A stretch of 48,703 nucleotides of DNA from an uncultured Cytophagaceae bacterium (lineage in GTDB: Bacteria; Bacteroidota; Bacteroidia; Cytophagales; Spirosomataceae): the NCBI GenBank assembly GCA_903933935.1, contig CAIZMB010000044.1:1-48703 (forward strand), read 5' to 3'. The notes beneath the pieces are model-generated. The model worked only from the letters and a program-made list of their open reading frames with translations. It was not told where the DNA came from and did not search any database. A program made the translations under genes and the position numbers. Shown in pieces: positions 1 to 48,703 of this stretch; the first letter of the stretch is position 1, and each line of letters begins with the position of its first letter.

Positions 1-40
1 AACACGCATAATTTTCGTTGGATAGGCCCTAAAAATTATT

Positions 41-802
41 TTAATGAGTTAAAAAATGGTCAAATGTGTCGCCTCGTAAACCTAAGCGAATGGTTTCTAA
101 TGAAATCACTTCGTTAGGAGCAATATTTCCAACATTCACATTGGCGCCTACCAACTTAACAAACCAAACTTGTTGGGACTTCTGAGGAGCCTCCCAAATG
201 ATTTTTTCTTCAGGAATTTCGGTCAAAATCTCTTCCACTAATCCTTGGCGAACTTCCCCAGATGAACGAAATAAACCCACATTGCCCCCTTCTCTTGCCT
301 CACCAATGACTTTCCATGATCCGGCTTCTAATTCCATTTTCATCAACTTGATCCATTTGTAGGGAGGAATTATTTTAGCTTCATCTTTCGATCCCACTTC
401 AGAAAGAACTATCACTTGCTTAGAAAGCTTGTGAATAAATTCACATTTTATGTCGGAAGGCATATCCACTGAGCCATCTGAAATTTCAGCATATTCCATC
501 CCATACTGATCTAGAACCCGCTGATATTCATCCACTTGGCCACGAATGTAAAATGCTTCAAATAGGGTACCACCAAAATAAACGGGGATTCCTGCCGATT
601 TATAGATAGCCAGTTTTTCCTTCAAATTGGGGGTTACATAAGATGTAGCCCAACCTAATTTTACAATATCGGTATGAGCACCGCCCATCTCAATGAAATC
701 TTCTACTTGCCTTAAGCTCAACCCTTTGTCCATGACCATCGTCAATCCCTTTTGACGTGGTTTTACAGTTCGTTCTGGAATTTGATCTAAATTATAATTC
801 AT
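41..802 (-). CDS. comA: Phosphosulfolactate synthase (ComA family)
   Basis: ComA enzymes add sulfite to phosphoenolpyruvate to make phosphosulfolactate, the first step of coenzyme M synthesis in methanogens. The 253-residue product matches the family along its length: an N-terminal GLTMVMDKGLS segment, KLGWATS, YFGGTLFE, EISDGS, then EAPQKSQQVWF and a C-terminal VISLETIRLGLRGDTF. These are core barrel and active-site blocks. Methanogenesis is not expected in this phylum, so the product is more likely used for sulfolactate or cysteate, for example as a precursor of capnine-type sulfonolipids (inference). It is transcribed alone, leftward, away from the DUF2147 gene, behind a good promoter match at 833-860. 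The gene is intact. Family assignment is firm; the physiological role is open. Confidence 0.9.
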   Translation of the reverse strand: MNYNLDQIPERTVKPRQKGLTMVMDKGLSLRQVEDFIEMGGAHTDIVKLGWATSYVTPNLKEKLAIYKSAGIPVYFGGTLFEAFYIRGQVDEYQRVLDQYGMEYAEISDGSVDMPSDIKCEFIHKLSKQVIVLSEVGSKDEAKIIPPYKWIKLMKMELEAGSWKVIGEAREGGNVGLFRSSGEVRQGLVEEILTEIPEEKIIWEAPQKSQQVWFVKLVGANVNVGNIAPNEVISLETIRLGLRGDTFDHFLTH

Positions 803-832
803 AATGTGATATTGGCTGTGATTTTTTCAATT

Positions 833-860
833 CAAATCTAAAAAGAAATTTCGGTACAAA
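833..860 (-). promoter_or_regulatory. Promoter of comA
   Basis: On the minus strand TTTG (860-857), a 16-base spacer and TAGATTTG (840-833) match the Bacteroidota promoter pattern TTTG-N(16-20)-TAnnTTTG. The ATG lies about 30 bases downstream at 802, giving a short leader. Spacing is slightly short. An alternative -7 (TATTTTTG on the minus strand, 864-857) overlaps the upstream box. Confidence 0.45.
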
Positions 861-933
861 AATAAGCATTCCGAATGAGGTCAGCAAACCTTTTGGAATT
901 CTGTTAGTTTAGTAATTTATCATGATTTCACCA

Positions 934-941
934 TATATTTG
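934..941 (+). promoter_or_regulatory. -7 element of the DUF2147 gene
   Basis: TATATTTG matches TAnnTTTG and lies 22 bases before the ATG at 964. It lies downstream of the possible ATG at 922, so it argues that 964 is the true start. No convincing -33 TTG is visible at the expected distance. Confidence 0.4.
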
Positions 942-963
942 CACATTCAAAAATTTTCTATCG

Positions 964-1383
964 ATGAAAACAACATTCTTATTATTATTTAGCACACTAA
1001 TTCTACATGCAAATTCATTTGCAAACTCGGGTCCTGATGCCATTTTAGGTGAGTGGATTTCACAAGAAAAAGACGGAAAAATTAGTATTTACAAACAAGG
1101 CGATAAATTTTACGGAAAAATTACTTGGTCAAAAACACCTGGCAAAAAAGATGTTAATAATCCAGATCCTAAATTACGTACGAGAGATATCGTTAATACC
1201 GTTATTCTCTCAGATTTTAAATTCAAAGGATCTAGTTGGGAAGAAGGAAAAATTTATGACCCAAAATCTGGAAAAACATACGATTGCATTTTAAAAGTAA
1301 AAGACAATAATAAAGTTCTAGATATCCGAGGATATGTAGGTGTACCCATGTTTGGCCGAACTGCGACATGGACCCGTTCCTAA
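964..1383 (+). CDS. Secreted DUF2147 protein
   Basis: Small exported protein of the DUF2147 family, common in Bacteroidota and Proteobacteria, of unknown biochemical function. From the ATG at 964 it has 139 residues and begins with a typical signal peptide (MKTTFLLLF, hydrophobic core, Ala-rich end near HANSFA). The mature part has the family pattern: ILGEWISQEKDGKISIY near the start, a KITW block, and a C-terminal VLDIRGYVGVPMFGRTATW. A start at 922 would put 14 extra residues, including two Cys, before the signal peptide and would lie upstream of the -7 element, so I prefer 964. It is followed after 28 bases by a thioesterase gene in the same direction; co-transcription is possible but not shown. 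Confidence 0.85.
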   Translation: MKTTFLLLFSTLILHANSFANSGPDAILGEWISQEKDGKISIYKQGDKFYGKITWSKTPGKKDVNNPDPKLRTRDIVNTVILSDFKFKGSSWEEGKIYDPKSGKTYDCILKVKDNNKVLDIRGYVGVPMFGRTATWTRS

Positions 1384-1411
1384 AAAATAATTATTCCGCC
1401 TAATCGATTAT

Positions 1412-1861
1412 ATGAAACCAAACGAAACGGTTCTTCAGTTTTTGAACCAAAATTTAGATCGTAAGATCATTGACGGAAATCCGAACCCGGTATCTGCGTG
1501 GTTAGACGGCACCTTGAAAAAGGCTGCACTAGGTTCAATTACAGCTGAATTTGACGTGAGAGCAGACCAGTGTAATCATGCTGGCGTATTGCACGGGGGT
1601 GTTATTTCAACGATGTTGGATGAAATCATGGGTATGACCCTGATTACCGTTGAGATAGATCACCTGTATGTCACGATCAATTTACATGTCGACTTCCTAT
1701 ACGGTGCTAAAGCTGGTGAAAAAGTTACGGTAACCTCAGAGGTTTACCGAGTAGGTAAGAAAATCGCTAATGTAGAGGCTAAAATGTACAATCAGGAAGG
1801 GAAAATATTGGCAAAAGCGACCAGTAATTTAGCGGCCACTTCCATCCCAATTAAAATTTAA
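1412..1861 (+). CDS. PaaI-family hotdog thioesterase
   Basis: Acyl-CoA thioesterase of the hotdog fold (149 residues, usual size). The signature HGGVISTMLDEIMG lies near residue 67: HGG followed by an acidic residue on the long helix, as in PaaI/4-hydroxybenzoyl-CoA thioesterase relatives. A second conserved strand (NLHVDFLYGAKAGEKVTV) follows. These cytosolic enzymes hydrolyse small or aromatic acyl-CoA thioesters; the substrate cannot be told from sequence. It lies 28 bases after the DUF2147 gene. Its 3' end overlaps the end of feoB on the opposite strand by four bases (1858-1861), so the two transcripts converge with no room for a separate terminator. The window holds a second, different hotdog gene at 11656-12075. 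Confidence 0.85.
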   Translation: MKPNETVLQFLNQNLDRKIIDGNPNPVSAWLDGTLKKAALGSITAEFDVRADQCNHAGVLHGGVISTMLDEIMGMTLITVEIDHLYVTINLHVDFLYGAKAGEKVTVTSEVYRVGKKIANVEAKMYNQEGKILAKATSNLAATSIPIKI

Positions 1862-3984
1862 GAGAGGGCTTGATAGACTAAAAAAGCGGATAAATACGCT
1901 AATGCAGTCATATAACCGAATTGAATCAAAGGATATTTCCACGATTTGGTTTCGCGGTAGGTTGTTGCCAATGTGCTCATACATTGCATGGCAAAGGCAT
2001 AGAAAATCAGTAAAGAAAATCCCAATGCCATATCGTACATAGGCTTTCCAGTTTGTGGATTTATCTCTGCACGCATTCTATTTTTGATGGTCGCATTTTC
2101 ATTATCAATTTCACCTCCTAAACTATAGATCGTTGACATCGTTCCCACAAATACTTCGCGGGCAGCAAAAGAAGTGATCAATGCAATCCCAATTTTCCAA
2201 TCGTATCCCAAAGGCCTAATGGCTGGCTCAATAAACTTACCAAAATGACCCGCATACGAATTTTCTAATTTTTCTCCGGCAATTTTATTGCTCAGCTCAA
2301 CGCCTGTTAAATTAGGATTTTGAATTTTGATTCTATTGGTCGCATCCTCCATGCTATTTCCTGGACCGTAGCTCGCTAACACCCACAATATAATCGAAAT
2401 AGCCACGATGACTTTACCGGCTTCAAAAACAAATGCCTTCACATTGTTCAAAATTGTATAACTAACATGCTTAAATCTAGGCCCTTTATAGGTGGGTAAT
2501 TCCATGATGAAGTAACTCTTTTCCTTCGCCTTCAAAATTAATTTCATGAGGTAGGCAGAAAATAATGCCATAAAAAAACCGAGCAAATACAAGATAAATA
2601 ACACGAGTCCTTGTAAGTTAAAAAGCCCAAATAAGGTATTTTTTTCGGGAACCACTAAGGCGATCAACACCGTGTAAATAGGCAATCGAGCCGAACATGA
2701 CATCAAAGGAGTAACCAAAATAGTGATCAATCGATCTTTTCGAGAACCGATCGACCGCGTACTCATAATGGCAGGCACTGCACAAGCCACACTGGAAAGA
2801 AGTGGAACGACCGACTTCCCATTTAATCCAAAACGGCGCATTAATTTATCCATGATAAACATCACACGAGACATATATCCCGTTTCCTCTAACATCGAAA
2901 TAAAGAAAAATAGAAAGGCGATTTGTGGAATAAAGATCAAAACACCGCCGATGCCTGCAATTAATCCATCGGTTAATAATCCTCTAAATGTCGATTCCGG
3001 CAGTATGCCTTTCAACCAATCATTTAATAAAGCTACCCCAGCGTCGATGGCATCCATCGGATAAGTGGCCCACGTAAAAACAGCTTGAAACATGACAAAT
3101 AAAATTGCCAAAAAGAACAAATATCCACCAACTGGATGTAGAAATAATTTATCTAATCGGTCTGTCCATGTTTTTACGGGTGGTGCATCCCATTGTCTAT
3201 TTAAATTAATGACGCATCGATCTACTACTTCCGTTAAAAACTCGTAGCGTTTCACGGTTTCGGCCGACTTGTATTTTTTAGGTTCAAAATTATGTTTGAC
3301 CATAATTTGATCCAAATCTGCACACTGGACTTTCGTAAACATTTTCATGCGATCATGTTCCATCAGCCAAAGCAAACACCGATAAGGATCCACGTCTCCA
3401 AAAGCCGCCTGAATATCAGCAATCAACTCCTCTGAAACCGGAAGTGGTAAGCCATCATTTGACGAAAATCTATTTTCTAAGGTTTTTTGAACCGCTAATT
3501 TTAATCCATTGATACCAATCCCCTTTTTTGCATTTACCTCCGCCACCTCCACACTTAGCTCTCGAGCTAACTTGATCGAGTTGATGACATACCCCTCATT
3601 TTCAGCTACGTCAATCATATTTAGGGCCAAAACAGTAGGAATTCCTAAGTCCCGAACCTGAGAAAAAAGCAATAAATTTCGTTTTAAGTTTGACGCATCA
3701 GCCACGACAATTGCCATATCCGGATAATCAGGATGTGCAGGATTTCCCAATATATTAATCACCAATTCCTCGTCAATAGACTTAGGATAAATACTATATA
3801 TTCCGGGTAAATCTAAAACCTCGATTTCATTTTTTGGTCCTAATTCCCATATGCCGGTCAATTTATCCATGGTTACACCAGGGAAATTTCCGGTTTTTTG
3901 ACGGAGGCCAGTCAATGAATTGAACAAGGACGACTTCCCCGCATTTGGGTTTCCAATAAGAGCTATTTTAGGGATCTTGGCCAA
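1858..3984 (-). CDS. feoB: Ferrous iron transport protein FeoB
   Basis: Inner-membrane Fe(II) transporter with an N-terminal G domain (708 residues, normal length). G motifs are clear: GNPNAGKS at 11-18, T38 within GVTMDK for switch I, DLPG at 58-61 and NMID at 122-125. A helical regulatory part follows (about 170-270), then the Gate-containing polytopic region from about residue 290 to the C-terminus, with the conserved SCSARLPIY segment. It starts with TTG at 3984-3982, one base after the feoA stop; no ATG exists in frame before the G1 motif. feoA and feoB therefore form a tightly coupled operon for uptake of ferrous iron under reducing or low-oxygen conditions. No feoC is seen. Confidence 0.97.
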   Translation of the reverse strand: MAKIPKIALIGNPNAGKSSLFNSLTGLRQKTGNFPGVTMDKLTGIWELGPKNEIEVLDLPGIYSIYPKSIDEELVINILGNPAHPDYPDMAIVVADASNLKRNLLLFSQVRDLGIPTVLALNMIDVAENEGYVINSIKLARELSVEVAEVNAKKGIGINGLKLAVQKTLENRFSSNDGLPLPVSEELIADIQAAFGDVDPYRCLLWLMEHDRMKMFTKVQCADLDQIMVKHNFEPKKYKSAETVKRYEFLTEVVDRCVINLNRQWDAPPVKTWTDRLDKLFLHPVGGYLFFLAILFVMFQAVFTWATYPMDAIDAGVALLNDWLKGILPESTFRGLLTDGLIAGIGGVLIFIPQIAFLFFFISMLEETGYMSRVMFIMDKLMRRFGLNGKSVVPLLSSVACAVPAIMSTRSIGSRKDRLITILVTPLMSCSARLPIYTVLIALVVPEKNTLFGLFNLQGLVLFILYLLGFFMALFSAYLMKLILKAKEKSYFIMELPTYKGPRFKHVSYTILNNVKAFVFEAGKVIVAISIILWVLASYGPGNSMEDATNRIKIQNPNLTGVELSNKIAGEKLENSYAGHFGKFIEPAIRPLGYDWKIGIALITSFAAREVFVGTMSTIYSLGGEIDNENATIKNRMRAEINPQTGKPMYDMALGFSLLIFYAFAMQCMSTLATTYRETKSWKYPLIQFGYMTALAYLSAFLVYQALS

Positions 3985-3985
3985 T

Positions 3986-4210
3986 TTAAATCGAATTAAT
4001 TAGGATGGTGGCCGCCTCTTCTTTTCGCATAGATAAAGTGTAACCTGAAACTTTAATGGCAATAGGGTCACCAAAGGGTGCATGATGTGTTAAAATAACT
4101 TCTGTACCTGGCAAACAACCCATTTCTAATAATTTTAAGGAAAGTTTTTCGTCCGTAAAACCTGTTATAAACCCATGATCCCCAATACCCAAATCTGCAA
4201 CTGTACGCAT
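3986..4210 (-). CDS. feoA: FeoA domain protein
   Basis: Cytosolic SH3-like accessory protein of the Feo iron-uptake system (74 residues, usual size). The family features are the GDHGFITGF start, the LLEMGCLPGTEV turn, a basic/hydrophobic strand (DPIAIKVSGYTLSMRKEEA) and a short C-terminal strand. FeoA is thought to bind FeoB and to influence its activity. It is the first gene of the feoAB operon; the feoB TTG follows its TAA after one base. The upstream 218 bases are shared with the divergent ccmB gene, so iron uptake and haem handling start back to back here. I saw no convincing Fur or DtxR operator by eye. Confidence 0.93.
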   Translation of the reverse strand: MRTVADLGIGDHGFITGFTDEKLSLKLLEMGCLPGTEVILTHHAPFGDPIAIKVSGYTLSMRKEEAATILINSI

Positions 4211-4253
4211 ATAGAACTAAACTTTCCTATTTAGAATTATTCAAAATTAGCTA

Positions 4254-4261
4254 CAAATGTA
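4254..4261 (-). promoter_or_regulatory. feoA: Possible -7 element of feoAB
   Basis: CAAATGTA on the plus strand is TACATTTG on the minus strand, a TAnnTTTG match 43 bases before the feoA ATG. The nearest TTG upstream is about 27 bases away, too far for a clear -33 box, so the call is tentative. Confidence 0.3.
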
Positions 4262-4428
4262 CTAAGTATATTTGAGCTAAAAAATGATCAACTAGAGATT
4301 TAATTTGATGTTTACAGCTGATCAATTAAAATCAGCAGATTTACGATTAATCCCGGGGTAAAATACTTATATAATATTCCTTAAAGCAAATTTTCTGTCG
4401 TAAATTGCGGGTCCTATTAGATTAATTC

Positions 4429-5097
4429 ATGCTAATTAACGAAATACGCGTGTTGGTTAAAAAAGAAATCCAAATGGAATGGCGGCAGAAATACGCAATT
4501 CATGGATTACTCTTGTATTTAGCCTCCACTATATTTGTATGTTATTTATCTTTCAAAGCCAAACAGCAAGCGATTAATCCCATCACCTGGAATACTTTGT
4601 TTTGGCTAATTATATTATTTATGGCCGTCAATGCCATCGGAAAAAGTTTCACGCAAGAATCCAAACAGCGCAATATATTTTATTATTCAATCGTAAGCCC
4701 AGAAGCGGTCATCTACTCAAAGATATTTTACAATTCCCTTGTGATGATCGGTATTTCGTTTATCGGCATTTTATTTTATTCTTGGGTCATGGGCAATCCC
4801 GTTGGTAATTTACCTTTGTATCTTCTCTCATTAATCTTGGGTGCCATCGGTTTTTCGGCAACACTAACAATGGTCGCAGGAATAGCTGCACAAGGAGAAA
4901 ATTCAGCCACATTAATGTCGGTACTTAGTTTTCCCATTATTATTCCACTATTATTAATTTTACTTAAACTCTCAAAAAGTGCGATGGATGGAATATCCAT
5001 GCAGGAGAATTGGGATGAAATGGCTACTTTGGCCTCTTTAGATGTAATTGTTATTGTATTATCAGGAATTTTATTTCCCTATATATGGAGACATTAA
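4429..5097 (+). CDS. ccmB: Haem exporter membrane protein CcmB
   Basis: CcmB is the membrane subunit of the CcmAB ABC transporter, which with CcmC loads haem onto CcmE during system I cytochrome c maturation. The 222-residue protein has about six hydrophobic segments and the family start (EIRVLVKKEIQMEWRQK) together with the FTQESKQRNI block near residue 75. It is the first gene of a rightward run ccmB-C-D-E-F. The partner ATPase gene ccmA is not next to it nor recognisable elsewhere in the window. The last 13 bases overlap ccmC, which suggests translational coupling. Confidence 0.9.
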   Translation: MLINEIRVLVKKEIQMEWRQKYAIHGLLLYLASTIFVCYLSFKAKQQAINPITWNTLFWLIILFMAVNAIGKSFTQESKQRNIFYYSIVSPEAVIYSKIFYNSLVMIGISFIGILFYSWVMGNPVGNLPLYLLSLILGAIGFSATLTMVAGIAAQGENSATLMSVLSFPIIIPLLLILLKLSKSAMDGISMQENWDEMATLASLDVIVIVLSGILFPYIWRH

Positions 5098-5759
5098 AAA
5101 AGAATTATTGGAAAATAGCCTGTATGCTGCTTTTGATCTATACGATTTGGGCAGGATTTATGGGGAAGGTGCCCCGGCAAGCCATTTTAAATGAAACCGT
5201 GAGAAATCTATACTTTCACGTAACCATGTGGTTTACCATGATTTTCTTATTAGGAACTTCCGTGTACCATTCGATTCAATACCTTCGAAAATCAGATATC
5301 AAAAGTGACCTTATCTCAAATGCCTATGTTGAGACCGGTTTGGTTTTTGCCACTTTAGGTCTGGTGACAGGAAGTCTTTGGGCTAAATTTACGTGGGGTG
5401 ATTGGTGGACCAACGACCCTAAATTAAATTCGGTTGCGATCGGACTTTTAATTTATTTAGCCTACGGTTTAGTACGTTCATCCATGCCAGATGAACAGCA
5501 AAAAGCGAGAATATCGAATGTTTATAATATTTTTGCCTTTGTCATTTTCATGATTTTGATTTGGATATTGCCCCGTATGACAGATTCGCTACATCCAGGA
5601 AATGGAGGGAATCCCGGATTTTCAAAATACGATTTAGATTCCAATATGCGCTTGGTCTTTTATCCAGCGATTATTGCTTGGACTATATTAGGCTATTGGA
5701 TCGCAAATCTTAGAATTCGCATAAAAAAATTAGAACACATAACATCAGAAAACGAATAG
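5085..5759 (+). CDS. ccmC: Haem-handling protein CcmC
   Basis: CcmC belongs to the haem-handling protein family and attaches haem to CcmE at the outer face of the inner membrane. The 224-residue product has six predicted membrane segments. The tryptophan-rich loop is at about 96-117 (WAKFTWGDWW, then TNDPKL); the final W of the canonical WxWD is Asn here. Two candidate axial histidines are present, H45 and H170 in the periplasmic loops (NLYFHVT and DSLHPGNG). The start overlaps ccmB by 13 bases; the ccmD-like gene begins two bases after the stop. The reading is firm from the WWD region and gene order. Confidence 0.93.
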   Translation: METLKKNYWKIACMLLLIYTIWAGFMGKVPRQAILNETVRNLYFHVTMWFTMIFLLGTSVYHSIQYLRKSDIKSDLISNAYVETGLVFATLGLVTGSLWAKFTWGDWWTNDPKLNSVAIGLLIYLAYGLVRSSMPDEQQKARISNVYNIFAFVIFMILIWILPRMTDSLHPGNGGNPGFSKYDLDSNMRLVFYPAIIAWTILGYWIANLRIRIKKLEHITSENE

Positions 5760-5761
5760 AT

Positions 5762-5980
5762 ATGAAATTTTCAAACACTTTATTGATTCTTTTAGTTAGC
5801 AGTTTTACTGGGATGGCCCAACAAGCCGACATCGAAATGGCGGATCAATTCCGTGCCGATGGGAAAATATATGTGGTCATTGCAGTAGTTTTATTAATTC
5901 TCGTGGGTCTTTTTATCTATCTTTTCAACTTGGGCAATAAAATTTCCCGACTAGAAAAAGAGATTACTAAGAAAGTTTAA
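5762..5980 (+). CDS. ccmD: CcmD-like small membrane protein
   Basis: Seventy-two residue protein with a short signal-like N-terminus ending near GMAQQ, one strong membrane segment (about 38-56, VVIAVVLLILVGLFIYL) and a charged tail with a short heptad-like stretch (ISRLEKEI). Size, topology and position between ccmC and ccmE fit CcmD, which helps release holo-CcmE from the CcmABC complex. CcmD sequences are poorly conserved, so the symbol rests mainly on gene order. Coding is tight: two bases after ccmC and one base before ccmE. Confidence 0.75.
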   Translation: MKFSNTLLILLVSSFTGMAQQADIEMADQFRADGKIYVVIAVVLLILVGLFIYLFNLGNKISRLEKEITKKV

Positions 5981-5981
5981 T

Positions 5982-6425
5982 ATGAAAAAAACACATATCA
6001 TTGGGTTAATTTTAGTGGCCATTGCCATCGGAATTATTTTAATTACGACGGGCGACGCGAGTACCTATGTGGGCTTTGATGAAGCGGAAAGGATATCGAA
6101 ATCCGACCCATCCCAAAAAGTACATGTCGTAGGAAAACTTAAAAAAGACGCTCAAGGAAAAATCATAGGTATGATATTCAATCCTGCCTTAGATGCAAAC
6201 CGACTAGAGTTTACGGTGGAAGATAGTTTAGGTCGTGAAAATCAGGTCATTTATGCTGCTCCAAAACCTCAGGATTTCGAAAAATCCGAAAAAATTGTTT
6301 TGGTCGGAAGCATGAAAGCAGACAAGATATTTTATTGCGACAAAATTCTTTTAAAATGCCCATCCAAATATCAGGAGGGTAAAATTTCTGCAGATTCAAG
6401 TGCTTCATTTGAAGTGAAAAAATAA
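5982..6425 (+). CDS. ccmE: Haem chaperone CcmE, CxxxY type
   Basis: Periplasmic haem chaperone, 147 residues with one N-terminal membrane anchor (about 5-22) and an OB-fold domain. In the E. coli protein haem binds covalently to His in an HxxxY motif. Here the aligned position is cysteine: C126-P-S-K-Y130. CxxxY CcmE variants are known from archaea and some bacteria and define a modified system I. The rest is typical (GKLKKDAQGK, FTVEDSLG, VLVGSMKADKIF). It sits between the ccmD-like gene and ccmF with one to two base spacings, inside one operon. Confidence 0.93.
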   Translation: MKKTHIIGLILVAIAIGIILITTGDASTYVGFDEAERISKSDPSQKVHVVGKLKKDAQGKIIGMIFNPALDANRLEFTVEDSLGRENQVIYAAPKPQDFEKSEKIVLVGSMKADKIFYCDKILLKCPSKYQEGKISADSSASFEVKK

Positions 6426-6427
6426 AT

Positions 6428-7876
6428 ATGATACACGAAAATATTGGCACTACGGGTCATTTAATGGTAATTGCGTCCTTTGTAACTGCCGCACTAGCAA
6501 CATTTTCTTATTTCAAGGCAACTCAGGCAAGCGATGAGCTTTCTGAAAATGATTGGAAAAAAACAGCAAGAACCTTATTTATCATTCATTTATTTTTAGT
6601 GATCGGCGTGGCCTCAAGCCTTTTCGTCATTATTTATAACCACTATTTTGAATACCATTACGCCTTCACGCATTCATCGTTAGCACTTCCCACCATGTTC
6701 ATGATTTCATGTTATTGGGAAGGCCAAGAGGGTTCATTTTTACTATGGATCTTCTGGCAAGCAATTTTGGGTGTGATTCTAATGATCAAAAATCCCAAAT
6801 GGGAATCTCCAGTAATGACCGTTTTTGCTTTAGTGCAAACGTTTTTGACCTCCATGATTTTAGGTGTCATTATTCCATGGATCGATTTAAAAATTGGATC
6901 ATCTCCCTTTCTTTTGTTGAGAGAGGCGCAGCCCGACTTACCCGTATGGAGTTTACAGCCTAATTTTATTCCAAAAGATGGACGTGGCCTAAATCCATTA
7001 TTGCAGAATTATTGGATGGTCATTCACCCACCTACACTCTTTTTAGGATTTGCCTTGACACTCGTTCCTTTTGCCTATTTAATTGCAGGTCTTTGGAAAA
7101 ATAAGTTGACCGAGTGGATAAAACCTGCATTACCCTGGGCAGCTTTTTCAGGAGCTATTTTAGGGATTGGAATTACCATGGGTGCCTATTGGGCCTATGA
7201 AACTTTGAATTTTGGCGGATACTGGAATTGGGATCCAGTAGAAAATGCCTCTTTTGTTCCTTGGCTCGTTTTAATAGGAGCCATTCACACCATGATTGCC
7301 TACCGAAACTCAAGCGCAGCTCTCAAAACTTCCATTATTTTGGTCATCGCGACCTTTATATTAGTCCTTTATTCTACTTTTTTAAATCGGTCAGGGGTGC
7401 TAGGAAATGCTTCCGTTCACTCATTTACAGATTTAGGTCTTTCGGGCCAACTCCTTATTTACATGTTTACGTTTTTACTGGGGGCCATTATTTTAGCGGC
7501 TTATCGATGGAAAAATTTACCTAAGGATGAAAAAGAGATTGGCATTTACCACAAGGAATTTTGGATTTTTGTTGGAGCTTCTGTGTTAGCTTTATCGGCG
7601 TTCCAACTCATTTTTACGACTTCCATTCCTGTATATAACAAAATTGCAGAAGCCTTTGGCATGGTTTCAAATATGGCTTTGCCTGCTGACCAAGTTGCAC
7701 ATTACAGTAAAATTCAAATTTGGATATTCATAGCCGTTGCCGTTTTAAGTGGAATTGGCCAATATGTTTGGTGGGGAAAATTAAAACAATCCACTTCATT
7801 TAAGCCACTTTACTCTTCACTTTTGAGTTCAGTTTTGTTAACCGTAATTGTCATTAATTTCGAAAAGGTATATTAA
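6428..7876 (+). CDS. ccmF: CcmF haem lyase, N-terminal part (ends at an in-frame TAA)
   Basis: CcmF transfers haem from CcmE to apocytochrome c. This 482-residue part holds most of the catalytic membrane domain: H200 in VIHPPTLFLGF, the WWD motif WNWDPVENASFVPWL at 266-280, and the second histidine region NASVHSFTDLGL near 328-338. About 12 hydrophobic segments are visible. It stops at TAA 7874-7876. The same frame stays open afterwards and continues the protein without a gap (IPYIALLWSGLF), ending at 8977; the joined frame would have 849 codons, close to full-length CcmF-type proteins in this phylum. A nonsense mutation or a sequence error is the simplest reading; a true split gene is possible. 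Confidence 0.85.
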   Translation: MIHENIGTTGHLMVIASFVTAALATFSYFKATQASDELSENDWKKTARTLFIIHLFLVIGVASSLFVIIYNHYFEYHYAFTHSSLALPTMFMISCYWEGQEGSFLLWIFWQAILGVILMIKNPKWESPVMTVFALVQTFLTSMILGVIIPWIDLKIGSSPFLLLREAQPDLPVWSLQPNFIPKDGRGLNPLLQNYWMVIHPPTLFLGFALTLVPFAYLIAGLWKNKLTEWIKPALPWAAFSGAILGIGITMGAYWAYETLNFGGYWNWDPVENASFVPWLVLIGAIHTMIAYRNSSAALKTSIILVIATFILVLYSTFLNRSGVLGNASVHSFTDLGLSGQLLIYMFTFLLGAIILAAYRWKNLPKDEKEIGIYHKEFWIFVGASVLALSAFQLIFTTSIPVYNKIAEAFGMVSNMALPADQVAHYSKIQIWIFIAVAVLSGIGQYVWWGKLKQSTSFKPLYSSLLSSVLLTVIVINFEKVY

Positions 7877-7891
7877 ATTCCATACATCGCT

Positions 7892-8977
7892 TTGTTATGG
7901 AGTGGCCTTTTTTCTTTAGTCGCAAATGGACAAATATTGTGGTTTTTAACGAAGCAAAAGTTCTCCATTGCCGGTGGCGCTCTATCCCATGTAGGTCTTG
8001 CTATCATGCTGATTGGTGTTTTATTTTCTTCGGGATATTCTAAAGTTGTTTCACTCAATCGATCTGGCTTTGCTATCTCTAATAAAGTTGAGCAATTCAC
8101 CAAAGATGACAACAAAGAAAATAAGGAAAATCTGCCACTTTGGTTAGGCCAAGGGGCACAAATGCAGGATTATCTAGTTACTTATAAAGGCAGAAAAATT
8201 GAATTGCGTGGAAAGCCAGGATATTTTAATCGCAAGGATTTTGACATTATTGAAGGTGATTTTCATGCAGTTGCATTAAAAGATATTGAAAAAGAAGGGC
8301 AATCCATTGCTAAAAAAGGAGATACGCTAACGGTGGAGCCTGAAAATAATTACTATGAATTAGAATTTAAAAACGCAGAAGGCAAAATTGTATCCCTGTT
8401 TCCTCGTTGGCAAATGAATCCCAAAATGGGAACCGCTATTTCCCCAGATGTGAAACATGCTTGGGATCACGACATTTATACCTACGTTTCATTAGATCCA
8501 CGCCTTGCCGCAGAGGCTGGCTCCGAAAAACAATGGAGTCAAACCGTAAATGCCACGGTGTCCATCGGAGATACATTATTCTTAAATGATTTTGTAGCTG
8601 TTTTAATGGATGTTACTCGTGTCACTAACGTGGAAAATGTAGTATTAGGTCCAAATGATGCAGCAGTTCGTGCTAACTTTAATGTTTTAGGGAAGAATTT
8701 TCAGCAGTTCCAACTAGCTCCTACGTTTATTATCAAAGATAGAATGGTGGCTATGCCTGCATTTGAAAGTGAAGAAACGGGGATAAAAATTAAGTTTACC
8801 GCGATTAATCCACAAACACAGGAATTTAGCTTTTCTTACAATACAACCCAACAAGATTTAATTATCATTAAAGCGATAGAGAAGCCCTATATAAATTTAG
8901 TTTGGGTAGGTTCAATTTTGATATTTATTGGCTTATTTGTCTCCACATTTAGGAGAACTGAAAAAATGATTGCCTAA
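7892..8977 (+). CDS. ccmF: CcmF haem lyase, C-terminal part (same frame, after the stop)
   Basis: Continuation of ccmF in the same reading frame as 6428-7876. The first possible start is TTG at 7892, but the open frame begins right after the TAA, and the residues before the TTG (IPYIA) continue a membrane segment, so TTG looks like an internal Leu codon rather than a real start. The part contains two N-terminal membrane helices (LWSGLFSLVANGQILWF; GGALSHVGLAIMLIGVLF), a large periplasmic domain of about 260 residues, and a final membrane helix (INLVWVGSILIFIGLFVS), as at the C-terminus of CcmF. If not translated, haem ligation would depend on another CcmF copy or on readthrough. Confidence 0.7.
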   Translation: MLWSGLFSLVANGQILWFLTKQKFSIAGGALSHVGLAIMLIGVLFSSGYSKVVSLNRSGFAISNKVEQFTKDDNKENKENLPLWLGQGAQMQDYLVTYKGRKIELRGKPGYFNRKDFDIIEGDFHAVALKDIEKEGQSIAKKGDTLTVEPENNYYELEFKNAEGKIVSLFPRWQMNPKMGTAISPDVKHAWDHDIYTYVSLDPRLAAEAGSEKQWSQTVNATVSIGDTLFLNDFVAVLMDVTRVTNVENVVLGPNDAAVRANFNVLGKNFQQFQLAPTFIIKDRMVAMPAFESEETGIKIKFTAINPQTQEFSFSYNTTQQDLIIIKAIEKPYINLVWVGSILIFIGLFVSTFRRTEKMIA

Positions 8978-8978
8978 T

Positions 8979-9206
8979 ATGGGGAGAAAAGAAATTTTAA
9001 GTTTAGCGGCAGGGATTGGGTTTTTTATTATTTGGATCATCGATCTAAATTCCCCAGTTCCAAATAACATTAAAGGTCATTTCTGGTCTGAAATATTCTA
9101 TCATTACGGTTGGCTCATGTATTGTGTCGCCTGTCTTTTTTACTATCAGTATTCAAAAAATGAACGATTAAAAAAAGAAGACCCACAAAAATCAAAAAAG
9201 AAATAA
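8979..9206 (+). CDS. Small two-helix membrane protein, unknown function
   Basis: Seventy-five residues from ATG 8979, one base after the ccmF stop (8975-8977). A TTG at 8970 in the same frame is possible, but the ATG fits the tight spacing better. Two hydrophobic segments can be seen, about 8-23 (LSLAAGIGFFIIWIID) and 44-58 (WLMYCVACLFYYQY), followed by a Lys-rich cytoplasmic-looking tail (EDPQKSKKK). I do not recognise the family. Position at the end of the ccm run suggests a role in cytochrome maturation or simple co-expression with gldE, which starts one base after its stop. Confidence 0.7.
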   Translation: MGRKEILSLAAGIGFFIIWIIDLNSPVPNNIKGHFWSEIFYHYGWLMYCVACLFYYQYSKNERLKKEDPQKSKKK

Positions 9207-9207
9207 A

Positions 9208-10509
9208 TTGGATTCAATCGTCGACATACAAACGCCTCAGTACGTAGGAATCATCCTAGCCATGGTTTTTTCAGCATTTTTTTCTGGGGTAGAAATGGCT
9301 TTTGTCTCGTCTAACAAACTTTATTTTGAACTTAAGGCGAAGCAAAACATACTAAGTGCCAAGATTATTTCAAATTTCAATCAAAGTCCTTCTCAATTTA
9401 TTGGGACCATGTTGATCGGCAATACCCTTTCATTAGTGGCCTATGGTATATTCATGGAAGAGTTTTTGCACCATCTCATCTTAACTAATTTTCCATTCCT
9501 TACGAATGAAATTATAGCCAGACTTATCGCTTCCATCATTGCGACCATTATCATTCTAACCACATCAGAATTTACCCCTAAAAGCATCTTTTTAATCAAT
9601 CCGGATGCGATATTAGAATTTTTAGCCATTCCCATTTGGATCATTAATACCTTAATGTTCCCATTAGTTTGGCTGACCGTTGGCCTATCTAAATGGTTTA
9701 TTACTCGAGTTTTGCGTTTAAGCTATTCAGAAGAAAAACCGGCCTTTGGATTGACCGACTTAAACCATTACTTACAAAATTTAAATAGGAAGGTATCCAC
9801 CGAAGAAGAAAATGAGGTCGATACTAAAATCTTTCATAATGCATTGGAGTTTAAGCAAGTCAAAGTGCGAGATTGCATGATTCCCCGTACTGAAATTACC
9901 GCCATAGAAATTGAGGAAGGTATTGAAGGACTCAAAAAAGTATTTATCGAAAGTGGCCATTCAAAGGTTCTAGTTTATAAAGAAACCTTAGAAGAAGTCG
10001 TTGGATACTGTCACTCGTTGGCTTTATTTAAAAAGCCAAAAGATATTCCAAGTATCCTCACTTCCATTCCTATTGTTCCCGAAGCCATGCCCGCGAATGA
10101 TCTTATGTTAAAATTTTCTAAAGAAAGAAAATCATTAGCTATTGTAGTCGATGAATTTGGTAGTACCTCAGGCTTGGTCAGCATGGAGGATGTGATGGAA
10201 CAAATTTTTGGAGAAATTCAGGATGAATTTGATGATACCGAGGATTGGATTGAAAAGCGATTAGATGAACATACATTTATCCTGTCCGGACGCCATGAAA
10301 TTGATTATTTAAACGAAAAATATAATTGGAATCTACCTGAAGGTGATTATGAGACGCTTGGAGGAATGTTAATTCATTTATATGAAGATATCCCAGCGGT
10401 CAACGAAGTGATTACTTTGTCGGTCTTTCAGTTTCAAATCATGACAGTCACTGATGCCCGCATCGACACGATTAAAGTCATTATTTCTGGGAAACCCATA
10501 CATAATTGA
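9208..10509 (+). CDS. gldE: GldE-like CNNM/CBS/CorC membrane protein
   Basis: The 433-residue protein has the hemolysin C/CorC architecture: a CNNM (DUF21) membrane domain with four hydrophobic segments (about 10-180, including FSAFFSGVEMAFVS), a pair of CBS domains (about 215-335, with DCMIPRTEI and IVVDEFGSTSGLVSMEDVMEQ) and a C-terminal CorC/HlyC domain (about 350-430, ETLGGMLIHLYEDIP). In Bacteroidota this set includes GldE, which supports gliding, and related ion-transport proteins. GldE is usually next to gldD; gldD is not in this window, so the exact subfamily is uncertain. The start is TTG, one base after the preceding stop; the first ATG lies inside the first membrane helix and is unlikely. 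Confidence 0.75.
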   Translation: MDSIVDIQTPQYVGIILAMVFSAFFSGVEMAFVSSNKLYFELKAKQNILSAKIISNFNQSPSQFIGTMLIGNTLSLVAYGIFMEEFLHHLILTNFPFLTNEIIARLIASIIATIIILTTSEFTPKSIFLINPDAILEFLAIPIWIINTLMFPLVWLTVGLSKWFITRVLRLSYSEEKPAFGLTDLNHYLQNLNRKVSTEEENEVDTKIFHNALEFKQVKVRDCMIPRTEITAIEIEEGIEGLKKVFIESGHSKVLVYKETLEEVVGYCHSLALFKKPKDIPSILTSIPIVPEAMPANDLMLKFSKERKSLAIVVDEFGSTSGLVSMEDVMEQIFGEIQDEFDDTEDWIEKRLDEHTFILSGRHEIDYLNEKYNWNLPEGDYETLGGMLIHLYEDIPAVNEVITLSVFQFQIMTVTDARIDTIKVIISGKPIHN

Positions 10510-10520
10510 GTGGCTCTAAT

Positions 10521-11654
10521 TTAAAATGACAAAATTCGTTGGAGCGTCTGGCACTTCATTTCCGTTTCTTCCCATTCTTTTTCTGGGTCAGAGTCTTCTG
10601 TAATTCCACAGCCCGCGTAATACGTAGCTAAATATCCCTTTGAATCCCTCATTATTTTAACGGTTCTCAAATTTACAAATAAATAAATCGCATCATTTAA
10701 ATTCACGGGGCCTACATAACCACTATAAAACTCCCGATCATGTGCTTCTGCCTGCTTAATCCAATCAATTGCCGCTTCTTTAGGGGTGCCACAAACTGCC
10801 GAAGTTGGGTGCAACAACGACAACATAATTCCGGGCAATTGAGGGAAATTAAGCGACTTTGTATCTACCCTATATTCGGTTTTCAAATGCAATAAATTAC
10901 CTGCTTGAATGGTTTTGGGACCAATTTCAACATATTCACGTAATCTAATTTTCTTAAAACATTCAATAATATACCGACTAACAAAAGCTTGTTCCTCGAT
11001 TTCCTTTTGTGACCAACGAGCATCTTGAGGTTTCGTAATCTGCCCCTCTTGATTGATGACTGATTGAGTGCCCGCTAAAGAAATCGTTTTAAAGATTCCT
11101 TCCTCATTGATTGAAACTAAAACCTCCGGCGTGGCACAAATCCAAGTTTGTTGAAGCGATGGTATGTAGAACGCCGAAACAAAAGCTTGAGGATATACCT
11201 GACAAAGTAATTCAAAAAAATGCACGGTCGAATAATCAGCATTTAATTCCTCCTCATCTGTCCTTGAAAGTACAACTTTTTGAAAATTACCTGTTTTAAT
11301 TTCTTGGATACTAGCGTTAACCCAATATAAGAAATTTTCTTTTTTAGGGGATCCTGCTTTTGATGGAAATACTTCTTTAACGGAAACATGAACGCTTGGT
11401 ATTTCTGAATTAAACAAATGCTCTGCCTTTAAAAAATAGGGCTTCCCAACAAAAGGAGCTGCCATAAATCCTGGCTCAAAAGACTGAAGATCAAGGGAAT
11501 CCGTGATATGTCCGCCTTGCGTGTCAATTAAAAGTGAACGTTTTTCCGAGTTAGGTAAGCGCCAAATAGCAATGGCCGCATCATGTTGTTGAGCGTCTTT
11601 CCACAGGTGATCCCATTCAACATCTTGGTGATATAGACTCGTATTCTTAGGCAT
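10521..11654 (-). CDS. menF: Isochorismate synthase
   Basis: Converts chorismate to isochorismate, the entry to menaquinone (or catecholate siderophores). The 377-residue protein shows the chorismate-binding enzyme blocks: ATPEVLVSI, the SLAGTQ loop near residue 192, EIEEQAFVSRYI, HPTSAVCGTPKEAA, REFYSGYVGPVN and the C-terminal YAGCGITEDSDPEKEWEET. The N-terminal 100 residues are less conserved, as usual. It follows one base after the hotdog thioesterase gene on the minus strand. That pairing with a MenI-like enzyme and the absence of siderophore genes favour the menaquinone role over EntC (inference). The 3' end faces gldE with an 11-base gap. Confidence 0.92.
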   Translation of the reverse strand: MPKNTSLYHQDVEWDHLWKDAQQHDAAIAIWRLPNSEKRSLLIDTQGGHITDSLDLQSFEPGFMAAPFVGKPYFLKAEHLFNSEIPSVHVSVKEVFPSKAGSPKKENFLYWVNASIQEIKTGNFQKVVLSRTDEEELNADYSTVHFFELLCQVYPQAFVSAFYIPSLQQTWICATPEVLVSINEEGIFKTISLAGTQSVINQEGQITKPQDARWSQKEIEEQAFVSRYIIECFKKIRLREYVEIGPKTIQAGNLLHLKTEYRVDTKSLNFPQLPGIMLSLLHPTSAVCGTPKEAAIDWIKQAEAHDREFYSGYVGPVNLNDAIYLFVNLRTVKIMRDSKGYLATYYAGCGITEDSDPEKEWEETEMKCQTLQRILSF

Positions 11655-11655
11655 T

Positions 11656-12075
11656 TTAATAAGACAAAATAGCTACTGTTAATCGGCTTACACAAACCAA
11701 ATTTCCCGATTCATCGTGAATTTTGATATCATATACATGCAATGTTTTACCTATTTTTAATGCGGTACATGTACCTATCACAAATCCTTCTTTGACCGAT
11801 TTCATGTGATTGGCATTTATTTCAACGCCTACTCCGCGCTGTGTAGTAGGATCAGCCACGGCCAGTGATGCAGCAATACTTCCTAAAGTTTCAGCTAAAA
11901 CAACGGACGCTCCCCCATGTAACAATCCATAAGGCTGCTTTGTTCGAGAGTCCACTGGCATTTTTGCCTTAATAAAATCCGGCTGCACATCAATAAACTC
12001 AATACCTAAAACTTCGATCATGTTTCCGTGGCCCCAAGAATTAAGCGTGTCTAATGAGATGGATGTATTAAACAT
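11656..12075 (-). CDS. menI: Hotdog thioesterase, probable DHNA-CoA thioesterase
   Basis: A 139-residue hotdog-fold acyl-CoA thioesterase resembling YdiI/MenI. Key features are PYGLLHGGASVVLAETLGS (HGG, then Glu on the long helix), the middle strand VEINANHMKS, and a C-terminal strand VCVSRLTVAIL. MenI releases 1,4-dihydroxy-2-naphthoate from its CoA ester in menaquinone synthesis. It is immediately upstream of isochorismate synthase (1-base gap), which supports this role, but YbdB/EntH-type proofreading enzymes are very similar, so the symbol is moderately sure. The gene diverges from the histidine phosphatase gene with 69 bases between them. Confidence 0.7.
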   Translation of the reverse strand: MFNTSISLDTLNSWGHGNMIEVLGIEFIDVQPDFIKAKMPVDSRTKQPYGLLHGGASVVLAETLGSIAASLAVADPTTQRGVGVEINANHMKSVKEGFVIGTCTALKIGKTLHVYDIKIHDESGNLVCVSRLTVAILSY

Positions 12076-12144
12076 AATATTCGTATTTTTGCACGTAAAA
12101 TTCGGAATAATTTAACGAATTAAACTCCTTTTGATCCAATTAAT

Positions 12145-12786
12145 ATGCATGCTATAAAAGACATTTACCTTAGTCGCCATGGTGAAACAGAATATAATAG
12201 AATGGGGGTGGTTCAAGGAAGTGGAATAGACGCAGATTTAAACGAATTAGGCAATCGGCAGGCGCAAGCATTTTTTGAGCATTATCAGCACTTGGAACTT
12301 GATAAAATTTACACCTCAGCTTTACGCCGCACACATCAGTCGGTCAAAGGGTTCATCGACAAAGGACTTCCTTGGGAACAACACGAAGGTTTAAATGAAA
12401 TTTCTTGGGGAATTCGTGAAGGAAGGACTCCTTCAAATGAGGATGATGCTTACTACAGAAATTTAGTCCGAACATGGAGAAAGGGAGACGTGCACATTCA
12501 GTCTGAAGAGGGGGAAAGTCCGATCGACGTATTAGAAAGACAAAAGCCTGTTGTCGATCTAATTATATCTAGAAGGGAAGAAAAATCCATCTTAATTGCC
12601 ATGCATGGAAGAGCGATGCGCGTTTTATTAACGCATCTTTTCAATCAACCTTTGCAAAATATGGACCATTTTGCTCATCAAAACTTATGCTTATATCACC
12701 TGCAATATGATTATGAAAAAGGGCAATTTATTTCCTTAAAAGCAAATCATGCGGATCATTTACAAACATTACCAGATTCCATATAA
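12145..12786 (+). CDS. Histidine phosphatase superfamily protein
   Basis: Phosphoglycerate mutase-like phosphatase (213 residues). The phosphohistidine motif is RHGE near 11-14 (YLSRHGETEYNRMG), followed by YTSALRRTHQS, EISWGIREG and the second catalytic histidine in AMHGRAMRVLL. These cytosolic enzymes remove phosphate from sugars, nucleotides or cofactors; the substrate is not determinable here (cobalamin-type CobC, PhoE and fructose bisphosphatase-like members share the motifs). It is the first gene of a rightward group with a LytS-type kinase (12-base gap). A TATTTTTG -7-like element lies at 12084-12091. Confidence 0.88.
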   Translation: MHAIKDIYLSRHGETEYNRMGVVQGSGIDADLNELGNRQAQAFFEHYQHLELDKIYTSALRRTHQSVKGFIDKGLPWEQHEGLNEISWGIREGRTPSNEDDAYYRNLVRTWRKGDVHIQSEEGESPIDVLERQKPVVDLIISRREEKSILIAMHGRAMRVLLTHLFNQPLQNMDHFAHQNLCLYHLQYDYEKGQFISLKANHADHLQTLPDSI

Positions 12787-12798
12787 GTTTCTATACAC

Positions 12799-13842
12799 AT
12801 GAACCAAAGCAAGCTATATTGGAAATTTCAATTATCTGGATGGTTCATTTGGGCATTAAACGAAGCGTTATTATATACCAATCAATATGGATGGAAATGG
12901 GAATGGATTTTTTCATCCTTTGTCAATATCTCATTAGCCATCATTCTGACACATATTTACAGGCAAATTTCGCATAAATACAGATGGCAAGATCTCCCTT
13001 TACTTACCTTAATTCAGGTTAATTTGGTCGCGCTTATTTTGATGGCTGCTTGCCTTGTTGCCCTCAATATTCCATTGGATTATATTTTTCTATCGGATAA
13101 TTATACCATTGAATTAAGCCCATTCATCATTTTACAGATTTTTTTAAATTTTGCCAAACCCATTGCTATTTGGCAATTGATCTATTTCTTTTTTCAATAT
13201 TCCAATAAAAAATTAGAAATGGAACGAGAAAATGACCAATTAGAAAGAACCATTTTAGAAACAGAAAGCAAAGTTTTAAGGGCACAAATGAATCCGCATT
13301 TCGTATTCAATGCACTCAATAGTGTTCGAGCCCTCATCACTGAGGATCCCCAAAAAGCAAAAAAAGGCATCAATCAATTGTCTAAATTACTTCGAAGCTC
13401 TTTGCTAACTGAGCGTAAAAAAACAATTTCTCTTTCCGAAGAATTGGATACGGTCACCGACTATTTATCCCTAGAAAAAATCAGATACGAGGACCGATTG
13501 GCTTGGGAAATAACGGCAGATAAAAATTGCCTGAAAGCACAAGTCCCCCCTATGCTCTTGCAAACTCTGATTGAGAATGCCATTAAACATGGTATTTCTA
13601 AAAAAATAACGGGAGGGACTATCACGGTTGACGCTAAAAATAACGAAGGAATTTTGTCAATAAAAGTCAGTAACCCTGGACATTTCAAAAGCCCAATTTT
13701 ATCCAAAGAACAGGGCGTCGGACTCATTAATTCAAAAAATAGGTTGCAAATATTATTTGGTGAAACCGCTCACATTAATCTTAGACCTTTAGACAAAAAT
13801 CATGTGATTGCTGAAGTGAATTTACCCTATCTTGAAAATTAA
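12799..13842 (+). CDS. LytS-type sensor histidine kinase
   Basis: Membrane sensor kinase of the YehU/LytS family (347 residues). Four hydrophobic helices fill the first 135 residues, followed by a short coiled coil (about 136-160, ELERTILETESKVLR-like) and the His_kinase domain with QMNPHFVFNALNSVRAL, where H167 is the likely phospho-acceptor. The ATPase part has LLQTLIENAIKHGI (N box) and GVGLINSKNRL (G box). No extracellular sensor domain is present, so the signal is likely sensed within the membrane. The LytTR regulator follows 11 bases later: a complete two-component pair. Confidence 0.93.
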   Translation: MNQSKLYWKFQLSGWFIWALNEALLYTNQYGWKWEWIFSSFVNISLAIILTHIYRQISHKYRWQDLPLLTLIQVNLVALILMAACLVALNIPLDYIFLSDNYTIELSPFIILQIFLNFAKPIAIWQLIYFFFQYSNKKLEMERENDQLERTILETESKVLRAQMNPHFVFNALNSVRALITEDPQKAKKGINQLSKLLRSSLLTERKKTISLSEELDTVTDYLSLEKIRYEDRLAWEITADKNCLKAQVPPMLLQTLIENAIKHGISKKITGGTITVDAKNNEGILSIKVSNPGHFKSPILSKEQGVGLINSKNRLQILFGETAHINLRPLDKNHVIAEVNLPYLEN

Positions 13843-13853
13843 ATACTCTAACC

Positions 13854-14597
13854 ATGAAAGCTATTATAGTCGACGATGAACGTCTAGCCCGAAACGAACT
13901 TAAAAGATTGCTGGAAAATTTTCCGACCATCGAAGTCATTGCAGAAGCTTCTAATACCGAAGAGGCCGGGCCGCTCGTGGAAGAATTAAAACCCGATGTA
14001 GTTTTTTTAGATATTCAAATGCCGGGCAAAACCGGATTTGAGTGGCTTGAGGAATGGGAGGGATTTTTACCTGAGATTATTTTTACGACGGCTTTTGATG
14101 AGTTTGCACTTAAAGCATTTGAAGTTAATGCCTTAGATTATGTGTTAAAGCCCATTGAATTAACTCGGCTATCGGATAGCATTCAAAAATTAGAAAATAG
14201 ATTCCATGCTGCCCAGCATAAAACAGCCACCCAGGACCAAGATAGAAGCCAGCACCTTTTGGGTGCGAATGATCAAATTTTTGTGAAAGACGGTGAAAAA
14301 TGTTGGTTCGTTCGACTAGACCGAGTACGCCTTTGTGAATCGATGGGAAATTATGTTCGTTTGTTTTTTGATGATCAAAAACCTTTAGTCCTTAAATCAT
14401 TAAATGCCCTTGAAGACCGACTGGACCCCAAGGTATTTTTTAGGGCAAATCGCAAGCACATCATCAACTTAAACTACATTGAAAAAATTGAACCTTGGTT
14501 TTCAGGTGGATTGCAGGTTACGCTAGTTGGCAAAGGAGAAAAAATAGAAATTTCTCGCCGACAATCCATCCGGTTTAAGGAGCTTCTGTCTCTTTAA
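13854..14597 (+). CDS. LytTR-family response regulator
   Basis: Response regulator partner of the preceding LytS-like kinase (247 residues). Receiver domain 1-120 with acidic pocket DDE at 7-9, phospho-acceptor D53 in FLDIQMPG, the conserved Thr of FTTAFDEF and the Lys of VLKPIE. A LytTR DNA-binding domain fills the C-terminus (about 140-247), including VRLCESMGNYVRLFF and FFRANRKHIINLNYI. LytTR regulators bind paired direct repeats; no such pair was identified by eye near the operon. The last 23 bases overlap the 3' end of the converging AI-2E family gene. Confidence 0.93.
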   Translation: MKAIIVDDERLARNELKRLLENFPTIEVIAEASNTEEAGPLVEELKPDVVFLDIQMPGKTGFEWLEEWEGFLPEIIFTTAFDEFALKAFEVNALDYVLKPIELTRLSDSIQKLENRFHAAQHKTATQDQDRSQHLLGANDQIFVKDGEKCWFVRLDRVRLCESMGNYVRLFFDDQKPLVLKSLNALEDRLDPKVFFRANRKHIINLNYIEKIEPWFSGGLQVTLVGKGEKIEISRRQSIRFKELLSL

Positions 14598-15645
14598 CGC
14601 GCTTAGGCGCTTCACCCAAGATAAAACCATAAGGCTGCAAGGTGGGCACATGATCAAAAATCACTTTGATGATCGCAGTAAAAGGCAAGGCTAATATCAA
14701 TCCAGGTATTCCCCAAAGCATTTCACCGCCCAAAAGAGCTAACATCGCCACGAGGGGATTAATGCTGACTTTGGAACCTATGACCAAGGGAGTTATAAAG
14801 TTGGCCTCTATAAATTGGACCGCAGCAATCCAAGCAATAATCGCTAAGGCATGTGAAGGACCGAGCGTAGCTAAAGATAGAATGATGGGTAAACTTGCCC
14901 CAATCCAAATACCTATATACGGAATCAAAAGCAGTAAGCCCGTTGTTATTCCAAAGAAAATAGGATAATCCACACCGATCCACCAAAAACCTAAACTATT
15001 AGCTGCTGCCACTGTAAACATAACAACCAGCAATCCGACCAAATATCCTTGAACCACTGAACCCGTTTTGCCCATGATTTCACGCAACGTGTCTTTTTCA
15101 GTTGTCGGAAAAACCATAGCTAAAAAAGTGAAAAAGAAGCTTCTGTAAAAAAGCATGAAAAACATAAAAATGGGAATCAAAATTAATATGGTAAGCGAAT
15201 GCACGATCGTAGAAAAAGTGGCAGTCAAAATACTCCCTGAGTTTTTTAATAATCCAATAGTCTGATTACTTAGTTCAAGCATTTGCTTTTTCCTCGAAAT
15301 ATTTAAATTTCTTGAAAGAAATGTTTGTAATCCAGATATCCATTTTTCAGCCTTTTTGATAAACATAGGCCAATCATTTGAAAACTCGATTATTTGAAAG
15401 GTTAGCAATGAAATTAAACCGGCAATAATCGCTACAGAAAAAAGTAAACAAATCGAGATTGAGACTGATCTAGGAATTCCCTTATTTTCAAGACCCCGGC
15501 AAAGTGGCAATAGAACCATGGCTAGTATGAGGGCAAATGCAATTAAAATCAACAAATCCTGTAAATAATACAAGCCCAGTAATACCAAGTAAATGGAAAT
15601 TAAAACCGATGCCAAACGAACAGAATAAGGTGAATCTTTAAACAT
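14575..15645 (-). CDS. AI-2E family (PerM-like) membrane transporter
   Basis: A 356-residue polytopic membrane protein of the AI-2E exporter/PerM family. Visible parts are two N-terminal hydrophobic hairpins (11-80), an amphipathic soluble stretch (about 85-140), and the family block GYLVGLLVVMF near residue 200, then GIDYPIFFG-like and IPYIGIWIGASLPIIL segments and the C-terminal GLILALPFTAIIKVIF. Family members are linked to autoinducer-2 export, Na+/H+ antiport or unknown cargo; nothing here decides among these. It converges on the LytTR gene with a 23-base overlap of coding ends, so the two genes may affect each other by antisense transcription (inference). Confidence 0.88.
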   Translation of the reverse strand: MFKDSPYSVRLASVLISIYLVLLGLYYLQDLLILIAFALILAMVLLPLCRGLENKGIPRSVSISICLLFSVAIIAGLISLLTFQIIEFSNDWPMFIKKAEKWISGLQTFLSRNLNISRKKQMLELSNQTIGLLKNSGSILTATFSTIVHSLTILILIPIFMFFMLFYRSFFFTFLAMVFPTTEKDTLREIMGKTGSVVQGYLVGLLVVMFTVAAANSLGFWWIGVDYPIFFGITTGLLLLIPYIGIWIGASLPIILSLATLGPSHALAIIAWIAAVQFIEANFITPLVIGSKVSINPLVAMLALLGGEMLWGIPGLILALPFTAIIKVIFDHVPTLQPYGFILGEAPKRVKETEAP

Positions 15646-15688
15646 AAATTGTATATTTGATAGTATAAATGTCGATAAAAATTAACAA

Positions 15689-15716
15689 TTTGGTAACATA
15701 TAGCTGTCTATATTTG
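15689..15716 (+). promoter_or_regulatory. Promoter of the OmpR-type regulator gene
   Basis: TTTG at 15689-15692, a 16-base spacer and TATATTTG at 15709-15716, with the ATG 36 bases downstream at 15752. It fits TTTG-N-TAnnTTTG. Another TATATTTG lies at 15652-15659 without a clear partner. Confidence 0.45.
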
Positions 15717-15751
15717 TGTCATAATTTCATCCAAAGCTGTCAGTTCTATCC

Positions 15752-16453
15752 ATGAGTCAAGTAAAACAAAATACCAAAATCTTATTGGTTGACGATGATC
15801 CTGATATTCTGGAATTATTGGAATACAATTTAGCAAAAGAAAACTATGTTTTAGCTAAAGCGGTGAATGGCCAACAAGCACTCGAATTAGCCAAAACCTT
15901 CAAGCCTAATTTAGTCATTTTGGATGTCATGATGCCTATTTTAGACGGAATTGAGACAGCTCGACAAATGAAGCTGATGCCTGAATTAAAATCAACCATC
16001 ATTTTATTTTTAACGGCCAGAGGAGAAGAATATACAGAAATAGCTGCTTTTGAGGCAGGAGGTACAGATTATGTGGTTAAGCCCATTAAGCCAAGGGCCC
16101 TAGTGAGTCGGATTAAATCCATGTTAAATAGAGAAGGAGGACCGGCAGAAAATTCTCAAGAAATCATACAAATTGGGGACTTAGTTATCAATAGAACTCA
16201 ATATTCAGCTAGCTTTCAAGGCAGACTTTTGGTTTTACCTAAAAAGGAATTTGAATTACTTTCGTTTTTAGCTAGAAATCCCAACAAAGTTTTCAATCGG
16301 GATGAGCTGTTAGAGAAAGTCTGGGGCACGGATGTCTATGTCGTCGAGCGGACAGTAGATGTACATATTCGAAAATTACGGGAGAAAATCCCAGAGTATT
16401 ATATCAAAACCTTAAAGGGTGTGGGATATTTATTTTCCATCGATCCACTTTAA
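15752..16453 (+). CDS. OmpR/PhoB-family response regulator
   Basis: DNA-binding response regulator (233 residues). Receiver 1-125 with acidic pocket DDD at 14-16, phospho-acceptor D58 (LVILDVMMP), the Thr of FLTARGEE and the Lys of YVVKPIKP. A winged-helix Trans_reg_C domain spans about 140-230 (KEFELLSFLARNPNKVF, WGTDVYVVERTVDVHIRKLREKI, LKGVGYLF). No histidine kinase gene is adjacent: upstream is a divergent AI-2E transporter and downstream a glycosidase-like gene. It is therefore an orphan here, presumably paired with a kinase elsewhere. It has its own promoter match at 15689-15716. Confidence 0.93.
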   Translation: MSQVKQNTKILLVDDDPDILELLEYNLAKENYVLAKAVNGQQALELAKTFKPNLVILDVMMPILDGIETARQMKLMPELKSTIILFLTARGEEYTEIAAFEAGGTDYVVKPIKPRALVSRIKSMLNREGGPAENSQEIIQIGDLVINRTQYSASFQGRLLVLPKKEFELLSFLARNPNKVFNRDELLEKVWGTDVYVVERTVDVHIRKLREKIPEYYIKTLKGVGYLFSIDPL

Positions 16454-16494
16454 AATTCTAAATTTTCGGTCATATTAGGTAAATTGCGCCTTGA

Positions 16495-18000
16495 ATGAGG
16501 CTAATCTACACCTTTCTTTTTATCATTTTTTTTCACTTTACTCTTTTCTCGGCTGGGCCTAAAAGAGAATTGAGGGGAGTTTGGGTAGCTACGGTCTCCA
16601 ACATCGATTGGCCCAGTGCCAGAAATTACAATGGGATTAAGCAAAAGAATGAGTTTGTCGACCTTTTAAATTCTCACCAAAAAACAGGAATCAATGCAGT
16701 TTTTGTTCAAATCAGAACTGCTGCAGATGCATTGTATGCAAAAAGTCCAGAACCCTGGTCTACTTTTTTATCGGGATTTCAAGGCCAGCCTCCTAGCCCT
16801 TATTATGATCCATTAGCCTTCATGATTGAGGAAAGTCATGCACGTGGAATTGAATTTCATGCTTGGTTGAATCTAAATCGGGCCAGTATTTCAACCAATT
16901 CCCTTCTTGACGCCAATCATTTAGTCCGTAAACATCCCGAATGGATTATCAAATACCACGGACAATTCATCCTTAATTTTGGTCTTCCAGAAGTCCGACT
17001 TTATTTAGTGAATTTGGTCAAAAACCTCATCGAACAATATGATGTAGACGGAATTCATTTTGATGATTATTTCTACCCCTACCCTATGAAAGGGGAAGAA
17101 ATTAATGACCGAGAAGCCTTTGAAAAATATAAATTGCCAGAGGAAAGCCTGGGAGATTGGCGAAGAAGAAATACGAATAACCTCATAAAAGATATTTCTG
17201 AAGTGATCAAATCAACTAAGCCCAAAGTGAAATTTGGCATTAGTCCTTTTGGAATATGGCGCCATCAGAGTGAATCTGTTTTAGATGGATCGCCCACTCG
17301 CCGAGGCTTGCAATCCTATGATGACTTATTTGCAGATACAGAAAAATGGATGAAAGATGGTTTAGTTGATTATTTAGCGCCCCAATTATACTGGGAAACG
17401 AGTCATAAAGTCGCAGCTTTTGAGCCATTAGCTAAATGGTGGAGTGCTCATAATTATGGCCGGCCTGTTTATATCGGCCATGCCGTATATCACCTAAATG
17501 ATGCCTGGTCCCCTAGCGAATTAAGCAAACAATTAAAGGTCGTTCGTAGTTTACCAAATGTGCAGGGATCCATCTATTTCAGTTCAAATTTAATCACCCG
17601 AAATGTGAAAGGCTGGCGGGATACCTTAAGGCAAAATCAGTATTCATCTGTAGCTTTAATACCGGCGATGCTTTGGAAAGATAGCATAGCTCCTACCCCT
17701 CCGCACCAAGTAAGTTTACTAAAAAAAGGCGACGACTGGTTGTTGGCCTGGAAGCCAGGAGAACCCAGTGAAGATCAAGACCCACCGGCCTATTACGTGG
17801 TTTATAGAATCAAAAAAGGTGAAATAGATCCTTTGGAGAACGCAGAAAATATCATTTTCAAAGGTAAAATGAATCAATTAATTTTAGATAAAAATTGGAT
17901 ACGATCAGGGTATGGATTTGCGGTTACCGCACTTGACAGATTACATAATGAGTCTCTGCCGGGAACTATCCAATGGCTCATACCGACAAAAAAAGAATAA
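16495..18000 (+). CDS. Secreted GHL10-type glycoside hydrolase-like protein
   Basis: Exported protein (501 residues) with a signal peptide (about 1-20, hydrophobic core FLFIIFFHFTLFS) and a glycosyl-hydrolase-like 10 (PF02638, YngK-type) barrel over about 24-370. Typical blocks are ELRGVWVATVSNIDWP, VFVQIRTAADALY, FHAWLNLNR, DVDGIHFDDYFYPYP and PQLYWET, where the acidic residues of HFDDYFYP mark the active-site strand. The C-terminal 110 residues look like a fibronectin type III-like module (SLLKKGDDWLLAWKPGE). The substrate is unknown; relatives are proposed to act on cell-wall or other amino-sugar glycans. The next gene begins two bases after its stop... that is, ATG at 18002 follows the TAA at 17998-18000. 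Confidence 0.87.
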   Translation: MRLIYTFLFIIFFHFTLFSAGPKRELRGVWVATVSNIDWPSARNYNGIKQKNEFVDLLNSHQKTGINAVFVQIRTAADALYAKSPEPWSTFLSGFQGQPPSPYYDPLAFMIEESHARGIEFHAWLNLNRASISTNSLLDANHLVRKHPEWIIKYHGQFILNFGLPEVRLYLVNLVKNLIEQYDVDGIHFDDYFYPYPMKGEEINDREAFEKYKLPEESLGDWRRRNTNNLIKDISEVIKSTKPKVKFGISPFGIWRHQSESVLDGSPTRRGLQSYDDLFADTEKWMKDGLVDYLAPQLYWETSHKVAAFEPLAKWWSAHNYGRPVYIGHAVYHLNDAWSPSELSKQLKVVRSLPNVQGSIYFSSNLITRNVKGWRDTLRQNQYSSVALIPAMLWKDSIAPTPPHQVSLLKKGDDWLLAWKPGEPSEDQDPPAYYVVYRIKKGEIDPLENAENIIFKGKMNQLILDKNWIRSGYGFAVTALDRLHNESLPGTIQWLIPTKKE

Positions 18001-18001
18001 T

Positions 18002-19060
18002 ATGAATCAGAGATTACATTTGACCATAAAGGAGATTACGGAAGAAACCGTTGACACCAAAACCATCCATTTTTGGCATCCGATACATAATACCATATCG
18101 TATATTTCGGGTCAGTTTTTTACGCTTATTCCGGAAATTGACGGTCAAAAAATCAGGAGAAGTTATTCCCTTTCATCATCCCCCAAAACGGATACCTCAC
18201 CCGCCATTACAGTCAAAAGGATTGAAGGTGGTCTTGTATCCAACTATTTATGTGACCATTTGAAAGTGGGAGATAGCCTAGAAGTCATTGAGCCCATGGG
18301 TAATTTCTTAATTGAACCCCAAGCAGATTCGACCAAGACTTATGTTTTTGTGGCCGCTGGATCTGGAATCACTCCCTTATTTTCCATGATCAAAACTGTG
18401 TTACATTCCGAGCCTAAAGCGAATATTTATTTGATTTATGGGTCTAGAAATGAACAACAAATTATATTCAAAAAAGCGTTAGAATTACTGGAAACCCAAC
18501 ATAGTTCCCGATTCAAAATGATACATGTCATCAGCCAGCCCTCGCACACATGGCCTGGTTTTAAGGGGCGTATCAACCAAGCATCCGTGGTTTTTTATTT
18601 AAAACAAGAGTTTGGCATCGACATCCCTACAGCCTTTTATTATTTATGCGGACCCGCTGGAATGATGAGCGAAGTAGAAAAATCGTTGGCCATGTTTGAT
18701 GTCCAAGAAAACCATATTTTAAAAGAGTTATTTTTATCTACTGCAAGCGAGGAAACAGCAAAAGCAGAGGAAGATGGAAGCCTAAAATCCCAAGAAGTTA
18801 CCTTAATTTTTGAAGGGAAAACACATACGGTAACCGTCTTGCCGAGTGAAACCATATTAGAGGCTGCTTTGGAAGCGGATATCGACATCCCTTACTCATG
18901 CCAAGCAGGGATGTGTACGGCCTGTATGGGATTATGCACCAGTGGGCAAGTGATCATGGACGAAGAAGATGGACTTACCGATAATGAAATTAAAAAAGGA
19001 TATATCTTAACCTGCGTGGCTCATCCAATGAGTGATGGGGTAGTGATTAATTTAGATTAA
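18002..19060 (+). CDS. FNR-type flavoprotein reductase with C-terminal 2Fe-2S domain
   Basis: A 352-residue electron-transfer protein of the PaaE/HmpX type. Domains in order: FAD-binding barrel (about 1-100, with RRSYSLSSSP), NAD(P)-binding domain (about 110-240, VAAGSGITPLFSM and YYLCGPAGMM), and a plant-type 2Fe-2S ferredoxin (about 265-352) with CQAGMCTAC and a fourth Cys in LTCVAHP. I chose ATG 18002, one base after the upstream stop; an in-frame start at 17912 lies inside the upstream gene and adds no family sequence. PaaE donates electrons to phenylacetyl-CoA epoxidase, but no paaABCD genes are here, so it may reduce another oxygenase or desaturase (inference). Confidence 0.88.
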   Translation: MNQRLHLTIKEITEETVDTKTIHFWHPIHNTISYISGQFFTLIPEIDGQKIRRSYSLSSSPKTDTSPAITVKRIEGGLVSNYLCDHLKVGDSLEVIEPMGNFLIEPQADSTKTYVFVAAGSGITPLFSMIKTVLHSEPKANIYLIYGSRNEQQIIFKKALELLETQHSSRFKMIHVISQPSHTWPGFKGRINQASVVFYLKQEFGIDIPTAFYYLCGPAGMMSEVEKSLAMFDVQENHILKELFLSTASEETAKAEEDGSLKSQEVTLIFEGKTHTVTVLPSETILEAALEADIDIPYSCQAGMCTACMGLCTSGQVIMDEEDGLTDNEIKKGYILTCVAHPMSDGVVINLD

Positions 19061-19074
19061 AATAAAAAATATAT

Positions 19075-20805
19075 ATGACAAAACGTACGGTCACCCCGCA
19101 AATAATCCATCGAACTTTACTGCCCCAAGACTTTTCTTTAAGCACATGGGAAAGTGTTTTGCCTTATTTTGAAAAGATAAGTGCACAAGAAATTGTTGAT
19201 TTACTTTCTCTCGAAGATTTTTGCAAGAACCGATCTGAGCTTGAAAGCTACCTATCTGAAAATTTTGCTTGGCGATATATCAAAATGTCTTGCGATAATC
19301 AAAACGAAAATTTACAAAAAAGCTATCAGCAATTTGTTAATGAAATTATGCCTAATGCTTCTGTATTTGATGATGTATGGAACAAAAAAGTGATTGATTC
19401 CGGATTATCAGACCAAGTAGATACGAAAGGCTTTTCGATTATGTTGAGAAGCATCAAAAAATCCATTGAAATTTTTAGGGAAGAGAATATACCCTTGTTT
19501 ACAGAATTACAAAACTTAGAGTCTCAATATGGTTCGTTAACTGGCGCGTTGATGGTGGAAATTGACGGAGTTGAAAAGACGCTCCAACAAGCCAGCGCCT
19601 ATTTAGAATCGACCGATCGAGATCTTAGAGAAACCGTTTACCGAAAAATTGCGGCCAAAAGACTCAGCATCAAAGATGAATTAAATTCGCTTTATAGTGA
19701 ATTAATAGGCAAAAGAAATAAAGTTGCCCTACAAGCTGGATTTGAAAACTTTAGGGATTTTTCTTTTGCGAGCCTTGGTAGATTTGACTACACCCCTGCT
19801 GATTGTTTTGAATTTCATGAGGCCGTTGAAAAAACAATCAAACCCATATTAAACGAATTAGCCTCCAAAAGGAAAAAAGCCTTAGGTGTAGATTCGCTCA
19901 GGCCCTGGGATAAATCAGTGGATCCATTAGGTCGCAAACCATTGAAACCCTTTAAAACGGGAGAAGAGTTATTGGAAAAAACGATTCGAGTTTTTGATAA
20001 CTTGGACCCATTTTTAGGAGATTGCCTTAGGGAAATGGTGAAACTAGATCGCTTTGATTTAGACTCAAGGAAAGGCAAAAACCCTGGGGGATATAATTAT
20101 CCATTAGAAGAAACTGGTTTTCCATTTATCTTCATGAATGCTGCAGGCCAGGTACGAGATATGGTTACTTTATTGCACGAGGGGGGACATGCAGTCCATT
20201 CCATTTTAACGAAGGAACTTTCACTGAATGCATTCCGAAATTTTCCATCTGAAGTCGCTGAACTTGCCTCCATGAGCATGGAATTAATCACGATGGATGA
20301 GTGGGATATCTACTTTGAAAATCCGGAAGATGCCAAAAGAGCCAAAATAAAACACTTAGAAGATATTCTAGAAACCTTACCTTGGGTGGCGACGATCGAT
20401 GCATACCAACATTGGATCTATGAAAATCCTGACCATACGCTGATTCAAAGAGAAGGAAAATGGAATGAAATATTGGCCAGATTTGCAGATCAGTTGACGG
20501 ATTGGACCGGCTTAGAAGAAATAAAATCCCATGTTTGGCAAAAGCAATTGCACTTATACGAAGTGCCGTTTTATTACATCGAATATGCGATAGCCCAATT
20601 AGGAGCCTTGGCTGTTTGGAGAAATTATTGCCAAAACCCAAAACTAGCACTAGCTAATTATTTAGATGCACTTTCTGTAGGCTATACAGAACCCATCAAA
20701 TCAATTTATGCAAAAGCGGGAATTGAATTTAATTTTAGCGAGGAGTATATCGCCGAATTAATGTCATTTTTATCAGAGAAAATCAAAAATTTAGAGGAAA
20801 GCTAA
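19075..20805 (+). CDS. M3-family oligoendopeptidase (PepF-like)
   Basis: Cytosolic zinc metallopeptidase of family M3 (576 residues, normal length) that degrades oligopeptides. The zinc motif HEGGH is at 368-372 (LLHEGGHAVHS), and the third ligand Glu lies in FPSEVAELASMSMEL. Upstream, GGYNYPLEETGFPFIFMN is the conserved pre-motif strand. No signal peptide. It follows the reductase gene by 14 bases and may be co-transcribed. No antisense or regulatory signals are evident. Confidence 0.92.
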   Translation: MTKRTVTPQIIHRTLLPQDFSLSTWESVLPYFEKISAQEIVDLLSLEDFCKNRSELESYLSENFAWRYIKMSCDNQNENLQKSYQQFVNEIMPNASVFDDVWNKKVIDSGLSDQVDTKGFSIMLRSIKKSIEIFREENIPLFTELQNLESQYGSLTGALMVEIDGVEKTLQQASAYLESTDRDLRETVYRKIAAKRLSIKDELNSLYSELIGKRNKVALQAGFENFRDFSFASLGRFDYTPADCFEFHEAVEKTIKPILNELASKRKKALGVDSLRPWDKSVDPLGRKPLKPFKTGEELLEKTIRVFDNLDPFLGDCLREMVKLDRFDLDSRKGKNPGGYNYPLEETGFPFIFMNAAGQVRDMVTLLHEGGHAVHSILTKELSLNAFRNFPSEVAELASMSMELITMDEWDIYFENPEDAKRAKIKHLEDILETLPWVATIDAYQHWIYENPDHTLIQREGKWNEILARFADQLTDWTGLEEIKSHVWQKQLHLYEVPFYYIEYAIAQLGALAVWRNYCQNPKLALANYLDALSVGYTEPIKSIYAKAGIEFNFSEEYIAELMSFLSEKIKNLEES

Positions 20806-20847
20806 GGCTTAGAAGCATATAGACTTTTTTAATACAAAATTTGGCCT

Positions 20848-20855
20848 TATTTTTG
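20848..20855 (+). promoter_or_regulatory. -7 element of the small lipoprotein gene
   Basis: TATTTTTG matches TAnnTTTG, 26 bases before the ATG at 20882. The expected -33 region is a T-run without a TTG, so only the -7 box supports this. Confidence 0.35.
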
Positions 20856-20881
20856 TACCAACAATTTGTCCTAACAAGAGA

Positions 20882-21130
20882 ATGAAATTAGAAAAATTAC
20901 TTCCGATTATAGCGTTAGCCTTTATGGCAACGGCTTGTGACTATCAAAAGAACAATACCATTAAGCAAAAAGATTTAAACGAAGGCGAAGCTTATGTTTA
21001 TGGAGTTCATCCAGATAGTGCAGCAGTTCAATTAAAAAATAAATATGACGCTAAGCCAGAATTAGAGTTAAAAGCAAATGCACTTCGCGAGAAAATGTTT
21101 AGTGGAAAAAGTATCAACCAAGGAAATTAA
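20882..21130 (+). CDS. Small lipoprotein, unknown function
   Basis: Eighty-two residues with a lipoprotein signal peptide: basic start MKLEK, hydrophobic core, and lipobox ATAC with Cys19. The mature protein is hydrophilic and Lys/Asn rich, without cysteine other than the lipidated one. I do not recognise a domain. It stands alone between a peptidase and a terminator hairpin (21151-21175), with its own -7 element, so it is probably a separately transcribed, possibly abundant lipoprotein (inference). Confidence 0.8.
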   Translation: MKLEKLLPIIALAFMATACDYQKNNTIKQKDLNEGEAYVYGVHPDSAAVQLKNKYDAKPELELKANALREKMFSGKSINQGN

Positions 21131-21150
21131 TCTTTCCCTACCCATATTTT

Positions 21151-21175
21151 AAAGCCGGTTTATCCGGCTTTTTTT
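21151..21175 (+). terminator. Rho-independent terminator after the small lipoprotein gene
   Basis: Perfect 8-bp stem AAAGCCGG / CCGGCTTT with a TTTAT loop (21151-21158 and 21164-21171), followed by a T-run to 21175. It also sits at the end of the converging gene whose stop is at 21174-21176, so it may act in both directions; the minus-strand U-tract is weaker. Confidence 0.85.
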
Positions 21176-21620
21176 ATTGCCCAAACCACTCGCGAATAAA
21201 AGTGAGTTGGTAAATCGCTCCCGTATAGAGCAAGGCCCACAAGAGCGAGGATATGGCCATAAAAAAGAGTACTCGAGGCAAAGAAACCTTAAAAGATAAA
21301 GCTAATAGACTTCCGCCAATCGGCGTAAAAATCAGTGGAGTAAGCGCTGCAATCCCTTTAATTCCGAATTTTTGCCAGATCTGAACGGCGTAACGCACTC
21401 GCTTTGAAAATAAAATAGCTTTCTTCTTTCTAAATCGACCTATAAATTCGATGACTAATTTACCCATGCTCAAGGTGAGTGAGATGGTCAGCATGGCTCC
21501 AATCCAAGTGAAAATAACCGTTTCATACCAGGTCAATCCTAGCCCAAATCCGGTAATCGGCCCTGCGATAAATTTTAATCCTGTGGCAATCATTACTCCT
21601 GAATAGGCTCCCCAAGACAT
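21174..21620 (-). CDS. Small polytopic membrane protein (small multidrug export-like)
   Basis: A 148-residue membrane protein with about four hydrophobic segments and a basic cytoplasmic loop (FRKKKAILFSKRVR, about 63-76). The stretch GIKGIAALTPLIFTPIGGSLLALSF resembles the conserved part of the Sm_multidrug_ex family (PF06695), but the match is by eye only. The ATG lies three bases before... in transcription order the gene follows dsbD (stop at 21623) after two bases, so it is the second gene of a dsbD operon. Function unknown. Confidence 0.6.
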   Translation of the reverse strand: MSWGAYSGVMIATGLKFIAGPITGFGLGLTWYETVIFTWIGAMLTISLTLSMGKLVIEFIGRFRKKKAILFSKRVRYAVQIWQKFGIKGIAALTPLIFTPIGGSLLALSFKVSLPRVLFFMAISSLLWALLYTGAIYQLTFIREWFGQ

Positions 21621-21622
21621 AT

Positions 21623-23596
21623 TTACTTTGATTTATAGGCGTCAATTCCTTTTTTAAGAAACGAAATAAAATGATTAATATCCGCATCAAAAGCCACCGG
21701 AGGAACCATAGGATCTCCGTCCTTTCGCGGATCTAACAGCACATAATGAGGTTGGGCATTGGAATTGAATCTAGAAATTTGAAAATCTAAATTTTGATCT
21801 CCTAAGGTCTTTTTTTCTTGGCCGTCGACTTTGGACACATACCATTTATTTTCAGGGAGTTCCGTTTTGTCATCACAATAAAGCGCGACGATGACATAAT
21901 CATTTTTCAGAATGGACAATACCGCTGGGTCAGACCACACATATTCCTCCATTTTCCTACAGTTCACACAACCATGTCCAGTGAAATCGATAAACAAAGG
22001 CTTGCCTACTTGTTGGGCATAAGCCTTAGCCTCCTCAAAATCAAAAAAGCCAGTAAGTCCTAGAGGCAATTTTAAAAATTCGCTGTATTTAACCGCCGAG
22101 TTGGAACGGGATGAATTACTACTTTCTTCAATTAATGCTGTGGAACCCTTAAAATCCTGGCTTGACATAGGAGGCAACCACCCTGATAAACCCTTTAATG
22201 GAGCACCAAACATCCCTGGAGTTAAATAAATAACGAAGGCAAGAAAAGCCGTAGCAAAAAGCGCACGGGGCACAGATAATTTCCCGCTAGGTCCATCATG
22301 TGGCAAAGAAATTTTACCAAATAAATACAAGGTTAATGCGGTAAAAATAGCAATCCAAATGGCTAGAAATATTTCGCGATCCAATAAATGCCAATGATAT
22401 ACCTGGTCTGCCACGCTTAAAAACTTGAAAGCTAAAGCAATTTCTAAAAAGCCTAACACCACTTTTACCTCATTCATCCAATTGCCCGATTTAGGCATTT
22501 TTTGCATGAATCCTGGGAAAATGGCAAATATGGTAAATGGAATGGCGAAGGCTAATGAGAACCCTAACATACCAATGATGGGCTTTAAAAATACTCCCTG
22601 AGATGAGGCAATTAATATGGATCCGGCTAATGGTCCCGTGCAAGAAAATGAAACTAAAACCAGCGTAAATGCCATGAAGAATACCCCTAGCAATCCGCCT
22701 TTATCAGATTTCGCATCTACATTATTAACCAAACTAGAAGGCAAAACAATTTCGAATGCACCCAAAAAGGAAATACCGAAAAAGATAAAAATAGCAAAAA
22801 ACAAAAGGTTAGGAATCCAATGTGTACTTAAAAAATTAGCAAAACTAGCCCCAGCAAAAAATGCTAAAATGGTACCAAAGAAGACATAAATAAGAACAAT
22901 AAAAAAACCATAGAGAAAAGCCAGTTTTTTACCCCCTTGTTGTTTCGTAAAAAAACTAACCGTCATAGGAATTAGTGGGTATACGCAGGGCGTCAATAAG
23001 GCCAGCAAACCGGCGCCCATCGCCACCCAGAAAAACTGCCATAAAGACTGATCGTCCTCTGGTGCTGTTAATTTTACCGATGAATTAGAGGCTTTTTTTT
23101 TTGAATCCTCTGGAGTAGAAGATGTGCTTAGGCTAGAACTTATCAGAAATGGACCCTTAATTGGCACACATAAACCGCTCTCATTTGAACAAGTTTGAGC
23201 ATCATAAGATCCATCAATCTTCCAAGAATCCGAGGTGATTTTTACGGTTTGTCGAAATTCCCCTTCCTCAGTGAAATAAGTATAAGTGCCATTCCAAATC
23301 TCTTTATCAAATTTTGAATGTGGATTTATGGCACGCAGAGGGCCGTCAACAGATACTCCAAGGTTTTCTTTGATCTTGATGGTCGTGACCACAGGCCCTA
23401 ATTCCTTGTCGAAATCAGATGAATATAAGTACCAGCCCTTATCGATTTTAACTTTAAATATAATTTCAGCCGTCTGACCCACCTTAGGGTTTGCCGGTTC
23501 TAAAGTCCATGACCATTTAGCCGGAGTGATTTTTTGGGCCATGCCACTAAATCCTACAAAACCCAAGAAAAGCAAAATGATTAATTTCAGTTTCAT
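21623..23596 (-). CDS. dsbD: Thiol:disulfide interchange protein DsbD
   Basis: Moves electrons from cytosolic thioredoxin across the inner membrane to periplasmic thiol proteins, including those that reduce apocytochrome c. The 657-residue protein has a signal peptide (1-20), an N-terminal immunoglobulin-like domain (about 25-155, with the Cys pair in CSNESGLC), a central eight-helix domain with the redox cysteines in TPCVYPLIPM and FSCTGPL, and a C-terminal thioredoxin domain with CVNC at 543-546 (DFTGHGCVNCRK). All six functional cysteines are present. It heads a minus-strand operon and probably supports the ccm pathway encoded nearby (inference). No disulfide partner such as CcmG was found in the window. 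Confidence 0.93.
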   Translation of the reverse strand: MKLKLIILLFLGFVGFSGMAQKITPAKWSWTLEPANPKVGQTAEIIFKVKIDKGWYLYSSDFDKELGPVVTTIKIKENLGVSVDGPLRAINPHSKFDKEIWNGTYTYFTEEGEFRQTVKITSDSWKIDGSYDAQTCSNESGLCVPIKGPFLISSSLSTSSTPEDSKKKASNSSVKLTAPEDDQSLWQFFWVAMGAGLLALLTPCVYPLIPMTVSFFTKQQGGKKLAFLYGFFIVLIYVFFGTILAFFAGASFANFLSTHWIPNLLFFAIFIFFGISFLGAFEIVLPSSLVNNVDAKSDKGGLLGVFFMAFTLVLVSFSCTGPLAGSILIASSQGVFLKPIIGMLGFSLAFAIPFTIFAIFPGFMQKMPKSGNWMNEVKVVLGFLEIALAFKFLSVADQVYHWHLLDREIFLAIWIAIFTALTLYLFGKISLPHDGPSGKLSVPRALFATAFLAFVIYLTPGMFGAPLKGLSGWLPPMSSQDFKGSTALIEESSNSSRSNSAVKYSEFLKLPLGLTGFFDFEEAKAYAQQVGKPLFIDFTGHGCVNCRKMEEYVWSDPAVLSILKNDYVIVALYCDDKTELPENKWYVSKVDGQEKKTLGDQNLDFQISRFNSNAQPHYVLLDPRKDGDPMVPPVAFDADINHFISFLKKGIDAYKSK

Positions 23597-23769
23597 TCTC
23601 TATAATTTTAAAATCGCCACGCCCTCATTTTTTGAAGATTCAAAATTAACAAAAAATAGCGGAACCTCATGGGATATTTATTCAAAAATGGGGAATGATC
23701 GTTTTTCTATTCCGTTAAAAATTCGTAATTTTAAACTCTTTAAAACGAAATTCAATCCACATTTATTAC

Positions 23770-25062
23770 ATGGCTGCTAGCACATTTCCCACCCAGCGAG
23801 ACGTTGAAATTTTTTCATTAATTAAGGAAGAAGCACATAGACAAGAATTCGGCATCGAATTAATTGCTTCGGAAAACTTTACTTCCCCTCAGGTGATGGA
23901 GGCTCAAGGAAGTGTTTTGACGAATAAGTATGCAGAAGGCTTACCAGGGAAAAGATATTACGGAGGTTGCGAGGTAGTGGACGTTGTGGAAACAATTGCG
24001 ATTGAGCGTGCTAAAAAATTATTTGGCGCCACTTGGGCTAACGTACAGCCACACTCAGGAGCACAAGCGAATGCAGCGGTTTTTTTATCGTTTTTAAATC
24101 CAGGAGATAAAATTTTAGGATTTGACTTATCACATGGGGGACACCTGTCGCATGGATCGCCGGTCAACTTCTCAGGTAAATATTTTCAAGCCTTTTTTTA
24201 TGGTGTTGAAAAAGAAACAGGTTTAATTGACTGGGATAAAGTAGAGGCAACTGCCTTGAAAGAAAATCCTAGGTTATTAATTTGTGGAGCTTCTGCTTAT
24301 TCTCGTGATTGGGATTATGCCCGTTTAAGAGCTATTGCAGACAAAATAGGGGCCATTTTATTAGCCGATATTTCACATCCATCCGCTTTAATCGCGAAAG
24401 GTTTATTGAACGATCCAATGCAGCATTGCCATATCGTAACGACCACCACACATAAAACGTTGCGAGGTCCGCGCGGTGGTTTAATTATGATGGGGAATGA
24501 TTTCGAGAACCCGTTTGGATTCAAAACATTAAAAGGCGAATTAAAAATGATGTCGGCCTGTCTCGATGGAGCTGTTTTTCCAGGAACCCAAGGTGGACCT
24601 TTAGAGCATGTAATTGCCGCAAAAGCGGTTGCGTTTGGAGAAGCTTTGACGCCTGAATTTGGACAATATGCCCAACAAGTTAAATCGAATGCACAAGCAA
24701 TGGCGAAAGCTTTTCTAAGCAAAGGATATGATATTATTTCAGGGGGAACAGACAACCATTTAATGCTGATTGACTTAAGACCCAAAGGTCTTAGTGGTAA
24801 ATTAGCTGAGAATACATTAATTCAAGCGGACATTACCATCAATAAAAACATGGTTCCATTTGATGATAAATCACCATTTGTGACTTCAGGAATGCGAGTA
24901 GGTACAGCTGCAATGACCACACGCGGATTAAAAGAAAATGACATGAGTCAGATTGTCGAAATGATCGACAAAGCCCTGATGAACCATGATAATGAATCTG
25001 TTTTAAAACAGATTAAAGGAGATGTTAACGAGTGGGTTAAACAATTCCCACTTTATTTATAA
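23770..25062 (+). CDS. glyA: Serine hydroxymethyltransferase
   Basis: PLP enzyme that interconverts serine and glycine with tetrahydrofolate, supplying one-carbon units. The 430-residue product (usual about 420) is clearly in family: ELIASENF near 30-37, [25 protein letters not shown], and the cofactor lysine K229 in [15 protein letters not shown]-terminal blocks such as [15 protein letters not shown] are intact. It leads a rightward operon-like group glyA-tatC-ABC-F with gaps of 8 and 23 bases. Cytosolic; no unusual features. Confidence 0.97.
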
Positions 25063-25070
25063 GATAGAAT

Positions 25071-25943
25071 ATGGCCACAGACCAAGACTGGGAAAATGAT
25101 TTTGACGACGACGTAGAAGAGAAAGATGGGACTGAAATGTCGTTTCTAGACCATTTAGAGGAATTACGTTGGCACATCATGCGATCCATTGCTGCGATTT
25201 TGATTTTTACCATTGCCGCATGGATTTTTAGAAATGAGATTTTTGGTACCATTATTATGGGGCCAACTAAGGTCGACTTTGCGACCAATTTAGTCCTATG
25301 TCATTTAGCTGATATCACAGGCTGGACCAGTTTATGTATGCAAAAAGCGGACTTCATCTTGCAAAGTAGAGAGGTTTCAGGTCAATTTATGATGGCATTA
25401 ACACAATCCATTATTGTAGGATTATTATTTTCCTTCCCTTATGCATTTTTTGAGCTTTGGAGATTCATTAAGCCCGGTTTAAAAAATAAGGAATTAAAAG
25501 CGGCGAAAGGAGCCGTTTTCTGGGTATCTACCTTATTTTTTATGGGGGTTTCCTTTGGTTATTATGTGGTGGCTCCTATGGCGATCAACTTTCTAGCCAA
25601 CTTTAAATTGGATGCAACAATTCAAAATCAATTTGACGTTAATGATTATATCTCTTTATTATCCATGCTAACGCTTGCGTGTGGATTAACATTCCAGCTG
25701 CCCATGGTGGCTTTTGTGTTATCCCAAGTGGGAATTCTTACACCTTCCTTCATGAGGGAATACCGAAAGCATGCGATGATTGTGATCTTAATAGTCGCAG
25801 CGATCATCACCCCTTCACCCGATGTGATTTCACAACTCTTAGTGGCATTTCCACTTTTAGGATTGTATGAAATCAGTATCTGGGTATCCGGAAGAGTCCT
25901 AAGAAAAAAAATGAGGGAAGAAGCCCTTGAATCGAATTCTTAA
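25071..25943 (+). CDS. tatC: Sec-independent protein translocase TatC
   Basis: Core receptor of the Tat pathway, which exports folded proteins with twin-arginine signals. The 290-residue protein has the canonical cytosolic start EMSFLDHLEELRWHIMRSI, where the FLDHLEELR motif and following Glu are essential, then six hydrophobic segments with FFELWRFIKPGL and SFGYYVVAPMAI. About 25 acidic residues precede the core, longer than in E. coli. An extended loop after the first helix (about 60-105) is typical of Bacteroidota. tatA/tatB are not seen here. It begins eight bases after glyA. Confidence 0.96.
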   Translation: MATDQDWENDFDDDVEEKDGTEMSFLDHLEELRWHIMRSIAAILIFTIAAWIFRNEIFGTIIMGPTKVDFATNLVLCHLADITGWTSLCMQKADFILQSREVSGQFMMALTQSIIVGLLFSFPYAFFELWRFIKPGLKNKELKAAKGAVFWVSTLFFMGVSFGYYVVAPMAINFLANFKLDATIQNQFDVNDYISLLSMLTLACGLTFQLPMVAFVLSQVGILTPSFMREYRKHAMIVILIVAAIITPSPDVISQLLVAFPLLGLYEISIWVSGRVLRKKMREEALESNS

Positions 25944-25966
25944 TTGAATTCAACTAACACAATCGT

Positions 25967-27829
25967 ATGAATTACTTATCGGCGGAAAATGTTTCACGCA
26001 ACATCGGAGAAAGATGGATCTTTAAAAGTCTGTTCTTTGGCCTACAAAAAGGTGAAAAAGTTGCCTTAATTGGCAAAAATGGAACCGGTAAAACCACATT
26101 AATGGAAACATTGATGGGAATGCAAACGCCTGACGATGGAAAAATATCCATCCGAAAGGGTATTCGTGTTGGTTATTTACCTCAAAACCCCATTTTTTCT
26201 GAAAATGAAGAGGTCCTAAATTATCTTTTTTCAGATGATTTGCCCTCCGCCGTTGCCATTAAGGCTTACGAAAAAGCCATGCTTTCCGGTGATTCGAAGG
26301 AGCTTGAAGACTCCTTTGCTTTAATGGAAACACATAATGCATGGGATTATGAAGCGAGGGCTAAGCAAATCATTACTAGGTTAGGCATTCCTGATGGAGA
26401 CCAAAAAGTGTCTACGCTTTCAGGAGGTCAAAAAAAACGCCTTTCGCTAGCAAAATTATTGATTGAAAGTCCAGACATTATGATCTTGGATGAGCCTACT
26501 AACCACTTGGACATCGAGACCATTGAATGGCTAGAAGGAATACTTTCAGGTCCCAATGTAACCGTTTTAGTCGTATCTCACGATCGCTATTTTCTAGATA
26601 AAATATGCAATAAAATGTTCGAACTTGCCCTAGGAACCTTATATACCTACGAGGGCAATTATGCCTATTTTTTAGAAAAGAAGGCCGAAAGAGAAGCATC
26701 TGAGGCGAGCAGCATATCAAAAGCAAAAAACCTATACCGCAAGGAACTCGAATGGATGCGCAAGCAACCTAAAGCAAGAGGAACCAAAGCGCAATACCGA
26801 ATCGATGCATTTACTGAAATCGATGAAATGGCTCACAAGAAACTGGATGACAGTAAGCTAGAGCTAAATATTCAAATGTCCCGACTAGGAAATAAAATCA
26901 TTGAAATCAACGGGCTTCAAAAAGCATGGGGGGATAAAAAAATCATCAATGAGTTTACTTATACGTTCAAGAAAAAAGACCGAATAGGTATCGTTGGCAA
27001 AAATGGAGCTGGGAAAACCACTTTCCTCCAACTCCTTACCGGTTTAGAAAAACCAGATGCGGGAACGATTGATCCTGGTGAAACACTAGTGATTGGTTAT
27101 TATACCCAAATTCCTTTTGATTTCAAGCCTGAACAAAGGGTCATCGACACCATCACGGAAATAGCAGAAGTTATCCCTTACGGTAAAAATGAATCGCTAA
27201 GTCCGAGCCAATTTTTGAGTAAGTTTTTATTCCCTACCGCTCAGCAATATACGCCTGTTGAGAAACTTTCTGGAGGTGAAAAAAAGCGTTTGCAACTCAT
27301 GCGTGTCTTAGTCAAAAATCCGAATTTTTTGATTTTGGATGAGCCAACCAATGACCTTGATTTAGACACGCTCCAACTCCTAGAAGATTTTTTATCGGAG
27401 TTCCAGGGCTGCCTACTATTGGTTTCTCATGATCGCTATTTCATGGATAATTTGGTGGACCAATTAATCCTGGTGGAAGGAGAAGGAGAAGTTAAATTCT
27501 TTAATGGAAATTATACTGATTATCGGATTTCATTGGAGAATCAAACAGAAAATAACTCGGGGGCCAACAAACCCAGTCCTGTGAAAGCACCATCCACGGA
27601 GAATTCAAAAACGAAAGTGAGTAAATTAAGTTTCAAAGAACAAAAGGAATTTGAAACATTAGAAATAGAAATACAAGACCTTGAACAAAAAAAACAAAGC
27701 CTCATTGAACAATTGAATGCAGGTCATGAGGACTTTCAAATATTAAGTCAATGGGCTACTCAAATTGAAGAAATTAAAAACGCTCAGGAAGAAAAAGAAG
27801 CCCGATGGCTAGAGCTTTCAGAAAAATAA
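25967..27829 (+). CDS. ABC-F family ATPase (Uup-like)
   Basis: Cytosolic twin-cassette ATPase without membrane domain (620 residues). First cassette: GKNGTGKTTL near 37-46, LSGGQKKRLSLAK, and the Walker B LDEPTNHLDIE. Second cassette: GKNGAGKTTF (about 344-353), LSGGEKKR and LDEPTNDLDLD. A linker with a helical, basic stretch (KARGTKAQYRIDAF) joins them. The C-terminal 60 residues form a coiled coil as in Uup. Uup-type proteins act on ribosomes and DNA metabolism, and other ABC-F members give antibiotic resistance; this sequence does not show which. Last gene of the glyA run, followed by a bidirectional terminator. Confidence 0.9.
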   Translation: MNYLSAENVSRNIGERWIFKSLFFGLQKGEKVALIGKNGTGKTTLMETLMGMQTPDDGKISIRKGIRVGYLPQNPIFSENEEVLNYLFSDDLPSAVAIKAYEKAMLSGDSKELEDSFALMETHNAWDYEARAKQIITRLGIPDGDQKVSTLSGGQKKRLSLAKLLIESPDIMILDEPTNHLDIETIEWLEGILSGPNVTVLVVSHDRYFLDKICNKMFELALGTLYTYEGNYAYFLEKKAEREASEASSISKAKNLYRKELEWMRKQPKARGTKAQYRIDAFTEIDEMAHKKLDDSKLELNIQMSRLGNKIIEINGLQKAWGDKKIINEFTYTFKKKDRIGIVGKNGAGKTTFLQLLTGLEKPDAGTIDPGETLVIGYYTQIPFDFKPEQRVIDTITEIAEVIPYGKNESLSPSQFLSKFLFPTAQQYTPVEKLSGGEKKRLQLMRVLVKNPNFLILDEPTNDLDLDTLQLLEDFLSEFQGCLLLVSHDRYFMDNLVDQLILVEGEGEVKFFNGNYTDYRISLENQTENNSGANKPSPVKAPSTENSKTKVSKLSFKEQKEFETLEIEIQDLEQKKQSLIEQLNAGHEDFQILSQWATQIEEIKNAQEEKEARWLELSEK

Positions 27830-27831
27830 CG

Positions 27832-27863
27832 AAAAATGGCCCTAAAATTTAGGGCCATTTTTT
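27832..27863. terminator. Bidirectional terminator between the ABC-F and ThuA-fusion genes
   Basis: Near-perfect inverted repeat built on AATGGCCCTAAA / TTTAGGGCCATT, flanked by A-runs on one side and T-runs on the other, so each strand yields a stem followed by a U-tract. It lies 3 bases after the plus-strand gene and about 21 bases after the end of the minus-strand gene. Confidence 0.85.
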
Positions 27864-27884
27864 ATGATGAATTACGCTTGAATT

Positions 27885-30800
27885 TTAGTTTTCAAATAAG
27901 AAATCCTTCACGCCAAATAATGCTCCGTCTCCTCCTTTTGGATTCACAAAGACAAAATACAAATCTTGTACACCTGAAATATGAACAGGAATATTGAATT
28001 TATTCGACGCATTTATTTCAGCAGATCCTACTAGATTACCCGTTGGACTTCCCGTTCTTAACTCAAGAGTTCCGCCAACAGTTTGACCTTGCATGTATAA
28101 TCCCATAAAGGAGATATTTTTTATTCCAGTCAAGTCGATTCCACTGTATTTAGCAAAACCTTTATCACCTGTAGCAACTAAAACTTCTCCTAGTCCGTCA
28201 ACTTTATATTTAGATCCTTTAGAAACTTGGTCGAAATCCACGGCTTTTACGGTTGGGTTACGAAGCGCCACAACTTTTTGACCCGTCGCTGGACCTAGTT
28301 TACCTGCTCCTTTATCCGTATAACTTGCAGCAAATAAATAAGTACCCGCCTTTCCTTTATCTTGAGGAACATATTCGCCAACGACCGGCTTGGATACTTT
28401 CTTCTTGTCAGATAGACTTAATACATAATTCACGATTTCCTTCGCATCCCCTAATGAAATTTGAGGGTGCGCAGCCATCGCTTGCTCGCCCCAAACACCA
28501 CCACCACCGTTGATAATTTTCTTCGCTAGCATGTCTATCGTCTGAGCATTTGCCTTATATTTTTTCCCTAAATCTAGGTAAGAAGGTCCTATCGACTTTT
28601 TGTCTACAGCATGACAAGCCTTACAATCAGACAAGTCCATTAATCTCTTTCCTGTTGAAAAAGATATATTTGCTTGATGCCCCTGTGCAATGACCGTTTT
28701 GTCATAGCCATCTAAGAAATTGACACTCACCATCACATCTTCCTCTGCTACTTTTTTATTCGCTAAACTTCCATCTTCTTTATCTGAAACCGAAACTTTA
28801 TACTTGACAGGTTTATCATTCCAATAAAAGGTCTTGTTGCCTTCAATTGCCACTTCCACCTCAGGAACTTCATTCCCTGCCCGAATGGTCAGTTGGGATG
28901 TACTCACATTTCCCTGCGAATCTTTTACCTTTAAGGAAACTTCATATACACCCGACTTAGAAAAAGTAATGGCTGGATTAGCTACATTACTTGATTGTCC
29001 GTTGCCAAAGTTCCATGAATACGTAATTTTATCATTGTCATAATCTTGAGATCCTGCTGACGAAAACTTCACTTTTAAAGGAGTTGCACCCACTTTTTTA
29101 TCTGCAGAAGCTAAGGCCAATGGTTTACGATTTCCAGGATTATATTCCAATTTATATAAAACAGCCTCATCGTTTTGTGCAAACCAATTTGGACCATATT
29201 CAAGACCGAAAAGTGTACCATTTTTATCAAATTGCATATCCATCGGATGTGAAAAAGGAATCGATGGCAAGAAGCGATCCATATTTGAAAAATCACCATT
29301 TTCCTTCATGGACACCGTATAAATTAAATCTCTTGCCCAATCATACGCGATTAATTTACCATTATAATAGGCAGGAAATTTAGTTTTAGATTCTGCTGGA
29401 TAGTCATCTCTATAATAAACAGGGCCTGCCATCGCATTTCGACCCCCTTTTCCTACCACAGGACCAAACTCGGGAGAGTCCACATATGGATAGTAAATGA
29501 ATGCTTTTTGTGCAGGAGGCAAATGTGCAAAACCTGTGTTATGTGGTGAATCGTTGATCGGGGCACGTGGATTAAATACGGCCCATGTACTATCGTTTTT
29601 AAAATCACGTTGATTATATGGACGATTGTCCGCCACAAATAAAGGCCAACCGAAATATCCAGCCTCACGCGCTTGATTTACCTCATCATGCCCACGAGGA
29701 CCGAATTTCTTGGAAGCTTCGCCAGCATCTGGACCTACCTCTCCCCAATACAAATAACCGGTACGCTGATCCACGGAAATACGGTATGGATTCCGATTAC
29801 CCATCACATATATTTCTTGCTTAGCATGATAAATTTTCTCGGGATATAAGTTACCCGCTGGAATCGTATAACCTCCCTCAGCAGTGGGTTTAATTCGTAA
29901 AATCTTACCCCTTAAATCATTCGTATTTGAACTCGTCGATCTGGCATCCCAACCCGATCGGCCTGGACGATTGTCACTTGGACTATATCCATTCGATGCA
30001 AATGGGTTTGTATCATCTCCCGTGGACAAATATAAGTTTCCAACCTTATCCCAAGCAATAGAACCGCCGGTGTGGCAACATTCTACACGCTTAACAGGAA
30101 CACGTAACAGAATTTTTTCCGTACTCATTAGCAAAGTATCTTTCACGTTATCATATACAAAACGAGATAAATGTTGCGCAGTATCGGGCTGACCTGATGG
30201 CGGCGAGTAATACAAATACATGAAACTATTTGAATCAAAATTAGGGTCAATATTCAAACCCATCAAACCATATTCCTGCTTCGTATAAACGTTCAAGTTA
30301 GCAATCACTTTAGACTTGCCTTTTTTAGGATCATACATTTTCAACTTCCCTTTACGCTCTGCATAAAATATCTTACCACTATTAGCCACCGCTAATTCCA
30401 TAGGCTCATCTAAACTACGATCCAAAATAGTTTTCGTAAAACGATTATCTTCTGGCGCCAATTCGGTTCTTAACTTCTTCTTATAATTTTGATCGGGTCC
30501 CGAAGATACATATTGAAGTCCCCCCCAAATATGCTTAAGCACCAAATCCTCCGAAAATGTCTCATTCGTGTGACCCCAGTTGGTATAAAATGCACGACCA
30601 CCATCATATTCATGGTACCAAGCCATCGGGTGAAAATCACCCATTTTACCGTCTTTATATGATTTTTCGTCAACTGTCACCAATAATTTAACGTCTTTAT
30701 TAAATTCTTTAATGTCATAAAACTCATCTGTACGATCAAATGATGCTGACATGTGGGCAGTAGAAATGTGTGCATTGTCCACAACATTCATTTTACCTTT

Positions 30801-31259
30801 TTGTACATTTGGCCTTCCCGGATGTGAGGCAAAATATCCTCCCGCTAATTTACCATACCAAGGCCAATCGTACTCCGTATCCGTAGCTGAATGAATCCCA
30901 AAATATCCGCCACCCGCTTGAATAAAACGCTCAAACGCATTTTGTTGAGCATCATTTAAAATATTTCCTGTAGTGTTTAAGAAAACAACCACACGATACT
31001 GTTTCAAATTATTTTCAGTAAATACCGTTGCATTTTCAGTAGTATCCACTTGAAAGCCTTTCTCCTTAGCCATTTTCAATAAAGCCGTCTTACCGGATCC
31101 GATAGAGCCATGGCGAAATCCTTTGGTGGAAGAAAAAACAAGGACTTTTTTCCCTAAGAGTGGGTTTTTATCCTGAGCGTTAACTTGTTGGAAAAACAGG
31201 AGAGTTAAACAAGAAACTGCAAAAATAATTCGGCTTATACCGAACAAAAACTTTTTCAT
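27885..31259 (-). CDS. Secreted ThuA / PQQ-sugar dehydrogenase / PKD / cytochrome c / CBM fusion
   Basis: A 1124-residue secreted multidomain protein. A signal peptide (1-28, MKKFLFGIS, ending at VNAQ) is followed by a ThuA domain (about 30-250; VFSSTKGFRHGSIGSGK, GIHSATDTEYDWPWY), a PQQ-dependent sugar/sorbosone dehydrogenase beta-propeller (about 260-720, CCHTGGSIAWD, GHDEVNQAREAGYFGWP), a PKD domain (about 725-800), a cytochrome c module with CKACH at 879-883 and Met ligand near 928, and a C-terminal carbohydrate-binding CBM6-like module (about 965-1124). It probably oxidises sugars or their lactones in the periplasm or at the surface and passes electrons to its own haem. I chose the ATG at 31259; a start at 31289 adds ten residues in front of the signal peptide. 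Confidence 0.88.
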   Translation of the reverse strand: MKKFLFGISRIIFAVSCLTLLFFQQVNAQDKNPLLGKKVLVFSSTKGFRHGSIGSGKTALLKMAKEKGFQVDTTENATVFTENNLKQYRVVVFLNTTGNILNDAQQNAFERFIQAGGGYFGIHSATDTEYDWPWYGKLAGGYFASHPGRPNVQKGKMNVVDNAHISTAHMSASFDRTDEFYDIKEFNKDVKLLVTVDEKSYKDGKMGDFHPMAWYHEYDGGRAFYTNWGHTNETFSEDLVLKHIWGGLQYVSSGPDQNYKKKLRTELAPEDNRFTKTILDRSLDEPMELAVANSGKIFYAERKGKLKMYDPKKGKSKVIANLNVYTKQEYGLMGLNIDPNFDSNSFMYLYYSPPSGQPDTAQHLSRFVYDNVKDTLLMSTEKILLRVPVKRVECCHTGGSIAWDKVGNLYLSTGDDTNPFASNGYSPSDNRPGRSGWDARSTSSNTNDLRGKILRIKPTAEGGYTIPAGNLYPEKIYHAKQEIYVMGNRNPYRISVDQRTGYLYWGEVGPDAGEASKKFGPRGHDEVNQAREAGYFGWPLFVADNRPYNQRDFKNDSTWAVFNPRAPINDSPHNTGFAHLPPAQKAFIYYPYVDSPEFGPVVGKGGRNAMAGPVYYRDDYPAESKTKFPAYYNGKLIAYDWARDLIYTVSMKENGDFSNMDRFLPSIPFSHPMDMQFDKNGTLFGLEYGPNWFAQNDEAVLYKLEYNPGNRKPLALASADKKVGATPLKVKFSSAGSQDYDNDKITYSWNFGNGQSSNVANPAITFSKSGVYEVSLKVKDSQGNVSTSQLTIRAGNEVPEVEVAIEGNKTFYWNDKPVKYKVSVSDKEDGSLANKKVAEEDVMVSVNFLDGYDKTVIAQGHQANISFSTGKRLMDLSDCKACHAVDKKSIGPSYLDLGKKYKANAQTIDMLAKKIINGGGGVWGEQAMAAHPQISLGDAKEIVNYVLSLSDKKKVSKPVVGEYVPQDKGKAGTYLFAASYTDKGAGKLGPATGQKVVALRNPTVKAVDFDQVSKGSKYKVDGLGEVLVATGDKGFAKYSGIDLTGIKNISFMGLYMQGQTVGGTLELRTGSPTGNLVGSAEINASNKFNIPVHISGVQDLYFVFVNPKGGDGALFGVKDFLFEN

Positions 31260-31351
31260 AGTGTTGTATTTTATTATAGGTAATGTCAAAGTTACTTCAA
31301 ATCATAAATTTTCGATTATTTTTATAAAAAATATTTAAAATATCCTTCAAC

Positions 31352-32188
31352 ATGATGAAAAAAATTACCCTAGTTGCATTGTTAGCCTTCATGACCAACA
31401 TGCTTTTTGCTCAGTCTATTTGCTTTTCGACCAAAGATCAAATGCAATTGATGGCCTCCAATAAGGCATTTATGAAATCACATGCGCTACCTAAAGCCTA
31501 TAAGCATGTGAGTAAAGCGGGTGGCGTGATGGTTGAATTTAATACTCCCGATGGAACCATGGCTAAAGGCTTTTATATCCCAGCAGCTAAACCTACACAA
31601 TATACCTTATTTGTATTCCAAGAGTGGTGGGGTTTAAATGACCACATCAAAAGAGAAGCCGAGCATTTTTACTCGACTTTAGGTAATGTTAACGTTTTGG
31701 CTTTAGACATGTATGATGGAAAAGTGGCTACTAGCCGGGAAGAGGCAGGTAAACTAATGGGAGGAGCCAATCCAGCCAGATTAGAATCCATTATAAAAGG
31801 AGCCATTTCATATGTTGGGCCCAAAGCAAAAATCGCCACGGTAGGTTGGTGTTTTGGTGGCGCATTATCTTTAAAGGCCTCCATTTTAAATGGGAAACAA
31901 GCCGCGGCTTGCGTGATGTATTATGGCATGCCGGTAAAAGATGTGGAGCAATTAAAATTACTTCAAACAGATGTATTGGGATTGTTTGCAGGGAAAGAGA
32001 AATTCATTTCGACTCAAGTGGTGGCTGATTTTGATGCGAATATGAAACTAGCTGGGAAAAAATTAACCATGAAAAGTTTTGATGCAGACCATGGGTTTGC
32101 CAATCCTTCAAATCCTATTTATGACAAAGCATCTACTGAGGCAGCTTGGGATATGGCCATCACTTATTTAAAATCTAAATTAAAATAA
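31352..32188 (+). CDS. Secreted dienelactone hydrolase family protein
   Basis: A 278-residue exported alpha/beta hydrolase. Signal peptide MMKKITLVALLAFMTNMLFA, then a DLH domain (about 55-278). Nucleophile C167 lies in the VGWCFGG elbow, the catalytic histidine is H247 (DADHGFA), and the acid position aligned with the usual Asp is E216 in FAGKEKFI. The EWWGLNDHIK block is typical. DLH proteins cleave enol lactones or similar esters; in this secreted Bacteroidota subgroup the substrate is unknown. The next gene starts within its stop codon (TAATG). The divergent neighbour is the large fusion protein, 92 bases away. Confidence 0.9.
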   Translation: MMKKITLVALLAFMTNMLFAQSICFSTKDQMQLMASNKAFMKSHALPKAYKHVSKAGGVMVEFNTPDGTMAKGFYIPAAKPTQYTLFVFQEWWGLNDHIKREAEHFYSTLGNVNVLALDMYDGKVATSREEAGKLMGGANPARLESIIKGAISYVGPKAKIATVGWCFGGALSLKASILNGKQAAACVMYYGMPVKDVEQLKLLQTDVLGLFAGKEKFISTQVVADFDANMKLAGKKLTMKSFDADHGFANPSNPIYDKASTEAAWDMAITYLKSKLK

Positions 32189-32325
32189 TGCGGTATTTTT
32201 CGATATTGCTCTGTGTATTTTTTCTGGCAGGTTCTTGCGCGAGCAATCGCTATAAGCAAAAGCCTTACAAGAAAAAGTGGTCCCTTTTTAAGAAAAAATC
32301 ATGTGACTGTCCAGACCTTAAATAA
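32188..32325 (+). CDS. 45-residue lipoprotein, Cys-Asp-Cys-Pro tail
   Basis: A very small open frame whose ATG overlaps the dienelactone hydrolase stop (TAATG at 32186-32190) and ends with TAA at 32323-32325. The 45-residue product has a lipoprotein signal (MRYFSILLCVFFLAGSC; lipobox LAGSC, Cys17), a Lys-rich middle (KQKPYKKKW) and an end SCDCPDLK. Overlap coupling, a full lipobox and a distinct tail support a real gene rather than chance. It overlaps the 3' end of the PhyH gene on the other strand by eight bases. Function unknown; the tail could bind metal or form a disulfide (inference). It may be missed in annotations for its size. Confidence 0.7.
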   Translation: MRYFSILLCVFFLAGSCASNRYKQKPYKKKWSLFKKKSCDCPDLK

Positions 32326-33106
32326 TGGGGTTAATCGAGGAAGCAGCTAAAGAACCCGGAGCTAATCCCTGGAACCAACGCAGCCGATCGGCCTCTTGAT
32401 TTGGGTTCTTGGGTTCCGTCACGCGCATGTCGGCATCCATAAAAATCAACGTCATCACCTCCCGCATGTGGGTGGTTTCATTTCCAGGGGCGGCATGTAA
32501 AGTCCAACCGCGATGAAAGGTGGCATCACCAGCTTTCATCGTTTTTTGGGCGACAATCGGAAATTTATGCTTTGCGACAAATTCACTAATCATTTTTTCA
32601 GACTCATCCGAAATTCCTATCGGTGGAAGACTAACATGCTGACTGCCTGAAGCAAAAGTCAACATACCCATTCCATCCTCTATATCAACCAAAGGCATCC
32701 ACATCGTGACTGTTTTGTCGGTGTCCATCGGCCAGTAATATTGATCTTGATGCCAAGGAGTTAAGCCTCCACCAGGTTCTTTAAATAAGGCTTGGTCATG
32801 ATATAAGCGTACATTCTTTACACCCAATAAATCGGCTGCTATTTTCCCAAATCTTTTAGCTAATGAAAATTGTTTAATCAATTCATTTTCTTCCCATAGG
32901 TTCATCATTTGTAAGAATGCCTTGCCATACGTGTCCCTTTCTTCCATCGGTTTTTGATTTTTTTTGAAATCAACGGCCCAAGCACGAATGGCTTCTCGGT
33001 AGGGTTTTAGCTCATCAACAGGAAGGACATTTTCTAAGAAAACATGTCCGTTTTTTTGAAAATCAGCAATTTGATTTAACTCTAAAGGGTAAGTATTTGA
33101 TAACAT
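32318..33106 (-). CDS. Phytanoyl-CoA dioxygenase (PhyH) family protein
   Basis: Fe(II)/2-oxoglutarate-dependent oxygenase of the PhyH family (262 residues). The metal triad is H119 and D121 in TPWHQDQYYWP and H204 in HRGWTLHAAPGN, with R215 (MREVMTL) positioned for 2-oxoglutarate. The conserved MWMPLVDIEDGMGML segment supports the fold. Substrate is unknown; family members hydroxylate fatty acyl or other small molecules. It is divergent from an AraC regulator with 121 bases between starts, an arrangement frequent in this phylum that suggests control by that regulator. The 3' end overlaps the tiny lipoprotein gene. Confidence 0.9.
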   Translation of the reverse strand: MLSNTYPLELNQIADFQKNGHVFLENVLPVDELKPYREAIRAWAVDFKKNQKPMEERDTYGKAFLQMMNLWEENELIKQFSLAKRFGKIAADLLGVKNVRLYHDQALFKEPGGGLTPWHQDQYYWPMDTDKTVTMWMPLVDIEDGMGMLTFASGSQHVSLPPIGISDESEKMISEFVAKHKFPIVAQKTMKAGDATFHRGWTLHAAPGNETTHMREVMTLIFMDADMRVTEPKNPNQEADRLRWFQGLAPGSLAASSINPII

Positions 33107-33227
33107 CGCTCTTATTTTTCACAAAATTGATATGAATTAAAATCAAAAACCACGTCAAAATTTGTAAAAAATAATGCAATTTTATCCTAAATTCAATTAA
33201 GTATAAAAATTGAGGTAAAATATTAAT

Positions 33228-34109
33228 ATGAAGGCGAGCCTTGAACATTTATCAGAAAATATAAATCAGCCGATCCAATTGAAAGAAATTGTACAAGCTC
33301 GATTTGATGCTCCTTATCATTTTCATCCTGAACTTGAGTTAACCTTAATTATTTCTGGAGAAGGAAAGCGTTTCATAGGTAACCAAATTTCTGATTTTAG
33401 CCCAGGTGATTTAGTGCTTTTAGGTTCTAATTTACCTCATTGTTGGCAAAACCACCGAAATGATTGGTTGGGCTCCGACGAAACATCAGATGCCGCTCAG
33501 GCCATTGTTATTCATTTTAAACGAGATTTTTTAGGAGATAAATTTCTTGAAAATGATGCCTGTCAAAACATTCGCCAATTGTTTGATCGGGCTAAAGGTG
33601 GCTTAACTATTTTAGGTCCGACGCAAGATAAAGTAGCCCGAGAAATGCTAAAATTAAAGGAATTAGCCCCTTTTCCTAGGCTCTTAGCTTTTCTACAAAT
33701 TTTACATTCCTTAACGATGGGCGGAGCGGACGTGCAGCCGATTGACACCAATGAAGGAGGCTATACCGTTTCTAAAATCGACTTAGAGCGAATTAATCGA
33801 ATATATGCGTACATCATTGCGCACTATACGCAAGAAGTCCATTTGGATGAGGTAGCCCATTTGGCCAACATGACAGAAACAGCTTTTTGTCGCTATTTCA
33901 AAAAGGTAACCCAAAAGACTTTTGTCGAAATTGTGACCGAATTCAGAATTAAGCATGCATGCCAAATGCTTAGAACTACCCAAAAAACGATGGTAGAAAT
34001 CTGTTTTGAAAGTGGTTTTGGCAACTTATCACACTTTAATAAACAGTTTAAGCAATGGATGAAAGTACCGCCGTTGCAATATCGAAAAATGACTCAAGAG
34101 TGGGTTTAA
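33228..34109 (+). CDS. AraC-family transcriptional regulator
   Basis: One-component regulator of 293 residues. N-terminal cupin-like effector domain (about 10-130; the HFHPELELTLIISGEGKRFIG strand carries possible ligand contacts), a helical linker, then the AraC DNA-binding domain (about 190-290) with two helix-turn-helix segments: HLDEVAHLANMTETAFCRYFKK and the final FESGFGNLSHFNKQFKQWMKVPP-type motif. The N-terminal double histidine and Glu pattern hints at a small-ligand or metal-assisted pocket. Divergent from phyH; a direct regulatory link is likely but not shown. The ATG follows a T/A-rich region; no clear promoter. Confidence 0.92.
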   Translation: MKASLEHLSENINQPIQLKEIVQARFDAPYHFHPELELTLIISGEGKRFIGNQISDFSPGDLVLLGSNLPHCWQNHRNDWLGSDETSDAAQAIVIHFKRDFLGDKFLENDACQNIRQLFDRAKGGLTILGPTQDKVAREMLKLKELAPFPRLLAFLQILHSLTMGGADVQPIDTNEGGYTVSKIDLERINRIYAYIIAHYTQEVHLDEVAHLANMTETAFCRYFKKVTQKTFVEIVTEFRIKHACQMLRTTQKTMVEICFESGFGNLSHFNKQFKQWMKVPPLQYRKMTQEWV

Positions 34110-34110
34110 T

Positions 34111-35163
34111 CTATTTAACTTCTTGCTTCTCAGGGAAAAGCAAACTCAAAATAATGCTAGTCGCTAAAATACCGACAATCACGGCTAAAGAGGAAAGCGT
34201 TCCAAAACCGATTTCAGATAAGTAATGATGACCTAGCATTTTCAAACCTACGAAACTCAACAACACACCGAGTCCAGTGGGTAAAAAGCGAAATAAGCCC
34301 ATCAAACTCGAAAGGAAAAAGAAGAGTGAGCGTAAGCCCATGACCGCAAAAACATTGGAGAAAAAGACAATGTAGGGGTCTTTAGAAATAGAGAAAATCG
34401 CAGGAATTGAATCTACAGCAAACAATATATCGGTAAAAGCAATCACAACTACAATCACGAAAATAGGCGTAATAAATAATTTGCCCGTTTTCATCCGAAC
34501 GAAAAATCGGCCTATGACATTCCGGTGATATACATTAAAGAAACGAGACAAGAATTTTACGATGGGATGTTCGGCTGGATTAATCTCCTCGTCATGTTGT
34601 TTGGTAAATAATATTTTCACGCCGGTATAAACTAAAAATGCGCCAAAAACATAAATGATCCAATCAAATTTTTGCAACAGAGCCGCCCCCAAGAAGATGA
34701 AAATCAAACGCAAAATGATCGCTCCTAAAATTCCCCAAACCAAGATCTTTTTGTAATAACGTTTTTGAACACCAAAGGAATTAAAAATTAAAATGAAGAC
34801 AAAAACATTATCGGCCGACAACGAATATTCAACCAAATATCCGGTAATAAACTCAAGCGATAAATTATTTTGAAAAATGGCTAGTTGGTCCTCAAATGCA
34901 CCCTTACCCAAATCTATGTGAGGAGCATACAATTGTTTAACGGCAATTAATCCGTCTACATCGGCAATGCCATGTACCATACCCCCAAATTGCCTCAAAA
35001 AAAAGTAAAATGATACCGCTAAAAGTACCCAAGCTCCCGTCCAAAAACCCGCCTCTTTAAAAGTAACCTCTGCGGCACCCGCCTTTTTGAAAATTCCTAG
35101 ATCCACAAGCATGACGGCTATGACCAAGATTGAAAAAATAAGAAAAAATAGAGATTCGCTCAT
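34111..35163 (-). CDS. TerC-family membrane protein
   Basis: A 350-residue integral membrane protein with eight to nine hydrophobic segments and the conserved TerC acidic motifs: EYSLSADNVFVF (D within a helix) and FAVDSIPAIF. The C-terminal part ends in LSLLFPEK. TerC/Alx proteins are linked to manganese and calcium efflux and to metalation of secreted proteins. It converges with the AraC gene with a single base between stops and diverges from the glycosyltransferase gene by 56 bases. Confidence 0.9.
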   Translation of the reverse strand: MSESLFFLIFSILVIAVMLVDLGIFKKAGAAEVTFKEAGFWTGAWVLLAVSFYFFLRQFGGMVHGIADVDGLIAVKQLYAPHIDLGKGAFEDQLAIFQNNLSLEFITGYLVEYSLSADNVFVFILIFNSFGVQKRYYKKILVWGILGAIILRLIFIFLGAALLQKFDWIIYVFGAFLVYTGVKILFTKQHDEEINPAEHPIVKFLSRFFNVYHRNVIGRFFVRMKTGKLFITPIFVIVVVIAFTDILFAVDSIPAIFSISKDPYIVFFSNVFAVMGLRSLFFFLSSLMGLFRFLPTGLGVLLSFVGLKMLGHHYLSEIGFGTLSSLAVIVGILATSIILSLLFPEKQEVK

Positions 35164-35219
35164 AAATATTTAATTTTACCGTAAGGCGACACAAAGGTCG
35201 CAAAAAATAGCCAAAAAAT

Positions 35220-35957
35220 ATGTACGAAGGGAAAAAGGTTATCGTGGTAATGCCGGCTTATAAGGCCGCTTTAACATTAGAAAAAACATATCAAGAAATA
35301 CCGCATGATTGGGTGGATGAAGTGATTTTAGTGGATGATTATAGTCCAGATAATACCGTAGAAGTAGCGAAAAAAATTGGCATTAAACACATCGTACAGC
35401 ATGATAAAAACCTTGGCTATGGGGGAAATCAAAAATCATGTTACACAAAAGCCCTTGCCCTAGGTGGAGACATTGTGATCATGCTGCATCCCGACTACCA
35501 ATACACGCCCATGTTGCTTAAAGCCATGATTTCAATCATCGGCAATGGCTTATATCCCGTAGTTTTTGCCTCTAGAATTTTAGGAAAAGGTGCATTAAAA
35601 GGGGGTATGCCTATTTATAAATACATTGCCAACCGTCTATTAACCTTATTTCAAAATATATTAATTGATCAAAAACTCTCCGAATACCACACAGGTTACC
35701 GTGCGTTTTCCAAGGAAGCATTAGAAGCTGTACAGTTCACAAAATGTGACAACGATTTTATTTTTGATAATCAAATGGTGTTGCAATTATTTTGGAAGGG
35801 ATTTGAGGTAGGCGAAGTAACCTGCCCTACTAAATATTTCGAAGAAGCCTCGTCGATCAATTTTAAACGAAGCTCGATTTATGGCCTAGGTGTTTTATGG
35901 TATTCTGTTCGCTACCGGCTGGCCAAATGGGGATGGAAATGGGATTTGGTGGAATAG
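35220..35957 (+). CDS. Family 2 glycosyltransferase
   Basis: GT-A fold inverting transferase (245 residues) resembling dolichol-phosphate mannosyltransferase-like enzymes. Key parts are MPAYKAALTLEKTY, the DDYSPDNT nucleotide-binding strand, NLGYGGNQKSCYTKAL, HPDYQYTPML in place of the DxD motif, and the acceptor segment YHTGYRAFS near 165-173. No C-terminal membrane helices, so it is soluble or peripherally bound. It probably transfers a sugar to a lipid or polysaccharide acceptor; the sugar is unknown. Followed by a hairpin at 35966-35995. Confidence 0.88.
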   Translation: MYEGKKVIVVMPAYKAALTLEKTYQEIPHDWVDEVILVDDYSPDNTVEVAKKIGIKHIVQHDKNLGYGGNQKSCYTKALALGGDIVIMLHPDYQYTPMLLKAMISIIGNGLYPVVFASRILGKGALKGGMPIYKYIANRLLTLFQNILIDQKLSEYHTGYRAFSKEALEAVQFTKCDNDFIFDNQMVLQLFWKGFEVGEVTCPTKYFEEASSINFKRSSIYGLGVLWYSVRYRLAKWGWKWDLVE

Positions 35958-35965
35958 TTATTTTG

Positions 35966-35995
35966 GTTTAGCCTTGTTTTCCAACAAGGCTAAAC
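35966..35995. terminator. Hairpin between the converging glycosyltransferase and TonB receptor genes
   Basis: Perfect 13-bp inverted repeat GTTTAGCCTTGTT / AACAAGGCTAAAC with a TTCC loop, in the 52-base gap between converging stops. There is no long U-tract on either side, so its role as a terminator is likely by position but not certain. Confidence 0.55.
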
Positions 35996-36009
35996 ATATT
36001 GAAAACTAC

Positions 36010-38397
36010 TTAAAACCTAATATTGAGCCCCAATAAAAAGTTGAACCCCGCCTGAGGATATTGAAAATTTTCCGTTGTTAATTCGCCTGCATATAGGTAA
36101 CTGTAGGTATATCCATTGGACGAGTACATCGAATTCAGCACATTGTTCATCAATAAAGTAGAACTGATGTGTTTTGAAAACACATAGCTAAATCTCAAAT
36201 CTTGAGTGGTATAAGCAGCCAATGAACGCTTTTCCGTTGACGTATTATCTAAATATTGCTTGCCCACATATTTAGATAAAAGCGCTCCTTCAAATGCTCC
36301 TCTTTTATAGGTAATCGAATTTCCGACAATAACATTTGGTGAATAGGCGATATCGGTTGAACCATGTGGGATGATGACCTCAGTATAATTTTCATAATCG
36401 GTCAATTTCTCATTAAAATTCTGAATTTTATTTTGGCTCAACGTAACATTTCCCGACCAAAGAACATGTGCCAAAATTTGATAATTCAAAGAAGCCTCCA
36501 GGCCCAACCGGTAACTATCCGGAGCATTGGTGCGAATCGCTTCGCCTACATTATTTAAAGCTCCCGTGAGAACCAATTGATCCTTATATTTCATGAAATA
36601 ACCGTTAAATTGCAAGGCATATTTTTTCCCAGCGCGCTGATATCCAAGCTCATAATCCTGTAGGTATTCGGGGCGAGGTGCGGAATTTGGATTGTCTACA
36701 AAATCTTGCCGACTAGGTTCTTTGCTACCCAAAGAGATAGAAGAATAAATTTTTGCTTCGTCTGAAATCTGATGCGTCAAACCCACTTTAGGGTTAAAAA
36801 ATGGATAGCTATTTTGACTATTTAATGTCAAAAATTTATCCGCCGTTCCCAACATAGAGTATCCCACCGTCCGGTATTGCAAATCAAGATAGGCATTCCA
36901 ACGATCAGCCAAAACCAAATTTGCTTTTGCATAGAAGTTCAAATCAGTCTTTTGAGACCTACTCCGATACCACTCATAATTTTTAAAGAAAACAGGCAAG
37001 GATATCCCTTCCACAATGAGCCCATAATGTCTCCCAATATATCGATTCCAAGCACCCCCAAAATTGAATTTAAACTTGGTAGACCCTTCGTATTGCAATG
37101 AAAAAGTCGTTCCATAAAAATCATTATCCAACCACTTTTGGCGCACCAAATCCGTACTAATTTTTGAGTTTATTCCATATTTTTCCAAAGCAGCTTGAGG
37201 CTTAAATTCTTCGAAAAAACCTCTTCCATAAGTATAATGGGCATTTAAATCTAAATTCCAGGAAGCGGAAATTCGATGATTTGTCAACAATTGCACATGA
37301 TCCTGGGCATAGTTATCCGTTTGGTTTGCATAAGTATAATAGTTGTACGTCCGACCAGATTTCAACAAGTTATCTGCCTCTGTGGTCGATAAATAATTAC
37401 GCTCAATATAGGCTTGCAAATCGGATTCAGAACCATTGATGCGTGATTCAGGAGTCCCATACCAAGATTGAAAAGTCTTCTCTTTACCAAGAAAATAATT
37501 TAAACGCACAAAGCTTTTCGAGCCAAAATATGCGGCCGACAAATAAGCCGATTGTAGATTAGAAGAGGCACGATCAATGTAGCCATCCGAAACGATTCTT
37601 GACAAACGTCCATCCACTGTAAATTTACTTCCCAGCAACCCCGATCCCACTTTCAACGTGGTCTTCAGAGTTCCGAAAGATCCACCAGAAGCATTTATTT
37701 CCGCATAAGCCTTCTCTTCAAAATGATTCGTTTGCATATTAACCGATCCTCCAAAAGCACCAGCACCATTTGTTGACGTTCCCACCCCACGCTGAATTTG
37801 TACCGAATTTACTGAGCTCGCAAAATCCGGCATATTGACCCAATAGGTTCCTTGAGATTCAGAATCATTCACCGGAATCCCATTGATCGTCACATTAACC
37901 CGCGTCGCATCTGAACCCCGAATTCTAATTCCTGTATACCCAACTCCCGCACCCGCATCAGAGGTAGTCACGACAGAAGGTGTAAAATTTAGCAAATTGG
38001 GCATATCTTGACCCAGGTTATTTTTACCCAATTCCGCCGCAGAAACATTTGAAAAAGCCATCGCAGAATTTTCATCCGCCCGTAGCGACTTCACCATCAC
38101 CTCGTCTTGTAAAAAACTTGAGCGTTTTAATTCGACGCGAGATGCTTTCTCTGCTAAAATCTCGACCGGCTCGTAGCCTATAAAACTAATTTTAAGTGTG
38201 TTTTTTTGAGCTAGCGTACTAATAGAAAAGTAGCCATTCGCATCCGAAATAGTCCCATTGGGACTTCCTAGAATAGAAACAGAAGCGCCCCACAAGGGAT
38301 TTTTGGATTCCTGGTCTACAACTTGGCCACGAATCTTTTGCGCATAGATCTGCTGTAGAGAAACAAATAAAACAAACAATGTCATTAACTTTTTCAT
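36010..38397 (-). CDS. TonB-dependent receptor, TPP-riboswitch controlled (thiamine uptake)
   Basis: Outer membrane receptor of 795 residues. Signal peptide MKKLMTLFVLFVSLQQIYAQ; a carboxypeptidase D regulatory-like domain (about 21-110, GQVVDQESKNPLWGASV, YFSIS), a plug domain (about 115-230, GYTGIRIRGSDATRVNVTING, GTYWVNMPDF) and a beta-barrel ending in GLNIRF with terminal Phe. The substrate call rests on the TPP riboswitch directly upstream (38496-38575): thiamine or a precursor. Comparable OMR1 receptors in this phylum are known to lie behind THI boxes. No thiamine-salvage genes are next to it. A start at 38448 would add 17 residues before the signal peptide and is not favoured. Confidence 0.85.
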   Translation of the reverse strand: MKKLMTLFVLFVSLQQIYAQKIRGQVVDQESKNPLWGASVSILGSPNGTISDANGYFSISTLAQKNTLKISFIGYEPVEILAEKASRVELKRSSFLQDEVMVKSLRADENSAMAFSNVSAAELGKNNLGQDMPNLLNFTPSVVTTSDAGAGVGYTGIRIRGSDATRVNVTINGIPVNDSESQGTYWVNMPDFASSVNSVQIQRGVGTSTNGAGAFGGSVNMQTNHFEEKAYAEINASGGSFGTLKTTLKVGSGLLGSKFTVDGRLSRIVSDGYIDRASSNLQSAYLSAAYFGSKSFVRLNYFLGKEKTFQSWYGTPESRINGSESDLQAYIERNYLSTTEADNLLKSGRTYNYYTYANQTDNYAQDHVQLLTNHRISASWNLDLNAHYTYGRGFFEEFKPQAALEKYGINSKISTDLVRQKWLDNDFYGTTFSLQYEGSTKFKFNFGGAWNRYIGRHYGLIVEGISLPVFFKNYEWYRSRSQKTDLNFYAKANLVLADRWNAYLDLQYRTVGYSMLGTADKFLTLNSQNSYPFFNPKVGLTHQISDEAKIYSSISLGSKEPSRQDFVDNPNSAPRPEYLQDYELGYQRAGKKYALQFNGYFMKYKDQLVLTGALNNVGEAIRTNAPDSYRLGLEASLNYQILAHVLWSGNVTLSQNKIQNFNEKLTDYENYTEVIIPHGSTDIAYSPNVIVGNSITYKRGAFEGALLSKYVGKQYLDNTSTEKRSLAAYTTQDLRFSYVFSKHISSTLLMNNVLNSMYSSNGYTYSYLYAGELTTENFQYPQAGFNFLLGLNIRF

Positions 38398-38472
38398 TTT
38401 GAAATAGTAACAACAGGCAAAGGAGTCAAATCCCGTATGATTTAACAATAACCCTTATTTTTTGATTTTTTT

Positions 38473-38494
38473 GAGTTTTTAGTGCTAAAAACTC
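38473..38494 (-). promoter_or_regulatory. Hairpin just downstream of the TPP aptamer
   Basis: Perfect 10-bp inverted repeat GAGTTTTTAG / CTAAAAACTC (2-base centre) between the riboswitch aptamer and the receptor start. It is followed by A-rich sequence on the minus strand, not a U-tract, so it is not a standard terminator; it may be part of the expression platform, perhaps affecting translation. Confidence 0.45.
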
Positions 38495-38495
38495 T

Positions 38496-38575
38496 ACAAA
38501 ATCCCTTCGACGGCATTATCCGTATCAGGTTCAATGGGTATAATCTCAGCCTTTTTTCAAGGCACCCCTTTTTGT
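38496..38575 (-). promoter_or_regulatory. TPP (thiamine pyrophosphate) riboswitch, THI box
   Basis: Read on the minus strand, the sequence has the THI-box blocks in order: GGGGTGCC (38568-38561), CTGAGA (38549-38544) after AAGG, TATACCC (38541-38535), GAACCTGAT (38532-38524), and GAAGGGA near 38508-38502. The closing P1 helix is formed by ACAAAA (38575-38570) with TTTTGT (38501-38496). It lies about 100 bases before the receptor start. High TPP should lower receptor expression. Confidence 0.93.
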
Positions 38576-38582
38576 GGATGCA

Positions 38583-38611
38583 CAAAGATATAAATTTTTC
38601 TACCTTTGCAA
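38583..38611 (-). promoter_or_regulatory. Promoter of the TPP riboswitch-receptor transcript
   Basis: Minus strand TTG (38611-38609), 18-base spacer, TATCTTTG (38590-38583). The predicted start of transcription, about 6-7 bases further, is at the 5' end of the riboswitch P1 helix at 38575, which is a good consistency check. It overlaps the mfd -7 element on the other strand. Confidence 0.65.
38601..38608 (+). promoter_or_regulatory. mfd: -7 element of mfd
   Basis: TACCTTTG, the strongest form of the TAnnTTTG box, is 40 bases before the mfd ATG (38649). The nearest TTTG upstream (38571-38574) is 26 bases away, longer than the usual spacer, so the -33 part is uncertain. Confidence 0.55.
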
Positions 38612-38648
38612 TCCTAATTTTAAATTTCTTACCCGATTTAGGGACACG

Positions 38649-41600
38649 ATGATTGTAAAAGATTTCCTCCAGTTATATAAATCAGATGGGATTGTTCAAA
38701 CAATTTCACAGCAAATTTCTGTCGCTGAAAAAGGAAGTTTATTTTACATCAAAGGACTTTGTGGAGCTTTAGACACCGTTTTAATCGCCGCATTAAGCCA
38801 AGAAAAAAATCCTCTTCTAATTGTTTGTGAAGGAAAAGAAGAAGCCCATTATGTTTTAAACGATTTGCAATCCCTTTTGGGTGATCCAGCTGTCATGCTT
38901 TTTCCTATGTCACACAAAAAACCCTATGAGTGGGAAGATGTAGACAACGCGAATGTGCTCATGCGGGCCGAGGTACTTAATACCTTGAGTAATTACCATG
39001 ACCAATTATTGGTTTTAGTCACGTATCCAGAGGCGTTAACCGATAAGGTGATTAATCGAAAATCCCTTGTAAAAAATACACTTTCGATCCGAGTGGGTAA
39101 TAAAATTGATCCCACTTTTGTGGCAGAGACATTAAATGAATATGATTTTGAACGGACCGATTTTGTCTATGAAGCGGGTCAATATTCAGTGCGTGGAGGA
39201 ATTTTAGATGTGTTTTCATACGCCGCTGAATTTCCGTATCGGCTTGATTTTTTTGGTGATGAAGTAGATAGTATTCGAACCTTTCATCCCGAAACCCAAT
39301 TGTCCATTCAATCGGTTTCAGCCATGCACCTTATTCCCGATGTGCAAACAAAATTAGTGCAAGAAACTAGAGAAACTTTTTTCTCATTTTTACCTGCAAA
39401 AACAAGTATTTGGATTAAGGATCCTGGGGCATTATTTGAAATTATTGAAACTAATTTTGAGAGAGCAACAGAAGATTTTGAGCGAATAAAATCCTCTGGG
39501 GGTGGTAATATCCAAATTATATCGGATCCCAGTGAACGTTGGGAAACGAAGAAAGAAATTAAAAAATCACTGAGTGGATTTACGCTTGTGGAATTTGGCA
39601 AGCGTACTTTTTTCAAGAATGCCACACTCATTCCCTATCCATCAAAAAACCCAGGAGCCTATCAAAAAGATTTTGAACGCTTGGCCGCTGCTTTTTTAGA
39701 AAACCAAAGTTTAGGGTTTCAAAATATTATTTGTTCGGAGTCGGCGCGCCAACTAGAACGACTGGAGGTCATTTTCAATGAAATAAATTCCGCCATTCAG
39801 TTCAAAACGATCCAAATTACACTAAGAGAAGGGTTTGTCGACGAGCAAACAAAAATCGCCTTTTATCCCGATCACCAACTTTTTGATCGATTTAATCGCT
39901 TCAAGGAAAAAAATAAATTCTCAAAAAATAAAACCCTAACCTTAAAGGAATTACGAAGTTTACAGGTAGGTGATTTTGTGACTCACGTGGATTATGGCAT
40001 CGGTCGTTTCGCAGGTTTAAATATCATCGACACATCCAATGGAGAACAAGAAGTCATCCGATTAATCTATCGAGATGACGATGTGTTGTCGGTATCCATT
40101 CATTCCTTGCATAAAATTTCTAAATATTCAGGGAAAGATGGGGCGCCACCAAGCATGTCCAAGCTGGGTTCCCCCGAATGGGACAATAAAAAATCAAAAG
40201 TAAAAAGGCAGGTAAAAGATATCGCGAAAGAATTAATTGCGCTTTATGCCAAGAGAAAAACCGCCAGAGGATTTGCCTTTTCAGCCGACACCTATTTACA
40301 GGCTGAATTAGAATCTTCTTTCATATATGAGGATACGCCAGACCAAGCAAAAGCCACGGCCGATGTAAAAATGGATATGGAAAAGCCGCATCCGATGGAC
40401 CGTTTGGTGTGTGGGGATGTAGGTTTTGGCAAAACCGAAATAGCCATTAGAGCCGCCTTTAAAGCCGTGGCAGATTCTAAGCAAGTGGCTGTCTTAGTGC
40501 CCACGACGGTGCTGGCGATGCAACACTTTAGAACTTTTCATGAACGATTGGCCGCATTCCCCTGCAAAGTGGAATACATTAATCGCTTCAAATCAAGTAA
40601 ACAAATCAGTGAAACACTCGCTCGGGTAGCCACCGGAGAAACGGATATCCTTATTGGAACCCACCGACTGGTCAATAAAGACGTGCTGTTCAAAAATCTA
40701 GGCTTGATGATTATTGACGAAGAACAAAAATTTGGAGTTAAAGTTAAAGACCGATTAAAAGAAATGCGCGTAGATGTGGATGTGCTTACCTTAACCGCTA
40801 CGCCCATTCCTAGGACCTTGCATTTTTCTTTGATGGGGGCTCGCGACTTATCCATCATTGCTACACCTCCACCGAATCGCCAACCGGTTGAAACAAAATT
40901 AGTGGTCATGACCGATGAAATTTTAAGGGATGGCGTGCGAAGTGAATTAGCCAGAGGAGGCCAAGTTTTTGTGGTACACAATAAAATCAGTGATTTGGAG
41001 AGCACGGCCAACCGGATTTTACGATTAGTTCCCGATGCTAAAATAGGCGTTGCGCATGGACAAATGGAAGGCGATAAATTAGAAAAAATTATGCTCGGGT
41101 TTATCGAAGGACATTATGATGTGCTTGTGGCGACTAACATCATTGAGTCCGGATTAGATATTCCAAATGCTAACACCATTTATATCTTGAACGCAAACCA
41201 TTTCGGCCTTTCCGATTTACATCAGATGCGTGGCCGCGTGGGTAGATCTAACAAAAAAGCTTATTGCTATCTCGCCACTCCATCCTTAGCCTCATTAACG
41301 AGCGATGCTAGAAAAAGATTAAGTGCCCTAGAAGAATTTGCGGATTTGGGAGACGGAATCAAGGTAGCGATGCGCGACCTCGATATTAGAGGCGCTGGAA
41401 ATTTGTTGGGAGGAGAACAAAGTGGATTTATTAATGATTTGGGATATGACATGTACCATAAGATTTTAGATGAGGCAGTCCAAGAATTAAAAGAAAATGA
41501 ATTTAAGTGTTTATTTGAGACGGATTTAGGTGCTGCTGCGGAAGCTCTAAAAGTAGATTGCCAAATCGAAACCGATTTAAGAGTGCTAATTCCAGAAGAC

Positions 41601-42002
41601 TATGTTAGCAGCATTTCAGAGCGCTTAGCTTTATATACCCGATTAGACGAAATAGAGAACGAAAAAGAGTTGGATGAATTTATGGCTGAGGTGAAAGATC
41701 GCTTTGGGGAATGGCCAACAGAAGTACGAGATATGTACGAATTAGTGGCATGTCGCTGGAAAGCGCAGGTACTAGGAATAGAAAAAATTACGTTGAAAGG
41801 CAATATTTTGAAATTGTATTTCGTTTCTATGGAGGCGCAGCCAAATGCAGGTACAACAATCATTGGCCAAGTTATTCAGTTTGTAAATACCAAAAAAGGA
41901 GGTTGCCAACTGCGTGATAAAGGGGGCAAATTGATCCTCCAAGTAGAAAAAGTAAGTACAATAAAAGATTTAAATAGTATTTTGATAGATATTTTAGGTT
42001 AA
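38649..42002 (+). CDS. mfd: Transcription-repair coupling factor Mfd
   Basis: ATP-dependent DNA translocase that removes stalled RNA polymerase and recruits UvrA. From the ATG at 38649 it has 1117 residues, usual length. Domains: UvrB-like N-terminal region (1-about 430), RNA-polymerase-interacting CarD-like domain (about 440-510, LQVGDFVTHVDYGIGRFAGL), helicase with Walker A GDVGFGKTE, DEEQKFGVK box and TATPIPRT, motif VI QMRGRVGRS, and the C-terminal TRCF domain (LLGGEQSGFINDLGYDMY). A 25-residue N-terminal extension back to 38574 would run through the riboswitch end and promoter, so the start at 38649 is preferred. Confidence 0.96.
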   Translation: MIVKDFLQLYKSDGIVQTISQQISVAEKGSLFYIKGLCGALDTVLIAALSQEKNPLLIVCEGKEEAHYVLNDLQSLLGDPAVMLFPMSHKKPYEWEDVDNANVLMRAEVLNTLSNYHDQLLVLVTYPEALTDKVINRKSLVKNTLSIRVGNKIDPTFVAETLNEYDFERTDFVYEAGQYSVRGGILDVFSYAAEFPYRLDFFGDEVDSIRTFHPETQLSIQSVSAMHLIPDVQTKLVQETRETFFSFLPAKTSIWIKDPGALFEIIETNFERATEDFERIKSSGGGNIQIISDPSERWETKKEIKKSLSGFTLVEFGKRTFFKNATLIPYPSKNPGAYQKDFERLAAAFLENQSLGFQNIICSESARQLERLEVIFNEINSAIQFKTIQITLREGFVDEQTKIAFYPDHQLFDRFNRFKEKNKFSKNKTLTLKELRSLQVGDFVTHVDYGIGRFAGLNIIDTSNGEQEVIRLIYRDDDVLSVSIHSLHKISKYSGKDGAPPSMSKLGSPEWDNKKSKVKRQVKDIAKELIALYAKRKTARGFAFSADTYLQAELESSFIYEDTPDQAKATADVKMDMEKPHPMDRLVCGDVGFGKTEIAIRAAFKAVADSKQVAVLVPTTVLAMQHFRTFHERLAAFPCKVEYINRFKSSKQISETLARVATGETDILIGTHRLVNKDVLFKNLGLMIIDEEQKFGVKVKDRLKEMRVDVDVLTLTATPIPRTLHFSLMGARDLSIIATPPPNRQPVETKLVVMTDEILRDGVRSELARGGQVFVVHNKISDLESTANRILRLVPDAKIGVAHGQMEGDKLEKIMLGFIEGHYDVLVATNIIESGLDIPNANTIYILNANHFGLSDLHQMRGRVGRSNKKAYCYLATPSLASLTSDARKRLSALEEFADLGDGIKVAMRDLDIRGAGNLLGGEQSGFINDLGYDMYHKILDEAVQELKENEFKCLFETDLGAAAEALKVDCQIETDLRVLIPEDYVSSISERLALYTRLDEIENEKELDEFMAEVKDRFGEWPTEVRDMYELVACRWKAQVLGIEKITLKGNILKLYFVSMEAQPNAGTTIIGQVIQFVNTKKGGCQLRDKGGKLILQVEKVSTIKDLNSILIDILG

Positions 42003-42003
42003 T

Positions 42004-42035
42004 TTTGAGCAAATTGCTTGAATTTCATACCTTTG
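42004..42035 (+). promoter_or_regulatory. gldJ: Promoter of gldJ
   Basis: TTTG (42004-42007), 20-base spacer, TACCTTTG (42028-42035), and an ATG 31 bases later. A strong match. It begins right after the mfd stop, so gldJ has its own transcript despite the 64-base gap. Confidence 0.65.
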
Positions 42036-42066
42036 TTTTTCAAATTCTGTAGAAAAGAACATATAG

Positions 42067-43335
42067 ATGATTGCTAAATTAAAATTTGTTTTAGGCCTTT
42101 GCGGCATCGCGGTGCTAATGACCTCTTGCCCAAGCGGCATTGGAAGTAAATTAGGTGGAAGTTTAGGCGGCAAACCTAATAGCGTTAACATTGGAAATTC
42201 TTCTTCTGTAACCGGTCTTGCATACAATCAAAAAGCGGGATTTCAGGTTGATAAAAAATTCACAGGACAGCTGATTGGACCTAACTTAGTTTTTATTGAA
42301 GGAGGTCGTTTTACCATGGGGTCTATCGAAGAAGACGTGATGGGAACACATGATAATATCGAGCGTACAGTCTCTGTACAATCATTTTACATGGATGAAA
42401 CGGAAATTGCCAACGTACATTATTTAGAATATTTATATTCAGTTCAAAAAGATTCAACCTTAGATTTTTATGAGGCGGCATTGCCAGACACAACTGTTTG
42501 GCGCAATGATTTAGCCTTTAATGACCCGTATGTTGAACAATATTTGAGATTCCCAGGATTTAGAATGTATCCAGTGGTTGGAATTTCTTGGACTCAGGCG
42601 ACCGATTATTCTTTGTGGAGAACGGCCGTTGTAAACCAAAATTTAGCCGGAGGAAATGCAAAAACAAAAGCTCCAAAAGCGACTAAGACGGGTGCGGCAA
42701 CAGCTTCAGCTGCGACTAGAGCTAATGCTCCTGCCAGAGTAAGCATTGAATCAGGACGTATTTTACCATCTTATCGATTGCCTACAGAAGCGGAATGGGA
42801 ATATGCAGCCAAGGCGATGATTGGAACCCAGCAGCAAGATGAAAACCAGGCAAACCAACGAATTTATCCTTGGGATGGTCCATCATTAAGAGAATCTAGC
42901 GGAAAAGGCAGAGGAACTATGTTGGCCAATTTCAAACGTGGACGCGGTGATTACGCCGGTATTGCAGGGAAATCAAATGATGGAGCAATCATAACGGCAG
43001 AAATTTACAAATATGCTCCGAATGATTTTGGTTTATATCAAATGGCAGGAAATGTGAATGAGTGGGTGATGGATTTATATCGTCCATTATCTTTTCAAGA
43101 TTTCAACGACCTAAATCCTGTGCGCAGAAATGACAAATTAGACAAAGCATCTCGCTACGATAGCAAGAATAACAATTCATTAATTGACAATAAATCTAGA
43201 GTTTATAAAGGAGGTTCTTGGGCTGATATTTCTTATTGGTTAGCTCCAGGTTCTCGTAGGTTCTTGGATCAAGATTCTGCTACGGCAACCATTGGTTTCC
43301 GTTGTGCTATGATTTCAGCAGGATTAAATAAATAA
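42067..43335 (+). CDS. gldJ: Gliding motility lipoprotein GldJ
   Basis: Outer-membrane-associated lipoprotein needed for gliding and type IX secretion in Bacteroidota. The 422-residue protein has a lipobox LMTSC (Cys21) and then the GldJ-type formylglycine-generating-enzyme-like (SUMF1) fold: FKGQ-like KFTGQLIGPNLVFIEGG, RFTMGSIEEDVM, FYMDETEIANVHYLEYLY, ALPDTTVWRNDLAFND, PTEAEWEYAAKA, AGNVNEWVMDLY and GFRCA near the end. It is shorter than the Flavobacterium johnsoniae protein (about 560). An Ala/Lys/Thr-rich low-complexity stretch (about 195-225) splits the fold before PTEAEWEYA. It follows mfd, with its own promoter. Confidence 0.92.
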   Translation: MIAKLKFVLGLCGIAVLMTSCPSGIGSKLGGSLGGKPNSVNIGNSSSVTGLAYNQKAGFQVDKKFTGQLIGPNLVFIEGGRFTMGSIEEDVMGTHDNIERTVSVQSFYMDETEIANVHYLEYLYSVQKDSTLDFYEAALPDTTVWRNDLAFNDPYVEQYLRFPGFRMYPVVGISWTQATDYSLWRTAVVNQNLAGGNAKTKAPKATKTGAATASAATRANAPARVSIESGRILPSYRLPTEAEWEYAAKAMIGTQQQDENQANQRIYPWDGPSLRESSGKGRGTMLANFKRGRGDYAGIAGKSNDGAIITAEIYKYAPNDFGLYQMAGNVNEWVMDLYRPLSFQDFNDLNPVRRNDKLDKASRYDSKNNNSLIDNKSRVYKGGSWADISYWLAPGSRRFLDQDSATATIGFRCAMISAGLNK

Positions 43336-43341
43336 TCGCTT

Positions 43342-44022
43342 TTATTTTAAAGCCGCCAGTGCAAGAAAAGAAATTTCTCTTGCGCCGGCGGTTTTTAGTT
43401 TTTCGGCTGCCGCTAAAAAGGTCGCTCCTGTCGTCAAGGTATCATCCACTATTAAAATATGTTGGCCCCTAATTAACTCCTCATTTTCTATCCCAAAAGC
43501 ATCTGAAAGAGTTTCATACCGCTGAACTCTATTTTGGCCTACCAAAGATTTACTCTGAATTTTACGAATTAATACATGTTCAAGACATGGCAATCCGGTG
43601 GCTTTTTGGATACCTTTCGTTAAGCAAGCGGCTTGATTATATCCTCTTTCGCTTAGTTTCTTAGCAAAAAGAGGAATAGGGATCATGGCATCATAAAAAA
43701 TAAATGAATGGGCTTTTTGTAACTCTTTGCCACACCAAAAACCCAAAAACTCACCTAAATCGGAATGCCCCTTGTATTTAACCTCGTGCATGAGGTGCTG
43801 AACTCGACTTCCCTCAGAAAATAAAAAAAAGGCGTTGGCATCTTTAAAATCAAATAACCCGTCAAATTTTGCTGTAATCCAATTAGGCGTAGGCAGAAAT
43901 AAACCTGGCTTTGGCAGGTCCAATCGGCAGCTCGTACAGATAAAATCTTCCGACACTAAAAGTGGAAATTGGCAAGCTCCACAGAGCCTAGGATAAACTA
44001 ATTGTAAAAAGCTCTTAAACAT
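43342..44022 (-). CDS. comF: ComF-family phosphoribosyltransferase-like protein
   Basis: A 226-residue protein of the ComF/GntX type. Near the N-terminus is a zinc-finger-like Cys cluster (LCGACQFP, then CTSC about residues 16-32) and in the C-terminal half a PRTase fold with the PRPP-binding loop ILIVDDTLTTGAT near 188-200, where DDTLTTGAT is the signature. ComF is needed for DNA uptake in competent bacteria; its biochemical action is not settled. It converges with gldJ (6-base gap). The gldJ terminator-like hairpin lies within its final coding region. Confidence 0.88.
   Translation of the reverse strand: MFKSFLQLVYPRLCGACQFPLLVSEDFICTSCRLDLPKPGLFLPTPNWITAKFDGLFDFKDANAFFLFSEGSRVQHLMHEVKYKGHSDLGEFLGFWCGKELQKAHSFIFYDAMIPIPLFAKKLSERGYNQAACLTKGIQKATGLPCLEHVLIRKIQSKSLVGQNRVQRYETLSDAFGIENEELIRGQHILIVDDTLTTGATFLAAAEKLKTAGAREISFLALAALK
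43353..43396 (+). terminator. Imperfect terminator hairpin after gldJ, inside comF
   Basis: On the plus strand CCGCC ... GTGCAAGA pairs with TCTTGCGC ... GGCGG over about 15 positions with a mismatch and a wobble, followed by TTTTTAGTTTTT. It sits 17-60 bases after the gldJ stop, inside the 3' coding part of the opposing comF gene. Confidence 0.5.
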
Positions 44023-44033
44023 CTAGAAAAACT

Positions 44034-44064
44034 TTTGTATTTAATATAAGTTTCAGTAATTTTG
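44034..44064 (+). promoter_or_regulatory. fusA: Promoter of fusA
   Basis: TTTG (44034-44037), 19-base spacer, TAATTTTG (44057-44064). The fusA ATG lies about 105 bases downstream, leaving a leader of about 98 bases in which I saw no clear riboswitch. Confidence 0.65.
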
Positions 44065-44168
44065 CACCCCTAAATCAGTACTAAAACGAAAACATATTGT
44101 TTTGTTGTCCAAGTACTTGATCATTTAAAAATAGAGTTAAAAAAAACATTTCATAATTAAATTTAAAA

Positions 44169-46262
44169 ATGGCACGCGATTTAAGATTTACTAGAAACAT
44201 TGGTATTGCTGCGCACATTGATGCTGGTAAAACCACCACAACAGAACGTATTCTCTATTATGCTGGGGTTTCTCACAAAATAGGTGAGGTACATGATGGA
44301 GCGGCTACCATGGACTGGATGGAGCAAGAGCAGGAGCGTGGGATCACGATCACTTCAGCGGCGACAACAGTAGGTTGGAAATACCGCGATCAAGATTACC
44401 ACATCAACATTATTGACACTCCGGGCCACGTAGATTTTACCGTAGAGGTAAATCGTTCTTTACGTGTATTAGATGGTCTAGTATTTTTGTTCTCGGCGGT
44501 TGATGGCGTTGAACCACAGTCGGAGACCAACTGGCGTTTGGCGAATAACTACAATGTAGCTCGTATTGGATTTGTCAATAAGATGGACCGTTCGGGTGCT
44601 GATTTCTTGAACGTGTGTAAGCAAGTGAAAGAAATGTTAGGTAGTTATGCGGTGCCACTTCAATTGCCTATCGGAGCTGAAGATGGTTTCGAAGGGGTAG
44701 TTGACTTAGTTAACTTCCGTGGAATTAAGTGGAATGAAGCAGATAAAGGAATGACATTTGTGGAAGTTCCCATTCCAGATGATATGTTGGAAGAGGCGAC
44801 AGAATACCGTGAGAAATTATTAGAAGCAGTGGCTGAGTTTGATGAGACTTTGATGGAGAAATACTTCGAAGACCCTACCTCAATCACAGAAGATGAAATT
44901 TTGGCGGCATTACGTGCGGCGACTATATCAATGAAAATCGTTCCAATGCTTTGTGGTTCATCTTTCAAAAACAAAGGTGTTCAAACGATGTTGGATTACG
45001 TGATGGCTATTTTGCCTTCACCGATGGACAAAGAAGGAGTAAAAGGAGTTCACCCAGATACGGGTGCTGAAATCTTAAGAAAACCAAGTGAGGCTGAGCC
45101 ATTTGCAGCTTTAGCATTTAAAATTGCAACAGATCCATACGTAGGTCGTTTATGTTTCATCCGTGCCTATTCAGGAGGTTTAGATTCAGGTTCGTATGTA
45201 TTGAACAACCGTTCAGGAAATAAGGAGCGTATCTCTCGTATTTTCCAAATGCACGCGAATAAGCAAAATGCGATTCCTCGTTTAGGTGCTGGAGATATTG
45301 GTGCAGTAGTAGGATTTAAAGATATTAAAACGGGTGATACCCTTTCGGACGAGAAACACCCAATTATATTAGAGGCAATGGATTTTCCAGAGCCAGTGAT
45401 TGGATATGCGATTGAGCCTAAGAAAGCGGCTGATGCTGATAACTTCTCTAAAGCGATCACTAAGTTGATCGAAGAAGATCCTACTTTACAAGTGGAATCT
45501 AACGAGGAAACAGGTCAAACCATCATCAAAGGAATGGGAGAGCTTCACTTAGAAATTATCATCGACCGTATGCGTCGTGAATTCAATGTAGAAGTAAACC
45601 AAGGTGCTCCTCAAGTTGCTTACAAGGAGTCTTTAACTAAGACAACTGAACACCGTGAGGTTTACAAGAAACAATCCGGTGGTCGTGGTAAGTTTGCTGA
45701 TATCGTATTTGAAATCGGGCCAAGAGAAGATGAAAAACCAGGTTTAGAATTTGTTAATAATATTGTGGGTGGTGTGATTCCTCGTGAATTTATTCCAGCG
45801 GTTCAAAAAGGATTTGAAGAAGCAATGAAAACGGGAGCTTTAGCAGGATATCCAATGGATTCTATGAAAGTTCGTTTATTCCACGGATCTTTCCACGATG
45901 TCGATTCAGATTCATTATCATTTGAATTAGCAGCCCGTATGGGTTACAAAGAATCTGCGAAACAAGCAGGTGCTAAATTGATGGAGCCAATCATGGCCGT
46001 GGATGTTGTTACTCCTGATGAGTATACTGGTCCAATCACAGGTGACTTAAACCGTCGCCGTGGAATCATGAAGGGTATGGATTCACGTCAAGGAGCTGTA
46101 ATCTTAAAGGCTGATGTGCCTCTTTCTGAATTATTTGGTTACGTAACTGATTTACGTACGATGTCTTCAGGACGTGCTACAGCATCATTAACGTTCTCTC
46201 ACTACGAATTTGTTCCCCAAAACCTTGCGGAAGAAGTCGTTAAGAAAGCAAAAGGATTGTAA
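44169..46262 (+). CDS. fusA: Elongation factor G
   Basis: Translational GTPase that drives ribosomal translocation. The 697-residue protein is typical EF-G: G1 AHIDAGKT at 15-22, DTPGH ([12 protein letters not shown]), NKMD, then domains II-V with [45 protein letters not shown] and SGRATASL near the end. Codon use is more biased to common codons than in neighbours, as expected for a highly expressed gene (seen by eye). It stands alone, with a strong promoter and a rho-independent terminator at 46280-46312. No second EF-G copy is in the window. Confidence 0.98.
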
Positions 46263-46279
46263 AATTCTTTTTAGATCAT

Positions 46280-46312
46280 AAAAAGCCCGAGCGTCATGTT
46301 CGGGCTTTTTTT
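46280..46312 (+). terminator. Rho-independent terminator of fusA
   Basis: Perfect 11-bp stem AAAAAGCCCGA / TCGGGCTTTTT (46280-46290, 46300-46310) with a 9-base loop and a T-run. It also lies just beyond the 3' end of the opposing acyltransferase gene and may serve both. Confidence 0.9.
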
Positions 46313-46331
46313 ATGGGGTTGGGCCAGGGGT

Positions 46332-47366
46332 TTAGGAAACAAAAAACCTTTTAAAACTTTGTATTGGCTTTTCAATCAAATTAAGTGATAGAAAAGAAAA
46401 GGAAAATAACACAATAAAAGGGACTATATTAAAAGGCAATTCGGGGATAGGGATGTGTAATTTCCCGGCTATTTTGAAAAATAAATCAGGGACTAGCATG
46501 TGGTAGAGGTAAATGCCATACGACATTTGGCCAACGAGTCGCAAAGGGCTGATTGACAGAATTTTGGCAAAATTTCCAGGTTGCATCGCATAAAAAAGCA
46601 CGGCTACTGACACCAAGGAAGTGAACGTTCTAAAAAATAATTGTTTAACTAAATCGGCGTCCGTGTGTTTTAGGCAAATCATTAAAAAACAGAATACGAC
46701 GGGAATAATCAATCGACGGACCCACGCAGCTATTTCTGCAGATTTTCCTTCGCGGATGTAATGTGCTAATAAAGCACCCCAAGCGAAGGTATCCACGCAG
46801 GTCAACATATAAACCCCGATACCTTGTTGGAGATGCACCGAATAATACCTAAAAGCAATACCAAATACCACGCAGAACCATAAAAAATAGACCCGAAAGC
46901 GACTCGAAATTAACAAAATACAAAAAGGCCATAGGACATAAAACTGCTCCTCTACCGACAACGACCAATACGGGGACAAGGTATCTGCCCAGTTGGCCCG
47001 CTGCTCCAACCAATGATTGTACATATATCCCCAATAATACCATGGATGCTCATAAAAGTCGGTATTTATAACAATAGAAACTCTTTTTAAAATCAGTAAA
47101 CCGGCCAACACTAAAAAGTAAATGGGGAAAATACGCAGGGCTCTTCGGATAACAAAGTTCTTAAACGAACGAAAAAATTGCGCTTTGGTTTGTTGCTCCA
47201 TTAAGATATTGGAAATCAAATAGCCCGACAAAACAAAAAATAAGGTGACTCCTATGGGGCCATTTGGCAGAATATTAATTCCAACTCCCTCCGGAAACCA
47301 ATGGAAAACCAAGACCAATAAAATAGCGATGGCTCGAACCCCATCTAAGGCAGGAATATATTTCAT
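46332..47366 (-). CDS. Acyltransferase family 3 (OafA/YrhL-type) membrane protein
   Basis: Polytopic membrane acyltransferase (344 residues from ATG 47366), usually adding acetyl or similar groups to surface polysaccharide. The family start MKYIPALDGVRAIAILLVLVFHWF carries the catalytic His region near residue 22, followed by FFVLSGYLIS, RRALRIFPIYF and SPYWSLSVEEQFYVLWP. About ten hydrophobic segments follow to the C-terminus (GQMSYGIYLYHMLVP near residue 275). The start at 47414 would add 16 residues not like family N-termini. Stands alone; substrate unknown. Confidence 0.9.
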   Translation of the reverse strand: MKYIPALDGVRAIAILLVLVFHWFPEGVGINILPNGPIGVTLFFVLSGYLISNILMEQQTKAQFFRSFKNFVIRRALRIFPIYFLVLAGLLILKRVSIVINTDFYEHPWYYWGYMYNHWLEQRANWADTLSPYWSLSVEEQFYVLWPFCILLISSRFRVYFLWFCVVFGIAFRYYSVHLQQGIGVYMLTCVDTFAWGALLAHYIREGKSAEIAAWVRRLIIPVVFCFLMICLKHTDADLVKQLFFRTFTSLVSVAVLFYAMQPGNFAKILSISPLRLVGQMSYGIYLYHMLVPDLFFKIAGKLHIPIPELPFNIVPFIVLFSFSFLSLNLIEKPIQSFKRFFVS

Positions 47367-47482
47367 TCCGACAAAGCTAAAAAAACGTGCGCAGGAATCA
47401 AACCTCTTATCCACCTATATCCCACTTTATCCCCCGCTTGTATCTTTTGTCTAAAACTCAAGATACTTTCAAACTTTGGATG

Positions 47483-47490
47483 TATTTTTG
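47483..47490 (+). promoter_or_regulatory. Possible -7 element of the ABC ATPase gene
   Basis: TATTTTTG, 22 bases before the ATG at 47512. No TTG at suitable distance; tentative. Confidence 0.3.
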
Positions 47491-47511
47491 AATGAATTAT
47501 AGATTTTACAC

Positions 47512-48222
47512 ATGACTAAAATAATTGAGACCCAAAATATTTCCAAACGCTACGTAATGGGCGAAGAGGTAATCGATGCGTTAAAGAACATCAATATCTC
47601 CGTCAACAAAGGCGAATATGTGGCTTTTATGGGACCCTCAGGCTCTGGTAAATCAACACTCATGAATATTGTAGGCTGTTTAGACACGCCTAGCACCGGA
47701 AAATATATTCTTAACGGACAGGATGTTTCTGAAATGTCGGAAAATGAGTTAGCCGCCGTAAGGAATAAAGAAATTGGATTTGTTTTTCAAACGTTCAATT
47801 TACTTCCCCGTCAATCCGCACTTGAAAATGTAGCCCTACCATTAATTTATGCAGGGTACTCTAAAGCGAGAAGAACTGAAATTGCCATGGAAACTTTACG
47901 TGGGGTCGGTTTAGATAATCGTGCACTGCACAAGCCTAACGAACTTTCGGGGGGTCAAAGGCAACGTGTGGCGGTGGCACGCGCCCTTGTGAATGACCCT
48001 TCTATTTTATTAGCGGATGAGCCAACAGGTAACCTAGATTCAAAAACCTCCTATGAGATTATGGATCTTTTTGACCAATTACATAAAAAAGGAAATACGA
48101 TTGTCATGGTGACGCACGAGGATGACATCGCTCAATATGCGCACCGGATCATTCGTTTACGCGATGGTTTGATCGAGTCAGATACCATCAACACCAATGT
48201 CAGGAAAGTAGAGAAAGGGTAA
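47512..48222 (+). CDS. MacB/LolD-type ABC transporter ATPase
   Basis: A 236-residue ATP-binding subunit of the MacB/LolD/FtsE group. Walker [11 protein letters not shown] near 39-48, Q-loop [11 protein letters not shown], signature [15 protein letters not shown], Walker [13 protein letters not shown] and H-loop VMVTHE are intact. Family partners are FtsX/MacB-like permeases that act on lipoproteins, peptides or antibiotics. No permease is adjacent: the upstream gene is divergent and the downstream gene is a toxin-antitoxin module after 138 bases. The permease must be elsewhere, or the ATPase serves several. Confidence 0.92.
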
Positions 48223-48310
48223 TAATCAGTCTATTGATTATTTATTTTAATGATCAGTTTTAAATATTTTTAAAACTCAATATCCATGTATTTTTATTGA
48301 TTAGAATTAT

Positions 48311-48338
48311 AATTTATTCACCTTTATGTGAATAAATT
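48311..48338 (+). promoter_or_regulatory. Inverted repeat, probable HigA operator
   Basis: Perfect 11-bp arms AATTTATTCAC / GTGAATAAATT (48311-48321, 48328-48338) with a six-base centre. It ends four bases before the -7 element and so covers the core promoter, as expected for an autorepressor site of a toxin-antitoxin operon. Confidence 0.7.
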
Positions 48339-48341
48339 TCA

Positions 48342-48349
48342 TATCTTTG
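48342..48349 (+). promoter_or_regulatory. -7 element of the toxin-antitoxin operon
   Basis: TATCTTTG matches TAnnTTTG and lies 12 bases before the ATG at 48361, immediately after the inverted repeat. No -33 TTG at normal spacing. Confidence 0.5.
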
Positions 48350-48360
48350 ACGTAAATAAA

Positions 48361-48672
48361 ATGATCATTGTTTTTGATAAAATTGAATTGAAAGAAATTT
48401 ATGAACAGGGCTATTCAGAAAATAGAAAATTTTGGTTTCAACCTGAGGTCATTAAACAATATATAAAAATCATTAATATTTTGCTGGCGATTGAAAAAAT
48501 TGAAGAACTATATCAAATCAAAAGCCTTCATTTTAAAAAATTACTCGGTTCTAAATTTGCACTTCAATCCATAAGGATAAATAATAAGTACCGACTCGAA
48601 TGCATTATAAGTTATGATATTTACGTTTTAGTTGACAAAATTTTATCCATCAGTAACCATTATAAATCATGA
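48361..48672 (+). CDS. HigB-like toxin (RelE superfamily)
   Basis: A 103-residue protein with the RelE/HigB fold pattern: a short N-terminal strand (MIIVFDKIELKEIY), two helices, and the C-terminal strands with LHFKKLLGSKFALQSIRINNKYRLE, where the Arg/Lys residues are the typical active-site region. HigB toxins cut mRNA on ribosomes. I chose ATG 48361, 11 codons after an alternative start at 48328 that lies inside the operator. The order toxin first, antitoxin second, with an ATGA overlap (48669-48672), is the HigBA arrangement. The exact subfamily is inferred; the operator position supports autoregulation. Confidence 0.8.
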   Translation: MIIVFDKIELKEIYEQGYSENRKFWFQPEVIKQYIKIINILLAIEKIEELYQIKSLHFKKLLGSKFALQSIRINNKYRLECIISYDIYVLVDKILSISNHYKS

Positions 48673-48703
48673 AAAATAAACCTGAATTAAAGCCTTTCTT
48701 TTC
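48669..48703 (+). CDS. HigA-like antitoxin, partial (cut by window end)
   Basis: Open frame starting at ATG 48669 inside the toxin stop (ATGA) and running off the window end. Only 11 residues are visible (MKNKPELKPFF), too few to show the expected helix-turn-helix. The call rests on position: the second gene of an overlapping pair behind an operator-like repeat. Confidence 0.55.
   Translation, partial: MKNKPELKPFF

Follow-up and report, generated by a model that had tools for sequence, protein, structure and literature searches.

Plant mitochondria make CcmF in pieces, as described in the portions of PMC3884852 and PMC7139807 available to us. The CcmFN and CcmFC proteins, with further fissions in Brassicaceae, Allium and Trifolium, represent N-terminal and C-terminal parts of the haem lyase. 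In Marchantia paleacea, the available text of PMC7139807 describes a fission of ccmFc that is due to a one-base lesion, occurs in one sequence and is absent from congeners, and its authors urge re-examination of this fission as a possible sequencing error. Among papers listed for split or broken ccmF, one set was mostly plant mitochondrial and the others comprised reviews, archaeal and unrelated work; a printed bacterial case is possible. The closest intact counterparts are System I CcmF proteins from Aquirufa and further members of the Cytophagales.

We examined an interrupted ccmF in a 48,703-nucleotide stretch of a draft genome of an uncultured Cytophagaceae bacterium (assembly GCA_903933935.1, contig CAIZMB010000044.1), referred to as the window. 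The window ccmF showed approximately 99 % protein identity to its nearest relatives and carried the same invariant histidines. Unlike the intact System I genes, it has an in-frame stop at codon 483. Similar to the plant mitochondrial genes, the interruption leaves an N-terminal and a C-terminal part; unlike them, it comes down to one base in a single draft genome of a bacterium and was not seen in relatives, and a separate start of the second part is hypothetical. The window and Marchantia cases are both one-base lesions, the latter being a mitochondrial one-base deletion. We consider it likely (probability about 0.85) that the gene is an ordinary ccmF of System I, present in single copy in a freshwater Aquirufa-type genome, with a private one-base nonsense difference that arose either as an error or minority variant in the draft consensus or through a very recent mutation.

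In the window, ccmF comes after ccmB, ccmC, a small ccmD-like open reading frame and ccmE. The order was identical in five close genomes, from which stretches were compared out of 24 same-genus genomes. The small open reading frame between ccmC and ccmE has a signal-like start. The features are as follows:

4429 to 5097, plus strand: ccmB, haem exporter membrane subunit (Pfam CcmB PF03379, E 3.4e-11)
5085 to 5759, plus strand: ccmC, WWD-family haem handling protein (Pfam Cytochrom_C_asm, E 8.8e-20; NCBIfam ccmC match below its cut-off)
5762 to 5980, plus strand: putative ccmD, a 72-aa open reading frame with one hydrophobic stretch, named by position only
5982 to 6425, plus strand: ccmE, haem chaperone (Pfam CcmE, E 5.8e-12)
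6428 to 7876, plus strand: first part of ccmF (482 aa), holding the WWD region as well as His200, His287 and His331
7874 to 7876, plus strand: in-frame TAA, a sense codon in 108 aligned rows from other loci
7877 to 8977, plus strand: second part of ccmF, 366 codons before its own stop, carrying the C-terminal domain and His521
7892 to 7894, plus strand: TTG, the first start-type codon in frame past the TAA, a candidate restart site

Translation of 6428-8977 gave one internal stop only, the TAA at 7874-7876, and a terminal stop at 8975-8977. The TAA is codon 483 of 849, with 482 codons preceding it, and the open reading frames on either side span 6428-7876 and 7892-8977. When the 854-aa ccmF frame of the nearest relative was aligned to the window gene, the alignment was full length and in a single frame, with no frameshift and with the sole stop at the relative's position 488. 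An earlier reading made from the sequence only had described one unshifted frame broken by a single TAA, with TTG as the first available start past it, and both translation and alignment agreed with that description. Past the stop, the nearest in-frame ATG, GTG or TTG is TTG 7892, whose first base lies 16 bases beyond the final base of the stop. Its codon was variable among relatives (for example TTG, TTA or CTA), so TTG 7892 is not a conserved start.

Both parts retain the domains expected of CcmF. The WWD-type domain was recognised in the first part (Pfam Cytochrom_C_asm PF01578, E 1.3e-26) and the C-terminal domain in the second (Pfam CcmF_C PF16327, E 1.3e-9); the single uninterrupted frame that also characterises CcmF is broken by the TAA at codon 483. 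Five histidines were invariant in 27 aligned relatives (alignment A1, 27 of the 110 loci L001-L110): H54, H200, H287 and H331 in the first part and H521 in the second. H200, H287, H331 and H521 are the putative four histidines of CcmF, two periplasmic and two membrane, an assignment that draws on general background and on the available portion of PMC10663686. The same portion of PMC10663686 describes the CcmF membrane haem as held between histidines of TM7 and TM14. In alignment with the solved structure 6zmq of CcmF, H521 matched a histidine; it is presumably the TM14 histidine, and the first part alone would therefore probably be without one haem ligand. The sequence-only reading had assigned the WWD motif and the histidines to the first part and the C-terminal domain to the second; this holds for the WWD motif, H54, H200, H287, H331 and CcmF_C but not for H521, which lies in the second part.

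To place the stop among relatives, we aligned the column at 7874-7876 across a combined set of loci, one source of which was a contig collection with 80 of 594 relatives kept. There were 111 hits, three of which did not span the column (the window locus's own two pieces and fragment L024). A sense codon was present in 108/108 spanning rows from other loci, some genomes being represented twice (by handle and by contig). The eight nearest rows, from six genomes at 96-99 % identity, have glutamate at this column; other members of the genus have threonine, and more distant relatives vary. The TAA is thus one base from the codon of the nearest relatives and at a non-conserved position.

Searches of whole genomes gave a similar result. 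A ccmF was found in 37 of 39 genomes searched, own genome included, and 34 of the 36 other matched genomes carried a full single frame of at least 826 aa, the remaining two being cut at contig ends. The genus appears to be Aquirufa, as the match in same-genus genome G005 and locus L035 of Aquirufa rosea share their contig coordinates. Of 24 other genomes in this genus, 21 had one frame of 851-864 aa, G003 and G004 had contig-end pieces, and G011, which is 84 % complete, had no match. In G003 an 82 % identical piece on C303 is accompanied by another CcmF piece, located where a contig begins (G003:C92:5-226, 70 % identical), perhaps reflecting a mixed bin. At the level of the order, 266 of 291 genomes matched, again counting the own genome, and 25 did not; in the best 150 of the 266 matches there were 149 frames of at least 838 aa, and the sole exception was the own genome. 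A split shared by the lineage, as in CcmFN and CcmFC, was thus absent from 36 other genomes, 108 rows and 149 of the best 150 order matches. Among relatives with a visible frame, the stop is private to its own genome. The earlier suggestion of a true split, taken as a conserved one, found no counterpart in those relatives, two genomes being cut at contig ends.

Outside the best 150 order matches, the top E-value was weaker in G200 (two matches, large contigs), G103, G143, G185 and G106, each of which had at least two CcmF matches. Weak CcmF matches only were obtained in G109 and G155. The neighbours of these genomes have a single strong match. In these seven genomes ccmF could be contig-cut, broken or divergent, and broken or split genes are possible in some distant relatives among the 116 matches beyond the best 150. 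Because the close relatives are clear, those 116 matches leave the odds of error, mutation and fission unchanged.

The position of the break was assessed on a structure model for relative L031, whose CcmF is intact, built with 27 sequences (mean pLDDT 68, pTM 0.58; pLDDT 75 for residues 471-480 and 70 for residues 481-490). In this model, residue 483 ends a four-residue turn, 480-483, between helices 459-479 and 484-509. The break would therefore be topologically mild, within a model of middling confidence. A variable position in a predicted turn is where a harmless fission would be expected, and in this respect the model speaks against a private error or recent mutation. If fission had occurred, ribosomes would terminate at 7876 and reinitiate at TTG 7892, 16 bases on, and CcmFN-like and CcmFC-like proteins would assemble into a working lyase. 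Such an arrangement has a precedent in plant CcmF, functional in pieces according to the portions of PMC3884852 and PMC7139807 available. Against this, the split is absent from relatives with a visible frame, the TTG stands at a codon that varies among them, and a start there would drop the first residues of the predicted second helix. We regard working fission as unlikely. The more specific proposal, that a free-living bacterium has split CcmF by one base change in a helix turn and is seen at the first step of fission with the pieces still together, is slightly more doubtful again.

To determine whether the window as a whole was of poor quality, its genes were compared with those of two close genomes. 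The comparison covered 34 window genes with 12,765 codons for G017 and 40 with 15,377 codons for G010. In both sets ccmF was the only gene with a stop inside its coding part, and no frameshifts were found. Several candidates for a second broken gene were rejected: the stop just upstream of gene 41-802 and the stop at 19063 each precede the start codon of an intact gene, and the other flagged frames, which either belonged to stretches further upstream within stop-to-stop frames or were short and nested in larger genes, were absent from the non-overlapping set. The freedom of the other compared genes from base errors and frameshifts counts mildly against a poor consensus. The comparison also bears on readthrough, in which a suppressor tRNA or a special context at the TAA would yield one full-length CcmF: a cell reading through TAA might show other interrupted frames, and none was seen in either set of genes. 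Nor was a TAA-reading anticodon present among the 26 tRNA genes found, a set that is incomplete (tRNAs for Ala, Ile, Asn and Pro are absent). The sequence-only reading had allowed for readthrough, which these results leave unsupported.

Selection was then compared on the two sides of the stop. Against G017, dN/dS was 0.027 for the first part of ccmF and 0.010 for the second. Among seven close sequences, changes private to the own genome numbered seven silent and one replacement before the stop and 7/0 after it, the stop itself excluded. The corresponding silent/replacement counts, before and then after the stop, were 5/0 and 5/0 in G017, 14/0 and 11/0 in G014, and 11/0 and 7/3 in G010. Both parts look constrained, and nothing in these small counts points to relaxed selection. 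The absence of relaxation in the second part is compatible with fission, and the same constraint fits a product spanning the stop; even so, readthrough is the least probable of the explanations considered. The DNA identity of ccmF to G017 was 95.5 % (6428-8974), compared with approximately 92.5-93 % in the surrounding window, perhaps through local recombination or constraint.

Finally, we examined whether the organism could do without CcmF. The own genome, which is 98.87 % complete, contains one ccmF, and it is possible that a gene was missed. Its only two Cytochrom_C_asm matches are the window ccmF and ccmC, and neither a second ccmF nor ResB or another System II replacement was found in it. 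These searches gave no support to a duplicate ccmF or a System II substitute as an explanation, and the search for a second copy proposed by the sequence-only reading returned none. Cytochrome c domain matches number 22, all free of internal stops, and the genome encodes two haem-copper oxidases. One is of the cbb3 type, a COX1-FixO fusion adjoining a FixP-like gene; the other is of the aa3 type, with COX2 beside a gene set including ActD, NrfD and two cytochrome c proteins, which constitutes alternative complex III. Both of these routes to oxygen require c-type cytochromes, and both oxidases appear to depend on them. No bd oxidase was found in the own genome. Without CcmF, aerobic respiration should therefore fail, and with one ccmF, no ResB, no bd oxidase and two c-dependent oxidases a long-standing null is implausible.

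These data weigh against the view that ccmF is an established pseudogene in a lineage that abandoned cytochrome c maturation. Such a view would account for the broken frame and the failure to find a second ccmF, and it gains from the CcmH search: no Pfam match to CcmH was found anywhere in the own genome, despite the presence of ccmB, ccmC, ccmE and ccmF. The apocytochrome-handling partner of CcmF thus seems to be unrecognised or absent, and with no CcmH recognised the partner set differs from the textbook one. Pseudogene formation is nevertheless very improbable, given the 22 uninterrupted cytochrome c domain matches, the open reading frames of ccmB, ccmC and ccmE, the lack of decay after the stop and the lack of a bd oxidase. 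The same apparent dependence on c-type cytochromes is in line with fission, which would preserve function.

The earlier option of a nonsense mutation or sequence error fits the intact relatives, the lack of a second ccmF and the lack of any other broken gene among those compared in the window. As to the source of the TAA, a draft consensus error or minority variant is the leading candidate, with somewhat better than an even chance; a real, very young mutation comes second and is a distinctly weaker possibility. If the mutation is real, it would be so recent that no decay has followed. If it is real and not rescued, the cell would make a 482-residue CcmF without His521 and the C-terminal domain, and haem attachment to c-type cytochromes should fail as a consequence.

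The finding is an ordinary one. Its main lesson is one of caution: when a draft genome seems to carry a broken essential gene, the reads should be consulted before cytochrome c is taken to be lost. Should the stop prove to be fixed in living cells that make c-type cytochromes, the locus would serve as a natural experiment on the ease with which CcmF functions in two pieces.
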